Positions 1 through 51,254 of a stretch of 51,254 bases of DNA are shown one piece after another; positions within the stretch are counted from its first letter, which is position 1, and each line of letters begins with the position of its first letter. Made by a program: the position numbers and the translations under genes. Origin of the DNA: a virus; the IMG/VR virus record IMGVR_UViG_3300050821_004076, positions 1 to 51,254 of that record, one strand, 5' to 3'. The notes beneath the pieces were generated by a model that did not search any database, was not told the DNA's origin, and worked only from the letters and a program-made list of their open reading frames with translations.

Positions 1-828
1 ACGCGCGCGCAGTTCCTTGCGGGAGTCATGCCCCAGGTGTTTGGAGGTTCCGACAAGCACGTCGAGACCGCGGCAGGACAAGAACAAGCCCTCAACACAG
101 CCCTTGGAAGGCTGAAGCAGTACCTCAACCAGATGCAGATTGAGAATGCGGAGCGCGCCGTACTGGGCGTCCGCTGCTCAATCGACAACATGGACGAGGA
201 AGTGAAGATTGTCGAGGCCGGCGAGTCTGAGGGATCGTGGAAGACCATCCGGCTATTGAAAGCTGAGTTGAGCGGGAACTTCTTCGCGTATCCCGAGGAA
301 GACGCAGGATTCCCGGCCACCTATGCCGAGATTCAGACCCGATTGATGGCGCTGCTGGCTCAGAACCAGAAGATGCCCATTGTGGCCCAGATGCTTGCCG
401 ATCCGAAGATTCAACGGGTGCTGGCGCAGTATCTCTTGCCACCACAGATCAAGATCCCGCTGGACGCGCAACTCTCGAAGATTGAGACCGTTCTTCACAG
501 GTTGTCGCAGGACCCGAACGGGGCCATCCAGAAGCCCAACCCTGCAAACCCGCTTGCCCCGCCCATCACGGTCCCGTCGATCCTGCCAGAAAGCAACGTA
601 GACGACCCCGCGATATGCGCGGCGGAAGCAAAGGCTTGGTGTCTTTCGAATTGGGAGCAAGCCGAAACGAATCCTGTCGGGTATGGGAACGTGCTTGCGT
701 ATTTAACGGTATCGGGGCAACTCGCAAGGGAGCAGGCAGCCGCCGCAACTCTAGCTACTGCCGCACAAGCCCAGCAAGGGGCGAAATCAGGGGCAGGGAG
801 CGGCCAGCCCGGTCAGCCTGGAAGTTAA
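1..828 (+). CDS. Portal protein, C-terminal part (5' end outside window)
   Basis: The frame is open from base 1, so the first ATG at 28 is probably internal and the gene starts upstream of the window. The visible 275 residues are mostly helical and Gln/Ala-rich, with a Pro-rich stretch near residues 180-195 and a low-complexity Gly/Gln/Ser tail. This resembles the C-terminal half of podovirus-type portal proteins, which form the dodecameric DNA channel at the capsid vertex. Assignment rests mainly on position: a scaffold-like gene and the capsid gene follow directly in the same direction. The stop TAA (826-828) overlaps the stop of the opposing nuclease gene by two bases. No catalytic motif is expected. 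Another structural protein is possible. Confidence 0.55.
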   Translation, partial: TRAQFLAGVMPQVFGGSDKHVETAAGQEQALNTALGRLKQYLNQMQIENAERAVLGVRCSIDNMDEEVKIVEAGESEGSWKTIRLLKAELSGNFFAYPEEDAGFPATYAEIQTRLMALLAQNQKMPIVAQMLADPKIQRVLAQYLLPPQIKIPLDAQLSKIETVLHRLSQDPNGAIQKPNPANPLAPPITVPSILPESNVDDPAICAAEAKAWCLSNWEQAETNPVGYGNVLAYLTVSGQLAREQAAAATLATAAQAQQGAKSGAGSGQPGQPGS

Positions 829-1490
829 GCTGTCCTAGCAAACTCCCCGTGCAGGGCCTCCGCAGCCACGCGATACATCTCCCCGCAGATTGCCGGATCG
901 GGGTCATATCCGAGCACGCGGCATACCCCATTTGCTCTGATAGCGGCGCGGTACTGCTTCATAGTCCTATGCCACGACACGCCCTTAAAGCCGCTCTTAT
1001 TGTCCTTCCTCAGCCGCTGATTCCAGACCTGCTGGTTGTCGTTCGCGATTCTGAGGTTCCTTCGCCGGTTGTCCCACGTCCGCGATGGGTCCTTGTGGTC
1101 CCCTGTGCGTGGGTCGCCCTTCGCGAGACCAAGGATATAGCGGTGTAGTTTCCCAACGCGGGTGTTATAGCCGTAGAAACTTTGAACCGTCCAACTCCAA
1201 CTGACGGTCCAAACGATCTTGCGAACACGTTCATATTCATCGGCGTCCACAACGTGAAAGTGGCCTTTGGTAAGTTGGATCAACTTACAGTAGTCGCCGT
1301 CGATCTTGAAGGGCTGTGCGTCTGTGAAATCAGTCCGTACCTGCGTTGAATTATGACTGCGGATGCGGGATACTGGCTGTCCCCTCACGTGACCGAGATC
1401 GCGTCGAGTTCTCTTGGCTATCGGGGCAAGTTGTCCGCAGCCGCATTGGCACATGCCAACGGGTATGATCTGACTAGATGGGGATGTCAT
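825..1490 (-). CDS. HNH-AP2 homing-type endonuclease, copy 1
   Basis: Free-standing 221-residue homing-type nuclease, expected to cut DNA and spread its own gene. An N-terminal CQCGCG cysteine cluster lies at residues 14-19. The HNH core has H116 in LHRYI, DH at 131-132 and N141 in WDNRRRNLR. A C-terminal AP2-type DNA-binding domain covers about 163-218. It is collinear without gaps with copy 2 (9312-9977) and ends in the same GEFART motif. It is inserted antisense between the portal and scaffold genes, so it is a mobile intruder rather than a virion gene. The start at 1490 has an upstream GGAGGG. That site lies inside a hairpin-forming leader shared with the other two copies (1478-1548). Confidence 0.92.
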   Translation of the reverse strand: MTSPSSQIIPVGMCQCGCGQLAPIAKRTRRDLGHVRGQPVSRIRSHNSTQVRTDFTDAQPFKIDGDYCKLIQLTKGHFHVVDADEYERVRKIVWTVSWSWTVQSFYGYNTRVGKLHRYILGLAKGDPRTGDHKDPSRTWDNRRRNLRIANDNQQVWNQRLRKDNKSGFKGVSWHRTMKQYRAAIRANGVCRVLGYDPDPAICGEMYRVAAEALHGEFARTA

Positions 1491-1548
1491 TGATGGCCCT
1501 CCGAGGCCTGAGATTCAAAGGGAGTTTGCCGCTCCCGATGTCCCCATT
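1478..1548 (-). promoter_or_regulatory. Start-enclosing RNA hairpin of HNH-AP2 copy 1
   Basis: On the minus strand ATGGGGA (plus positions 1541-1547) can pair with TCCCCAT in codons 3-5 (plus positions 1478-1484). The loop of 56 bases contains the GGAGGG ribosome site and the ATG. An inner GGCC/GGCC pair brackets the ribosome site itself. The same layout is present at 48546-48618 and, with different bases, at 9259-9324. Inferred role: hold translation low, for example in read-through transcripts. Confidence 0.65.
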
Positions 1549-1572
1549 CTAAACCCAAAACAGCGAGTGGTG

Positions 1573-1578
1573 TACTCT
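1573..1578 (+). promoter_or_regulatory. Candidate -10 box TACTCT
   Basis: TACTCT preceded by TG lies nine bases before the scaffold ATG, which has no Shine-Dalgarno sequence, so the transcript could be nearly leaderless. The same octamer TGTACTCT or a close form precedes the genes at 10776 and 21694. No -35 box is visible, so the call is weak. Confidence 0.3.
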
Positions 1579-1586
1579 TATGCCGC

Positions 1587-3104
1587 ATGGCAACTAGCAC
1601 AGTCACTCCCGCCGCCCCTTCAAGCGCTGCCGTATCGACTCCGACGAGCACACCGTCTACGTCGTCTAGCACGGCTGCGACGCCTACAACGACTACATCA
1701 ACACCAAGCACTCCTGTTACCACCACTCCCGCCACGGAAGCCCTCACGCCTGAAAGCACTGTCGCAAAGATGGTTGCGGACGCTGAGGCCAAGGGATTCG
1801 GCAAAGAACCGGTCAAGCCTGCCGTCGCTGAACCGACGACTCCGGTTGTGGCTGATCCCGCCAAGAAGGAAGAGCCTGCCGCAGGAACCGAAAAGAAAGA
1901 CGCTGCCGCTACCACCACGACCGAGGACGCCCCGAGCTACTCGCTTGAGGAAGACGGATTCATCGGCGCGCGGGACCTGGCGACCAAGATCGATTCGAAC
2001 GAAGCTCTGAAAGCGGCCCTCCCCAAAGACGTCCGCGACGAGATCATGGCGAATGCCCGCCTGGCCGAGACTCTTGCTCCCTACCGCGACAAGTTCTCGT
2101 CTCCCGAGGAAGCCGACGTCATCATCCAGACGGCTCAGGAGTTCGCAGGATACTCGGAAGCATTCTCGTCCATCTCCCGCGATGTCGAAAAGGGCACCAC
2201 GGCGATGATCAACAAGCTGATCGAAGGCTCTGCACTTCTCGATGCAGAAGGCAAGCCCCGAAAAGACCCGACAACCGGCGCTATCTTGACCGATGGCACC
2301 GCGGGCAAATTTCTTTCAAAGGTGTTCGAGCGCGGTCTGGCTCTGAACGTCATCAACAAAGTGAAAGCGCTCAACGATCCGAACGTGGAAGCTGCACTTG
2401 ATTTGGTCATGGAGAGTGTAGGACTGCGGGCCTCCACCGCAACTGAAGACACAAATCAGGATCCGGCTCTCAAGGCTTGGAAAGAAGCACTCGACGCGCA
2501 GGAGGCCAGAATCAAGGCCGAACGCGAAACCACAGCCAAGGAAACATCGACCAGCTACCGCACCGCCCTCGACACGGACTTAACGTCGCTCTATGACGGG
2601 GAACGGAAGGCGCTGCTTGATGGAGCCACAGGACTGAGTAAATTCGAACGTGAATCTGTAGAGTCCCGTCTCGATGCGGCTGTAGTAGCGGCCCGCAAAA
2701 AGAACGTGGCTTACGGGGAGCGGCTGAGACAGATTCAGCAGCAGCCCATGTCGGCCGAACGCCGGCAGAGAGAAGTTGCCCTCGCGAAGCAATTTCTCAG
2801 GGAAAACCTCGTTAGGATCGCCAAGCCCATTCTCTTGGAAGCTGGCGTCACGGTCGGAAAGAAAGCCGAGGAGCGCGCCGCAGCAGCAGCCGCGCGGGCA
2901 GAAGGCGCCCGTAGCGAAGTCAGTGGTGGCACAGCCACATCCGCCCAACCTCAGAACCCGGGAGCGACTTACGAGCAGCAACGCTCGGCAGTCATCGCGG
3001 ACCTGAAGAACAAGAATGGCGGGAAGGAACCCAGCGATTCGGAAGTGTCCATTGCTCTCATGATGGCCGCAGCCGCGCGCAAGGGTTTTGGGCAGGCAGC
3101 CTAA
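1587..3104 (+). CDS. Scaffold-like protein (505 aa)
   Basis: Located directly before the major capsid gene, as capsid scaffolding proteins are. The first 60 residues are low-complexity Thr/Ser/Pro. Residues 80-120 are acidic and Lys/Glu-rich. The rest is charged and helical, with coiled-coil character around 280-420 and an Ala-rich end. No enzymatic motif is visible. Charged, helical, low-complexity proteins of this kind typically fill the procapsid and leave before DNA packaging. The ATG at 1587 is the first plausible start: a five-codon reading frame from ATG 1580 overlaps it, and no ribosome site is present. Function is inferred from position and composition. A protease or decoration function cannot be excluded. 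Confidence 0.55.
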   Translation: MATSTVTPAAPSSAAVSTPTSTPSTSSSTAATPTTTTSTPSTPVTTTPATEALTPESTVAKMVADAEAKGFGKEPVKPAVAEPTTPVVADPAKKEEPAAGTEKKDAAATTTTEDAPSYSLEEDGFIGARDLATKIDSNEALKAALPKDVRDEIMANARLAETLAPYRDKFSSPEEADVIIQTAQEFAGYSEAFSSISRDVEKGTTAMINKLIEGSALLDAEGKPRKDPTTGAILTDGTAGKFLSKVFERGLALNVINKVKALNDPNVEAALDLVMESVGLRASTATEDTNQDPALKAWKEALDAQEARIKAERETTAKETSTSYRTALDTDLTSLYDGERKALLDGATGLSKFERESVESRLDAAVVAARKKNVAYGERLRQIQQQPMSAERRQREVALAKQFLRENLVRIAKPILLEAGVTVGKKAEERAAAAAARAEGARSEVSGGTATSAQPQNPGATYEQQRSAVIADLKNKNGGKEPSDSEVSIALMMAAAARKGFGQAA

Positions 3105-3175
3105 GCACTGACTCGCATTCGCGAGAGCATCACTGGCAGCAGGACCCAACACAATCAGTGACACAGGAGAACCTC

Positions 3176-4453
3176 ATGGCAGCTCTGCAGGCAAGCGTTG
3201 GCGCCGCAGCGGTGATGATCGAAGGCGTGTGGAATCAGCCTCAGTTGACCGTCGAGAAGGACTCGGTCCTTGACGGCCTGATCTCATCGAGCGGCAAAGC
3301 GACCAAAGTTTCTGAGCACACCTACCGCGTGACATTCCAGGATGCGCTTCCCGGCGTCGTGTCGGCCATCTCTCTGGATGCGGCGGTCAACTTCCCCAAT
3401 CCCGGCTCCCCCGACTGGCAGGAAGGCTTCATGCAGCCCCTGTCGTGGGCAGTCCCGGTCGGCTGGACCGAACTCGCAAAACTGACCACTTCTAGCTCCA
3501 TGCTGGCCGTGGCCCAGGTTGTCGAAGTCTCGATGCGCAACACCACGGAGCGCCTGAAGCAGGTTCGCGACGAAACGCTCTGCTCGGGTGACGGTACCGG
3601 CTACATGGCGACCATCTCCGCCGTGACCCTCGGCGCCAACGGCAACTACACGCTGTCGGCATCCGACTTCGGCGCGCGCCTAGTGGCCAAGTTCCAGAAC
3701 ATCGACATCTACAACGGACTCACCTACGTCGGGACCTCGAACGTTACAGCCGTTCAGGACCAGATTGGCGGAGCCCAGATTGTCTATGTCGACAACGCCG
3801 TGGGAGCTGCAACGGACGTCATCCGGTTTGGCGGGCTGGTAAGCGGAGCCCCACAGTTCGTGTACGGCCTGCCGTACTGGAACTCCAACTCTCAGACAGG
3901 ACTCACAATCGGTATCGACCGCTCCCAGGCAGTGAACAACTTCATCCTGGCGAACGGCGTAGCCGCATCGGGATCCAGCCTGACGCCTCCACTCTTCCGT
4001 CTCGGCCTCGACCAGATCAAGCACTCCATCGGCGTCCAGGCAGTCAAGAGCGGGAAATTCAAGATGCACATGGCGCCCGGCCAGATCGCTCAGTACGAGC
4101 AGTCCGGTCTCTCGATCACGAACTTCTGGCGCAATGATGGCTCCGTGGGCGCAGGCTTTGACCTGTTGACCACAGGAGACATGAAGGTTGCCGGGAACCC
4201 GTTCATCGAGAATATCCACGCCAACATCTCCCGCGTCGATTTCCTCTATCTCGACACCTGGGGAAAGATCAAGTGGGGCGATGCTCCCTTCTGGTTCAAC
4301 GACCAGGGCCGCACCATCTTCCAGCAGATCGGCACCAACGGACAGATCACTGCCGTGGCCAGTTCGTTCATGGTGGACACCGTGCAATATTTTCTCGCGA
4401 ATCCCAAAACCCAGTCGTACATAAGCGGGTTACCGGAGCCTGTTGGTTACTAA
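3176..4453 (+). CDS. Major capsid protein
   Basis: A 425-residue protein, the usual length for an HK97-fold capsid subunit, following the scaffold-like gene. It has an N-terminal helical segment, a middle domain rich in Gly, Asn and aromatic residues, and a C-terminal part with repeated hydrophobic strands, as expected for assembly into hexamers and pentamers. Start ATG 3176 is preceded by ACAGGAG at seven bases, which is better than the GTG at 3158 in the same frame. Base composition and codon use match the neighbouring virion genes. A strong terminator follows 27 bases after the stop, consistent with high expression. The family assignment is by position, size and composition. Confidence 0.8.
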   Translation: MAALQASVGAAAVMIEGVWNQPQLTVEKDSVLDGLISSSGKATKVSEHTYRVTFQDALPGVVSAISLDAAVNFPNPGSPDWQEGFMQPLSWAVPVGWTELAKLTTSSSMLAVAQVVEVSMRNTTERLKQVRDETLCSGDGTGYMATISAVTLGANGNYTLSASDFGARLVAKFQNIDIYNGLTYVGTSNVTAVQDQIGGAQIVYVDNAVGAATDVIRFGGLVSGAPQFVYGLPYWNSNSQTGLTIGIDRSQAVNNFILANGVAASGSSLTPPLFRLGLDQIKHSIGVQAVKSGKFKMHMAPGQIAQYEQSGLSITNFWRNDGSVGAGFDLLTTGDMKVAGNPFIENIHANISRVDFLYLDTWGKIKWGDAPFWFNDQGRTIFQQIGTNGQITAVASSFMVDTVQYFLANPKTQSYISGLPEPVGY

Positions 4454-4479
4454 TCAACAGTTTACAGGTTGGTAGGTTT

Positions 4480-4512
4480 GGGGTCGTCGATTTGACGGCC
4501 CCTTTCTTTTTG
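4480..4512 (+). terminator. Rho-independent terminator after the capsid gene
   Basis: A nine-pair stem, GGGGTCGTC (4480-4488) with GACGGCCCC (4494-4502), has a five-base loop and is followed by TTTCTTTTT. It lies between the capsid gene and the HNH nuclease and should end or attenuate transcription from upstream. Confidence 0.88.
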
Positions 4513-4526
4513 TGCATAATACATTC

Positions 4527-5189
4527 ATGAAGAATTGCTCGAAATGCCACAAACCTACCGACACCTTTCCGCTTTCAAAGAGAGGTAAGCCCTCACGGAT
4601 GTGCCAACCCTGTTACGACTGGCAGAAAATCTGGAACGCCGATAAACACAAAGCTACGATGGCCCTCGTTGATTCCGCCCCTGCTGGATTCCGTTTCTGC
4701 ACAACCTGCCGCAAGAACAAGCCAGAGGATGACTTCAAAACCAATCCAAAACAGCGCCGGAAAATCGAGAGAGGACAGCATTTCGCCAAGCACTGCGCGC
4801 CATGCCGGGATAAGCTCGCGAAACGAGTAAACGAAAGGCGCCACACCGCTGAAATGGACCCAGCGGTAAAAGCAGTGAATCTAGCAGACAAACGGGACTA
4901 TAGCCGCAAGTTTCGTATCAAGTTGCTGTCGGCTTACGGTCCCATTTGTCGCTGCTGTGGAGAAACGATCGTTGAGTTCCTCGAGATTCACCACGTCAAT
5001 GAGGACGGCGCGGCTCATCGCAGGCAAATCGGTCGCGGCCCCGAATCGCTCTACCGCTGGGCAGAGAGAAACGGCTTCCCTGACGCCCTCACTGTGATCT
5101 GCGCGAACTGCCACAATGCAGAAACGTTCTATGGCGGATGTCCTCACAAGCAGATCAACGCCCCGCATCTTGTGGAGGCGACCGCATGA
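4527..5189 (+). CDS. HNH endonuclease with several zinc-binding cysteine pairs
   Basis: A 220-residue protein with an HNH fold in its C-terminal half: C141-C144, the HH pair at 155-156 in FLEIHHVNED, and C192/C195 followed by HN. The N-terminal half carries further CxxC pairs at 4-7, 26-29, 58-61 and 90-93, so it is rich in zinc knuckles. It is probably a DNA-nicking or homing nuclease. It lies just after the capsid terminator, and a CATAAT box six bases before the ATG, without any ribosome site, suggests a leaderless transcript. A GTG at 4512 is a less likely start. Its stop overlaps the next start as ATGA, so it is translationally coupled to the radical-SAM-like gene. Confidence 0.85.
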   Translation: MKNCSKCHKPTDTFPLSKRGKPSRMCQPCYDWQKIWNADKHKATMALVDSAPAGFRFCTTCRKNKPEDDFKTNPKQRRKIERGQHFAKHCAPCRDKLAKRVNERRHTAEMDPAVKAVNLADKRDYSRKFRIKLLSAYGPICRCCGETIVEFLEIHHVNEDGAAHRRQIGRGPESLYRWAERNGFPDALTVICANCHNAETFYGGCPHKQINAPHLVEATA

Positions 5190-6268
5190 ACGTCAGACTT
5201 GTGCAAATCGACGGAGCGCTCCCGAACATCGCCTTGATGCGACTTGCCCACTGGCATCGATCCAAAGGCGACTACGTCTACCTGACTCGTCACATCCTGC
5301 CGATGCTCGGGGAGCCGCAATACGACGTCGTTTACGGCTCTTCCATCTTCGAGAACCTCCCAGGGTCAGCCGAGAAGCGGTACCTTTTTGATACCGAATG
5401 GCCGAACGGGATCATGGGCGGCACAGGGATTGTGAGCAACAGGACGATCGAGCAGATCACCGGGGGCGAGTACGAGCACTACGACTACCAAGACTATCCG
5501 GAATTCGATGCCTCTCTTGGCTACACTCAACGCGGCTGCCGCATGGCCTACAAGGGGTCAATCTGCGAATCGTTCTGCAAGGTTCCTGCGAAAGAAGGCC
5601 TTCCAAAAGACGCTTGGACCATCGAGCGCATCTGGCGCGGCGATCCGTGGCCGAAGAAGATTCACTTACTGGACAATGACTTCTTTGGCGGCCCGCACTG
5701 GAAGGAGCGAATCAAAGAACTCCGCGACGGGAAGTACAAAGTTTGCTTCTCGCAAGGGATAAACACCCGGCTCATCACCCAGGAGCACGCTGAAGCGATG
5801 GCAACCGTCAAATATCGGAACACCCAGTTCAACGAGCGGAAGCTCTACACCGCATGGGACAACGTCGGAGATGAAGGCATCTTCTTTCGCGGCGTTGAGC
5901 GGCTTGAGAAGGCCGGAATCCCGCCCAAGCACCTGATGGTCTACATGCTCATCGGCAGCGATATCCTCGAAACATGGGAGCGCATCTGGCATCGGTTCAA
6001 GCGGATGGTTGACCTTGGCATTGAGCCTTACCCGATGGTGAAGGACCGCAACCGGAAAGACTTGCTCTGCTTCCAGAGGTGGGTGGTGCGAGGACTTTAC
6101 AGAATCCCAGAGGCGGCGTGGCCCTTGTACGAACGTGAGACGAAGACTCAAGCCAGCGTGGACGGCTGGGAAAAGGTCTACGGCAGTTTGTCATCTGCTA
6201 CTCTTTCCCTGCATCAATCAGAAGCAAATTTCAAGGAGACCGGCAATGCGGCTTTTCAACGGCAATAA
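5186..6268 (+). CDS. Radical-SAM-like protein with altered cysteine motif
   Basis: A 360-residue protein resembling phage radical-SAM proteins. The N-terminus (1-35) looks like the B12-binding-like start of that group. The central GYTQRGC region leads into the cysteine cluster, and residues 235-305 (MVYMLIGSD, then GIEPYPMVKDR) match the later strands of the SAM barrel. The cluster is C118-x8-C127-x3-C131 instead of the usual Cx3Cx2C, because five residues are inserted after the first Cys and the last gap is longer. Members normally bind a 4Fe-4S cluster and cleave S-adenosylmethionine; the substrate here is unknown. Start ATG 5186 overlaps the HNH stop, and the 3' end overlaps the next gene by 23 bases. 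It may be inactive. Confidence 0.75.
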   Translation: MNVRLVQIDGALPNIALMRLAHWHRSKGDYVYLTRHILPMLGEPQYDVVYGSSIFENLPGSAEKRYLFDTEWPNGIMGGTGIVSNRTIEQITGGEYEHYDYQDYPEFDASLGYTQRGCRMAYKGSICESFCKVPAKEGLPKDAWTIERIWRGDPWPKKIHLLDNDFFGGPHWKERIKELRDGKYKVCFSQGINTRLITQEHAEAMATVKYRNTQFNERKLYTAWDNVGDEGIFFRGVERLEKAGIPPKHLMVYMLIGSDILETWERIWHRFKRMVDLGIEPYPMVKDRNRKDLLCFQRWVVRGLYRIPEAAWPLYERETKTQASVDGWEKVYGSLSSATLSLHQSEANFKETGNAAFQRQ

Positions 6269-7133
6269 GGCGGTGAGAGGCTTCACCGTGACGCTCCTCA
6301 GCATGCTCTTCGCAGGCGCCCTGGCTTTCGCCCAGGTTCCTAATCCCGCTGTTCCCGGCGTTCTCGGTGGGTACGACAAGTACGCCAACCAGTATCCGGG
6401 TCCTGCGCAGTATTTCCTCACAAGCTCGTGGAGCTACCAGACTTCGTGCCTGGTCTACAACGCGAATGTCCAAATCTCGATTGCGAGTCCTGCGGTCATC
6501 ACAGCCACGAATACCTGCGCGGCTGGGCAGGCACTCCAGTTCCAGACCACCGGAGCCCTGCCAACCGGCCTGACAGCCGGGACGACCTACTACGTGATCG
6601 CGACGGGACTCACCGGGTCCGGTTTCGAGGTTTCAACCTCAGTCGGCGGATCGGCGGTCAATACCTCTGGCACCCAGAGCGGCAATCAGTCGGCGTACAC
6701 GATCTACACGAATGCGACGACCGGCTTTACCGCTGCTCTCCAGATGGCTCCCATTCCGCCCGGCTGGACCGGATCGGGACATTGCACCCTCCTGTGGCAG
6801 ACCTCGAATACCAGCGGCACTCCCACATTCGGGATGCAGCCGAGCAACACCACGTCCACCGTCTTTGTGCTGAATACGGCTCATACCGGGGCCAATGGCG
6901 CAACCCTGGCGGATACGGCGACAACCATCACGTCTTCAGGGACTCCAACAGCCATCTCAGGCACCATGACGGCAGGATCAGCCAACACAACCTACCGAGA
7001 TGACGTGTTCTTTGAGATGGTTACGAGTCCTGCGGGAACTGCGCCGACTCTGCTCTCCTTCTACATGGAGTCGAGCAATACGTCGTACACGGCGTCTCTG
7101 ATGCCGGGCAGCGTTTGCACCTGGGGACCGTAG
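6246..7133 (+). CDS. Exported or virion Ig-like protein with signal peptide
   Basis: A 295-residue protein whose first 30 residues form a Sec-type signal peptide: basic RLFNGNKAVR, a hydrophobic core, then ALAFA-Q as the likely cleavage site. The mature part is Thr/Ser/Gly-rich, beta-strand type, with Ig-like segments such as GLTAGTTYYVIATG that recur in phage tail and fibre proteins. Start ATG 6246 has AAGGAG seven bases upstream; in-frame upstream starts lie inside the radical-SAM gene. It is followed by a terminator, so it ends a transcription unit. It may be a decoration or receptor-binding protein that crosses the inner membrane, or a secreted protein that alters the host surface. Function is not established. 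Confidence 0.65.
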   Translation: MRLFNGNKAVRGFTVTLLSMLFAGALAFAQVPNPAVPGVLGGYDKYANQYPGPAQYFLTSSWSYQTSCLVYNANVQISIASPAVITATNTCAAGQALQFQTTGALPTGLTAGTTYYVIATGLTGSGFEVSTSVGGSAVNTSGTQSGNQSAYTIYTNATTGFTAALQMAPIPPGWTGSGHCTLLWQTSNTSGTPTFGMQPSNTTSTVFVLNTAHTGANGATLADTATTITSSGTPTAISGTMTAGSANTTYRDDVFFEMVTSPAGTAPTLLSFYMESSNTSYTASLMPGSVCTWGP

Positions 7134-7164
7134 ACTTCCTATAAACGAAGAGCGGTACGGCAGG

Positions 7165-7203
7165 CGGCGGGATTCCAACCGGGATTCCGCCGTTTCTGTT
7201 TCT
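7165..7203 (+). terminator. Terminator-like hairpin
   Basis: CGGCGG (7165-7170) pairs with CCGCCG (7187-7192), and the loop contains a repeated GGGATTCC. It is followed by TTTCTGTTTCT. A GATAAT box at 7205-7210 directly behind it could start the next transcript. Confidence 0.55.
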
Positions 7204-7231
7204 GCGATAATGGCACGCAAGGAGACCGTCC

Positions 7232-7300
7232 ATGATCCCTGCTGCAATCTTCTTGTTTCACATCAACGTCATCGTTCACCTTGTTTTCCCGCCACGCTGA
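7232..7300 (+). CDS. Hydrophobic 22-residue peptide, coupled to next gene
   Basis: ATG 7232 has AAGGAG seven bases upstream, the best ribosome site in this stretch. It opens 22 codons encoding a mostly hydrophobic peptide (Ile, Val, Phe, Leu). The stop TGA overlaps the ATG of the next gene (TGATG). This may be a small membrane peptide or a leader that couples translation. The longer in-frame extension of the next gene from ATG 7210 has no ribosome site. Confidence 0.4.
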   Translation: MIPAAIFLFHINVIVHLVFPPR

Positions 7301-8052
7301 TGCCAGACCACAACGAACTTGACGGCTACTCCGGCCCTGAAGCTGAAGAGACGAACCGATACCTTAGAGAGCGCCACGGAGACGGATATCTCGGTTTCCA
7401 GCGCTTCCGCCTGGTCCATTCCGCCTACCTGAGCGAGTTCTCGGCAGGACACTGGGACGACTGGGACCCTAATCTTCCTGTCGAGCTTAGGGGTCAGATC
7501 GTGGCCGGAGAGCGGGTGCAGGAAGGCCAGCAGCGCCAGTTGACCACGGAGCACAAGTCCGACCGCAGGATCACGGAAATGCGCAGGATACCGAAATACT
7601 GCGAGTTTCAGGACTGCAACGGATGGGTCTTCGAGGTCTGGATGGGACCGGCGTACTTCGGGTCACCGTCGTGGTGGGCGGCTCAGGTTGTGCCTGGCAC
7701 GTCACTACCGCAACTAGGACCATACCCGCACCGCGGCGGCTACGTGTCAGCCGTTCCCGCCGGCTTGAGACCATGGCCGGAAGCTCCCACAGGACCCTTC
7801 CTCGATCGCGTTGTCGAGCAGTGGGAGATGATGCGGGATGAGACTCTGGCCTACGAGCCCGGGGCTTTCGTCCGGCTGCGGGACTATGAAGCTCGTGAGC
7901 GTGACAAGATGACGAGCCTCAAGTGGAACCGGGATGCGGAGCAAGCCAACATGACCGCCCTGAGACCATTCTTCTCAACTACCCTCGATGGAGGGAAAGC
8001 ACGACAGTTGGCCGCAGAGCATGCCGGCCTCACCAGCAACTACGGGAACTGA
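7300..8052 (+). CDS. Virion-module protein, function unknown (250 aa)
   Basis: Not recognised. The product is 250 residues, acidic at the N-terminus, with aromatic-rich stretches around residues 100-135 (GWVFEVWMG, SWWAAQV) and a charged helical C-terminus. No signal peptide, membrane segment or catalytic motif is seen. The start is chosen at ATG 7300 because it overlaps the stop of the small coupled reading frame with a strong ribosome site; an in-frame ATG at 7210 would add 30 unlikely residues. It lies between a secreted beta protein and another structural candidate in the same direction, so a minor head or connector role is possible. Confidence 0.65.
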   Translation: MPDHNELDGYSGPEAEETNRYLRERHGDGYLGFQRFRLVHSAYLSEFSAGHWDDWDPNLPVELRGQIVAGERVQEGQQRQLTTEHKSDRRITEMRRIPKYCEFQDCNGWVFEVWMGPAYFGSPSWWAAQVVPGTSLPQLGPYPHRGGYVSAVPAGLRPWPEAPTGPFLDRVVEQWEMMRDETLAYEPGAFVRLRDYEARERDKMTSLKWNRDAEQANMTALRPFFSTTLDGGKARQLAAEHAGLTSNYGN

Positions 8053-8094
8053 TAATATCAGCCAAATTTACAAACCACAGGAGAAAACACCGCC

Positions 8095-9252
8095 ATGGCA
8101 CTCGAAACAATCGCTTACGGAATCGGCAAGGACGCAACACCGCCTGAAGTTGAAGCAGAACGCCGCATCGCCAACTCAACCGCAGACCTGGCCCGCGGGA
8201 TCAAGAACGACCAGGTTGAGCGCGTTGTTTACGGCGAGAGGACTGTAGAGGTCCCCACCATCGACCACCGCGCCCTCGGCCGTCCCACCGATCCTCAGTA
8301 CGAGCGCAACAAGGCCTCAGTGGTCACCCGGCTCAAAGCGATTGGCGTTTCGACAGCCACGGTATTTAATTTCCTGCCGTGGATCCTGCGGTCTGATTCC
8401 CTTCTCGGACCGTCCAAAGTGGCGCGCATCATGCCGCCGAAGGACTCCGAGGATTACGGCGTTTACGTGTTCGACGCTCCGTACATCGAGCCGGGCCGCC
8501 GTGGGGCTGATTCTCCGTTGCTGGCTACCGAGTGGCATCCGATCCAGATGGCGCAAGAGTTCTCGAAGATCAACGTCGGGGTATTCAGCTTCATGGGTAT
8601 CCCGCAGGACGCAAAGAATCCCGATTGGCTAAACCGCAAGAGTACCGAGGAGCAGCACGGCGGCCTGACCTACGGCGCCGCCATGGAGCTCGCCAGCCAA
8701 GCTGCTATTCGCTGGATGCAGGAACAGTTGCGCCACGGGAATGAAAGACACCAGTTGAATCTCCCGACAACGCTCCCACAGAAGGCATCCGCGCGCCGTC
8801 TTTACCACTTGGGCGCGATCGAGGCTCTTCCGCTCTGGGTCGAAATCCAGCGGGACGTGATGATTAAGATCACGAAATGCCCGAACTGCCAGAAGCCCTG
8901 TGAGCCGGGAGCTGCGTCTTGCACCACTCCGAACTGTGCCTACATCATTAATCCGCGTAAGGCATTCGAGATTGGCGCCATTGCCGAGGACCATCTGTCG
9001 CTGGAGCGCCTGACGCGCGCCGAGGTCACGGAGATGGGCATCTCTGATTACGTGGCTGAGACGATCGACGAGAAGAAGTTCCGAGTGGAGATAAAAGGGA
9101 TGAAGCCGATCAGCATCGCGGCGATGCGCTTGCTGGATGCGGACGACCAGGTCAAGGCAAATCAGCGCCGTGAGGACCTGCTGGCGGCCATGAAGGCGTT
9201 CAAAGAGGGAATGATGGGAGCCAATCCGGTCCCTGCGGAAGAATCAAAGTAG
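8095..9252 (+). CDS. Structural-module protein with a zinc-ribbon insert
   Basis: A 385-residue soluble protein with an AGGAG ribosome site upstream of ATG 8095. The body is mixed alpha/beta with a conserved-looking central part (residues 75-200). A four-cysteine ribbon at about 261-281, CPNCQKPC then CTTPNC, should bind zinc. The C-terminal 90 residues are highly charged and helical. No family was recognised with confidence. Its place between capsid-proximal genes and the connector-like gene at 9994 suggests a virion or assembly protein. Copy 2 of the HNH-AP2 nuclease has inserted directly behind it. Confidence 0.7.
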   Translation: MALETIAYGIGKDATPPEVEAERRIANSTADLARGIKNDQVERVVYGERTVEVPTIDHRALGRPTDPQYERNKASVVTRLKAIGVSTATVFNFLPWILRSDSLLGPSKVARIMPPKDSEDYGVYVFDAPYIEPGRRGADSPLLATEWHPIQMAQEFSKINVGVFSFMGIPQDAKNPDWLNRKSTEEQHGGLTYGAAMELASQAAIRWMQEQLRHGNERHQLNLPTTLPQKASARRLYHLGAIEALPLWVEIQRDVMIKITKCPNCQKPCEPGAASCTTPNCAYIINPRKAFEIGAIAEDHLSLERLTRAEVTEMGISDYVAETIDEKKFRVEIKGMKPISIAAMRLLDADDQVKANQRREDLLAAMKAFKEGMMGANPVPAEESK

Positions 9253-9258
9253 GCTAGA

Positions 9259-9324
9259 ATGGGGTTGTGGGCGTCTCACCGCCCGCACATCTCACGCTTA
9301 TCGGAGCGGAAATGCCAACCCCAT
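9259..9324 (+). promoter_or_regulatory. Start-enclosing RNA hairpin of HNH-AP2 copy 2
   Basis: ATGGGGTTG (9259-9267) is perfectly complementary to CAACCCCAT (9316-9324), which forms codons 2-5 of the nuclease. The 48-base loop holds a second GC-rich hairpin (GGGCG with CGCCC), the GGAG ribosome site and the ATG. The bases differ from copies 1 and 3 but pairing is kept, which supports a selected structure. Confidence 0.7.
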
Positions 9325-9977
9325 CTCTTGAAACTATACCCCTTGGACTCTGCCAGTGCGGATGCGGCGGACAAACCAAAATTTCGACACAAAACGATCC
9401 GAAGCGCGGTTACGTCAAAGGACGTCCTCAGCGTCTTTTGCCTGGCCACAATATGGTCCGGCCTGTAGTCGATTTCAGCGACGCCCTTCCATTCAAAATC
9501 GATGGCGACTATTGCAAGTTGATCCCTTTGACTAAAGGGCACTACCACGTAGTCGATGCATCGCGATACGAAGATGTGAAGAGATTCAGGTGGTTCATAA
9601 ACAAGGGCAACAGGAGCAAAAACGCTTATGCGAGGAACTCCCGTATCGGATTGATGCACCGATACTTGCTCGGCTTGACGAAAGACGATCCCCGCACGGG
9701 CGATCACCGTGATCCATCGCGCACCTGGGACAACCGTATTAGGAACCTACGACTTGCGGATGAGTCTGAGCAGAAATACAACATCGGGATTCGAAGCAAC
9801 AATACGACTGGATACAAAGGAGTCGTCTGGGAAAAGAGGCGCAAGCACTATTTTGCCCAGATCAGGACTAGAGGCAAAAACCGATATCTGGGACATGACG
9901 CCGATCCTGCGGTCTGTGCGGAAATGTATCGCGTGGCGGCAGAGAAAGACCACGGTGAATTTGCCAGAACTTCCTGA
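9312..9977 (+). CDS. HNH-AP2 homing-type endonuclease, copy 2
   Basis: A 221-residue nuclease, the same length as copy 1 and aligned to it without gaps. Shared elements are the N-terminal CQCGCG cluster, FKIDGDYCKL, LMHRYLLGL with H116, GDHRDPSRTWDN with DH at 131-132 and N141, and an AP2-type domain from about residue 165. The role is self-spreading DNA cleavage in a free-standing homing gene. It lies in the same direction as the virion genes, between the zinc-ribbon protein and the connector-like gene. The start at ATG 9312 is set by GGAG six bases upstream; a GTG at 9267 would lie inside the hairpin stem. Base composition is slightly richer in A than in the neighbours, as expected for a mobile gene. 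Confidence 0.92.
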   Translation: MPTPSLETIPLGLCQCGCGGQTKISTQNDPKRGYVKGRPQRLLPGHNMVRPVVDFSDALPFKIDGDYCKLIPLTKGHYHVVDASRYEDVKRFRWFINKGNRSKNAYARNSRIGLMHRYLLGLTKDDPRTGDHRDPSRTWDNRIRNLRLADESEQKYNIGIRSNNTTGYKGVVWEKRRKHYFAQIRTRGKNRYLGHDADPAVCAEMYRVAAEKDHGEFARTS

Positions 9978-9993
9978 GTGATACGCTCAACTC

Positions 9994-10722
9994 ATGGCTA
10001 TCCTGACCCTCGGTGGCGTGACCAAACGTTGCGCCGCTTTACTCGACGATCCCGGACAGCGGCGTTTTTCCTCCGCCTACCTCGCCCCCTACATTGACCA
10101 AGAGAATGAGTCACTTGAGATATACCTTGAGCGCCTCGGCGTCCTGCAACAGGAATCGATAGCCATATTCAACTGGCCGGCAGCGACCAATACCAACAAC
10201 GGCGCCACCAATCCCCCATTCGATCTGACTCCCGCGTTTGCGGCAGGACAACCACTTCAATGGTTCCTGCGGCCGCGGTACGTGGAATGGAAGGTCCAGG
10301 GACAGCCGGACACCAACTACGACGAAGCCGACATGGTGGACAAGATCGATGACGTGCAGATCGGGAATCTTGGCTGCCAGCAATACAAGTGGAGCGGGGC
10401 GACTCTCTACCTGACTCCCAGCTTCACTCCTGTCACCCTCCGAATCACGTTCTTTGCGCTGGCCAACGACCTGTACGACCCGGCCCAGCCCGTCATGCGC
10501 GGGATTGGGAACCTGCTGGCGCTTCAGGCGGCTACGTTCGTGTGTAGCCTGAACAATCAAATGGGAAAATTAGGAGAAAAATTAGAAAAGAACCTCAGCC
10601 GCGACAAGCAGAATTTCACCAACCTGATCCAGATGGCTAATCAGGCTCAAAATATCTTCCCGAGGTCAACCAAGCGGGGAGTGGCAGTTCAGATCAGTGC
10701 GGGCAATGTGCCCTATTCTTGA
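9994..10722 (+). CDS. Head-tail connector or adaptor candidate
   Basis: A 242-residue protein. The N-terminal third is helical (VTKRCAALLDDP, then a long helix to about residue 50), the middle is beta-rich, and the C-terminal third is helical and charged. This layout resembles the small adaptor proteins that ring the portal in podoviruses, and the position after the capsid genes and before the long tail proteins fits. No catalytic motif is visible. A short stretch near 10560-10595 is unusually A-rich compared with the neighbourhood. No ribosome site precedes ATG 9994. The function is inferred from layout only. Confidence 0.6.
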   Translation: MAILTLGGVTKRCAALLDDPGQRRFSSAYLAPYIDQENESLEIYLERLGVLQQESIAIFNWPAATNTNNGATNPPFDLTPAFAAGQPLQWFLRPRYVEWKVQGQPDTNYDEADMVDKIDDVQIGNLGCQQYKWSGATLYLTPSFTPVTLRITFFALANDLYDPAQPVMRGIGNLLALQAATFVCSLNNQMGKLGEKLEKNLSRDKQNFTNLIQMANQAQNIFPRSTKRGVAVQISAGNVPYS

Positions 10723-10729
10723 GATGTTG

Positions 10730-10735
10730 TACTCT
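10730..10735 (+). promoter_or_regulatory. Candidate -10 box TACTCT
   Basis: TTG-TACTCT lies 40 bases before the ATG of the gene at 10776, matching the boxes at 1573 and 21659. No -35 box is visible. Confidence 0.3.
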
Positions 10736-10775
10736 TCCTACGTTCGGGACGCCACGCCGAACCAAGGAGAACCCC

Positions 10776-12026
10776 ATGTCGCTTGCCCTCACCACGCAAA
10801 ACGTCCACCACAACCTTAGAAGCAAGCAGCTTTACATCAAGGCTCAGGCATCCGGCCTCTATGTTCCCGGCGGCGACACGGTTGATCTCACGAAAGTTAC
10901 CGCTGCGCTAGGCATGAGTGATGCGACCGTTGGCTATCCAGGCGTGATTAGCAACTTCTCCGTTGTCAGCGCGCCTCCTGGTTTCTCAGGGCTACTCATC
11001 AAAGGCGCGACACTGCCGACCTGGTTAATGCAGGTCTTCGAGACGGCTGCTGCTGAACCGGACGGGGTCCCGCTGGGACTGGGAACGCTCTCGGCAGCGG
11101 CAACCAACTCGACCTATACCGCTACAGGACTCCTTACCGTCCTGACGGCCACGCCTCCCCCCCTCGGATCGTTCATCGTCCATTCGAACGGAGCTTCGGC
11201 CAAAGGCATCTTCTTCAACGGGATTCCCGTTCAGGTAGCATCCGTCGTGGCCGGCGTCTCCTACACCTGCAATTTTGGTCAGGGACTGGCTCTGGCCTAC
11301 GCATCGGCCGCCGACACTCTCAAGTGGCAAGTCATTCAGGCGTCTCCCACCAATCTCCTGCAGGTCGTCACCAGCGCGGCTCCGATCACTGGAGTCCTGG
11401 CGACGGCGAATCTCTTGACCGTCACCCAAGCCAACACCTACGCCGTAGGCCAGTTCCTGTACCTTGGCGGGACATTCAAGACAGCCAGTCTGTATTGCTC
11501 CGGAGCGATTGTCCAAGTTGCGTCTGCATCTGCAACCGGGTGGACTGCAAACTGGCAGGGAACCATCATCGCGCAGACCTCGGCAGAAGTGGCAACGTCT
11601 GGACTCTTGGTGACCAATGGCGGCGCTCCTGTTGCGGCTTACCCCTACGCTGCGGCCCCGTATGCTCCCATCACGAACTCGCTTGCTGTGGCCGCCGACG
11701 CGACCCACGCAGGACTCTTCACCCTTACAGCGGCTCAGGCTTACCAGCCTGGCATGTTGGCTGTCGTGCAGGGACTCGGCGTCAACACCTCGGCCAACGG
11801 GTCGATCGGGACCGTGATATCGACAGGACTCACCCAGGCCCTGATCAAGATGAACGGCTGGACCGTGATCGAGAACACCCAGGCTGAGACGGCTGGCTAC
11901 GCATCGGTGCTGGTAACAGGTGCGGCGGCAAGCGGAACGGGAGAACTACCGGCTCAGGCTTATCCCGCCGGCGCGATAGCTGCTCCGTTTGTATTCATGG
12001 TGGAAGGCCCCAAAGGGAGGATCTAG
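10776..12026 (+). CDS. Virion structural protein, repetitive beta type (416 aa)
   Basis: Start ATG 10776 follows AAGGAG by five bases. The product is Ala/Gly/Thr/Val-rich, with short beta repeats (for example TGVLATANLLTVTQ and GLFTLTAAQAYQPGMLAVV) and almost no charged residues in the middle. This is typical of phage tail or capsid decoration proteins. There is no signal peptide, unlike the fibre genes downstream. It stands between the connector-like gene and the 921-residue tail protein, so a tail tube, collar or decoration role is plausible. I do not recognise a specific family. A TACTCT box 40 bases upstream may give it its own promoter. Confidence 0.7.
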   Translation: MSLALTTQNVHHNLRSKQLYIKAQASGLYVPGGDTVDLTKVTAALGMSDATVGYPGVISNFSVVSAPPGFSGLLIKGATLPTWLMQVFETAAAEPDGVPLGLGTLSAAATNSTYTATGLLTVLTATPPPLGSFIVHSNGASAKGIFFNGIPVQVASVVAGVSYTCNFGQGLALAYASAADTLKWQVIQASPTNLLQVVTSAAPITGVLATANLLTVTQANTYAVGQFLYLGGTFKTASLYCSGAIVQVASASATGWTANWQGTIIAQTSAEVATSGLLVTNGGAPVAAYPYAAAPYAPITNSLAVAADATHAGLFTLTAAQAYQPGMLAVVQGLGVNTSANGSIGTVISTGLTQALIKMNGWTVIENTQAETAGYASVLVTGAAASGTGELPAQAYPAGAIAAPFVFMVEGPKGRI

Positions 12027-12052
12027 CCCTTAGCGGAAGCGAGGGTTAGACA

Positions 12053-14818
12053 TTGAACTTTGAAGGCGCAAAGCCGATAAACATCCCAAGATACGGGAGT
12101 TCTTGTAGTTGGGATGATGAAGTCCAGCTTCCGCTTGGCCTAGCTCGAATCGCTCAGAACGTGCGCTATACGGCTCAGTCCGTAGGCACACGTTTTGGGC
12201 ATTCGATGCAGCTCCAGATGGGAGTGCCGAATGACTCTCTGACAGCGGGAGGGTTGCTCCGGTACCTGGCTGCCCAACCGGGAACACTGAATCTCCAAGC
12301 TCTTGAGACCATCCTCGTATTCGCCTACGGAGCTTCTTCAGGCTCCATCTGGTCCTGTCCTCCGTTCATTCAGGCGGCAAAGGTCCTGTTAAACACGGCA
12401 GGATTCACGAACAATTCCGGCATTACGGTCCCGCTTGGTCTCAATCCCACAATCCACCAGGCGTTCAACAACATGCTGATCGCGCTGACTGACCTGCTTC
12501 TCCCGCAGGGCCCAGTACTGCTCTACAACTCTTCAGACTCGACTTTGTATCCCGCCTCAGACCTGCCGTTTGCGGCTGCGTGGAATCCAGGCACCTACTA
12601 CCGCGTCGGCCAGTTTGTCAGTCCGTCAACGTTCCAGACCTTTGGGCAGACCGATGGGCAGGGCGCGTGGGTTGAGCAGAGGACAGGATTCGTCTACCGC
12701 TGTACGACGGCTGGGACCAGCGGGACCTACGCCAACAACGGCAATCCTGTGTGGCCCGTCTCGATCGAGGGAACCGTCGTTGACGGCGGAGTGACGTGGA
12801 CCGAAGAGACCCCGGTGTTCATCTCCGGGCTTCCCGGTCCACCACGGCCGCTCGAGGGTCCTGCCTTCCCCAATGGAGGCTCTGTTCTCATCCCGGGGTC
12901 TACGGCCTATTTCGTACTCACGGCCGTTAACTCGATTGGCGAAAGCACGAACCAGCTCACCGATCTGACAGGTGCCATCGACCCCAACAAGGTCCTGATC
13001 TACAAGAACAACCAGGTCGGCAACGAGCAGGTTGACGTCGTTACTCCTGCGATCATTCCGCCCTACCTGGCCACCACAGGACCCTTGGGCGGGACCTATG
13101 GCCAGACCGGTTATAACCTCTACGCCTTCATCGACCAGACTTCTACGGCGACGCCGGCCGAGATTGTGGATCCGACGTTCTACGCCAAGGTGAACGTCGC
13201 TCCACTGGCTCCCAACACGGCCACGACGATTACAGCGTTTCCGACAGGACCCCAGTTGCCCCAGGTATCGACGGCGGCCACCACGGCGACCGTCGGGAAC
13301 GTGGATACGGGGCTCCGGTACCTGTCGATCTTCGGACAGACCAACTCGATGTACCAGACGGGATTCTCAAACTCCGGGGTTTTCCCGCTGTACGTCACTC
13401 AGTCTGGATGGCCCGTTCAGGCCTTGAGACTTCCCATCGGCCCGTACAACTGGAACTCGCGCATCGTGGCGTCGACGGTTGCGGGCGCCAGCGCGGCCGG
13501 ACCTTTCACGTGGATTTCCCAGGCCGACATCGAATCCCCGGGCTTCAACCAGCCCAACGTGTCGATCACCGCGACCATAGTCGAGGACAACGTCACCACG
13601 ACGGCGCTGTTCAACTTCACAGACTCGTACCTGCCCGGCGCGTCCAACGTCACGAATTACTTCAACAAGATTCAACTCCCGCCCTCGGTGGACGCCTATT
13701 TCGCCAAGACGCTGCAGCGCGCGGTTTACACCGGAGCGGTCGGCTACCAGAGCGGCCACCTGTTCTCGGACATCACCGACATCGAGACGGCGCGGGTGCC
13801 AGGCGGCAACTTTCAAGTGTCCGAAAACGATGGCGACAGGACCGTCTGCTACCGGGAGATTCGCGGAATCGGCTACAGCTTCAAGGAAAACTCGGGCTTT
13901 GAAGTGGTAAACAACAACGGCGACCCATCGACCTGGACCCCTCGGCAGGCCTGGGCGGGCAACGGGCCGGTCGGAGCGGGCGCGATCGATATCGCCGGGC
14001 AGGATGACTCAGAGTTCGCTATCTGGGCGCACAGGAGCGGCCTCTACCTCTTTGCCGGCCAGCATCCGCAGCTCATCAGCCGGGAGCAGGAGACGGCGTG
14101 GAACACGATCAACTGGGACTACGGCCACATCATCAAGGTGCGCATCGATCAGGTCCGGCGGCTGGTTTACATCCTGGCCCCGATAAACGGATCAACGACG
14201 ATCAATGCGCGTTTCGTCATGAACTACTACTTCGGTACTGGCGATCCGGTGGTCTTTGTCCAGCGGCGAGGGATTTTGGTCCCCAATGTGGAGGGGCGGA
14301 AATGGTCGCAGGATCCCCTGACCTTTAACGACGCTGTCTACATCCCGCAGAAGTCAAAGAGCGCGGTCCAGACAGTCGGCGTCAACGTGGAGAACCAGAT
14401 GCTTTTCTTCTCCTCCGACGGGAGCATCAAGAACGCAGTCGATAACCAGTACTTCGACGAGGACTACGCCGGGAATCCCGTCGGTTACACCGATGGCTGG
14501 ATTGGAGTTCTCGGGTCCAGTCCCTCGATGATGTTCACCAAACTGGTCGGCGCGCGGATGTGGGGAACAGGAAACGGGCTCTGGCAGATCACCGCCTATG
14601 ACGACAACAACAATCCCTACACCTTGAGTACGCTACTCTCTCCATGCCCACTCACGCCGGGACAGAGAAGCAGATTTGACGTCCCGATGCCCTTTCAGGG
14701 GATAACCTCGATGCGTTGGGCGGTTGGGATGTCGAACGGCGGGCTGGTTGGGAATTGGTGGATGGTGTTCAAGTCGGACCTCATGGTCTTCGATCAGTGG
14801 CCCGGTTTGCCGGGATAG
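12053..14818 (+). CDS. Large tail or packaging-stabilisation protein (921 aa)
   Basis: A 921-residue beta-rich protein that begins at TTG 12053 behind GAGGGTTAGACA; no ATG is available before residue 51. The start region has the pattern of proteins that open with a conserved Gly-Leu-Ala-Arg-x-x-Gln-Asn motif and a TRFG element (residues 27-50). Such starts occur in beta-propeller tail hub or DNA-stabilisation proteins such as P22 gp10. Many Asn/Gly/Thr loops and repeated strands fit a large propeller or hub. It lies after the connector-like gene and before the fibre genes. The stop (14816-14818) is 11 bases before the next start. The tail hub assignment is inference. Confidence 0.65.
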   Translation: MNFEGAKPINIPRYGSSCSWDDEVQLPLGLARIAQNVRYTAQSVGTRFGHSMQLQMGVPNDSLTAGGLLRYLAAQPGTLNLQALETILVFAYGASSGSIWSCPPFIQAAKVLLNTAGFTNNSGITVPLGLNPTIHQAFNNMLIALTDLLLPQGPVLLYNSSDSTLYPASDLPFAAAWNPGTYYRVGQFVSPSTFQTFGQTDGQGAWVEQRTGFVYRCTTAGTSGTYANNGNPVWPVSIEGTVVDGGVTWTEETPVFISGLPGPPRPLEGPAFPNGGSVLIPGSTAYFVLTAVNSIGESTNQLTDLTGAIDPNKVLIYKNNQVGNEQVDVVTPAIIPPYLATTGPLGGTYGQTGYNLYAFIDQTSTATPAEIVDPTFYAKVNVAPLAPNTATTITAFPTGPQLPQVSTAATTATVGNVDTGLRYLSIFGQTNSMYQTGFSNSGVFPLYVTQSGWPVQALRLPIGPYNWNSRIVASTVAGASAAGPFTWISQADIESPGFNQPNVSITATIVEDNVTTTALFNFTDSYLPGASNVTNYFNKIQLPPSVDAYFAKTLQRAVYTGAVGYQSGHLFSDITDIETARVPGGNFQVSENDGDRTVCYREIRGIGYSFKENSGFEVVNNNGDPSTWTPRQAWAGNGPVGAGAIDIAGQDDSEFAIWAHRSGLYLFAGQHPQLISREQETAWNTINWDYGHIIKVRIDQVRRLVYILAPINGSTTINARFVMNYYFGTGDPVVFVQRRGILVPNVEGRKWSQDPLTFNDAVYIPQKSKSAVQTVGVNVENQMLFFSSDGSIKNAVDNQYFDEDYAGNPVGYTDGWIGVLGSSPSMMFTKLVGARMWGTGNGLWQITAYDDNNNPYTLSTLLSPCPLTPGQRSRFDVPMPFQGITSMRWAVGMSNGGLVGNWWMVFKSDLMVFDQWPGLPG

Positions 14819-14829
14819 GGTGGTTTCCT

Positions 14830-17800
14830 TTGAAGAGATTTTGGCTAATAGTCTTGGTCGTGGCTCTTGCGGTTCCTTCCTGCTTTGCGCAGATCAACAA
14901 TGTGACGGTGACGGGGACGGTGACCGATGCTTCAGGCAACCCCTTCGCATACGCCAACCTGACTGCCACGTTGGTCGATTCCGAAGGGAACCCCGTATAC
15001 AGCGCCAAATTGGTTGACGGATCGATCTTCAGGGGATCTCCGGCCAGGGCAACACTGAGTTCTTCGGGCGCATTTTCCATCTCTCTTCCAACACGGTCCA
15101 GCTTCAGCACTCCCCAAGGAGCGCAATGGAACTTTACGACCACTGCTCCTCAAAATCCTGCCATCATCCTGTTCGCTCCTGCGTGGACCATCTCCTACAC
15201 GGTTCCGATAACTCAAAGCGTCGACATCAGCGCCGGCATGCATGCCTTGGCGCAACCGATCAGTTTCCTCAACATGCAAACAGGGCAGGCCACGTTTGCA
15301 GGAATTCTCGGGAACTATCTTCCTTTGGCCGGAGGGTCATTAATAGGGCCTCTTACGCTTTCAGGTGATCCTGTTGCGAATCTCATGCCAGCGACCAAGC
15401 AATATGTGGATCCGGCGTTCAGCGGTTCAGCTAACGATTCGACGGCAAGGACAACTGCCAATAATGCGCTTCCTCTGGCCGGCGGGACCATGACCGGCCC
15501 GGTCGCCCTTTCTAGCGACACCCCTTCAGGATCGCAAGGCGCCAGCGCCAACGCCGCAGTAACCACCTATAGCGTTCTCGCGTATGGGGCAAAGGGAGAT
15601 TGGCAGCAGGGCGGGTGCCTTGCATCAGTGGCAAGCGGTAGCTCAATTATCACGATTGGATGCGATACCTTTGCGGGAAACTCTACCGATGTGGGGAAGT
15701 GGGTAGTATTCGACTTCTACCAATCCGGCCTTGATCCATTCGCAACAACCCCATCGGCCGCTCAGATTACCGGATTCATTGATAAGCGCCACGCGACAAT
15801 GAGCCGCACCGCCGTAGTGAATGAGAATGTTGCGATTGCGTGGGGTACGGATAGCACGATTGGATTCAACGCGTGCTCGGTGGCGGTTAAGCTTTCCGCA
15901 AATGCAGGCGGGACATGCACCATCCCCGCGGGTCACTACCTCTTTGGATCATCTCCGTTTTACGCTCTCGTCGGTGCCCGAGACGATGGAACCTACGACC
16001 AGCCCGGTGGATTCGTAACAGCAGCCAACGTAACGCAGCAGATATCGGGAGGGTCGGTCACCGGTTATACAATCGTGAGCGGAGGGCTGGGGTACACGCC
16101 CAATTCTTCAATCCCGATGGCCTTTAGCGGAGGATCGTGCATTGCCGGAAATAGTTGCGGTGAGACTTATGCGCTGGCCAATACTAATGCCAGTGGGACC
16201 GTCACGAGCATCACGCGCCTTGGGGATAATTACAACCTCGCAAGCGCTCAGACCGTGACAGTCAACCCACTCGGAGGCGACGGTGCTTCTGTGACAGCCA
16301 ACATGTCAGGCGGGGCGATTAGCACATTTACGATCAATTCTGGTGGAGGCGGATATCCTGTCAGTAACGCGACGGCGATCACCTGGTATGGAATCGGAGG
16401 GGGGTGCACTCAGGCTGGCGGGTTTGCGGCAGGAACGGTCCCTACGGTAGCCAATGGAACTGCCGCAACAAACTCCTCTGGCGCGATATCCGGACTTACC
16501 ATTACTAACAATGCCTCTGGCTGCTCCTCTTCCCCTACTATCGTTTTCGGTGACTTTGGTGCTTGCAATTCGGCGGCGAGTTCAGTCAGCCCAGTGTGGG
16601 TACAATGTACTAATCTCGCGCCTCTTCAGCCGACCAAGATTCCCGTCCAGGTGCAGTTGAACTTGGGCGTTAACTTCATCGGTGATCGCGGAGGGTACAC
16701 GAACGCCATTACTCTAGAGTCAGTATGGAGCGGACTGGCGCAGGATATTGACACGAACGAGCCTTATCCCATGGCTGGTTTTATTCAGTCGATGGAACTC
16801 GGGAACTTCACCTGCGGCAATACTATGTTCACCTGCCTTGTCGGGCAGAGCAATCTGAACTACACAAACTGGCATGACATTGTTGGCAACAACGGAATAT
16901 TCATCCTCTCGAACTCCGCTGATATCGGCACCCAGTTCTCAAACTTGAGTTGCAACAGCATTGTATGTTTCGTGAATGGTGGATGGTGGACGGAGAGAGA
17001 TGACTTTCCTCGCGGAGGCGGAGGATTCTTCGACGCTCAGAGCATGACAAATACAATTTGGAGACCCGCACAATATGGCGGCGTGGGGAGCAAATCGCAG
17101 AAGTTTGACGATTACTTCGCAAATGTGTTCTGGCACCCCGAATTCGACGCCTACACCACGGTGATGCCAGAGACGTGCAAGTTCCCTCAGTCTCCTAATC
17201 AAAGGCACACTGGACCAAGCATGAATGGAGGAACAGGGGCGGATAATATGTGCTATCCGGGTGTAGCGTCGTTCGGGATTGAGATTCTAACTCGCCAATC
17301 CAGATCAACCGGAAACCCATCCATAAACAACTTCGCATGCAAGGTGATTTCGCGTGAGTGCTTCTACGGGAGCATAGGGGCTGCGGTTATAACAGGTGCG
17401 AATGCCGAGGCGCAAAACCCGATTACAGGCACCAACGACCCCTACCGAAACGCGACTACATTGGAGGGAATGTTCAAGTTTTCCGACTGCTCGTCTTCAT
17501 TCGGAGGATACGCCTATATCAATGGAATAAGTTACTCAGGAGGCGTGGTAAACAGGACTCTCTATTCAATCAACTCCACCACAAACGACCCGGTATGTAC
17601 GTCATGGACCGATATGACAAACTTCAGCGCCACGCACCCGCAGCCTTATCAAAACGCGAATCTGCAAAGCACTTGGAATGTTCCACAGGGGATGGCTATA
17701 CAGGTCAGCACTAACTCGAACACGACGCAGCCGGTACAGTTCTTCAATTACAACTCATCGGGATCTCCAAACGTCCATACGGTCGATCTACAGGTCATAC

Positions 17801-18021
17801 CAGGAGGTTTACAGGTCAAGACAAACGGAACGACGGGCGGGACGCTAACAGATACTCTAGACGTGACGACAACAGGTGTCGCTTCGCAAGTTCCCGTAAC
17901 CGTGGCTCCCGAATCAGGGCAAGCAACATTCCTCGCATGTTATGTCACCGGCGGAAAATTCGGTCATTGCGCAACGCCACCATCAGGAACTCCGCCAACA
18001 TGCGGGTGCACCAGTCCATAA
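14830..18021 (+). CDS. Tail fibre or spike with signal peptide and beta-helix
   Basis: A 1063-residue protein starting at TTG 14830 directly behind the previous stop. The first 21 residues form a signal peptide with a long Leu/Val core, ending CFA-Q. Next comes a carboxypeptidase-regulatory-like beta domain (residues 22-110). Two fibre repeats with the LPLAGG motif follow near 160 and 216. A pectate-lyase-type beta-helix entry, YSVLAYGAKGD, lies near 247. A long region of GxGY-type beta turns continues to about 600, and the C-terminus is Cys-rich. Spikes of this build recognise or degrade surface polysaccharide. The signal peptide is unusual for a tail protein. An upstream in-frame start at 14716 would lie inside the previous gene. 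Confidence 0.75.
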   Translation: MKRFWLIVLVVALAVPSCFAQINNVTVTGTVTDASGNPFAYANLTATLVDSEGNPVYSAKLVDGSIFRGSPARATLSSSGAFSISLPTRSSFSTPQGAQWNFTTTAPQNPAIILFAPAWTISYTVPITQSVDISAGMHALAQPISFLNMQTGQATFAGILGNYLPLAGGSLIGPLTLSGDPVANLMPATKQYVDPAFSGSANDSTARTTANNALPLAGGTMTGPVALSSDTPSGSQGASANAAVTTYSVLAYGAKGDWQQGGCLASVASGSSIITIGCDTFAGNSTDVGKWVVFDFYQSGLDPFATTPSAAQITGFIDKRHATMSRTAVVNENVAIAWGTDSTIGFNACSVAVKLSANAGGTCTIPAGHYLFGSSPFYALVGARDDGTYDQPGGFVTAANVTQQISGGSVTGYTIVSGGLGYTPNSSIPMAFSGGSCIAGNSCGETYALANTNASGTVTSITRLGDNYNLASAQTVTVNPLGGDGASVTANMSGGAISTFTINSGGGGYPVSNATAITWYGIGGGCTQAGGFAAGTVPTVANGTAATNSSGAISGLTITNNASGCSSSPTIVFGDFGACNSAASSVSPVWVQCTNLAPLQPTKIPVQVQLNLGVNFIGDRGGYTNAITLESVWSGLAQDIDTNEPYPMAGFIQSMELGNFTCGNTMFTCLVGQSNLNYTNWHDIVGNNGIFILSNSADIGTQFSNLSCNSIVCFVNGGWWTERDDFPRGGGGFFDAQSMTNTIWRPAQYGGVGSKSQKFDDYFANVFWHPEFDAYTTVMPETCKFPQSPNQRHTGPSMNGGTGADNMCYPGVASFGIEILTRQSRSTGNPSINNFACKVISRECFYGSIGAAVITGANAEAQNPITGTNDPYRNATTLEGMFKFSDCSSSFGGYAYINGISYSGGVVNRTLYSINSTTNDPVCTSWTDMTNFSATHPQPYQNANLQSTWNVPQGMAIQVSTNSNTTQPVQFFNYNSSGSPNVHTVDLQVIPGGLQVKTNGTTGGTLTDTLDVTTTGVASQVPVTVAPESGQATFLACYVTGGKFGHCATPPSGTPPTCGCTSP

Positions 18022-18029
18022 GGAGAGTT

Positions 18030-19406
18030 ATGAAGAAAGCAGTCCTCGCACTATTTGTCGGCTTGGCGCTCAGCGTGGCGATGGCATCAGCGGCACACGC
18101 GCAGCAATGGAAAAAGGTTCCTGCTGCGCTGCTCCATGGCTCTAGCGGGACGCTCTTCCCCAACGGCAGCGGTGAAGCGCCACTCGGCTACATCCCTCCG
18201 CCGTACATCCTGTACGACTCCAGCGGTAACGTCTTCCCGACCGGCAGCGGGACTCCTCTCGGGTATATTCCGCCAGCCTTTACCTGCTACACGTTGTCGG
18301 CTGGATCGGCAATTCCGTGCAACTTCACGTCCGGATCAGGAACCGTTACCAGCGTTACCGGAACAGCTAATCAGATTGATGTGGCTACGGGAACGACCGC
18401 TCCCGTTATCTCACTTGATCCATCCCTAATCCTGCCAGCGGGCACGACTGGACTTCCTGTGGCTACTGGAATCAGCGGCCTTGGCACTGGGGTAGCTACG
18501 GCTCTGGAGGTCAATGTCGGATCGGCTGGGGCTCCTGTAACGAATGGAGGGGCGCTCGGAACCCCCGCATCCGGCGTAATAACCAACCTGACCGGCACAT
18601 GCACCGCCTGCACGGCAAACTCGGTAGCACTAACTTCTATATCCGTTTCTTCGCTAACAACAACTTACCAAGTTCTCACGACAGATTTTATAAATTACCC
18701 ATATTGCAAACTTTTCGTTGTCCCATCCGGCACGTTTACTATAACTCTCGTGGCCAGTGGAACGCAGCCCGCTTTAAACCAATGCATCGATATCGTCAAC
18801 TACGGTACCGGTTACGTGACCGTGGCTCGTTCCGGGCAGAATATCAACGGCGGGACAACTTCTCTCCTGCTTTTAGCTGGGTCATCGTCGGGGCCGACAT
18901 TTACTAGGATAAGTTCTGACGGGACAAACTATTTTGCGCAGGGAACTGGACTTCTAGCGACTCCTTTCTCTACTAATGCCACACTTGCGGATTCAGCCAG
19001 CACTCCTGGATCGATCACAATTGGAACCGGTCTTTCTGGGCAATCCGGCGACATTCTTTCACAGGGGACTGGCGGCACCGTAGGTCAAGTTCGCATGTTT
19101 GGAGCTAATGGCGCTGGAGGTGGTTTCGCAACCATCGGGGTTTTTACTACTACTTCTGCTACGTTTGGCGGTTCGATTTCACCCGTAGCGGCACGCAAAG
19201 GAACGTTTACCTGCACTGCGGCAGGTACGATTACGATTACTAATTCCAACGAGCTTGTCACCTCAGATGTGATCATCAGCCTCAATACAGCGGGAGGCAC
19301 GATCTCAACGGCTCCAGCTATGAAAACCGTGAGCACAGGGACTGGATTCACCGTCCTATGCGGGGCAGCGGACACGTCCGTTTATAACTACGACATCCTT
19401 AACTGA
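18030..19406 (+). CDS. Tail fibre-like protein with signal peptide (458 aa)
   Basis: Start ATG 18030 has AAGGAGAG four bases upstream. Residues 1-25 form a clear Sec signal peptide (KK, hydrophobic core, AHA-Q). Two copies of a GYIPP-type short repeat follow (near residues 53 and 80). Typical tail fibre strands, such as GSGTVTSVTGTANQI and LPVATGISGLGTGVA, cover 95-170, and the rest is Thr/Ser/Gly-rich beta structure ending without a chaperone domain. It belongs to the same fibre block as the preceding gene and presumably contributes to host recognition. Cysteines are scattered, which fits folding in an oxidising compartment outside the cytoplasm. Confidence 0.72.
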   Translation: MKKAVLALFVGLALSVAMASAAHAQQWKKVPAALLHGSSGTLFPNGSGEAPLGYIPPPYILYDSSGNVFPTGSGTPLGYIPPAFTCYTLSAGSAIPCNFTSGSGTVTSVTGTANQIDVATGTTAPVISLDPSLILPAGTTGLPVATGISGLGTGVATALEVNVGSAGAPVTNGGALGTPASGVITNLTGTCTACTANSVALTSISVSSLTTTYQVLTTDFINYPYCKLFVVPSGTFTITLVASGTQPALNQCIDIVNYGTGYVTVARSGQNINGGTTSLLLLAGSSSGPTFTRISSDGTNYFAQGTGLLATPFSTNATLADSASTPGSITIGTGLSGQSGDILSQGTGGTVGQVRMFGANGAGGGFATIGVFTTTSATFGGSISPVAARKGTFTCTAAGTITITNSNELVTSDVIISLNTAGGTISTAPAMKTVSTGTGFTVLCGAADTSVYNYDILN

Positions 19407-19411
19407 GGCAC

Positions 19412-19474
19412 ATGACCGACGCCCTTCAAATCGCCATCGTAGCCGCCATCCCGCCGACGCTGGTGGCGCTTTAG
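19412..19474 (+). CDS. Hydrophobic 20-residue peptide, coupled to next gene
   Basis: ATG 19412 follows a GAGG site. It encodes a 20-residue, mostly hydrophobic segment (Ile, Ala, Val, Leu) and stops one base before the next ATG. It looks like the first helix of a small phage membrane protein or holin cut short by TAG, or like a coupling leader. A similar arrangement exists at 7232-7300. Confidence 0.35.
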   Translation: MTDALQIAIVAAIPPTLVAL

Positions 19475-19475
19475 T

Positions 19476-20996
19476 ATGGGTTCTCCCGCCATCTCGTCCC
19501 AGAAACTCCTCGCAGCCTCTCAGGGCAATCCTGATCTGCTTGAGGTCCTGCGGTCAATTCAGGGAGTCTCCACGCTTCAACAGGCCGTCACAGGCACCAC
19601 TCCAACGGCCGCTCCAGTAGCAGGACAGCCGAGTCCTGCCGCTCCCGTTCCTCCCCAGGCCACAGGAACAGCAAGTCTGCTCGGGACCTCCTACGTCGTC
19701 CAGATCGTCAATCCCGGCGCCACAAGCCCTATCAGCCAACTGCAGAACCAGCAGCAGACCGCCAACGCTACGCCGCTGACCCCGCTTCAGCCAGTCAAGG
19801 CCATCTTTCATCAGATCCGCGCGTCCACGAGTCCTGCGTTCAACGTCAACTCGAACACGCAACTTTTTGGCGGCAACACCGGCAGCCCGCAGGTTTACTG
19901 GACCCTAACCGGTCTGGGCTCAGGGACATGGTTCTTCCAGTTCAGATCGAGCTACGACGGGATCAACTTCAACACGTGGAAGAACGTCAACGGCGGGACT
20001 GCGCTGGGAGGCTTGGTCAACGAGGTCACTGTCGAGTCCCCTGGCGGCGGAGCAGAATGGGCGCTATTCACGCTTCCTGGCGGTCTGACGATGGGTGTGG
20101 GAGCGGCGGAGCTTGCCGACGGCGCGCAGTTCAATCTCGCCACGCAACTCTATTCCTCGGCCATGTTCGCTCTGGCAGGACCGAACGGGTTCTCCGGTCA
20201 AGGCAACGCCATCTCCGGCTTTGCGCTCTCTGATGTTGATCTAGTCCCGTCGACGCTTCCCCCTGTCGGCATCCCTGACCTTCCTGTCGTCATGCGCATG
20301 CAGATGGCGATAGCGCAAACGACTTCAGTCTTTCCGGCCTACGGGACCATCTTCGCCATCGCCTTTGATCCCAGCAACCCAAACGTAACGGTGTATCCCG
20401 TTGCTGGTGGATCGTGGGCCGTGTTCATCCTGCCGGGTGGAGGCCGCATCGCCATCGGGCAGGGCAAGACCGTTGACGGAAGCGCGATTCCCACTCCTGC
20501 CGCGGTGACTTGGATCAACGGGGCCCGCGTTCTTTCCGTTTGCTCTCTGACAGACGCGACCCTGAATCTCAACCCCATCACCGGGATCAATCAGGCTCAA
20601 CTCTCTGGACTGACAGCTGAGGGGAGCTACCTCGACACGGCTGGGAATCCTGTTACAGGGCAGGAAGTGAACTGGCTGGCGATCGCCTACCAGGCCGGCG
20701 TGGACGTATCGACCATCGGCTCCATGACGTTTCTCCAAATCCCGCTGCAGGGAGGCCACGCTGTCGTGTTCGGAGCCGGTCAGGTGGCATCAGGAACGCC
20801 GATCACGCTTCCCGCAGGATTCACATCGGCAAACGGCATAAGGATCTGCACCCCCGGGTCCTGCGCCAACACCGGCCATCATCTCCGCGGTGTCCAGACC
20901 TGTGCTATGTTTGGCCTGACTCCGGAGTTGACCTATACAGACAACACGAACGTCTATAGCGGGAACGTCAACATCATGGGAATGTGGTGGAAGTGA
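19476..20996 (+). CDS. Tail-associated protein with repeated beta domains (506 aa)
   Basis: Start ATG 19476 lies one base after the stop of the small coupled frame. The N-terminal 110 residues are Gln/Pro/Ala-rich and probably flexible. The rest has two or more related beta domains; compare PGGGRIAIGQGKTVDGSAIP (about residue 320) with QGGHAVVFGAGQVASGTPIT (about 425). Both run from Gly-rich turns into a gain-of-strand motif. The C-terminal part has a cluster of cysteines near 455-475. No signal peptide is present. The position behind the fibre genes suggests a fibre, baseplate or collar protein. No enzyme motif is visible. Confidence 0.65.
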   Translation: MGSPAISSQKLLAASQGNPDLLEVLRSIQGVSTLQQAVTGTTPTAAPVAGQPSPAAPVPPQATGTASLLGTSYVVQIVNPGATSPISQLQNQQQTANATPLTPLQPVKAIFHQIRASTSPAFNVNSNTQLFGGNTGSPQVYWTLTGLGSGTWFFQFRSSYDGINFNTWKNVNGGTALGGLVNEVTVESPGGGAEWALFTLPGGLTMGVGAAELADGAQFNLATQLYSSAMFALAGPNGFSGQGNAISGFALSDVDLVPSTLPPVGIPDLPVVMRMQMAIAQTTSVFPAYGTIFAIAFDPSNPNVTVYPVAGGSWAVFILPGGGRIAIGQGKTVDGSAIPTPAAVTWINGARVLSVCSLTDATLNLNPITGINQAQLSGLTAEGSYLDTAGNPVTGQEVNWLAIAYQAGVDVSTIGSMTFLQIPLQGGHAVVFGAGQVASGTPITLPAGFTSANGIRICTPGSCANTGHHLRGVQTCAMFGLTPELTYTDNTNVYSGNVNIMGMWWK

Positions 20997-21439
20997 GCAA
21001 ACCGTCTGACTACTGGCGCGACTGGACGCTCAACACCGGCAAGTACACATGGCGCCTGGCGACCTCCAACGACACATTCAGGATCGACGACCTTCGCAAA
21101 AGGACAGAGCTTCTCACAGGAGAAAAGCAGCGGGATCCGAATCTGTTCGCGATGCCTGTTCTTTTGGCCCTGGTAGCCCAAGACAAAGACGGCAACGTTG
21201 TCGACTGCCTCTACGTCGAGGTCAATGCCGAGTTGGTCAAGATGTCCTGCGACCCCGATTCGTTCAAAGAAGTGGCCAAGTTGGAGCCTGACCTCATCAC
21301 CTATCTGCGGTCCATCGGCGTCAAGTCTGTGATGGCAACCACCCTACATCGGCACAAAGAGAAGATGACCGGCGGGCTCATGTCACTCGGGTTCAGTTGC
21401 ATGGACCGAATCTTCAGCTACTGGCGCAGGATCCTCTAG
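20993..21439 (+). CDS. GNAT-like acyltransferase fold candidate (148 aa)
   Basis: The protein shows the alternating pattern of small GNAT-type acetyltransferases: an N-terminal helix with TFRIDDL, a central hydrophobic strand pair around VLLALVAQDKDGNVVDCLYVEV, a helix, and a C-terminal GGLMSLGFS motif like the GF element near the end of the fold. The acetyl-CoA loop (QxxGxG/A) is not obvious, so activity is uncertain. The start is taken as GTG 20993 because it overlaps the previous stop (GTGA); an earlier GTG at 20984 is possible. Phages carry such proteins in virion modules with unknown targets. It ends opposite a small antisense gene. Confidence 0.5.
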   Translation: MSKPSDYWRDWTLNTGKYTWRLATSNDTFRIDDLRKRTELLTGEKQRDPNLFAMPVLLALVAQDKDGNVVDCLYVEVNAELVKMSCDPDSFKEVAKLEPDLITYLRSIGVKSVMATTLHRHKEKMTGGLMSLGFSCMDRIFSYWRRIL

Positions 21440-21633
21440 CCCAACATGTGCCTGCCTACAGCGGACATGCCCCTTACAGCCTGTATGCGTTCCCGACAGA
21501 ATCTTGCAAAGCATCCGGCCGGTGAAAGACAGTTCTGACCTGCTTTAGCCTTGCAATGCGGGCACGGAACAGTTTTCTCCAGTGGCCGAGGTTTGCGTCC
21601 AGCGGCCCTTCCTTCCAATCCTCTAATGCTCAT
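21436..21633 (-). CDS. Small zinc-finger protein (65 aa)
   Basis: An antisense gene in an otherwise + strand block. The start has GGAGG with a six-base spacer, which supports it as real. The motif CPHCKAKAGQNCLSPAG (residues 24-40), followed by a basic helix with C46, resembles small phage zinc-finger DNA-binding proteins with a CPxC...GxxCxxPxG core. It probably binds nucleic acid, perhaps as a regulator. Its 3' end overlaps the stop of the GNAT-like gene by four bases. A 60-base divergent region to the next + gene holds a TACTCT box and a small hairpin. Confidence 0.65.
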   Translation of the reverse strand: MSIRGLEGRAAGRKPRPLEKTVPCPHCKAKAGQNCLSPAGCFARFCRERIQAVRGMSAVGRHMLG

Positions 21634-21658
21634 TCAGAGCCTCCATTTTGAGAAAGTG

Positions 21659-21664
21659 TACTCT
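21659..21664 (+). promoter_or_regulatory. Candidate -10 box TACTCT in divergent region
   Basis: GTGTACTCT is followed by an ACTCT/AGAGT inverted repeat (21660-21673). It lies 30 bases before the ATC start at 21694, between two divergent genes. It matches the boxes at 1573 and 10730. Confidence 0.35.
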
Positions 21665-21693
21665 ACTCAGAGTCAATTCACCGGGGGTGCGTC

Positions 21694-22272
21694 ATCTCAA
21701 ATGCTGCTTCGAACCAGGCCCAGATAGCTAATGCAGCGGCCACGACCGAGGGCGATCGGGCAGCATCTTCATTCGGGCAAGCTCAAGGCGACATTTCGGG
21801 CTACCTGTCTAACGTCAATTCAGCTCTTGCAGCAGGCAATCCCTACGAGTCGAAGGACTATCTTACCCAGCAAAACCTCGAGACCTCGGGAGCAATGAAC
21901 TCCGAGGCCGATGCAGCCAAGCAGGCCGAACAGGCGACCGTAGCGCGCACCGGTACCAACTCGGCCGCTCTCCCTGCCGAGATTGCGGAAGAGCAGAGGA
22001 CCGGGCAGCGGGACCTCACGCAGTACAACGCCGGGCGGAACACCGAGAACGAGGGCAAGTGGCTCCAGCAGCAGGACACCCTATTGGGTGACCAAGCGCG
22101 CGGAGCGGGCGAGGAAGAGAACCTCTACTCGACGTCCAGCGGCAATCAGTCGCGGGACTTGGGAACCGCTCAGGAGGGTGAAGATGTTCAGGAACAGCAG
22201 AACAACGGCATGATCGATGCCGGCATCGGCGCGGCTGGCGTAGCAGCGGGTGGATTCCTCGGAAAGAAGTAA
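21694..22272 (+). CDS. Internal virion protein candidate, ATC start (192 aa)
   Basis: The frame is open from 21652 and has coding character from about 21694: an Asn/Ala/Gln-rich helical stretch runs straight into the part after ATG 21895. No ATG, GTG or TTG exists before 21895. ATC 21694 is six bases behind GGGGG, an ideal spacing, so a rare ATC start is proposed. The alternatives are ATT 21676, a lost ATG, or a sequence error. The protein is helical, Ala/Gln/Glu-rich and ends in a Gly/Ala segment that could be membrane-active (residues 175-190). Together with the next two genes it looks like the internal, ejected protein set of a podovirus. If only ATG 21895 is used, the product has 125 residues. 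Confidence 0.55.
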   Translation: MSNAASNQAQIANAAATTEGDRAASSFGQAQGDISGYLSNVNSALAAGNPYESKDYLTQQNLETSGAMNSEADAAKQAEQATVARTGTNSAALPAEIAEEQRTGQRDLTQYNAGRNTENEGKWLQQQDTLLGDQARGAGEEENLYSTSSGNQSRDLGTAQEGEDVQEQQNNGMIDAGIGAAGVAAGGFLGKK

Positions 22273-22282
22273 AAGGAGCAGT

Positions 22283-23830
22283 ATGGCGTCCCCGTTCGAC
22301 GACGGTCCCGATTACGAGCAGGAAGATGGTCCCGTCGCGGTCGCGCGTTCTCTGTCAGGCGCGGATGAGGATGAGGGCGGTCATGAAGTCGAAGAGCCAA
22401 CCGAAGCTAAACTGCCCCCAAACGAAATAGAGCAGGCCGCATCCGACGACGGGTCGCAGTACGCAGCTCCTGTCCGGCAGGACACGTCCGGTCCCAACGA
22501 CGAACAACTTGATCCCGAGCAGCAGTATGCGCAGGCTCCTGCCGGCGCCGGTAGTGGCGAAGAGGAAGTCGGTGCGGTTGGAGGGATGAAGGCTCCAGTC
22601 CTGCCGACGGCTCCGCAACTTGGCGACAACGCCGACAACTTCCGCGCACTCGAGGCCCGGTTCTCGAAATTCAATCCGCAGGACTACAAGCCTTCTATAG
22701 GCCGGAGAATCGCGGCTGGACTCGCTGGAGGAGCGGTAGCCTTTGGAAGTCGGAATCCTGGCGAAGGGATGAAGGTTGCGGACAGGATCAACTCAGCGCC
22801 ACTAGACAGAGCGCAAGCGCAACTTGAATCTGACGTCCGCCCCATCCAGCAACGCATCACAGATACCAACGCTCAGAACCAGCAAGGCCAGCAAAGGTTC
22901 GCCAACGACGTGTCCCGCTACGGACTGCAGGAACGGGACTTGACCAATCAAGCTCGCATCGGGGATTGGAACGCTCAGGCGAAGCAGCGGACAGAGATGG
23001 CCCAGGCCAAGCTCAACACGGTCGACAAGAACACGCTTGGTCCCGTCGATCCCAACAATCCCTTTGGTGAGTGGCAAGGTAAGACGCCTGGGGGACAGGT
23101 GGTCCGTGGACTGGAGCCGCCGGCAGCGATACAGAAGAGTCCCGGCTACATTCGCCAGCAGCGAACGGCAGACCTGCAGGCGATGGACAAGAACGGCATC
23201 AAGATGACGCCGCAGGACCGGAAGTTCTATTTTGCCAATGGGAAGCTTGCCCAGCCGCAGGAACGGATCAGCATTTCGAATCCATCCGAGAAGCTCGAGG
23301 AGTACCGCGACTGGAAAACGAAGTTCCAGAGCGAGAACGGCAGGCCTCCGAACGCGGCTGAAACGGTTTCCTTTGGTGCGCGACAGGGCGGAGCAGTGGA
23401 CAGGAACCTGCACGACAGGATCGAAGCGACCAAAGACAAGATGTTCGACCTTGCCCAGCGGTCGTTCGGAGCTACAAAAGACGCGTCCCAGTACCACTCT
23501 GACCTGCAGATAGCTCAGAACGAGTACGAGAACCGGATGGCCGATGCCGGTGTTCAGGTCCCGCACATGGAGATCACGGTCGACCCGAATACGGGAGCGG
23601 TCAAGTGGGGAGACCAGCCGACAGCCCAGCAGACTCCGAGCGGAGGAGCGCGACCGTCACAGCCGGCAGCAACTCCCCCACAGCAAGCCCCGCAGGCGGT
23701 CAAAGTACAATCGGGCAAAACGGTTAAAGTCGGTGATCCTGTCACTTCCAACGGAAAAACCGGAGTGGTAACCAGGATCAATCCCCAGACTCAGAAGCCG
23801 ATCGTCAGGTGGCAATCAGGAGCACAGTAA
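22283..23830 (+). CDS. Internal virion protein candidate (515 aa)
   Basis: Start ATG 22283 has AAGGAG six bases upstream. The first 90 residues are strongly acidic and disordered. Residues 115-165 include a Gly/Ala segment (IAAGLAGGAVAFG) that could enter a membrane. The middle is Gln-rich and helical. The end, after a Pro/Gln linker, is an SH3/KOW-like beta module (VKVGDPVTSNGKTGVV). The next gene carries a related module. Glutamine-rich helical proteins next to a very large protein are typical of the core that podoviruses eject into the cell to guide DNA entry. The stop TAA directly precedes the next ATG. The role is inferred from layout. Confidence 0.6.
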   Translation: MASPFDDGPDYEQEDGPVAVARSLSGADEDEGGHEVEEPTEAKLPPNEIEQAASDDGSQYAAPVRQDTSGPNDEQLDPEQQYAQAPAGAGSGEEEVGAVGGMKAPVLPTAPQLGDNADNFRALEARFSKFNPQDYKPSIGRRIAAGLAGGAVAFGSRNPGEGMKVADRINSAPLDRAQAQLESDVRPIQQRITDTNAQNQQGQQRFANDVSRYGLQERDLTNQARIGDWNAQAKQRTEMAQAKLNTVDKNTLGPVDPNNPFGEWQGKTPGGQVVRGLEPPAAIQKSPGYIRQQRTADLQAMDKNGIKMTPQDRKFYFANGKLAQPQERISISNPSEKLEEYRDWKTKFQSENGRPPNAAETVSFGARQGGAVDRNLHDRIEATKDKMFDLAQRSFGATKDASQYHSDLQIAQNEYENRMADAGVQVPHMEITVDPNTGAVKWGDQPTAQQTPSGGARPSQPAATPPQQAPQAVKVQSGKTVKVGDPVTSNGKTGVVTRINPQTQKPIVRWQSGAQ

Positions 23831-26800
23831 ATGGAAACAGCGACACCCACCGATCTCCAGCAAGGAGATTTCGAGACGGAGGGTGCAGGGCAGGCTCCCG
23901 TATCGTCTGCTCCTGTTTCTCTCTCTGACGGTGACTTTGAGACTGATTCAGGCCAGCAACAGGGTCCCGTCAATCCCTACGCCAAAATGAAGGCTCAAGG
24001 CGTCCGTGAAGGATGGATGCCCGGGCAGGCCGAACGTGAGGGATTTGATCAGGCTACGCAGTCTACGCCGCTCGACACAAGCTCCGCCAGCGGGTTCGCA
24101 GGGTCGGTGGGCAAGAATCTTGTCGCCGGTGGTTTGCGCCTTCTCGCGCCCGTCACGCATCCACTACGCACCGCCGCAGGACTCGCAAGAACCGTTCAGG
24201 CTGGCATGGGCGATGTCGGCGCGCAGTACGATGTGGGCCTCGGGATCGTCGCTCCATTCATCGGCAAGCCTGGTGGAGAAGCTGTAGCGAATATTCCCAC
24301 GGCAGTTGCGGCTTTGGCGGGACTCCGTGGAGCGGGTCCAGCGGTAGAAGCGGGAGAGGCAGCCGAAGCAGGTACAGCCGATGCCGGTGCGTTCGCGAAG
24401 CCAGCCACGCCCCCGGAGATACCGGCAGCCCCCTCGGCAGGCGGCGGTGGAGGACCACAAGCCGGCGCACAGCCGGGAGGATGGCTCGAACCGTCGACCG
24501 AGGGTCCGACAGGTGCGTTGCAGCCCAAGCCCCCGGGCCCACAGACTCAGACGGCAGGCGGAGGTCCAGGCAACATCACGCTCGAGCTGCATCCGACTCC
24601 GCAGGGAAGCTCCACGCCGCTGCTCGATCAAATCGTGTCCACATGGGAGAAGAACGGATCGGGGACTGCGACGCCTCCGCCATCCACTTTCGTCCAGCAG
24701 GCATGGGGGGCGTTGAAAGACGCCGTAACCAAGTCCGGCCAGACAGCAGCAGCAGCGGCAGATGTGCCGAAAGCCGAAGCGTCTCAGGCTGCATCGTCGA
24801 GCCTCGATGCAATCGCAGAGCAGTATCAGGCCTCACAGCAGCCGGGTTCTACGGTCCCGCCGCCCACGCCTGTCCAAGTCGGCCAGTCGTACATCAAGAG
24901 CGTCCTCGCCGGGATCGACCCTAGAGCCGCAGCCGCAGCGCTGGGAATGACGCCGCAGCATCAGGAGCAGTCCCACGTCGGATACTTCTTCGTGCCCAAC
25001 GCGCTCGGCTCGATGGTCCCGCCGTCTCCACCTCCAGCAGGACCCCCGCAACCTCCTCCTGCTCCCGATGCAGCCAGCCAACAGGCCCAGGCCCAGGCGC
25101 AGACTGTTGCCGAGGCCGCAGCGCGCGCGCAGCAACAGGCCACACAAGCTGCTCAGATTGCCGCAGGAGTCCCGCCGCCGAAGCCTGCCACGGTCCCGCT
25201 GCCCCTGGGGATGGCGCATGGAGCAGTGAATCAGCAGACGGTCGACGGCGCCGGGCAGATCATCCGGTCGATGCCTCCAGTCCAGCAGCCGGCAGCGATC
25301 CGTGAAGCGGTTGGGAACCTCGCCAAGTGGATGTTCGACACCAAGACGGTCGTCGGCCCAGACGGCAAGGTGGTGAACGTCGACAGCCAGAAGGCAGCGC
25401 AGACCGAAGCTGTGAGTCTCATCAACGCCGAGATCGACCGGCAGAACGAGCAGGCCAAAGCGCAGCAGGACGCTCAGAACGAGGCTGCAGAACAGGCCAA
25501 GAAGGTCCAAGAGGAAGCCCAAAAGAAAGCAGCCAAGGAAGCGGAGGCGAATGCGAAGACCGTTAAGGAGGAGCGAGAGGCCGCTCTCAATCCTGAGAAG
25601 ACACCCGAGGGAGAAGCCGGCGTGCCTGTCGTGGAGATTCCTGAGACCCGGGCCGTTCAGCTTGCGCGCGCAGCGCTTCAGGCGGCACCGAAAGGTCTGA
25701 CCGGTGAGCAGATGGACGCGGTGATCCGCAAGACTGCCGCGGTGACGACGGGAGTGCGCAAGCGCCTAGTCGAGGAGGAGATCAAGCGGCGAGCTCACAA
25801 AGGGGAGGATCACGCACAGACCGGGATGATGGGCCAGCCAGCCGCGCCGGGGCAGGACCGCGAGAGCCTGCAGGAGTGGGCCGATGCTGTGCGGGAAGGC
25901 AAACACCCGTTCATGCACGTCCCGAAGCAGTCAGATTTCCGTCCCGCGGGACTCGACAAGGCGAACGGCTTTGCGATGACGGTGGTCAAGGGCGCGCAGG
26001 ATCCATCGTTTGACGGTCGCTACTACCACCCCAAGAAGGTGAAGGCCAAGGACGTGGTGACGGCGGCCAGTGGACCGGAGCCACAGAAGGCGCTCGACAC
26101 GCTATTCCAGCCTCACATGCCTCCCGTGCAGGTTGAGCCGGATGAGGTTGAGGAGGAGAAGCCATCGAGTAAACCGGAGCCTGACAAAGAGACAAAACCA
26201 GCAGAAGCCGAGACGGAGAAGCCCGAAACCGAGACGGTCCACAAGTACGGCAACACGCAGGCGGATATACCGCCGGACTCAGACGCGGGGAAGGCACTCG
26301 CCAAGCTCAGAGCGCAGATTGATCCCGCCGACCTCATGGGCGACGGACTGGTCGAGGACTCGCACATCACTGTGCGGTACGGGATCAAGGACGAGGAGTT
26401 CGACGGGATACGCGCGTACCTGGAGAAGCAGACGCCGTTCGAAGCCAGGCTCGGGAAGAGCATGTCTTTCCCGCCGAGCGAACATTCCGAAGGCGCAGCT
26501 CCGATCGTCGTCAACGTCACATCTCCAGACCTCAAGAGGATGGAGAGGGAGATCGACCAACACGGCAACTTCGCGGAACGCAGCTTCCCTCAATACGTTC
26601 CTCACGTCACGGTCGCATACGTGAAACCAGAGGCAGCGGGGAAGTATACCGGTTACTCCGATGCTGAGGGCAAGACGTTCACCGTCAAGTCTGTCTCCAT
26701 ATCCAAGCGCGACGGGACCATCGAAGAGGTTCAACTCAAAGGAAAGCCTGCTAAAGAACCTGTAATTAAATTAGCTCCGGAGGGTAATAAAACTACCCCC

Positions 26801-29800
26801 GAAACGACAAAGCCCACCATCAAGGTCGGTGACGACATCACCTTTACCGACTTCTCCGGCAAGGAGCGCAAGGGCAAGGTGAAGGGTCTCAAGCCCAACG
26901 GCCAGCCCATCGTCCTCACAGAGAGCGGCCACAGGACCCCCGTACCACTGGACAAGATCAAAGTCAATGAGCCAGTTGTAGCCCAGCCAACGGTCGAGGC
27001 AGAACAACCAGTTAACGGCGAAGTGGAAGAGGCGAGTCCCGTTGAGCCGAAATCTGTCCAGTCAGAGAAGCCACTCAGCGCAGCGGATCGTTTCAAGAAA
27101 GCACAGCAGGCAAAGACCGACAAGTTCCTCGATGAGAACGGCAGATCGCCAGACGGGACTATCATCACCCGGCGTCAACGGATGGATCAGCGCCTTGCGG
27201 ATGGTTGGAAAGTCGCCGTCGAGGATGTGAAGGACGATGCTGCCATCGCTCGCATCAAGCGCGAGATGGAGCAGATGATGCGCGGCCACAGCGGCTACGG
27301 TCCACCGGCCAATGAAAACCACCCCGACAGGATCAAGTACAACGCGCTCAAGAAGCAGTTGGCCGACGGCCCCAAGACCAAGCAGTACAGTATCAGCGAC
27401 GGTAAGGGCGAAGAGAGGATCATCACCAAGACCGAGTACGACTACGCGCTGAGCAAGGAGAAGCCGCATCCTGCGGAAGAACTGCAACTGGAGCGCAGTC
27501 TGCCGGAGTCGGAATCAAGGTTATGGAAGAAGTTCAAAGCGGCGTATCCCGACGCAAAGCTCTCCGATGTCCTCGCCATAGCCGAAGCCGAGAAACGGGT
27601 TGACAAGGCTACCACGCCCACGCTGGCCCACTTCGCGGAGGCCATACAGTACGAGGCGCAAGGCGGTCTCCAGCAGTCCATCGACAAGACTGAGACGAGC
27701 TTCATCACTGGCACCAAGGGAGAGAAGATCGACCGTAGCGAACCGACGCGCGCTAGGATTCGCCAGATACAGGAGGAGATGGGCGGTGCCAATCCTGCCG
27801 CAGAGAGCAAGCCGGAGGCTGCGGCAGAACCGGAGAAGCCAGCAATCAGCACAAAGCCGACAGCGACGATGTCTGAGGATGAACTGCGCGCAGAGTTGGC
27901 GGAGATCGACAAGTTCACACATCCGCTATACGGCCAACTGGAGAAGATGGGGGAGGATGCTTTCACCGAGAAGACTGCCAAATACACTCCAGAAGCGCAG
28001 ATTATCGATGATCAGATCAAGCCATACGCGCGTCGCGCGGAGTTCTTGCGCACTGAAATCAAAGACCACGAGCGGAAGGCGCAAAACGAAAAGAACTGGG
28101 CAGCGACAGCGAAGCGTGTTGCTGAGGCTCCAGTCTTCCAACGCCGCAACGGATGGGAGATTGTCAAAGACGGCGGGAACTACGTCCTGCGGGACCCGAA
28201 CACCAAAGAAGAGGTCTACACCGGGCATTTGGAACGGGCGCGAACGGTAGCCGACGAGTCCAAGCCTGAAGCACCAGCGCAACCCGAGAAGCCTGCCGAG
28301 CCAGCCGCAGGACTGAAGACCTACGAGGCAGAAGTCTCAAAATTCGCTGGCGACCCCAATCCCAAAGTCCTCACAGTCCAAGCCGAGAATCGCCGTCACG
28401 CCGAACAGTTGCTGGCGGAGCAGAACCCGGGCATGAGGATCGGCAGCGCCGGAAGAGTGGCGGAGGCTGCACCAGCAGAGCCGCATAAGTCAACTGAAAA
28501 TGAGCCGGTCAAGTCGGCTTTCACAGGTCCGTATCCCGAAGCCGCAAAGGGTGAGACAGAGGCGCAATTTTACGAGCGATTGGCGGGACGCGAAGCCTAT
28601 GAGGTAACCCGACCAGACTTCATGCGGTACGCCGCTTACGAATATCTGGCTGGGGGAGAGCGCCGAGACAAATTGATCTCGCAGCACATGGGAACCGACG
28701 CAGGACGCCATGAAACCCACGAGAGGGCGGTCAAGGAAGCCTTGGCGGCTGGCAAGCATGTCCCGCCAGAAGTTCTGGCAGGCTACCCCGAACTTGGACC
28801 GAAGCCACAGGCCGCGCCTGTAGAGACTCCGAAGCCTGAGCCATTGCCGTCTTCCGCCACTCCGCAGGAGGCCTACGACGCCGCAGTCGATGCCTACAAG
28901 CAACGCACTCCCGCAGCCGACCAGAACGGCTACAACGTCGTCCTGAACGGGCTAGGCGCATATCTGGAACACGAAGGAATGAAGCCGCGCACCGAAAACG
29001 TCGAGAAGGTCAGAGGAACCGGTGCGTCCCCCTTGTTGTGGGAACTGTCCAGCCTGTTCCATTCGCCGTTGGCCGGGGCCAAGGGCACAGAGAGACTTGA
29101 AGAGCTTGGCAAGCAAATGGATTACATGGTGAAGCCGTCGACGGGGCCGACGCATTATGCTCTCTCTTCGACCCACGCCCGGGATACTCATTGGCACTTT
29201 GATGAAAAGTACACCGCAAAGTCGATGCGGGACTACTACGAAGGCGAGTTCGACAAGGACATTTCTGGCTTCGAACAGGGAGCCGAAATCCTGCGGCGCA
29301 AGGCAGAAATCGTCAAGGCTCTGATCGGAGAGACGGACAACACGAAGGCGGCTGAAGCCGAGGCTGACAGACTCGACAAGGTCATTGCAGGCGAGCGTGA
29401 GTATGCCCAGAGCCAGATCGCCAAGGCTGAGAAGAAAGAAGCCACAGAGAAGGCCGCCGAGGAACGGATGCCGATCACGCGCGCGGAACACGTTCGTAAC
29501 CTCGACGATGTCCGTCTTAAACCCAAGGAAGCGTGGAATAAGGGACGGCTCTACACCTTCAAGTCGAAGGGTGCGGACTGGATCAGTGACGGGCATACCG
29601 CATTCCGCCCCGATCTTGCAGCGGGAAAAGCGGGGCAGAAAGCAATTCCGAAGTCTGAGCCAGAAGGCGTCGTCAGTCAGATGCCAGAAGACGCTCTGAA
29701 AACAGTCACGCCCAAGAAGACCGAACGCGATCCGATGGAGTTCCTCGGTGTCGTCAGTGGCGAGAAAGCCGATCAGGCCTACTTCGCCCTGCCTGACGAA

Positions 29801-32725
29801 GAAGTCATCACCTTCAACGCACACAAGGTGAGGATGCTGCAAAACATCTTCGGCAAGGATGTTAAGTGGCGTGGCAAAGATGCGAAGTCGGCTGTGGTTC
29901 TTGAGAAGGACGGGCAGGACGCGGCTATCCTGATGCCGATGCGAAACCCGGAACCCATCGACATACCAACCGCACGCAAGACGTTGGCCGCAGGAGGATA
30001 CAAACCCGCGAAAGAGCAGCCGGAATCGGAAGGCCGATACGATCCAAGCAGCACTCTAAGCTTCCTCGGTATGGCTGCCCTTGATCCACTCGCAACGAAG
30101 CTGCTCCAGCCAGCCGTCGACTACACCAAGAAAGCCGCTGTCGGCACATTCAAGGAACTGGTCCGCGCGGCCGGCAAGACGGGAACCTCGGCTAAGAATA
30201 TGGGCAAAGAGATCGTTGGGGCCCTCTATCCCGCCGCTTTGGCAGGCAAGGAAGCCAAGGACATCATGGGGTCAGCGCTGGGAGAACCGGCCCTCCGTCT
30301 GTTCGAAGCCGGCAACTTCCTCCATGGCGTCGACAAGATGTTTGAGTCCATGCCGCAGGACGAGCAGACCGCCTTCATCGCCCGGTGGGAAGCAGGCGAG
30401 GACCAGCCCAACCCCGACCTCCAGCAGGCGCAGGAGATGCTTGAGTCCGTTCTCGAGCAGCAGAGACTCAGGGAGCAGGAAGCCATCAACCTCGACCGCA
30501 AGAGCGGGATGGAGATTGAACTGTCGAACAAGGCCGACTACTTCCCGCACCGGTGGAGAGTGGCGCCGGGACGCGGAGCCCCTCCGACCGAGGACGAGCA
30601 GATTCAGAACCTCGGCGCGTACAGCCGGAGACCGTTCGAAGGGTCGAAGGCCTTTATGAAGCAGCAGCGCTACACCTACGCTGAGGCCATTGAGGCCGGC
30701 GCGCAGCCGATAGGCAACCCGGTCAAGCAGGTCCTGCAGCGGCTCCAGGAGGGAGCCAAGTTCGTGGGAGCCCGCTGGGCGTGGCACAACTTCAAGGACC
30801 AGGGACTCGCTGTATTCCTCAAGCGGGGCAAGTCGATGCCTGTTGGCTTCTCGTCTGTCGAGGACAAGAGCGCGAACGTGTGGCGCATCATCCAGTCGAC
30901 CGAGGAGACCCCGACGGGAGAGAACAGGAAGTACCCCGTCCAGACCGGCCGCTGGATTATGCAGGACAATGCAGCAAAGCTCCTGAACAACTACCTATCG
31001 AAGGACCACATCCGCGCCTCGAACGTGGGCAACGGACTCATCAAGCTCAAGAACTTCACCACCGAGATTCGGCTCGCCATCTCCGCTTTCCACTGGCTCT
31101 ACATCACGACCGAGAACTACGCCTCCGCGATCAGCTCGGGAATCGACCAGGCGTACAACCAGGGAGTCCGCGGCAGCGACCCGACCAAGTTGAGCGCGGG
31201 ACTCGGACAGTTGGCGCGTAGCATCCTGGCGCCGTTCACCGCCATCAAGCGCGGCGGGCAGATCATCCAGTACGCGCGGAACCCTGACGAGTTCATCGAC
31301 TCTCCCGAGGGCCGCAAGTTCATCGAGATGTATCCCGACATGCCGAAGCTGCTCGACCTCCTGTTCCGTGGAGGCCTGCGGTGGGACATCGCCGGCACGT
31401 TCAAGCAGTCGTTTGGAGACCATGCCATCGAAGCGTGGAAGGATGGCGAACTGGGCAAAGGCATCGCCAAGTTGGCTCCGTGGCTGGCTCACGTCATCGC
31501 CCAGCCGCTCTTCGAGCACTACATCCCCAGGTCGAAGTGGTCCTTCGCCGTCGAGATGCTGTCGCAGAAGCTCGCGCAGAACTCGCAGGCCATCGCCGAC
31601 GGGACCAAGACGGAGATCGAGATTGCGCGCGACGTCTCTGAAACGACCGACAACCGCTTTGGAGAGTTCAACTGGGACTCGCTCTATCTGAATAACTCGC
31701 TCAGGACAGGACTCCAGTTCTTCTTCCGCTCCGCTACGTGGAAACTCGGGTCCTGGCGCGGACTCGCGCAAGCAGGCAAGGAAGTGGGTCAGGGACTCGC
31801 TGGATCGCTGAAGCCGGCAAACTTTGGCGACAACATGGCTGCCAAGGTGGCCGAGGAGTATCCGACGGCAGGACTTGGCAGGAAAGCCCTGGCGAGGCTC
31901 CCTGAGTTGGGAGCAAACGCGAACTGGATCGTCTCGATGGGACTGGTAGTGGCGATGCTTGGCAGCACATTCTCGGTCTTGATGACGCACAAATCCCCGT
32001 GGGAGTGGGGCAAAGAAGATTCGAAAACTAACGGTCACTCGGTAGTTGTGAACGCGGCTCTCGAAGCCATGCACCCTCGCACAGGCATGGTCGACGCGCA
32101 CGGCCAGCCGGTCAGGCTCTCGTTCCCGACAGGACTCAAGGACTACGAGCATGCGATAGAGACTCCCGGGCATTACTTCAAGGGGTCCATGTCCGACATT
32201 GCTGGTGGAGCATGGGACACCCTTGCCAATCGGGACTTCTACGAGAACTACGTCTACAACCCGAACGATCCAATCACCACGGAGTTGATGCAGGGGTTCG
32301 CCTACAACGTCAAACAGGAAGCTGTGCCGATGTCGTTCGCCAACTACATGCAGGCTCCCAAGGACGAATCGATTGCCGAGAAGCTCCTGCGCACGACGGG
32401 CATGGTTGGCGGAGCGCCGAAGTTCCTCGATCGCAGCCACGCTCTGTCTGAGGCTCTGGCGGAGCGTAGGCCGCATACGCCTATGACTCCGGAGCAGAAG
32501 GCCGAGATGGACTACAAGCGGGAGCATCCGACCCACGGCCAGATCAGAAGGGCCATCAAGGACAAGAACCTCGACTACCTCGACAGGATCGTGAAGTACG
32601 AGATGTCCTATCCCGAGGCCAAAGCGATCTACGACGACCCCAGCCTGACCCCTGAAGAGCGCAGGACTCTGGGACCGATCATAAGGCGCAAGCAGGTCGA
32701 TGCCATTCGTGCAGCGAGACGGTGA
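23831..32725 (+). CDS. Giant polyvalent-type internal protein with 2H phosphoesterase domain
   Basis: A 2964-residue protein. AGGAG lies eight bases before ATG 23831. The N-terminal 750 residues are Pro/Ala/Gln-rich with a long Lys/Glu coiled coil near 535-600. Residues about 810-970 form a 2H phosphoesterase domain with both HxT motifs, H845-x-T847 and H925-x-T927. A KOW/SH3-like module lies near 995-1045. A polyvalent-protein motif, AGKHVPPEVLAGYPEL, is near 1639. The long helical C-terminal third has a possible membrane helix near 2694-2717. Polyvalent proteins are injected with phage DNA and protect it early. 2H enzymes cleave cyclic or 2'-5' phosphodiesters, and phage Acb1 of this fold destroys CBASS signals. 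The domain's substrate here is inferred. Confidence 0.8.
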   Translation: METATPTDLQQGDFETEGAGQAPVSSAPVSLSDGDFETDSGQQQGPVNPYAKMKAQGVREGWMPGQAEREGFDQATQSTPLDTSSASGFAGSVGKNLVAGGLRLLAPVTHPLRTAAGLARTVQAGMGDVGAQYDVGLGIVAPFIGKPGGEAVANIPTAVAALAGLRGAGPAVEAGEAAEAGTADAGAFAKPATPPEIPAAPSAGGGGGPQAGAQPGGWLEPSTEGPTGALQPKPPGPQTQTAGGGPGNITLELHPTPQGSSTPLLDQIVSTWEKNGSGTATPPPSTFVQQAWGALKDAVTKSGQTAAAAADVPKAEASQAASSSLDAIAEQYQASQQPGSTVPPPTPVQVGQSYIKSVLAGIDPRAAAAALGMTPQHQEQSHVGYFFVPNALGSMVPPSPPPAGPPQPPPAPDAASQQAQAQAQTVAEAAARAQQQATQAAQIAAGVPPPKPATVPLPLGMAHGAVNQQTVDGAGQIIRSMPPVQQPAAIREAVGNLAKWMFDTKTVVGPDGKVVNVDSQKAAQTEAVSLINAEIDRQNEQAKAQQDAQNEAAEQAKKVQEEAQKKAAKEAEANAKTVKEEREAALNPEKTPEGEAGVPVVEIPETRAVQLARAALQAAPKGLTGEQMDAVIRKTAAVTTGVRKRLVEEEIKRRAHKGEDHAQTGMMGQPAAPGQDRESLQEWADAVREGKHPFMHVPKQSDFRPAGLDKANGFAMTVVKGAQDPSFDGRYYHPKKVKAKDVVTAASGPEPQKALDTLFQPHMPPVQVEPDEVEEEKPSSKPEPDKETKPAEAETEKPETETVHKYGNTQADIPPDSDAGKALAKLRAQIDPADLMGDGLVEDSHITVRYGIKDEEFDGIRAYLEKQTPFEARLGKSMSFPPSEHSEGAAPIVVNVTSPDLKRMEREIDQHGNFAERSFPQYVPHVTVAYVKPEAAGKYTGYSDAEGKTFTVKSVSISKRDGTIEEVQLKGKPAKEPVIKLAPEGNKTTPETTKPTIKVGDDITFTDFSGKERKGKVKGLKPNGQPIVLTESGHRTPVPLDKIKVNEPVVAQPTVEAEQPVNGEVEEASPVEPKSVQSEKPLSAADRFKKAQQAKTDKFLDENGRSPDGTIITRRQRMDQRLADGWKVAVEDVKDDAAIARIKREMEQMMRGHSGYGPPANENHPDRIKYNALKKQLADGPKTKQYSISDGKGEERIITKTEYDYALSKEKPHPAEELQLERSLPESESRLWKKFKAAYPDAKLSDVLAIAEAEKRVDKATTPTLAHFAEAIQYEAQGGLQQSIDKTETSFITGTKGEKIDRSEPTRARIRQIQEEMGGANPAAESKPEAAAEPEKPAISTKPTATMSEDELRAELAEIDKFTHPLYGQLEKMGEDAFTEKTAKYTPEAQIIDDQIKPYARRAEFLRTEIKDHERKAQNEKNWAATAKRVAEAPVFQRRNGWEIVKDGGNYVLRDPNTKEEVYTGHLERARTVADESKPEAPAQPEKPAEPAAGLKTYEAEVSKFAGDPNPKVLTVQAENRRHAEQLLAEQNPGMRIGSAGRVAEAAPAEPHKSTENEPVKSAFTGPYPEAAKGETEAQFYERLAGREAYEVTRPDFMRYAAYEYLAGGERRDKLISQHMGTDAGRHETHERAVKEALAAGKHVPPEVLAGYPELGPKPQAAPVETPKPEPLPSSATPQEAYDAAVDAYKQRTPAADQNGYNVVLNGLGAYLEHEGMKPRTENVEKVRGTGASPLLWELSSLFHSPLAGAKGTERLEELGKQMDYMVKPSTGPTHYALSSTHARDTHWHFDEKYTAKSMRDYYEGEFDKDISGFEQGAEILRRKAEIVKALIGETDNTKAAEAEADRLDKVIAGEREYAQSQIAKAEKKEATEKAAEERMPITRAEHVRNLDDVRLKPKEAWNKGRLYTFKSKGADWISDGHTAFRPDLAAGKAGQKAIPKSEPEGVVSQMPEDALKTVTPKKTERDPMEFLGVVSGEKADQAYFALPDEEVITFNAHKVRMLQNIFGKDVKWRGKDAKSAVVLEKDGQDAAILMPMRNPEPIDIPTARKTLAAGGYKPAKEQPESEGRYDPSSTLSFLGMAALDPLATKLLQPAVDYTKKAAVGTFKELVRAAGKTGTSAKNMGKEIVGALYPAALAGKEAKDIMGSALGEPALRLFEAGNFLHGVDKMFESMPQDEQTAFIARWEAGEDQPNPDLQQAQEMLESVLEQQRLREQEAINLDRKSGMEIELSNKADYFPHRWRVAPGRGAPPTEDEQIQNLGAYSRRPFEGSKAFMKQQRYTYAEAIEAGAQPIGNPVKQVLQRLQEGAKFVGARWAWHNFKDQGLAVFLKRGKSMPVGFSSVEDKSANVWRIIQSTEETPTGENRKYPVQTGRWIMQDNAAKLLNNYLSKDHIRASNVGNGLIKLKNFTTEIRLAISAFHWLYITTENYASAISSGIDQAYNQGVRGSDPTKLSAGLGQLARSILAPFTAIKRGGQIIQYARNPDEFIDSPEGRKFIEMYPDMPKLLDLLFRGGLRWDIAGTFKQSFGDHAIEAWKDGELGKGIAKLAPWLAHVIAQPLFEHYIPRSKWSFAVEMLSQKLAQNSQAIADGTKTEIEIARDVSETTDNRFGEFNWDSLYLNNSLRTGLQFFFRSATWKLGSWRGLAQAGKEVGQGLAGSLKPANFGDNMAAKVAEEYPTAGLGRKALARLPELGANANWIVSMGLVVAMLGSTFSVLMTHKSPWEWGKEDSKTNGHSVVVNAALEAMHPRTGMVDAHGQPVRLSFPTGLKDYEHAIETPGHYFKGSMSDIAGGAWDTLANRDFYENYVYNPNDPITTELMQGFAYNVKQEAVPMSFANYMQAPKDESIAEKLLRTTGMVGGAPKFLDRSHALSEALAERRPHTPMTPEQKAEMDYKREHPTHGQIRRAIKDKNLDYLDRIVKYEMSYPEAKAIYDDPSLTPEERRTLGPIIRRKQVDAIRAARR

Positions 32726-32845
32726 GTGGTTTAGGGATATAGACAGTACGCGGCTTCCCCCGGCAGATATAGGGTGAGAACCGTCCCGCGTGGAAATAGC
32801 TGTCAGTGTCTTGAGTCCAAAGCCAATCAGCTTAGTATTTTGACC

Positions 32846-33055
32846 CTATGAAAGGTCTGCCATTCGACCGGGACGTAGCCGCGATTCTGGCATCAAGTAG
32901 CCAGCCGTTGCCCGGTTTTCGCTGTGGTTCGGATTCATCTCTGCCTCTGTGAGTACACTGTCTTGCTCAAGCGGCCCGTTGTTTTCTGGGATCAGGAGTG
33001 CCGCGAACCAACCCGCACGGTCAGATGAAAATTCATAGACCGGCTCGCTATTACC
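32846..33055 (-). pseudogene. Possible frameshifted gene remnant
   Basis: An open antisense frame of about 69 codons without a start codon. It contains a protein-like stretch (VYEFSSDRAGWFAALLIPE), and another frame just upstream contains SGVCYSIPAEVIAS, as if one gene had been broken by a frameshift near 33050. Base use by codon position looks coding, but no family is recognised. Confidence 0.22.
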
Positions 33056-33103
33056 TCAGCGGGGATAGAGTAGCAGACGCCAGATTTGGTGTACCCTGAA
33101 TGA

Positions 33104-33172
33104 GCGGGGTGAGGCCAACACCCCAAGTCGCCCGCTAAGACCTCAGCAATCTCTGCCCGCGACTCACCCCGC
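33104..33172 (+). promoter_or_regulatory. Mutually exclusive hairpins upstream of terminase
   Basis: GGGGTG (33106-33111) can pair with CACCCC (33119-33124) in a tight hairpin. It can instead pair, as part of the perfect 10-mer GCGGGGTGAG (33104-33113), with CTCACCCCGC (33163-33172). The two structures exclude each other, as in attenuators. A protein operator is an alternative reading. Confidence 0.45.
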
Positions 33173-33204
33173 GTCTAAATCTCCTCCCAATTACAATCGA
33201 GTCC

Positions 33205-33768
33205 ATGCCAGAACTACCGCCAATGCCCAAGCGTGTGACCAACAAGAAGAAGCCCAGCATCAAGGCCTACTGCCCTCCGGACCTGCGCAAGAAGCAGGAG
33301 AAGCAGATCAAGGACCTCGACCTCGCCTCGGCCCGTCTCACCATCGACCAGATTGTTTGCATCATCTCTGGAGTCAAGTTCGGTGTGGAAACGGCCGCCC
33401 TCCGACTGGGATGGACCGTCGAGCAGGTTGAAGCGGAGCTGCACAAGCCCGAATGCGAGTTCACCATCAAGATGATGCGGGACATGCTCATCACTGAGAT
33501 TGTCAGGACTGAAGTCCGAGCCCTGCGGAAGAAGGTCATCAACCGGCCTACGATCGAGGAGCGGCTACTCGACCTCGCCTATCTGGACCCATCCGAGACC
33601 AAGGGATCGATCGAGGGTCAGGTCAAAGCGCTGAAGGCCCTCGGTGACCTGTTCGGCCACGCCAAGGAAGCGAACCCGTTGCAGGGCAAGAGCAACGAGG
33701 AGCTGGAGGAGCTTGTGCTTCGCGGCGCCAAGGTCCTTGAAGGTGGCAAAGCTTCACCGGTCCAGTAA
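33205..33768 (+). CDS. Terminase small subunit candidate
   Basis: A 187-residue protein directly upstream of the terminase large subunit. The N-terminus is Lys/Pro-rich. A helix-turn-helix-like segment, FGVETAALRLGWTVEQVEAEL, lies near residues 59-80. It is followed by long charged helices suited to oligomerisation. Small subunits recognise the packaging site and feed DNA to the large subunit. No ribosome site precedes ATG 33205. A TACAAT box ends nine bases upstream, so the mRNA may start at or near the ATG. The assignment depends on position, size and the DNA-binding segment, since small subunits have little sequence conservation. Confidence 0.65.
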   Translation: MPELPPMPKRVTNKKKPSIKAYCPPDLRKKQEKQIKDLDLASARLTIDQIVCIISGVKFGVETAALRLGWTVEQVEAELHKPECEFTIKMMRDMLITEIVRTEVRALRKKVINRPTIEERLLDLAYLDPSETKGSIEGQVKALKALGDLFGHAKEANPLQGKSNEELEELVLRGAKVLEGGKASPVQ

Positions 33769-33783
33769 AGGGTCCTGCCGTAT

Positions 33784-34548
33784 ATGGCCAACTTCACCGA
33801 AGAGCAGGAAGCCACCCTCCGCCGTGCAGCGCTGGCGTCGCTCATTCTCGAGCAGCGGCAGGAGGAGTTCGACAGGGCCCGCAGGACTGAAAACAAGCTC
33901 TCCGACGTAGAGGAGAAGGCAGTAGCCGAGAAGGTGCGGGAAGCGACGTCGAGCGCCTGGCACTGGGCACGTCACTACACCAAGACGTACAACCAGCACT
34001 GGAGAGAGCAGGGCAGGACCACTCCGTACGAGCCATTCCCAGACTGGGAGTTCTTTCCGATTGTGATGGAGGAGCTTGAGGATGACTCGGAGCGGGTCAA
34101 GGTATTCGAGAAGTCCCGCGACATGATGGTGACCTGGATCATCACCGCCTACTTCACATTCGAGTGCATGCTGGTTCCTGAGCGAGAAGTCATCGTACAG
34201 ACCATGACGGACCTCAAAGGCAACCAGGTCATCGACTACGCCAAGCACCTCTACCAGTCTCAACCTCAGTTCCTGCGGGACAAGTTCAAATTGCCCAAGC
34301 CGATCGAGAAGCAGGCCAACAACGAGTTCCTCGTGGGGTCGAGCAAGATTTGGGCTATCCCGTCGGGACAAGGCAAGATCAGGTCCTACCATCCGTGGGG
34401 AGTCTTCTCGGACGAGACAGCTTTCCAGCCTGAGGCGGGAATAGCTTATGACGAAGCCCGGGCCGGCGGCGTGAAGAAGATCGTCCTCAACTCAACGGTG
34501 GCAATGAGTTGGTTTTGGGACTTCTGCCACGACGCTGAGTTGGTATAA
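33784..34548 (+). CDS. Terminase large subunit, ATPase part (split gene)
   Basis: The packaging motor ATPase, 254 residues. The Walker A-type segment KSRDMMVTW (110-118) lacks the usual Gly-Lys but sits where large terminases have their SRxxG[IV][ST]W variant. Walker B is VFSDETA with D210 and E211. The coupling motif KIVLNSTV lies at 232-239. The frame stops at TAA 34546-34548, two codons before an in-frame ATG that opens the nuclease part, and no bases are missing. So one ochre codon separates the two halves of an otherwise intact large subunit. They may work as two chains, by read-through, or the copy may be mutated. Confidence 0.85.
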   Translation: MANFTEEQEATLRRAALASLILEQRQEEFDRARRTENKLSDVEEKAVAEKVREATSSAWHWARHYTKTYNQHWREQGRTTPYEPFPDWEFFPIVMEELEDDSERVKVFEKSRDMMVTWIITAYFTFECMLVPEREVIVQTMTDLKGNQVIDYAKHLYQSQPQFLRDKFKLPKPIEKQANNEFLVGSSKIWAIPSGQGKIRSYHPWGVFSDETAFQPEAGIAYDEARAGGVKKIVLNSTVAMSWFWDFCHDAELV

Positions 34549-34551
34549 ATC

Positions 34552-35736
34552 ATGCAGGAATCCAAGCGACAAACCGCTCTCCGCAAGCTCGACGATGTCC
34601 CGTTTCAGACTCGTGTGCCGGTAATCAGGGGAGTAAACATCAGGCGCACTAAGAAGGGGTTGACGGTCGTCTCACTGCACTATTCCGCAATCCCTTCGCG
34701 GGACCCGGAGACGGTTGAAGGCGCTGAATGGTTCCGTAAAGAGAACAGCGGATACGCCTCACAGGCGATGTGGAAAAAAGAGCAGGAGATGGATGCGACG
34801 GCCACGGGAGGAGAGGCCGTATTCAACTCCGTGTTGGGCGATCCGAGGCTTTATCAGATGGTCGTGATTTCCGATCCTCTATGGTTCCCTGACCCCAGGT
34901 GGGACGTGGTTGCGGGGTTTGACCACGGCGTGACCAACGCGACCTGCCTGATGAAAGGTTACGTCCCGCGGGAGTCATGGGACCCCGTCACCGGTCAGAA
35001 GAACCCCACGGAGCTCTACCTCTGCGGGGAGTACTACAACTATCGGCGGGACGATTGGAGCAACAACGTTGACGAGAACGTTGAAGAGATGAAGAAGATG
35101 CATGACCTTGAGCGTGCACGATGGATTCTCGCTGACCCGTCCATCTTCTACGACCAAGTTGCCGAGGACAAAGGCGCACCGACCAACATCTACCAGACCT
35201 ACAAAAAGAACAACATGTGGAAGATGAGCGCCTACCAAGGGAACCGCTCTGACGTGGCTTTTGTCGAGTGGATCATGTCTGACTACTGGAAAGGCCTGAC
35301 ACGGGGCAGGAAGCCGAGACTCTACATCGTGTGCAGGAATCCAAGCGACCGGCCGCAGCCCGGACTCCACCAGTACGATTGCCCGAATCTGTTGTGGGAA
35401 ATGCGCAGAGCAAAGCGCGTTCAAATGACTAGCAGGCAGCTACTTACACGCAATCCATCTGAGGCTTTAGAGAATAAAAATAACCACGCTTTAGATGTGG
35501 CCAAGCAGATTTCGGGGGCTCTAAGAACGGCTACCGAGATACCACCGTGGGAGGGCGTAGATGCTCAGTTGGAAGCTCTTGATCCCACTACAGCGCAGTT
35601 GAGAGCCCGGTTCCTGATGAGCGATCTGGCGCGGCAAGGCAAGCTCGATCCCCGCACAGGACTCCCGCGCAAAGGAAAAGGGGCTCCGCAGATCGACTTG
35701 CGCAGAGCGCCTGGACTGTACGGACGGAGAGGTTAG
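34552..35736 (+). CDS. Terminase large subunit, nuclease part (split gene)
   Basis: The headful or site-cutting nuclease half, 394 residues, in the same frame as the ATPase half. The RNase H-like acidic residues are visible: D124 in AGFDHG, D195 in WILADPS, and D315 in NNHALDVAK. Start ATG 34552 follows the upstream TAA by three bases; the only ribosome-like sequence is a weak GAG 13 bases upstream, so translation may depend on re-initiation. The C-terminal 60 residues are Arg/Pro-rich. The stop overlaps the stop of the opposing gene. Together with 33784-34548 it makes a 650-residue protein, a normal full length for the family. Confidence 0.85.
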   Translation: MQESKRQTALRKLDDVPFQTRVPVIRGVNIRRTKKGLTVVSLHYSAIPSRDPETVEGAEWFRKENSGYASQAMWKKEQEMDATATGGEAVFNSVLGDPRLYQMVVISDPLWFPDPRWDVVAGFDHGVTNATCLMKGYVPRESWDPVTGQKNPTELYLCGEYYNYRRDDWSNNVDENVEEMKKMHDLERARWILADPSIFYDQVAEDKGAPTNIYQTYKKNNMWKMSAYQGNRSDVAFVEWIMSDYWKGLTRGRKPRLYIVCRNPSDRPQPGLHQYDCPNLLWEMRRAKRVQMTSRQLLTRNPSEALENKNNHALDVAKQISGALRTATEIPPWEGVDAQLEALDPTTAQLRARFLMSDLARQGKLDPRTGLPRKGKGAPQIDLRRAPGLYGRRG

Positions 35737-36401
35737 AGACTGCCGATCGCGGCCACGTTGTTGTTCCTGATCGTGAGCCCATAAGTCTGGCCTGTGCTTC
35801 CCTCGTCTATTTGGAACTGCTTTGTGATCTGGTTAGCTCCCCACTTCAATGCCAGCAGTGGGACAGGAATGGACCGCGAAATCTTGGAACTCTGCCCTCC
35901 TAGAGATGCAGAGATCATCTGGCACACTCCGCCGCCGAAACTGTATTGACGCACGAGCGTCGTCCAGACCCCAGCCGTCGGCATTCCAGGCTTGAACTCC
36001 GTATCGCTCCAGCCGGCGCCGGAAGCAGCGACGCACTGGACTACGCCGCCCTCAGCCAGATTGAAATTGCAATCGCAGGCATAGACGTTTCCGGCCGCAT
36101 CGGTAAAGCGGTCATCGAACTCCCAGGCCTGGGCATTCAGAGCGTCCATGCTCGGCCAAATATCGACAGATGAAGTCAGCATACCGCTAGAGAGGTTAAC
36201 TAGCAGGGGAAGAGACTTCTTCAGCAGCCACCCAGCATAGGCCGGTCCGAGACTGTACATAGTCATGTAGGCGGCATCTGGAGCGTAGTCGATGGGTGTT
36301 GAGGCAGCAGGCACGGAGTTTACGCTCTTGTCATTGACCGGGATCCAGTCCTGGTAGCGTTCAAAGTTGTTATGGAACCATCCTGATTGTGCTTGCAGCA
36401 T
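35733..36401 (-). CDS. Beta-rich protein of unknown function (222 aa)
   Basis: Start ATG 36401 has GGAGG with a six-base spacer. The product is rich in Trp, Asn, Ser and Gly, with alternating strands and four cysteines (near 110-125 and 159), like small jelly-roll or lectin-type domains. No signal peptide or catalytic motif is obvious. It is the last gene of the - strand cluster that includes Lar-like and sponge genes, and its stop overlaps the terminase stop. A carbohydrate-binding or virion surface role is possible but unproven. Confidence 0.6.
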   Translation of the reverse strand: MLQAQSGWFHNNFERYQDWIPVNDKSVNSVPAASTPIDYAPDAAYMTMYSLGPAYAGWLLKKSLPLLVNLSSGMLTSSVDIWPSMDALNAQAWEFDDRFTDAAGNVYACDCNFNLAEGGVVQCVAASGAGWSDTEFKPGMPTAGVWTTLVRQYSFGGGVCQMISASLGGQSSKISRSIPVPLLALKWGANQITKQFQIDEGSTGQTYGLTIRNNNVAAIGSL

Positions 36402-36593
36402 TTAGAACCTCCATACTTTCTCTATCTGTTCCGGTGTTGGCTTAGGTTCCCACGTCGCGGTTCTCAGGCAGCGCCCGGCGGGGTAGCGGTTGCAGCGCAT
36501 GAACGTGTCCGTAGCTGGTTCACGCGGCGTGCCGACGGTGCAGGCTCCGCAGGTCACGGTGCGGATGAGGGCGGGGAGGGGTGGGGTGGTCAT
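36402..36593 (-). CDS. Small cysteine-pair protein (63 aa)
   Basis: Start ATG 36593 overlaps the stop of the Lar-like gene as ATGA, and its own stop TAA is followed at once by the next ATG. The protein has a TCGAC pair near residues 15-18, then MRCNRYPAGRC near 33-43, a plausible four-cysteine zinc site. An end rich in Pro and Trp follows. Its function is unknown; tight coupling on both sides supports that it is translated. Confidence 0.6.
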   Translation of the reverse strand: MTTPPLPALIRTVTCGACTVGTPREPATDTFMRCNRYPAGRCLRTATWEPKPTPEQIEKVWRF

Positions 36594-36748
36594 GCGCGGA
36601 CGTTCCACGCTGCGATGGCTGCTTCTTTGGTGGGTTTTACTGTCTCCGGCCCCACTGTGTTACACGCCATGCAGAACATTGCATGTGCGTCATCATCCCA
36701 ATCGATGTCGATGCCTCCGCAGAACGGACATGGTTTCAATTCGTCCAC
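36590..36748 (-). CDS. Lar-like restriction-alleviation zinc ribbon (52 aa)
   Basis: GTG 36748 is nine bases behind AAGGAGG and gives a 52-residue protein that begins close to the ELKPCPFCGG motif. C7, C10, C26 and C29 form the zinc site, and the C-terminal AAIAAWNVRA matches the usual end of the Lar family (kAieaWN.R). Lar of the Rac prophage relieves type I restriction; many phage relatives are untested. An earlier in-frame start would add 40 unrelated residues. It is coupled to the next gene by ATGA and lies near the Acb2-type sponge, so a counter-defence role is plausible. Confidence 0.75.
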   Translation of the reverse strand: MDELKPCPFCGGIDIDWDDDAHAMFCMACNTVGPETVKPTKEAAIAAWNVRA

Positions 36749-36785
36749 TGATTCCCCCTCCTTGCCCTTCGCGGGTGCTACTGCT

Positions 36786-37172
36786 TTATTCGGCCATTCC
36801 GTCTGCGCGTTGACCTGTGTTCGGAATAACCTGAACGCAGCGGTCGTCCCACAGTTGAACCATTCCATAGTCTTTGCGATTCGTCACGGGAAGAACCACG
36901 CCGACATGTTCAAGACACCATGCTTCGATTATCGAGCGGATGCGCTGGACGTTGCGGAAACGTTCACCATCTGGGTTGCCCATCGAAAGCGCAACCTCCC
37001 CACCATCCACACGAGCTGTAAAAATGCGAACATCCATGCCGTTATCCAGCCATCCTTTAACTCTTGAAAGCATGGCGGGCACGGGCTTTCCTATATGCTC
37101 CTCGCTGATCCACCCGTTGTATTCCGCCAATGTGCCATCAAGATCCACTGCGATCCATCCATTGTGTCCCAT
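36786..37172 (-). CDS. HAD-like phosphatase (128 aa)
   Basis: A short HAD-superfamily hydrolase. The nucleophile motif is VDLDGT with D10 and D12, motif II is RIFTAR (49-54), motif III is K100 in VTNRKDYG, and motif IV is DD at 109-110. These residues bind Mg and attack phosphate. The cap is minimal, so small nucleotide or sugar phosphates are likely substrates. Start ATG 37172 has GGAGGAG seven bases upstream. It lies between a secreted protein gene and the Lar-like gene. A TTAACCGCC motif and a CCGG hairpin lie in its leader. The exact substrate is unknown. Confidence 0.82.
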   Translation of the reverse strand: MGHNGWIAVDLDGTLAEYNGWISEEHIGKPVPAMLSRVKGWLDNGMDVRIFTARVDGGEVALSMGNPDGERFRNVQRIRSIIEAWCLEHVGVVLPVTNRKDYGMVQLWDDRCVQVIPNTGQRADGMAE

Positions 37173-37208
37173 TTCGTCTCTCCTCCCACGCGGGCCGGAT
37201 TACTCCGG

Positions 37209-37217
37209 GGCGGTTAA
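37209..37217 (-). promoter_or_regulatory. TTAACCGCC leader motif
   Basis: A TTAACCGCC element (GGCGGTTAA on the + strand) sits 37 bases upstream of the HAD gene. It matches elements in front of the genes at 40551, 42450 and 47963. Confidence 0.35.
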
Positions 37218-37253
37218 GCGGGCCATCGCTGACCCGCGCAGAGTTGCTGTTGC

Positions 37254-37853
37254 TCAGTTGTACCTAACGGTCAGCCCAGTTCCATCACCCGGCTGGCTTG
37301 CGAGGATGATGGCGTGTGTTCCGCATCCGCCACCGCCACGCCCTGAGCCGCAGGCGTAGTAGTAGAACAGCGTTGCGGTCAGCGTGGCGTTGTAGCTGCC
37401 TCCATCATCGGGCGTGGTGCCTGAGATGTTGGCTGTGAACGTCGTGCAGTTGCCATTGCAGATGTAGTTGGTCGGGAACCCTGTGTGCGCCTTGAATCCG
37501 ATCGGGACGACATTGGACGAACTGGTGATGGTGTATTGCTGACCAATCAGATCGCTATTCCCGAAGAAGAATCCCCAGCCATAGGGCACATAGGCACCGG
37601 GAGGGTTGGCATATTTGGCCGACGTGTACACCCAGGTCGAACCACCGGAGCCTGCGGGCTGACCGGGTAGAGCGAACTGGATGCCGTAGCAGTTCACGGC
37701 GGGGAAGCCGTATATCGATCCTCCTGTCGACCCGCAGAACGTCGTGTTGAGTTGATATGTGACAGTGGTGCCAGGGGTTTCGTCTTGCGCAGAGACGGTG
37801 GCTATTGCAAGGCAGGCAAGAGTGAGCAGCAGGATATTGCGAAGTTCTTTCAT
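37254..37853 (-). CDS. Secreted protein with signal peptide (199 aa)
   Basis: Residues 1-22 form a Sec signal peptide (KELRN, Leu-rich core, SAQ end). The mature protein is Gly/Thr/Tyr-rich with beta strands, paired cysteines (near 40-55, 132-136 and 168-177) and a YYYACGSGRGGGG tail. This looks like an exported, disulphide-bonded protein. Start ATG 37853 has AGGAG ten bases upstream. It is on the opposite strand from the fibre genes and inside the small-gene cluster. It may alter the cell envelope, block superinfection or adorn the virion. There is no recognised family. Confidence 0.65.
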   Translation of the reverse strand: MKELRNILLLTLACLAIATVSAQDETPGTTVTYQLNTTFCGSTGGSIYGFPAVNCYGIQFALPGQPAGSGGSTWVYTSAKYANPPGAYVPYGWGFFFGNSDLIGQQYTITSSSNVVPIGFKAHTGFPTNYICNGNCTTFTANISGTTPDDGGSYNATLTATLFYYYACGSGRGGGGCGTHAIILASQPGDGTGLTVRYN

Positions 37854-37932
37854 GGGTTCGGATCTCCTGGGGATGGTGACCTAGTTGAGGGTTGTGCGCC
37901 CCGGTTAAGAGGCGCGTGTCCTGTGGGGAACT

Positions 37933-38466
37933 CTACTCGGCGGTGATTGATCCGTCCGGCTGAATGGTGACCGGCGTGTCGTCCTCTGTGGCGAGGATCT
38001 TCTCCAACTCCGCGATTGTCGGTCGCCCTTTGTGGCAGGCGATCCCCGCGTTGGCTGTCATCATCGCTTCCCGCACCAGACGCATGGCAGCGCTCTTGTC
38101 GGCACCGCCGGGGACGTGGAGATTGATGACGTCCGCGAACTCTCTTGCAGCAGCCCTGACAGCGCCGTACTGGACAAGCTGTTCGGCGCTTGGAGCATGG
38201 TAGCTGAACCAGTTGGCGAGGTCCTCGGAGTGGAAGCTCTGATTGTTAGTCACGCCAATTGTTGCCCTCGGGTCAGGCTCCGGCGTATTCCCTTCCTCGA
38301 ACTGCTTCGCGGGACTGAAACTTTGATATCCGTCCTCATAGGCCACGAAGTACCACCCATCCTGCGGAGTGGGTTTCCCGCGCAGATTCATCTTCTTCGG
38401 TGCGTAGCGTGGATCCACGAACGTGATGGCAATAACGTACTTGACGCACAAGTCTGATTGAGTCAT
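37933..38466 (-). CDS. Acb2/Tad1-type cyclic-nucleotide sponge, 5'-truncated and re-started
   Basis: The C-terminal domain (about residues 82-146) has the Acb2/Tad1 hairpin pattern: WFSYHAP, a helix, ADKSAAMRLVREAMMTANAGIA. Acb2 proteins are hexamers that bind cyclic di- and trinucleotides and block CBASS or Thoeris. Before it is the VAYEDGYQSFSPAKQFEEG region common in phage versions. The first 13 residues come from the left end of the IS1595 element, which inserted exactly in frame and brings ATG 38466 with GGAG five bases upstream. The original 5' part is at 40385-40551. Removing the element and one target copy restores a 217-residue frame. A sponge from the new start is plausible but untested. 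Confidence 0.78.
   Translation of the reverse strand: MTQSDLCVKYVIAITFVDPRYAPKKMNLRGKPTPQDGWYFVAYEDGYQSFSPAKQFEEGNTPEPDPRATIGVTNNQSFHSEDLANWFSYHAPSAEQLVQYGAVRAAAREFADVINLHVPGGADKSAAMRLVREAMMTANAGIACHKGRPTIAELEKILATEDDTPVTIQPDGSITAE
38420..38427. repeat. Target-site duplication, left copy (AACGTGAT)
   Basis: An identical copy lies at 40385-40392. Eight bases is the length typical for IS1595-family insertions. Confidence 0.95.
38428..38451 (+). repeat. Left terminal inverted repeat of the IS element
   Basis: 24 bases, exact reverse complement of 40361-40384. It starts with GGCAATAACG as in GG-ended IS1595 termini. Read on the - strand it encodes most of the 13 new N-terminal residues of the truncated sponge. 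Confidence 0.95.
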
Positions 38467-38496
38467 ACTATCTCCAGAAGTGAAGGGGATAAGACC

Positions 38497-39456
38497 ATGA
38501 AAGCTCCCGTAACTCTCCAACAGGCAATCGTTTACCTCTCGGACCCGGACCGCGCTTTTGAATACGCGAAGTCGCTCCGCTGGCCTGACGAGAAGGTTAC
38601 TTGCCCTCGTTGCGGGTCTGACTCCAACTCGTTTGTGAAGACCCGTAGGCTTTGGTTCTGCAACGGCTGCAAGAAGCAATTCACCGTCAAGGTCGGCACG
38701 ATCTTTGAGGATTCCCCAATCAGTCTGGACAAGTGGATGACAGCGGTCTGGATGATCTGCAATTGCAAGAACGGAATCTCCAGCTATGAACTCCACCGCT
38801 CTATCGGCGTGACTCAGAAGTCGGCATGGTTCATGCTGCATCGTATTCGCGAATCCATGAAGGAAAAGTCTGGTTTCAAGATGGGCGGCGATGACGGTGG
38901 TCCGGTAGAAGTGGATGAGACGTTTGTCGGTGGCAAGCTCAAGAACATGCACATCGGAAAGCGCAAGAGATTCACCAAGTCTGGACACGGAGAGGACAAG
39001 GCGATTGTCATGGGAATGTTGGAGCGTAATACGCGCAAGGTTCGCACCAAGGTTATCCCCCATGTCCGCCGTGATGTTCTTCAAGCTGAGATTTTGAATC
39101 ACGTTTGTCCGCGCTCTATCGTGTTCACCGATGCGCACAAGGGATACGCTGGACTGGATGAGCAGGAATTCATTCACGCCACAGTTAGCCACATGAACGA
39201 GTATGTTCGTGGTTCGATCCACACTCAGGGCATAGAGAACTTCTGGAGCCTTCTGAAGCGTGGTCTCAATGGAACTTACGTTGCAGTTGAGCCTTTCCAC
39301 CTTGAGCGCTATGCAGATGAGCAGTCGTTCCGCTACAACAATCGCACCACCAAAGACAATCCGCTCACCGACGCAGACCGCTTCATTCTGGCTATGTCGC
39401 AGATCGTTGGCCGTCGCCTGACCTACACCCAATTGACGGGACAGGGAGCAGACTGA
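38497..39456 (+). CDS. IS1595-family transposase
   Basis: A 319-residue DDE transposase. The N-terminal zinc ribbon is CPRC (36-39) with CNGC (55-58), followed by an ISXO2-type core. The catalytic acids are D140 in VEVDETFVGG, D212 in VFTDAHKGY and E247 in THTQGIENFWS-like context. The C-terminal RYNNRTT is typical. It cuts and joins the element's terminal repeats. Start ATG 38497 has AAGGGG upstream; earlier in-frame starts lie close to the left end. The frame is complete, so the element may still be mobile. The long open frame on the other strand is a shadow apart from its end in the sponge gene. Confidence 0.95.
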   Translation: MKAPVTLQQAIVYLSDPDRAFEYAKSLRWPDEKVTCPRCGSDSNSFVKTRRLWFCNGCKKQFTVKVGTIFEDSPISLDKWMTAVWMICNCKNGISSYELHRSIGVTQKSAWFMLHRIRESMKEKSGFKMGGDDGGPVEVDETFVGGKLKNMHIGKRKRFTKSGHGEDKAIVMGMLERNTRKVRTKVIPHVRRDVLQAEILNHVCPRSIVFTDAHKGYAGLDEQEFIHATVSHMNEYVRGSIHTQGIENFWSLLKRGLNGTYVAVEPFHLERYADEQSFRYNNRTTKDNPLTDADRFILAMSQIVGRRLTYTQLTGQGAD

Positions 39457-39491
39457 CACAACCATCAAACGGTGGGGACGTGGGAAGCGCA

Positions 39492-39623
39492 TTACTTCGC
39501 GGGTGCTCCCTTCTTCGTAGGTGCCGGCTTCTTCACTTCTGGCTTTGGAGCCCGAAAGAGTTTTGACATTGTGTCCTCGAAGTTTTTGCGCGCTCCCGCG
39601 CCTTTGTTGTATTCGGGTTTCAT
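39492..39623 (-). CDS. Small basic passenger protein of the IS element (43 aa)
   Basis: ATG 39623 overlaps the stop of the membrane passenger gene as ATGA. The 43-residue product is basic, beginning with MKPEYNKGAGARKNFEDTM, and ends in a Lys/Pro/Ala-rich tail. Tight coupling and biased composition support translation. Short basic proteins accompany some IS elements. Its function is unknown, and its stop is 36 bases from the end of the transposase gene. Confidence 0.6.
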   Translation of the reverse strand: MKPEYNKGAGARKNFEDTMSKLFRAPKPEVKKPAPTKKGAPAK

Positions 39624-40336
39624 CGAAGGTCATCCGCCTTAATTTCGATTGGAGTAACTGCTTTGTCTTTTTCCATCCGCCTAATTTCTACCTTGTAAAC
39701 CTGAGGCGGTATTGATTTGTCGCTAAAGACTTCGAGCAAAGTGGGCTGGAATTTCGCGAGGTTAGGTGCCTCTATAAAGCTCACTATATGGTCATCACCA
39801 TAAGTGACTACATTCTGGTTCAGTGCCCTGTTGTCAGGGAAAAATGGGACGCCGATCTTTCGTGGGTGAGGAGAGGAAAAATCCCACTCAATACTCAAAG
39901 GGGCCTCGTATTCTGTATTACAAAAGAAAACGACAAGGTTCCCGGAGCGCTGGCCATTAGGCAAAGCCGTTGGTGGCTTCATGCCGATATTCTTAAGCCA
40001 GCAGTGAGGTGAAACCTCGTCTTTGTACTCTGTCAGAGCGGATGCAAGCTTAGTTTGTTCTTGGTAATTTGCCCCCAAAACTGATCCCCCAAATACAAAT
40101 AGCCAAACAACAACTTCTCCCGCGAAGGCGACAACAGCGGCTAACGCAAACGTCTTCTTGAGGTGGGTCATAACGCCACCTCTGCCTTCCCGGACGAAGG
40201 CGACAAGGAATACGAGAGCGAATCCAACCAAAGGCACTGCGACAGAAGGGATAATGAATCCGAGCGTAGTCGTGCCAATAGCGGAAATGAAGAAATCCCA
40301 CGATTTGCCCAGCAATTCTTTGTAAAACGTACCCAT
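39620..40336 (-). CDS. Membrane passenger protein of the IS element (238 aa)
   Basis: Two or three membrane helices occupy the N-terminal half (about residues 15-48 and 62-88). A soluble beta-rich domain from about 100 to 238 lacks catalytic motifs I can name. The gene reads from the right end of the element toward the transposase. The first ATG with acceptable context is at 40336; an upstream ATG is in another frame. Codon use is richer in A and T than in the phage genes, in keeping with an origin outside this phage. IS1595 elements sometimes carry passengers. A toxin, an accessory membrane protein or a defence role are all possible. Confidence 0.6.
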   Translation of the reverse strand: MGTFYKELLGKSWDFFISAIGTTTLGFIIPSVAVPLVGFALVFLVAFVREGRGGVMTHLKKTFALAAVVAFAGEVVVWLFVFGGSVLGANYQEQTKLASALTEYKDEVSPHCWLKNIGMKPPTALPNGQRSGNLVVFFCNTEYEAPLSIEWDFSSPHPRKIGVPFFPDNRALNQNVVTYGDDHIVSFIEAPNLAKFQPTLLEVFSDKSIPPQVYKVEIRRMEKDKAVTPIEIKADDLR

Positions 40337-40360
40337 GTGTGCATTGTCCGCCTCTTATTT

Positions 40361-40384
40361 TTGTGCGTCAAGTACGTTATTGCC
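40361..40384 (-). repeat. Right terminal inverted repeat of the IS element
   Basis: Exact reverse complement of 38428-38451. The 8-bp target duplication AACGTGAT follows at 40385-40392. Confidence 0.95.
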
Positions 40385-40392
40385 AACGTGAT
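40385..40392. repeat. Target-site duplication, right copy (AACGTGAT)
   Basis: Matches 38420-38427 exactly. Joining the two flanks with one copy restores the interrupted reading frame. Confidence 0.95.
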
Positions 40393-40551
40393 CTCGACGA
40401 TGGGATTCTCGTCGGTCGTTGGGTCCGTGCCAAGGTCCTTGACGCTGGCAATCTTCAGCGCCCATACGGTCTTGTGGGATTTGTACTTTGGCATCTCGAT
40501 TGTCCCGGCTGGGGCATCGGTCGTTGCGTGAGTGAGGCGACCTGCATCCAT
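40385..40551 (-). pseudogene. 5' fragment of the interrupted Acb2-type gene
   Basis: This is the original start of the sponge gene: ATG 40551 behind CAGGAG. It encodes about 55 residues, including MPKYKSHKTVWALKI, up to the insertion point in the residues E-I-T. From there the frame runs into the element and ends at 40168. Its missing continuation is 37933-38419. The 167 + 487 bases make 218 codons including the stop. The short fragment probably has no function. Confidence 0.85.
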
Positions 40552-40566
40552 GGTTCTTCTCCTGTC

Positions 40567-40590
40567 GGCGGTTGATTGGTTGGCGGTTAA
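40567..40590 (-). promoter_or_regulatory. Double AACCGCC leader motif
   Basis: Two copies, TTAACCGCC and TCAACCGCC, spaced 15 bases, lie 16-40 bases before the original sponge ATG 40551. They match the elements at 37209, 42470 and 47979. Confidence 0.4.
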
Positions 40591-40651
40591 TGGGTCACGG
40601 CTGAAGTGGCATATCGCGAGGAGGCCCCTCTCCCTCACCATCTCAATATGT

Positions 40652-40673
40652 GCCGGTTATTAGCCGGGCACTC
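40652..40673 (-). terminator. Second hairpin below groEL
   Basis: GTGCC...GG pairs with CC...GGCAC around a short loop, with one bulged base. It lies 20 bases beyond the terminator at 40686. No T-run follows, so it may protect mRNA ends or be part of the next leader. Confidence 0.4.
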
Positions 40674-40685
40674 CAGCCGCTTCGA

Positions 40686-40713
40686 GGAATAAGAGAGCCT
40701 TTCGGCTCCCCTC
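40686..40713 (-). terminator. Terminator downstream of groEL
   Basis: On the - strand GGGAGCC, the loop GAAA and GGCTCTC form a stem closed by a GNRA-type tetraloop, followed by TTATT. It lies ten bases below the groEL stop and probably ends the replication-chaperonin transcript. Confidence 0.75.
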
Positions 40714-40722
40714 CCGAAAAGT

Positions 40723-42450
40723 CTACCGGCCCATCTGCGGAGCCGGGTTGTTGGCGGGATCATGAGCGATGCAGCATTCTGTACGAAGAAGAGTCATAGC
40801 GCAGGCTGCGGCAGCATTCAGGGACGAGCGGACGACCCTCAGCGGGTCTACGATACCAGCGCCGATCATGTTCTCCACAATCTCCCCGGTGGAAGCATCT
40901 AGGCCACACTGCTGCTCGCCGCCCTTCATGTCATCGAGTTCCTGAACCTGCTGGATAACGTCCTCCTCGATCCCAGCATTGGCAGCGATCTGCTGAAGAG
41001 GCTTGATCAGGCAGCCGAGCAGGAGGTTGTAGCCGGTGACGGCATTGGGTTCGAGTCCCTTGCGCAGGTCGACGTCACCATCGTCCGCAACGTCTCTGGC
41101 GAACACCAGTGCACTCCCGCCGCCCGGCACAACTCCCTCAGACACCGCCGCGCGCGTGGCGTGGATCGCGTCCTCCACCTGGAACTTGAGGCTCTTCACA
41201 TCGTCGGCAGACTTCCCACCGACCTTGATGACCGCTACGCCTCCCGTCAGAGCTGCAATCCGGTGTTTGGCTGCATCCCTCTCGTCCGGCCGCAGACGCT
41301 CGTCCTCGGCAATCGACTTGATCTGAGCGATGTAGGTGTCGAACTTCTTCTTGCGCGCGATTTGGGCAGCCTTGGTTTCCTCGTCGTCCGCAGGATCCTG
41401 CATGGTGATCAGCATCCTGCTCTGGTTCATCACGATCCTCTTGGCCATCCCGAAGCACTTCGAGGAGATGGTGTCGTAGTTCTTTCCCTGAAGCTGCTCC
41501 ACGCGCTGACCGTCGACCACCAGGGCAATGTCTTCAAGCAGGTCCTTGCGCGGCGCTCCCCACAGCGGGGCCTGTACGGCGGCCACTTGGAGATGGTCGT
41601 TGATCTTGTGGTGGACCAGTTGCGCCAGTGCCTCCGTGTCGAACTCGTTGGCGATGATGACGAACTTCAAGGCCTTACTGCGGGACTGTGCAAACTTCAC
41701 GGCAGCCTTGACCAGGTTCACAACCTCTGCCGCGGCGTTGAGTCTCCTGTCCAAGATCAGGACCGTGGCGTCCTCGAACGTGGTCCTGTTGCGCTCGGGC
41801 TCTGTGACGAAATAGCCGTGAGCGAGTCCTGACGTGATTTCAAGCCCCTCCACGAACTCGAGGCTGTGTTTGGTCGAGAAGCTGTCCCCGATCGTCAGCG
41901 CGCCATCCACGCCAACCTTCAGGACGGCGTCTGAGACCACCTGGGCGATTGCCTCATCCCCGTTGGCGCTGATGCGGGCAGCGTTGTAGGCCAACTCCGG
42001 AGTGCACTTCACCGACAGCGTTTCGAGAATCCCGCCCTGGTACTGCTTCGCCTTGGCGTCGTAGTCGCCCACGATGGCTGTCACGGCCCTTGCAATCCCG
42101 CGGCAGAGCTTCACAGGCTCGGCGCCGGCATCGATCGCCTTGCAGCCGGCCTCGAAGATCGTGTGAGCCAGCAGGGTTGCTGTGGTGGTCCCGTCGCCGC
42201 TCTCATCAACAGCCTGGCCGGCGCAGTTCTTCAGCAGGTCAGCTCCGATGGACTCGTAGGGGTCGGGCAGGTTCACTTCACGCGCCACCGTAACGCCATC
42301 TTTTGTGGAAAAGCACACCCCCATGTGGCGGAAGATCACCCAGCGGCCGGCGGGACCGAGGGTGACACGGACTGCATCGTTGAGTTGCGCGGCTCCTGCC
42401 AGAAGCGCTTTTCGTGCTTCGGCGCCGTACTTCGTCTGGATAATGCTCAT
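40723..42450 (-). CDS. groEL: Phage-encoded chaperonin GroEL
   Basis: A 575-residue group I chaperonin subunit, slightly longer than the 548 of E. coli. The ATP-site residues are kept: TKDG with D51, GDGTTTAT at 85-92 with D86, and VEDAIHATRAA containing the third Asp, followed by EGVVPGGGSAL. The apical region (about 190-370) is divergent, and the C-terminal Gly-Gly-Met tail is replaced by a Pro/Asn/Gln end. It is rich in cysteine. The protein forms a ring that folds proteins with GroES; a viral copy may be tuned to capsid or tail proteins. It follows the groES-like gene by 24 bases in one operon. The ribosome site is weak (GAAAGAGAGA). Confidence 0.95.
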   Translation of the reverse strand: MSIIQTKYGAEARKALLAGAAQLNDAVRVTLGPAGRWVIFRHMGVCFSTKDGVTVAREVNLPDPYESIGADLLKNCAGQAVDESGDGTTTATLLAHTIFEAGCKAIDAGAEPVKLCRGIARAVTAIVGDYDAKAKQYQGGILETLSVKCTPELAYNAARISANGDEAIAQVVSDAVLKVGVDGALTIGDSFSTKHSLEFVEGLEITSGLAHGYFVTEPERNRTTFEDATVLILDRRLNAAAEVVNLVKAAVKFAQSRSKALKFVIIANEFDTEALAQLVHHKINDHLQVAAVQAPLWGAPRKDLLEDIALVVDGQRVEQLQGKNYDTISSKCFGMAKRIVMNQSRMLITMQDPADDEETKAAQIARKKKFDTYIAQIKSIAEDERLRPDERDAAKHRIAALTGGVAVIKVGGKSADDVKSLKFQVEDAIHATRAAVSEGVVPGGGSALVFARDVADDGDVDLRKGLEPNAVTGYNLLLGCLIKPLQQIAANAGIEEDVIQQVQELDDMKGGEQQCGLDASTGEIVENMIGAGIVDPLRVVRSSLNAAAACAMTLLRTECCIAHDPANNPAPQMGR

Positions 42451-42469
42451 CGGTCTCTCTTTCAGGGTT

Positions 42470-42478
42470 GGCGGTTAG
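42470..42478 (-). promoter_or_regulatory. CTAACCGCC leader motif
   Basis: CTAACCGCC overlaps the end of groES and lies 20 bases before the groEL ATG. It matches the elements at 37209, 40582 and 47979. Confidence 0.35.
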
Positions 42479-43035
42479 AAGGCCATACAGTCGAGGCAGG
42501 TCGTTCCTTCAGGCGTCCCAGCAGGGCAGCCGCAATCGGAGCAGATGCCAGGGGTAGGAGGAGGCTTCGGAACAGCAGCCTGCGGCTGTGCGGGCTCCGG
42601 CGCAGGGCGAAGTGTGGCGCACCACTCGTAGTGAGCCTGACCCTCCACCGTGCAGAAGCATTCGTCGCAGACTGTGAACTTCGGCTCGTCGGGATGAACC
42701 TCGTAGATTCCGGGAATGTTGGTCGGCTCGTCGAAAGGGGTCCTGATTTTCTGGCCGAGAATCTCCCCCTCCTGGAGGATCTTGAACTTCTGCCCGTCGA
42801 TTTCAAGATCGTAGCCGGAGAACTGGCCGTAGCTGATCTGGTCGCCAATCTCGTAATCGGCACACGCCTTGCCTCTGGCAACGATGGTCCCGTGGTCGGC
42901 CTGCTTGTGTGGGTCGGGACGCTCGGAGATTGTGACCTCTCCGATGGTTTCGGACTTGGTCTCGACAATGTCGGCAAGCACGAGGTACCTTGCGCCGCCG
43001 GGCCGGAATGCGGGAGTTTTGATCGGTGTATTCAT
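42475..43035 (-). CDS. groES: GroES-like co-chaperonin with zinc-ribbon extension
   Basis: A 186-residue protein, about twice the usual GroES length. Residues 1-97 match the GroES beta barrel: an RYLVL start, a mobile-loop-like VETKSETIGEV (24-34), GTIVARGKA, VGD-type EIGDQISYGQFSGYDL, and EGEILGQKI. Residues 98-186 are a new extension with cysteine groups C123/C126/C128/C139 and C165/C168/C170/C180/C183 joined by a Pro/Ala linker, likely two zinc ribbons. It should cap the GroEL ring made by the next gene, and the extension could guide substrates. Start ATG 43035 has GAGAGG upstream; earlier in-frame starts are unlikely. Confidence 0.88.
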   Translation of the reverse strand: MNTPIKTPAFRPGGARYLVLADIVETKSETIGEVTISERPDPHKQADHGTIVARGKACADYEIGDQISYGQFSGYDLEIDGQKFKILQEGEILGQKIRTPFDEPTNIPGIYEVHPDEPKFTVCDECFCTVEGQAHYEWCATLRPAPEPAQPQAAVPKPPPTPGICSDCGCPAGTPEGTTCLDCMAF

Positions 43036-43072
43036 TGCGCCTCTCATTATGCACCAGTGGTGCATGTGGATT

Positions 43073-43252
43073 TCAAAACAATTTCGGTTGGTCCTGCGGG
43101 ACGATCTTTTCAGGCTTCGTCTCTTTGGGCTTGTTGTAGCAGGGAATGCACCATTGACGGCGACCGTCGGCAACTCGCCACATCGTGACCTTCATGCAGC
43201 GAGGGCAAAATATCGCGGCCTCGGTGGTTAGCTTGGTATAGTGTTCCGGCAC
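43073..43252 (-). CDS. Small zinc-ribbon protein (59 aa)
   Basis: GTG 43252 sits inside the end of the preceding gene with AGAGGTAGAA before it. The protein has two CxxC pairs, CPRC (17-20) and CIPC (36-39), the classic spacing for a zinc ribbon, then a Lys/Pro-rich tail. Overlap by 25 bases with the upstream gene suggests coupling. It probably binds nucleic acid or protein; no specific family is recognised. It lies just before groES in the same direction. Confidence 0.55.
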   Translation of the reverse strand: MPEHYTKLTTEAAIFCPRCMKVTMWRVADGRRQWCIPCYNKPKETKPEKIVPQDQPKLF

Positions 43253-43641
43253 TTCTCTACCTCTCTCGCGAGTATCTTCCTGTGGTCGCTGGTCCACATC
43301 ATCGAGCCGCCCTCGTTGTCCGCGCTCTCGACAAGCGCTTTGTACCGGTCCCGTTCCTCGATCAGCCGCTTGATGCCCGGCTCGATAGCCCGGTGGATCA
43401 TCTCGCCCCATTCGACCCCGAGTAGCCTGCCGATTTCCTGCGGGTTCCACTGAGACTCGACGGCGAGATATTCCCTCTTCCACCTCGCCAAGTCCTGCGC
43501 CTCACGGCGGTAGTACTCGGCCCAGATGATCGAGCAGTCGCACAGCATCCCGGCTTGGCGGTAGGAGCACTTGGGATGGTGCGCCAACTTGTCGGGGTAG
43601 GTTTGCTTGATGAACTCGAAAGCCTGCGGAAAATCCATCAT
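43228..43641 (-). CDS. Replication-module protein of unknown function (137 aa)
   Basis: Start ATG 43641 overlaps the HNH gene's stop (a second ATG follows at 43638). The protein is helical, with an early motif FEFIKQTYP and a cysteine-containing segment CSYRQAGMLCDC (residues 24-35). A charged middle has Trp residues, and the C-terminus is Lys/Arg/Glu-rich. No catalytic motif is recognised. Its tight coupling between the HNH gene and the small zinc-ribbon gene places it in the helicase operon. Confidence 0.6.
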   Translation of the reverse strand: MMDFPQAFEFIKQTYPDKLAHHPKCSYRQAGMLCDCSIIWAEYYRREAQDLARWKREYLAVESQWNPQEIGRLLGVEWGEMIHRAIEPGIKRLIEERDRYKALVESADNEGGSMMWTSDHRKILAREVEKCRNTIPS

Positions 43642-43952
43642 CGGATCGCCATTCCCTTCGTGTGGTGGTAGCCACTGTGACACTCGACGCATCCCCAACG
43701 GCAGTTCTCGAGAGTCCAGTCGCCGCCGGCGCCACGGCTGCGAACGTGGACCAGATGCCCATAGAACAGCGGTGACTCTCCATCCCACGGCAGGACTCCC
43801 GGTATGCACTTGGGACCCAAGTTCAACTCACATCTCCCCTGGGCCCTGACGTATACTGCCAGCCGGATGGCGTGTTTCTCGGCTGCTGTGAGCGAACCTC
43901 GGCGTGGAGTAGCGCGTCTCTTGCGGATGGCGGTCCTGCGGATCAAGCTCAT
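43638..43952 (-). CDS. HNH endonuclease (104 aa)
   Basis: A compact HNH nuclease: C41 and C49, H66 in FYGHLVHV, H69, then C84/C88/C91 with H92 in the closing CxxxCxxCH element and a final HHTKG. A basic N-terminus (RRTAIRKRRATPRRG) should contact DNA. Start ATG 43952 has AAGGA before it and follows the helicase stop by two bases. Such genes are common in phage replication modules and may act in DNA processing or as homing genes. Size and motif order support the call. Confidence 0.82.
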   Translation of the reverse strand: MSLIRRTAIRKRRATPRRGSLTAAEKHAIRLAVYVRAQGRCELNLGPKCIPGVLPWDGESPLFYGHLVHVRSRGAGGDWTLENCRWGCVECHSGYHHTKGMAIR

Positions 43953-43954
43953 GT

Positions 43955-45325
43955 TCAATCCTTGTCGTGGTAGTCAAACTTCGCGTCTGGCTCAATCGGC
44001 TTGGTGTCCCGCCAGGCGGCCGTGTCGGGATCAAACCAGACGGTGAGGTTCCCAGGGCTGCCAAACCGCAACTTGGGCACGAACACAGCGCCCTTGTTGC
44101 TGAAGTGGCCCTCTTTCTCGTCATACTCCCGGTGAAGCAGGACGATCGTGTGCGCGTCATTCTCGATCTGGGACGACTCACGGAAGTCGAACATCGTCGG
44201 GATGGAGCTGGCGCCAGACTTGCGCCCCGTGGTGATCTGCGACAGGACCAGCGAGTGACAGTCCGTTCCCTTGACCAGATCAGCCAGCGCTGTAGACGCG
44301 CGCCCCACGCGCAGCCTCACCGCCTCGTCTTTCTCTGCCTGCCGGATCCGCAACCGCTGGATGTAATCGAGACACACCAGCCGGGTCCCCTCTTTGCGTA
44401 TCCCGCGGCGGCCTATTGCTACCAGGTCCTCGAGTGACAGGCCTGAGCGGTCGTAGGAGCGGAGCGGCATCTCGCACAGCCGTTCAGCCGCACGGTCTAG
44501 GTCTTGGACGACCGATTGCGGACACTTCCACTCCTTCGTCACGTACTCGTAGCGGCAGTTGGCCATCAGCGACAGGAGACGCATGTTCAACTGGTCCTTC
44601 GTCGGTTCCAGCAGGAACGCTTGGACGGGATTTCCCTGCTCGAGCGCTGCGAGGATCGCCTGAGCCATGAACGTAGTTTTGCCGACTCCCGAGACGGCGC
44701 CGGCCGCGGTCTGGAATCCAGCCATCATCCCGCCTGTGAGCCGGTCCAGCGCAGGAATCCCAAAACTCATCCCTGGAGACGTCCCGAGAGCCCTGCGAGC
44801 GTGGAATCTGTTCATCGACTGGACGATGGAGGCCGAGACGTGCGCGTCGGCTTCGTCGGTCTGGTTGCTGTCGATGATCTGCTCGAGCTCCGCCTGGATC
44901 GAAGCGGCGATGTCGACGGCTAGTTCGCTCTGGTCTCCGGCCCGGGTCTCGGACGTGGAGCACACCTCGATCAGCCGGCGGAGCATGCTCTTGTCTTTCA
45001 CGATCCGGATGTATTCGTCGATGACAGGACGCCGAGGAAGACCTTCGGTCAGGGATGCGAGGTACGCCACTCCTCCGATGGCTTCGAGTTCATGGTTCGA
45101 GCCGAGACGGTTGGCCAGGGTGACGATGTCGACCGTCCCGCCGTCTTTGATGAGTTGCCACATAGACATCGCGATGCGACGATGCGCGTCCAGCGACAGG
45201 TCGCCGAGCTTCATCCCGCGCTGGATGTCGGTCCAAGCCTCGTTGTCGAGCAGCACGGCGCCAAGCAGGGTTTTCTCCGCGTCAACGTTGGCAGGCAGGC
45301 CGGGCGCGATCGCTTCGTGGCTCAT
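43955..45325 (-). CDS. DnaB-like replicative helicase
   Basis: A 456-residue protein with the N-terminal helical domain of DnaB (residues 10-110) and a RecA-type motor. Walker A is GAVSGVGKT (209-217), Walker B is LVCLDYIQRL, and QITTGRKS gives the H3-type loop. As a hexamer it unwinds DNA at the fork. ATG 45325 overlaps the previous stop (ATGA) and has GAGGAGG. It follows the DUF1376-type protein, the usual partner position for a loader or initiator. The length is normal, and all motor motifs are present. Confidence 0.92.
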   Translation of the reverse strand: MSHEAIAPGLPANVDAEKTLLGAVLLDNEAWTDIQRGMKLGDLSLDAHRRIAMSMWQLIKDGGTVDIVTLANRLGSNHELEAIGGVAYLASLTEGLPRRPVIDEYIRIVKDKSMLRRLIEVCSTSETRAGDQSELAVDIAASIQAELEQIIDSNQTDEADAHVSASIVQSMNRFHARRALGTSPGMSFGIPALDRLTGGMMAGFQTAAGAVSGVGKTTFMAQAILAALEQGNPVQAFLLEPTKDQLNMRLLSLMANCRYEYVTKEWKCPQSVVQDLDRAAERLCEMPLRSYDRSGLSLEDLVAIGRRGIRKEGTRLVCLDYIQRLRIRQAEKDEAVRLRVGRASTALADLVKGTDCHSLVLSQITTGRKSGASSIPTMFDFRESSQIENDAHTIVLLHREYDEKEGHFSNKGAVFVPKLRFGSPGNLTVWFDPDTAAWRDTKPIEPDAKFDYHDKD

Positions 45326-46167
45326 CGATTGACCTCCTCGGCGTTGACGTACTTCATGTCGTCCATCGTGATCGGCTTAGTGCCGTTTGTCCCATTGAGA
45401 GATTTGGTGATCGGCTGCCCGTACCTGTCCAGCGGAGAATTTCGGTACTTGGCGACGATTGAAATCCACACGCTGGGTCGCTCCGCATGATTCACTTCCG
45501 AGAGATATCGGTTCCCTAGGAACCTGCGAAGCTCGGCGGCGGTAAGCTCTGGATTTGCGCTGAGAAGCTTCCCGAGTGCTCCGCCCTCTCTGCCGTCCCA
45601 CTCTGGATCCGCGTTGTCGTTTCTGGCGCGGTAGTAGGCAAATATCACCTCTTTGCAAGCGATGTGGCGGGGATCTCCAGAGTGCTTCATTCCATCCTCC
45701 GAAACGCGAGGCTTTTTGCGCGGCTTCGGAGAAGGTATTTGTTCTTGTATTTGTTCTTTAGGTGAAGGTGAAGGTGAAGGGCATGGCTCAAGCATTGCTT
45801 GGGGAATGCTTGGAGCATCCTTTTTCTTCCACCTTCCTTCTGCCGCTTTTTTAGCTTTCTCTTTTGCTACCAATGATTTGTCCTGCCATTTAGCTATCTC
45901 TATGTCGGCTCTCTTCTGATGCCAACGTCCATCGCCGTTTTTTGTGAAGAACTCTTTTAGCATTGCTTGAGCAATGCTTGGAGCATCCTTACCGCGCAAC
46001 TTTCCGATGGCTATCAAATCTGAAATCTCCGCGTCTAGCGGCCCTTTGCGCCAATAATGCATGAGCCAGAGCATGTAGCACCCGAATCTCTGGGCATCAA
46101 GGTGAGAGGTGTCCGCGAGGATATCTCCGATGTAGAGCGGCATCCAGATGTCAGGCTTAGACGGCAT
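45322..46167 (-). CDS. DUF1376-type replication protein
   Basis: A 281-residue protein. The N-terminal 100 residues match DUF1376 (YdaU-like): PLYIGDILADTSHLDAQRFG, then LWLMHYWRKGPL. Proteins of this type stand before helicase genes and act as origin-binding or loader proteins. The middle is Lys/Pro-rich, and two copies of a DAPSI-x-QAML segment (near residues 60 and 117) are encoded by a repeated DNA element described separately. The C-terminus is helical. Start ATG 46167 has GAGGGG upstream. Its stop overlaps the helicase start. An initiator role is inferred from position. Confidence 0.8.
   Translation of the reverse strand: MPSKPDIWMPLYIGDILADTSHLDAQRFGCYMLWLMHYWRKGPLDAEISDLIAIGKLRGKDAPSIAQAMLKEFFTKNGDGRWHQKRADIEIAKWQDKSLVAKEKAKKAAEGRWKKKDAPSIPQAMLEPCPSPSPSPKEQIQEQIPSPKPRKKPRVSEDGMKHSGDPRHIACKEVIFAYYRARNDNADPEWDGREGGALGKLLSANPELTAAELRRFLGNRYLSEVNHAERPSVWISIVAKYRNSPLDRYGQPITKSLNGTNGTKPITMDDMKYVNAEEVNR
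45791..45990. repeat. Iteron-like direct repeats inside the replication gene
   Basis: Two 32-bp copies (45791-45822 and 45959-45990) differ at two positions, and their starts are 168 bases apart, 16 helical turns. Each has nested dyads: AGCATTGCT against AGCAATGCT (perfect in the right copy), then ATGCT against AGCAT. T-rich stretches lie in between. This is the layout of an origin within an initiator gene, as in lambda O. Protein repeats alone are the alternative. Confidence 0.5.
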
Positions 46168-46169
46168 CT

Positions 46170-46541
46170 TTAAGACCCCTCTGTTTTGGGGTATTCGCCA
46201 CGCTTCACGCGCTCAAGATGGTCGCACCTGCTACACATCTTCCGGGCCTCGTCGCCTCTTTTGAGGAAGCTTGCGCGGCGGTGTTCATACCATCCGCACG
46301 TACAGCGCACGACCCACGGCCGATGGTTCGTGTCTTTCGCGCTGAGACCTATGACCTTGAAACGTCCGAAGGTTTTTCCGGTGATGTCCTCCCCTTGGGT
46401 TACTGGCCTAGTGGGGAGTGGAGCAAAACTGCGAACTCGTGGATCGGCAGGAGCCTCGTAAGAAACCCCTGGCTGCACGACACGTTGCGCGGTTTCATCA
46501 ATCGGGGTAGATTCCCCGAGGCGACGCCATAACGTACTCAA
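46170..46541 (-). CDS. Zinc-ribbon DNA-binding protein candidate (123 aa)
   Basis: The conserved-looking part is the C-terminal 70 residues: TGKTFGRFKVIG, a beta pair, then CTCGWYEHRRASFLKRGDEARKMCSRC, giving four cysteines in a ribbon as found in phage proteins linked to HNH and AP2 families. It probably binds DNA. The start is uncertain: TTG 46541 or GTG 46550, both behind GAGGGGAG. A strong hairpin at 46562 precedes it. The stop is two bases before the DUF1376 start, so it opens the replication operon. Confidence 0.6.
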   Translation of the reverse strand: MSTLWRRLGESTPIDETAQRVVQPGVSYEAPADPRVRSFAPLPTRPVTQGEDITGKTFGRFKVIGLSAKDTNHRPWVVRCTCGWYEHRRASFLKRGDEARKMCSRCDHLERVKRGEYPKTEGS

Positions 46542-46561
46542 CAGACACACTCCCCTCAGAA

Positions 46562-46591
46562 GGCTGGCGGGGTGCTGAGGGCACCCCAGCC
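46562..46591 (-). promoter_or_regulatory. Long hairpin before the replication operon
   Basis: GGCTGGGGTGC pairs with GCACCCC...CCAGCC around a five-base loop with a three-base bulge. It lies just upstream of the GAGGGGAG ribosome site. Its core GGGGTG-N7-CACCCC equals the dyad at 33106-33124. It may be an operator or an RNA structure. Confidence 0.45.
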
Positions 46592-46835
46592 ACTTGCGGT
46601 TCCAACCCGTCGGTCGAAACGCCTGCTCCTTTTTACCTGGGGGCAAAAGGTGCTTCCCACCCTATCACAGCTCCTGCTGACTGTTTGTGGATTTGGTGTG
46701 CAAGACCTGTGTCAATAGTGCAACTCTTGGTTCATTTTCACCAAGGAGCAACCCGGGCGAGACGCGGACCCGGGCTGCTGCAACCTGGCTTTTTGTGTGG
46801 AGGTTTGCACGCTTCAGGCAGACCGCCGGCCACCT

Positions 46836-46859
46836 GAAAACCCTCCGCACAGTGGAGAG
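46836..46859 (-). terminator. Terminator after the acidic protein gene
   Basis: On the - strand CTCTCC pairs with GGAGGG (one G-T pair) around a seven-base loop and is followed by TTTTC. It lies seven bases below the stop at 46866. Confidence 0.6.
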
Positions 46860-46865
46860 AGTACA

Positions 46866-47273
46866 TCAGACGGTAGCTGGTTGCTGCTCTTCGGTTTGTG
46901 GGGCTTCGGATCCCGTCGGAGTCTGCTCTTCTTCCTCGGTTTCCTCTTCCTCACCCTCAACGGGTCCGCTGCCGTCGATGTGGTGCGGTGTCTTGTCCAG
47001 ATCGAGCGGGACGATCTTCTCTCCGTCGCTGACTCCAACCGGCTTCTCGTTACTATCGAGGTACACCGTACCTGCTTCGGCAATATCTTCGACGTGCTCA
47101 TTCAGCATCGGGGTCTGGGTCGACGGCAATGGCGCCTTCCCCTGCTGCATCTGCTCGGCGTGCCCGGGGGAGACGTGCTTAGGCATCTTGACTTCCTCGC
47201 GAGCAAAGATGGGGTTGTCGGCGTTGACGTGGTTGGTAGCGTGACGGACGTGGTTGGGGTTTGCTGGCGACAT
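46866..47273 (-). CDS. Acidic-tailed protein of unknown function (135 aa)
   Basis: Start ATG 47273 has GGAGAAG seven bases upstream. The N-terminus is His/Asn/Pro-rich with three histidines. The middle has short strands (GTVYLDSNEKPVGV), and the last 35 residues are almost all Glu, Thr, Pro and Gln. Highly acidic tails occur in DNA mimics and in partners of single-strand DNA-binding proteins, but nothing here proves either. It is the last gene before a terminator. Confidence 0.6.
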   Translation of the reverse strand: MSPANPNHVRHATNHVNADNPIFAREEVKMPKHVSPGHAEQMQQGKAPLPSTQTPMLNEHVEDIAEAGTVYLDSNEKPVGVSDGEKIVPLDLDKTPHHIDGSGPVEGEEEETEEEEQTPTGSEAPQTEEQQPATV

Positions 47274-47354
47274 GATCTTCTCCGGAGTGTGGTTGATGGT
47301 GATGGGCGACGAGTCCTGCAGGACCCGTATTTCGATTGCTTTGAGAGTACTCCG

Positions 47355-47963
47355 TTAGCTCGGCTTGAGCGTTTCCTGCTTGGCGAGCAGCTTCTCGTGG
47401 AAGGCTGCCAGTTCCTTCGGCCCTGACTTCTTTGGCGGGACTACCTTGGGTCCTGCAGGCGTTGGATGCTCGAGGGGCATCTGGTTGTCAGGAGCAGACT
47501 TTGCCGCGGCTTTGTCTGCTCCTACAGACGACGGGAAGGCCATCTGGACCTCTTCTCCTGCCATCTCGCCCAGCCACGCCCACAACTCGCGGTTGAACGC
47601 GCAGTAGACCTTGAACTGAAGCTCGATGTCGGGGTCATCCTCTTCGCCCACGCGCTTCACCACGAATCCGCGGAGTTCAGCGTCAGGCACCTTCACGTTC
47701 GGAGCGGCAAACATCCCGTTCTCAGGAGTGTCGTTCCAGAACGCGACTGAGAGTCCTGCGATCTGCTGGACCTGGGGATCGACTTCGGTGAATTGCTTGG
47801 CGACAGCGGCGTATCCTTCCGATACCCAGTCCGGCAAAGAGCCCAGTGAGTTCTCCCCAAGAGGCATCTGGACGGGGAAGACGATGCGCTTGGTTGACGA
47901 TTGCTTTGTGATGCTGCCGATGATTACGCGGCGTTGTGCTCCCGCGAACGATTCAGATTGCAT
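47355..47963 (-). CDS. Replication-module protein of unknown function (202 aa)
   Basis: Start ATG 47963 has AAGGA upstream and a TAACCGCC motif before that; an earlier in-frame ATG is unlikely. Residues 1-130 form a compact alpha/beta domain (IVFPVQMPLGENS, AGLSVAFWNDTP, LQFKVYCAFNREL). The rest is a Lys/Pro linker and a charged tail. The layout of a folded core with a flexible C-terminus recalls single-strand DNA-binding proteins, but no motif confirms that. HNH-AP2 copy 3 has inserted just upstream. Confidence 0.6.
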   Translation of the reverse strand: MQSESFAGAQRRVIIGSITKQSSTKRIVFPVQMPLGENSLGSLPDWVSEGYAAVAKQFTEVDPQVQQIAGLSVAFWNDTPENGMFAAPNVKVPDAELRGFVVKRVGEEDDPDIELQFKVYCAFNRELWAWLGEMAGEEVQMAFPSSVGADKAAAKSAPDNQMPLEHPTPAGPKVVPPKKSGPKELAAFHEKLLAKQETLKPS

Positions 47964-47978
47964 GTGGTATTCCTTTCT

Positions 47979-47987
47979 GGCGGTTAT
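47979..47987 (-). promoter_or_regulatory. ATAACCGCC leader motif
   Basis: ATAACCGCC lies 16 bases before ATG 47963 and next to the AAGGA site. It matches the elements at 37209, 40582 and 42470. Confidence 0.35.
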
Positions 47988-48018
47988 GGTCGGTTGGACT
48001 TCTCGGTTAGAAGTCTTT

Positions 48019-48558
48019 TTAAGGACGCTTAAATCCAAGACAGGCGAAGCGCCCGTGGTATTTCAGCGCAGCGGGAACGTAAAGCTCGCGCCAAGCAGCC
48101 TCGGCGCTATTGCGATATCCAAGTCGGATTTGGCGGTAATTGACTTTGATGTTAGCCACGTAGGCATTCTTGGCGACATCGAAAGAGACGCCCTTGTAGC
48201 CAGAGGTATTGTTGCGCGACGTCGCCCTATTAGAACAATTCTCGCGGTGAGTGGCGATCCGCAGATTTTGGACTCCATTAACAAACTTGCGATTGTCTAG
48301 CGTGATGTGAAGTGCGTGATCCACATGCCGCTTATCTCTGTGCTTTAAGCCCATAATTTCCCGGTGCATTCTTATCGTGCGGTCGGTCCCGTCGGCTTGA
48401 CGTTCGGTACGCGCCGCGTAGTAGGTGCGACCGTGACGGCTCCATTTGGCGTACCACTTGAAGGCGGAAAGCCGCTCAAAGTCATCTTCATCCACGAGCG
48501 CTACTTGACCATGGTTCAGAGCTATTTCGCGGTAAGATGGGGTCAATGGGGATGTCAT
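48019..48558 (-). CDS. HNH-AP2 homing-type endonuclease, copy 3
   Basis: A 179-residue relative of copies 1 and 2 without the CQCGCG start. The HNH core is MHREIMG, VDHALHITLDNR and, after a four-residue insert, VQNLRIATHREN. The AP2-type domain (about 117-170) begins NTSGYKGVSF and includes the WRELYVPAALKYHG segment. It is more distant from the other two, so it is an older or separately acquired copy. Start ATG 48558 sits in the shared hairpin leader behind GGAGGG; a longer in-frame start would begin before the hairpin. It is inserted between two replication genes. Confidence 0.88.
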   Translation of the reverse strand: MTSPLTPSYREIALNHGQVALVDEDDFERLSAFKWYAKWSRHGRTYYAARTERQADGTDRTIRMHREIMGLKHRDKRHVDHALHITLDNRKFVNGVQNLRIATHRENCSNRATSRNNTSGYKGVSFDVAKNAYVANIKVNYRQIRLGYRNSAEAAWRELYVPAALKYHGRFACLGFKRP

Positions 48559-48618
48559 CTGAAAGGCCCTCCACGGCCTGATGATTAAACGGCGTCGCAA
48601 GCGCCTGATGTCCCCATT
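48546..48618 (-). promoter_or_regulatory. Start-enclosing RNA hairpin of HNH-AP2 copy 3
   Basis: AATGGGGA on the - strand (plus 48611-48618) pairs with TCCCCATT (plus 48545-48552). The enclosed loop has GGCC-GTGGAG-GGCC around the ribosome site and the ATG. The spacing is nearly the same as in copy 1. Confidence 0.65.
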
Positions 48619-48626
48619 ATATCTCT

Positions 48627-49160
48627 TCAAAAATCGTCCTCTTCTGTTGGCGGTGCCTGTGGTTTTGCCTTGGCCTGCGCCATTAACATCTGCACCCTGC
48701 GCGCGCCGGCTGCAAGTTTATTCGCTTTCTCAAGGCGGGAGAGAATATCCGTCCTCGCAAGCGGATGCATCGTCTCAATCCGCTCGAGGAAGTCAAGGAA
48801 CTCTACACCGATCATCGATCCTTTTCGGTCGTTGCATTGACGGCAGGGATAGTCGATGTTCGTGAGGTTGGAGGTCCCGCCACGACTCAGCGGAACCGAG
48901 TGGTCGACGGCAATCTCCCCCAGGGTGTACCAGCGTTTGCAGAATCGGCACTGTATGGCGCCATCCTCGACGCCTCCCATGACGTTCCTGATGTCGGTGC
49001 GGAACTCTTCGAGGGAGAAGGTGAGCGCTGGCAGCTTCTTCTTCTTCAGCCGGTCCACCATGCCCTGATAGCGGCTGCGGGTGAGGTCGTTAAAGGTGGT
49101 CCTGCTGGCCTGGGCGAATAGGACACCGGCTCCGACGACTTGAGGCTTGAAGTTAGCCAT
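48627..49160 (-). CDS. HNH endonuclease (177 aa)
   Basis: A classic HNH domain in the middle: CRFC (71-74), VDHSVPLSRGGTSNLTN with D86 and H87, then CRQC (106-109) and NDRKG. The N-terminal 65 residues are basic and helical, and the C-terminus is charged and helical. Start ATG 49160 overlaps the previous gene by eight bases and has GGAG upstream; a longer in-frame start would lie within that gene. Such a protein may act in DNA processing, recombination or packaging. The motif is complete, so it should be active. Confidence 0.85.
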   Translation of the reverse strand: MANFKPQVVGAGVLFAQASRTTFNDLTRSRYQGMVDRLKKKKLPALTFSLEEFRTDIRNVMGGVEDGAIQCRFCKRWYTLGEIAVDHSVPLSRGGTSNLTNIDYPCRQCNDRKGSMIGVEFLDFLERIETMHPLARTDILSRLEKANKLAAGARRVQMLMAQAKAKPQAPPTEEDDF

Positions 49161-49734
49161 CGTCTCTGCACTCCTCCCGCTCCTTGCACTTGCAGCGCTC
49201 GTCCGGAGTGGAGTACCAGCCAGAGGCGTCGCACCACCAGCAATGCTGGCAGAGGTCCTCCCCGGGCAGGTGATCACGGCATTCAGAACACCACACTGCT
49301 TCATCTTCCCGCGCGTTCTGCCGCATCCAGTCGAACAGGTCGGAGAAATCCTGCATGCTGTCGAATGCCTTCGGCAGGTCGGAGAGACGTCGCGTGCGGT
49401 TCCTGCGTCGGACTGCTTTAGTGGCTTTGCCTCTGTACGGAGGCTTGTCTTTTATGCTTATCAGCGTGCAGGGAGCTTCTTTGATGTCAACTTGACCGCT
49501 GGCGAAGTAAGGTCCACTGACTTCTACTGTTCGTCCCCCGCTGCTGCTGTTGTGGTAAATGTAGCCGCAAAGATACTTGCTCCACTCCACGTCGTACCCA
49601 TCGAAGCCTCGATAAGTCTTTCCATCGTGAGCAGATTCGTGCTCGGTGAAGACCCAAAGCGAGAAGAGCTTCTTTCTACCACCCGAATCGACGTGGAACT
49701 CACCGACTACGCCAACCGTGCGCTCGCCTCTCAT
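49153..49734 (-). CDS. Protein with C-terminal cysteine cluster (193 aa)
   Basis: ATG 49734 overlaps the upstream stop as TGATG (a GTG at 49737 is possible). Residues 1-100 form a beta-rich domain. The middle is Arg-rich (RRRNRTRR). The last 55 residues hold CSEC, CQHCWWC and CKCKEREEC, enough for two zinc sites. The arrangement suggests a nucleic-acid-binding protein. The family is not recognised. It sits in a tight run with ATGA-type overlaps on both sides. Confidence 0.6.
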   Translation of the reverse strand: MRGERTVGVVGEFHVDSGGRKKLFSLWVFTEHESAHDGKTYRGFDGYDVEWSKYLCGYIYHNSSSGGRTVEVSGPYFASGQVDIKEAPCTLISIKDKPPYRGKATKAVRRRNRTRRLSDLPKAFDSMQDFSDLFDWMRQNAREDEAVWCSECRDHLPGEDLCQHCWWCDASGWYSTPDERCKCKEREECRDDG

Positions 49735-50108
49735 CACATCACCCTCGGTTTCCCCGTGGCAGGATCCACCGGAGCTTTGTGGCCGAGTCCTGTGTTCCTC
49801 TTTGCCTCGAAGTATTTGCCCACGGCCATCTCAGTCAAGAGGTTGTCGAAGTCCTGCGGGGTGAGCATCTGGATCAGCCCGGCGATAAGGTTGAGCACGA
49901 TGTCAGACCTGCCCACGCAGCGCAGGGCGCCATGCCCTGACGGTTCCTCGCCCAGCGGGACCCCGAGGACGTAGCTGGACACCCCAAGAGCCTCCAGCGA
50001 CTCCCAGTAGACGTGGGTGACTTGCGCGACGGCCTGCTGCCGCTCTCGCTCTTTGGCGTCGGCGGCAGGATCAGGACTCAAGGCGGATTTCTCGGTTTCA
50101 TCGGTCAT
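49734..50108 (-). CDS. Helical protein of unknown function (124 aa)
   Basis: Start ATG 50108 has GGAGG before it and overlaps the previous stop as ATGA. The protein has an acidic, disordered first 25 residues and a helical middle. A hydrophobic stretch, IVLNLIAGLIQML (residues 73-85), is followed by a basic end. No motif is recognised. Coupling on both sides supports expression with the recombination genes. Confidence 0.55.
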   Translation of the reverse strand: MTDETEKSALSPDPAADAKERERQQAVAQVTHVYWESLEALGVSSYVLGVPLGEEPSGHGALRCVGRSDIVLNLIAGLIQMLTPQDFDNLLTEMAVGKYFEAKRNTGLGHKAPVDPATGKPRVM

Positions 50109-50656
50109 TGTGCCTCCGGAAGCAGCGGGTGAGGATCGAAGTTTAGATCGCTGAACGATAACCATCCCGCCTCGGTAAAGTCTCGGCTGTAGACTTCTTT
50201 ACGCGGAAGCATCGGCTGCCAATTTTCGTCAGTGAACACGCGGTAATGCCACACTTCAGAGCCTTTTCCTTCCGGAGAGTACGGAGGTTCGGCCCAGATT
50301 AGACGGCGATCTTCGTGGTAGAACGCCTCTACCCATTCCTTCGACAACTGGACATCGCGCGGTCGTGGCAGCCCGGTTTCTGGATCTCGATAGCTCAAAC
50401 TCAGATGGAAACACCGTTCATAATCGGGGTTCTTCCACCATCCGCTGGTGTGCATCCCCTCGTCCCGGGTGAAGATCAGGATCGTGCCTGTGGGTTCATG
50501 TTTGCCGATGCAGGTGTCGAAGTAAGGCTTGCCGTAGATGGCGCGGTAATCATCTGCGGAGCGAACTGCGCGTCCGTCCCATGTCCCATTCCAGGCGCGC
50601 TTCCACATCCTACGGGCGACGTCTTCTTTCAGCGAGTACCGATCGAAGGTCATCAT
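50105..50656 (-). CDS. Replication-module protein of unknown function (183 aa)
   Basis: ATG 50656 overlaps the stop of the Rad50-like gene, and its own stop overlaps the next start (ATGA). The protein is rich in Trp, Tyr and Asp. It has strands around TGTILIFTRDEG and GWWKNPDYERCFHLSLSYRD (residues 57-90), and a PPYSPEGKGSEVWHYRVF segment later. It could be a small enzyme, but no catalytic set can be named. Conserved context with a Rad50-like protein suggests DNA metabolism. Confidence 0.55.
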   Translation of the reverse strand: MMTFDRYSLKEDVARRMWKRAWNGTWDGRAVRSADDYRAIYGKPYFDTCIGKHEPTGTILIFTRDEGMHTSGWWKNPDYERCFHLSLSYRDPETGLPRPRDVQLSKEWVEAFYHEDRRLIWAEPPYSPEGKGSEVWHYRVFTDENWQPMLPRKEVYSRDFTEAGWLSFSDLNFDPHPLLPEAQ

Positions 50657-51254
50657 CCCAGTCTCTCCACGCTTCCATTCTCCACGAAGTAGAAGCCCAC
50701 GCCGTCCTCCGGCTGGACATCCCTGCTCAGATCGTGGCCGATGAGGATGGCTTGGGTCAGAGCGCCGACCTGGAGCATCTTCCTGATGCAGGCGAATGCC
50801 CGGGCCCGGTCGTTCTCGTCGATCTGGTCCAGCGGGTCGACGACGATCATCTTGATCCCGCTCTGGTAGGCGATGGCAGCCTGAAGAGCGATCTTGACGA
50901 ACATCTGCTCCGATCCGCTCAACTCCTTCAGTGGCAGGACCGTACCGTCGGACAGGTTGGTAATCATGAACGTGCCGGCCTCGATGTCCAACTCCGATTC
51001 ATATCCCCACGCCGCCAGTGTCCTGTTGACCACCTTCGAGAACTCGTCCACGTGCTGCTGGATCAGTTCGGCCCTTATCCCGTCCTTGCCGAAGATGGTG
51101 CACAGCCGCTCGAGGTCGTTCACCTTCTGCTGCTGTGTGGACCGCTGCTGCTTGGTGACCTCGATGTTGTGCAGCGTGGTCTGGTAGTGGATGGCAGGAC
51201 CTAAACGCGCTTCCCACTCTTGCAGCTCCACGTTGAGCGCATCGAGGGTTGAGG
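50653..51254 (-). CDS. Rad50/SbcC-like ATPase, C-terminal part (5' end outside window)
   Basis: The frame is open to the window edge, so only the last 200 residues are seen. They hold the end of a coiled coil, then the second half of an SMC/Rad50-type ATPase: the signature LSGSEQ (in place of LSGGE), Walker B MIVVDPLDQID and a D-loop-like segment, then GHDLS as a switch. Rad50/SbcC pairs with the Mre11/SbcD nuclease to process DNA ends. Phage versions (T4 gp46-like) serve recombination-dependent replication. A nuclease partner should lie upstream, outside the window. Confidence 0.85.
   Translation of the reverse strand, partial: STLDALNVELQEWEARLGPAIHYQTTLHNIEVTKQQRSTQQQKVNDLERLCTIFGKDGIRAELIQQHVDEFSKVVNRTLAAWGYESELDIEAGTFMITNLSDGTVLPLKELSGSEQMFVKIALQAAIAYQSGIKMIVVDPLDQIDENDRARAFACIRKMLQVGALTQAILIGHDLSRDVQPEDGVGFYFVENGSVERLG

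Follow-up and report, generated by a model that had tools for sequence, protein, structure and literature searches.

A covarying leader RNA shared by mutually unrelated nuclease genes of uncultured phages

Three HNH-AP2 family genes in the virus record IMGVR_UViG_3300050821_004076 begin inside an inverted repeat, and the question raised by this locus is what an RNA folded around these start codons would do for a nuclease gene. The whole record, a stretch of 51,254 bp, was analysed and is referred to here as the window. When its first 25 kb were compared with isolate phages, no close relatives were found; a GroEL-like chaperonin is encoded at 40726-42450 on the minus strand (PHROG 5725, E 1.8e-108). 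All three genes match PHROG HNH endonucleases and, judged from sequence, are probably nucleases of the homing type. Each is preceded by a leader of about 80 nt with the same order of parts: a TANAAT box, the 5' arm of an outer stem (P1), a hairpin (P2), a second hairpin (P3) with the Shine-Dalgarno motif GGAG in or beside its loop, the ATG, and the 3' arm of P1 within codons 2-5. The features are as follows.

825-1490, minus strand: copy 1, HNH-AP2 family endonuclease gene, 221 aa, ATG at 1490 (PHROG 99 HNH endonuclease, E 1.7e-26)
1546-1551, minus strand: copy 1 -10 box TAGAAT, putative 5' end of the cassette (sequence; TANAAT in the same place in the 44 logo leaders)
1539-1545, minus strand: copy 1 P1 5' arm, GGGGA paired and CA mismatched, also the putative promoter discriminator (predicted +1 at 1539)
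1520-1536, minus strand: copy 1 P2 hairpin GGGAG-cggcaaa-CTCCC (folding and covariation of P2 pairs)
1495-1508, minus strand: copy 1 P3 hairpin GGCC-tcggag-GGCC, Shine-Dalgarno GGAG in the loop at 1499-1502 (folding and covariation)
1480-1484, minus strand: copy 1 P1 3' arm TCCCC, codons 3-4 (sequence, model R2)
9312-9977, plus strand: copy 2, HNH-AP2 family endonuclease gene, 221 aa, ATG at 9312 (PHROG 99, E 7.3e-27)
9255-9260, plus strand: copy 2 -10 box TAGAAT, 2 nt behind the upstream stop codon (sequence, logo)
9261-9267, plus strand: copy 2 P1 5' arm GGGGTTG (predicted +1 at 9267; folding, model R2)
9266-9287, plus strand: copy 2 P2 hairpin TGTGGGCG-tctcac-CGCCCGCA, its outer two pairs competing with P1 (folding)
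9295-9308, plus strand: copy 2 P3 hairpin CGCT-tatcgg-AGCG, Shine-Dalgarno GGAG on the 3' side (folding)
9316-9322, plus strand: copy 2 P1 3' arm CAACCCC, codons 2-4 (sequence, folding, model R2)
48019-48558, minus strand: copy 3, HNH-AP2 family endonuclease gene, 179 aa, ATG at 48558 (PHROG HNH endonuclease match)
48616-48621, minus strand: copy 3 -10 box TATAAT, 5 nt behind the stop of the upstream HNH gene (sequence, logo)
48609-48615, minus strand: copy 3 P1 5' arm, GGGGA paired and CA mismatched (predicted +1 at 48609)
48591-48605, minus strand: copy 3 P2 hairpin GGCG-cttgcga-CGCC (covariation)
48564-48579, minus strand: copy 3 P3 hairpin AGGCC-gtggag-GGCCT, Shine-Dalgarno GGAG in the loop (covariation)
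48548-48552, minus strand: copy 3 P1 3' arm TCCCC, codons 3-4 (sequence, model R2)
48630-49304, minus strand: second HNH endonuclease gene upstream of copy 3 and on the same strand, its stop codon 5 nt ahead of the -10 box of copy 3 (PHROG matches, not AP2-type)

A preliminary description of the window had placed inverted repeats around the start at 1478-1548, 9259-9324 and 48545-48618, with the pairs GGGGA/TCCCC in copies 1 and 3 and GGGGTTG/CAACCCC in copy 2, and all of these are present as described. P2 in the three copies, the TANAAT box 5' of P1 and the carriers outside the HNH-AP2 family are additional to it. The inner GGCC hairpin that it reported for copies 1 and 3 exists, but copy 2 has an equivalent P3 (CGCT/AGCG), too. 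Upon single-sequence folding, P1 is present in copies 1, 2 and 3 (z = -1.6, -3.6 and -2.5, respectively). The minimum-energy fold of copy 2 is exactly the three-way junction and copy 1 folds alike; copy 3 also forms P1, although its inner part folds slightly better in another way. The arms of copies 1 and 3, GGGGACATC/GACATCCCC, have two A.C mismatches after the fifth pair. Since these two copies share the same P1, the window contains only one covariation event, and the joint base change claimed for it is weak evidence when taken alone. Copy 3 gave an early hint that the start residues go with the leader rather than with the protein: its product is without the N-terminal CxCGCG domain seen in copies 1 and 2 and still begins with M-T-S-P.

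Homologous leaders were sought in several ways. An alignment of the three window proteins retrieved 80 HNH-AP2 loci irrespective of their leaders, where the copy 1 protein alone as a query had found no homologues. About 9 of these 80 loci carry the leader, including L004 and L006, the latter recognized by eye, and the leader as a general HNH-AP2 trait was rejected on this count. Further leaders were found, among the matches listed, by one DNA pattern scan and three scans in which the paired positions were left free. At least about 50 homologous leaders were thus obtained, all in uncultured phage contigs. About half of the distinct matches to the first pattern were chance or other genes, such as the MPSPKTIDTLKWAKK group, without TANAAT and P2/P3, and two genome_contigs matches were likewise rejected as chance. 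The exact pattern ATGGGGACATC...ATGACATCCCCAT had no match outside the window, a blastn comparison of two leaders with 50,697 isolate phage records gave none, and the HNH gene of a Tunturiibacter phage showed no leader by eye. Rfam returned no match at the gathering threshold for the window, nor any at E up to 1 for L134, L171 and L004.

A model built with MAFFT and RNAalifold (R1) recovered only P1, because P2 and P3 were misaligned, and was dropped. A covariance model with the structure supplied (R2) was then made from 16 type-A leaders, namely copy 2 and 15 from other phages. Model R2 found copies 1 and 3, on which it had not been trained, at 47.6 bits (E 1.5e-10) and 28.3 bits (E 5.6e-5), respectively, and on whole virus records it found extra copies with no pattern selection involved. 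Model R3 added L348, which precedes a GIY-YIG-like protein (by motif), and L349, which precedes a CWEW-type HNH protein and has the P1 arms GAAGGAGTC/GACCCCTTC; with it, the leader was seen in 25 of 50 records searched, the rest having mostly HNH-AP2 genes without a leader. Genomes may hold multiple copies, three in the window and two each in G003, G004, G021, G023 and G028, sometimes before different nuclease families. P1 arms obtained without a P1 pattern are GGGTTTGTCA/TGACAAACCC in L004 and GGGGTGTC/GACACCCC in L006 and, from pattern-free searching, AGGGTTGTC/GACAACCCT (L340), TGAGGGTGTC/GGCACCCTCA (L342) and TGGGGTGTCA/TGACACCCCA (L343). In L344, with arms GAGGCCAT/ATGGCCCC, GGCCAT pairs with the AUG itself, leaving one A.C mismatch.

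The alignment of 49 leaders (48 distinct) was fitted to the model, which favours structure; among the 48 distinct leaders, 96.1% of pair cells were paired, compared with 75.5% after shuffling. Sliding the partner on the same alignment left 41-58% paired. The covariation score was 0.478, against 0.108 for shuffled alignments and 0.027-0.053 with the partner slid, and none of 500 shuffles reached the observed value on any of five measures. Changes on both sides were found in 15/16 pairs (P1 6/7, P2 5/5, P3 4/4). Before five copies from the record-wide search were added the figures were similar, with 11/16 pairs overall and 2/7 in P1. Pairing was highest in P2 (98.7%), followed by P3 (96.6%) and P1 (94.0%). 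When the arms of 16 P1 variants, many of them found without fixing P1, were exchanged, pairing fell from 96% with their own arms to 70%. The homologue alignment thus strongly supports a covarying RNA structure around the start site, and the joint change of bases proposed from the window is confirmed on the homologues.

Departures from pairing in P1 were nearly all A.C, with 18 such cells and no G.U; one U.G was found later, in L342. Examples are L014, L016, L127, L147, L230 and window copies 1 and 3. This excess, the reverse of what an RNA helix usually tolerates, arises in part because the search patterns fixed the 3' arm, which is also coding. It may also reflect promoter constraint on the 5' arm or a second role of the 3' arm. 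An antisense RNA, a reading prompted by the A.C exceptions, was rejected in view of sense-strand wobbles in P2 and of folding z-scores that do not separate the strands. Translation of AATGGGG as an upstream ORF was discarded, its frame differing between copies 1 and 2.

The genes behind the leader belong to at least four unrelated nuclease families, with Pfam matches to AP2+HNH_3, Endonuclease_7, HNH_3, PDDEXK_5 and T5orf172/MUG113 (a GIY-YIG-like domain). Several zinc-rich proteins fit no family, and L094 is without a Pfam match. To restrict the leader to HNH-AP2 genes, as the preliminary description did, is therefore too narrow, and, with about 9 of 80 homologues as carriers, also too broad; that all three window copies have it stands. 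These families have in common only the leader and a short N-terminus dictated by the RNA. The residues after Met vary with P1 (TTP, PTP, STP, TSP, ASP, TNP, TLP, TPQ, APS, APP), and with the variant P1 arms the protein starts change accordingly (MTNP, MTTL, MAPS, MTPQ and MAPP). Leaders up to 86% identical stand before proteins of merely background similarity, and runs of 24-41 identical leader nucleotides recur in front of different families: 37 nt are shared by L143 (GIY-YIG-like) and L139 (zinc protein), and 41 nt by L145 (Endonuclease VII) and L105 (HNH-AP2). HNH, GIY-YIG and PD-(D/E)XK are established homing families, to which EndoVII has been added (PMC6083498). An intact leader in L118 (750-824, minus strand) precedes a 216-aa protein with no Pfam match and a VAHPPCERWGRYW motif, which is either a nuclease not recognised as such or another kind of protein using the leader. 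Intact leaders in L089, L116, L167 and L169 precede short or truncated ORFs of 25-56 aa, as expected of decaying homing genes.

A sequence logo was drawn from 44 unique leaders, gathered mostly with an AATG-containing pattern and a TA filter, so that the box is partly selected: TANAAT has T in 44/44, A in 44/44, a mixed third position (T 22, G 15, C 4, A 3), then A in 43/44, A in 44/44 and T in 44/44. In the protein-derived set, which was unselected for the box, 7 of 8 leaders have TANAAT or one mismatch; L006 does not. An extended -10 is weakly present (a purine occupies -16 in 39/44 leaders and G occupies -14 in 24/44), and the logo of 44 leaders showed no -35 element. The box resembles the -10 element of sigma70 promoters and is read as a putative promoter by this consensus. 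If the last T of the box is taken as -7, transcription is predicted to begin at position 13, a purine in 43/44 leaders and preceded by a pyrimidine in 43/44. The -10 box lies exactly one discriminator length before the boundary of P1 and P2, and the P1 5' arm GGGGTT would be the discriminator, absent from the transcript. L030 and L031 (HNH-AP2 genes, about 1395-1445) have TATAAT, AAAAAA, P2 at position 13, P3 and ATG, with the hairpin sequence AATCTCA-ttcaagg-TGAGATT given for P2 and P3, and no P1. They appear to be a natural P1-less form of the leader, and their arrangement agrees with transcription beginning on the first nucleotide of P2. L017 resembles them. A different leader, also starting with TATAAT, precedes the HNH-AP2 genes of L022 (1400-1470) and L023 (1395-1470); its outer stem TTGCGGC/GCCGCAA (or TGCGGC/GCCGCA) closes two hairpins, all upstream of the Shine-Dalgarno, and it may represent a second family of leader RNA for nucleases.

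Comparison with related contigs that have an empty site revealed insertion at gene borders for two cassettes homologous to those of the window, L132 (compared with L147 and L171) and L171 (compared with L016, L153 and L170); such empty alleles, which mark a free-standing cassette, are thus shown for these two homologues. In L171, a native ATGA stop-start overlap has become TAG followed directly by TATAAT on the 5' side and AAATGA on the 3' side. The L132 unit is flanked by the upstream stop and Shine-Dalgarno and by the downstream ATG. At both sites the comparison of sequences with and without the cassette shows TANAAT as the 5' edge of the inserted unit. By a simple ORF heuristic, about 20 of 44 leaders are on the strand of the upstream gene and about 18 of 44 are antisense to it; in the window copies 2 and 3 are sense and copy 1 is antisense. 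Most same-strand leaders lie -5 to +12 nt from the upstream stop codon, and because the cassette abuts this stop, any RNA reading through has to traverse the leader.

The energy needed to open a 26-nt stretch surrounding the start codon was predicted for naked RNA at 37 C on the same selection, mainly AATG-pattern leaders filtered for TA at the box, with 30 nt of upstream sequence included in the read-through RNA. The mean cost was 13.1 kcal/mol for read-through RNA, 7.8 if the RNA began at position 13 and 8.5 with a complemented P1 5' arm, and read-through RNA was predicted to cost more than the cassette's own transcript in 44/44 leaders. Opening energy and covariation both point to RNA structure over the Shine-Dalgarno and start codon.

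We propose, with a probability of roughly 0.6, that the element acts in cis as a leader RNA, constitutes the 5' end of a mobile nuclease cassette and combines its own promoter with a lock on read-through RNA. A minimal promoter (TANAAT) would be followed by a three-way junction of P1, P2 and P3, with the Shine-Dalgarno in the P3 loop. In RNA arriving from upstream, P1 would close over the Shine-Dalgarno, AUG and first codons and keep nuclease translation low. A transcript initiated from the cassette's own -10 box would begin at about position 13, without the P1 5' arm, and would be translatable; P2 would then be a 5'-terminal hairpin that may protect the RNA. The transcription start, the repression with its release and the stabilisation by a terminal P2 are what we infer. 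The 'on' state of the own transcript is only relative, since P3 still holds the Shine-Dalgarno. In antisense cassettes, the promoter would be essential, and only long-range or antisense transcription would bring P1 into play. The preliminary description suggested an RNA switch of the I-TevI kind that silences read-through RNA. The position of the -10 box, the predicted loss of occlusion in 44/44 leaders and the many cassettes behind a same-strand stop are consistent with such a switch; ordinary read-through is not expected for the large share of cassettes, copy 1 included, that are antisense to the upstream gene, where the lock would have less to do. This counts against read-through silencing, as the existence of L030, L031 and L017 without P1 counts against a P1 lock.

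Other explanations would account for parts of these data. A chance inverted repeat without function, although compatible with the modest single-sequence z-scores in the window (-1.6 to -3.6), is refuted by the 500 shuffles and by a model that finds copies 1 and 3 without having been trained on them, and carries practically no weight. The element could instead act as DNA, as an inverted repeat or recombination hinge for homing or nuclease swapping, with RNA pairing incidental. That the inserted unit begins with TANAAT at empty sites, that identical 24-41 nt stretches precede unrelated nucleases and that the A.C exceptions in P1 would be G.U on the other strand agree with a DNA element, but the covariation requires base pairing within a strand, nearly all copies keep one register relative to the Shine-Dalgarno, AUG and -10 box, and P2 and P3 are short-loop hairpins, P3 being centred on the Shine-Dalgarno. 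We regard this reading as very improbable.

A different role in RNA would be a leader for mRNA stability and efficient initiation in any transcript, in which P2 protects the 5' end, P3 presents the Shine-Dalgarno and P1 merely fine-tunes. P2 does start at the predicted +1, also in the P1-less L030 and L031, and P2 and P3 are better paired than P1. This account is nevertheless improbable: compensatory changes that alter the first residues of the protein have kept P1, which argues for selection on it, and in every leader the start site is predicted to be costlier to open with P1 than without it. We also consider it rather unlikely that the three-way junction binds a trans-acting factor (an RNA-binding protein of host or phage, a ribosomal protein, a small RNA or a metabolite) that holds or opens P1, with the promoter being an ordinary start. 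Nuclease autoregulation is unlikely, because the nucleases are unrelated, and a common factor would account for one leader across many families. Together, P1, P2 and P3, the constant loop that bears the Shine-Dalgarno and the P2-P3 linker, which is conserved in part (many leaders have YUCA ahead of P3), resemble a folded domain more than a simple blocking hairpin; loops and P2 sequence vary freely, however, no conserved pocket was seen, and no Rfam family matched.

Returning to the cis-acting leader, we put at about even odds the wider proposal that these sequences form one mobile family of leader RNA, an expression-control module shared by at least five unrelated kinds of nuclease, which is swapped by recombination, dictates N-termini and makes insertion safe for expression through its promoter and lock. 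Free-standing homing genes must enter foreign operons harmlessly and yet be expressed, and a portable homologous element before nucleases of different folds suggests that regulation moves about as an independent module. The model predicts that N-terminal residues are set by RNA pairing and not by the protein. The leader can also serve as a search model for homing cassettes in uncultured phages, and it comes with many natural re-paired variants.

HEARO/IscB omega RNA is a structured RNA that adjoins an HNH nuclease gene and is a guide bound by the nuclease. In contrast, the nucleases described here are mutually unrelated, the RNA contains the start codon and it has no Rfam match. At the level of the protein family, several leader-bearing genes are Endonuclease_7 and so resemble the F-CphI/Endonuclease VII homing family (PMC6083498). 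The open-licence literature searched gave no description of a shared leader of this kind, which is not proof of novelty; the only precedents there are from T4 and Aeh1. In T4 I-TevI, I-TevII, I-TevIII and segB and in Aeh1 mobE, hairpins at the ribosome site form only in upstream transcripts, and proximal promoters lie inside or adjoin the hairpins (PMC2988022). The T4 cases have separate hairpins and late promoters, predicted or mapped, with some effects tested (PMC2988022). Like the I-TevI type, the present leaders combine a homing endonuclease gene, RNA over the ribosome site and a putative promoter that would trim the structure. Unlike it, they consist of a single three-way junction, homologous across unrelated nucleases and bearing a sigma70-like -10 box, their 3' arm lies inside the coding region and the leader is the 5' end of the inserted unit. 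Regulation in T4 has been described gene by gene, whereas here a single element is shared.
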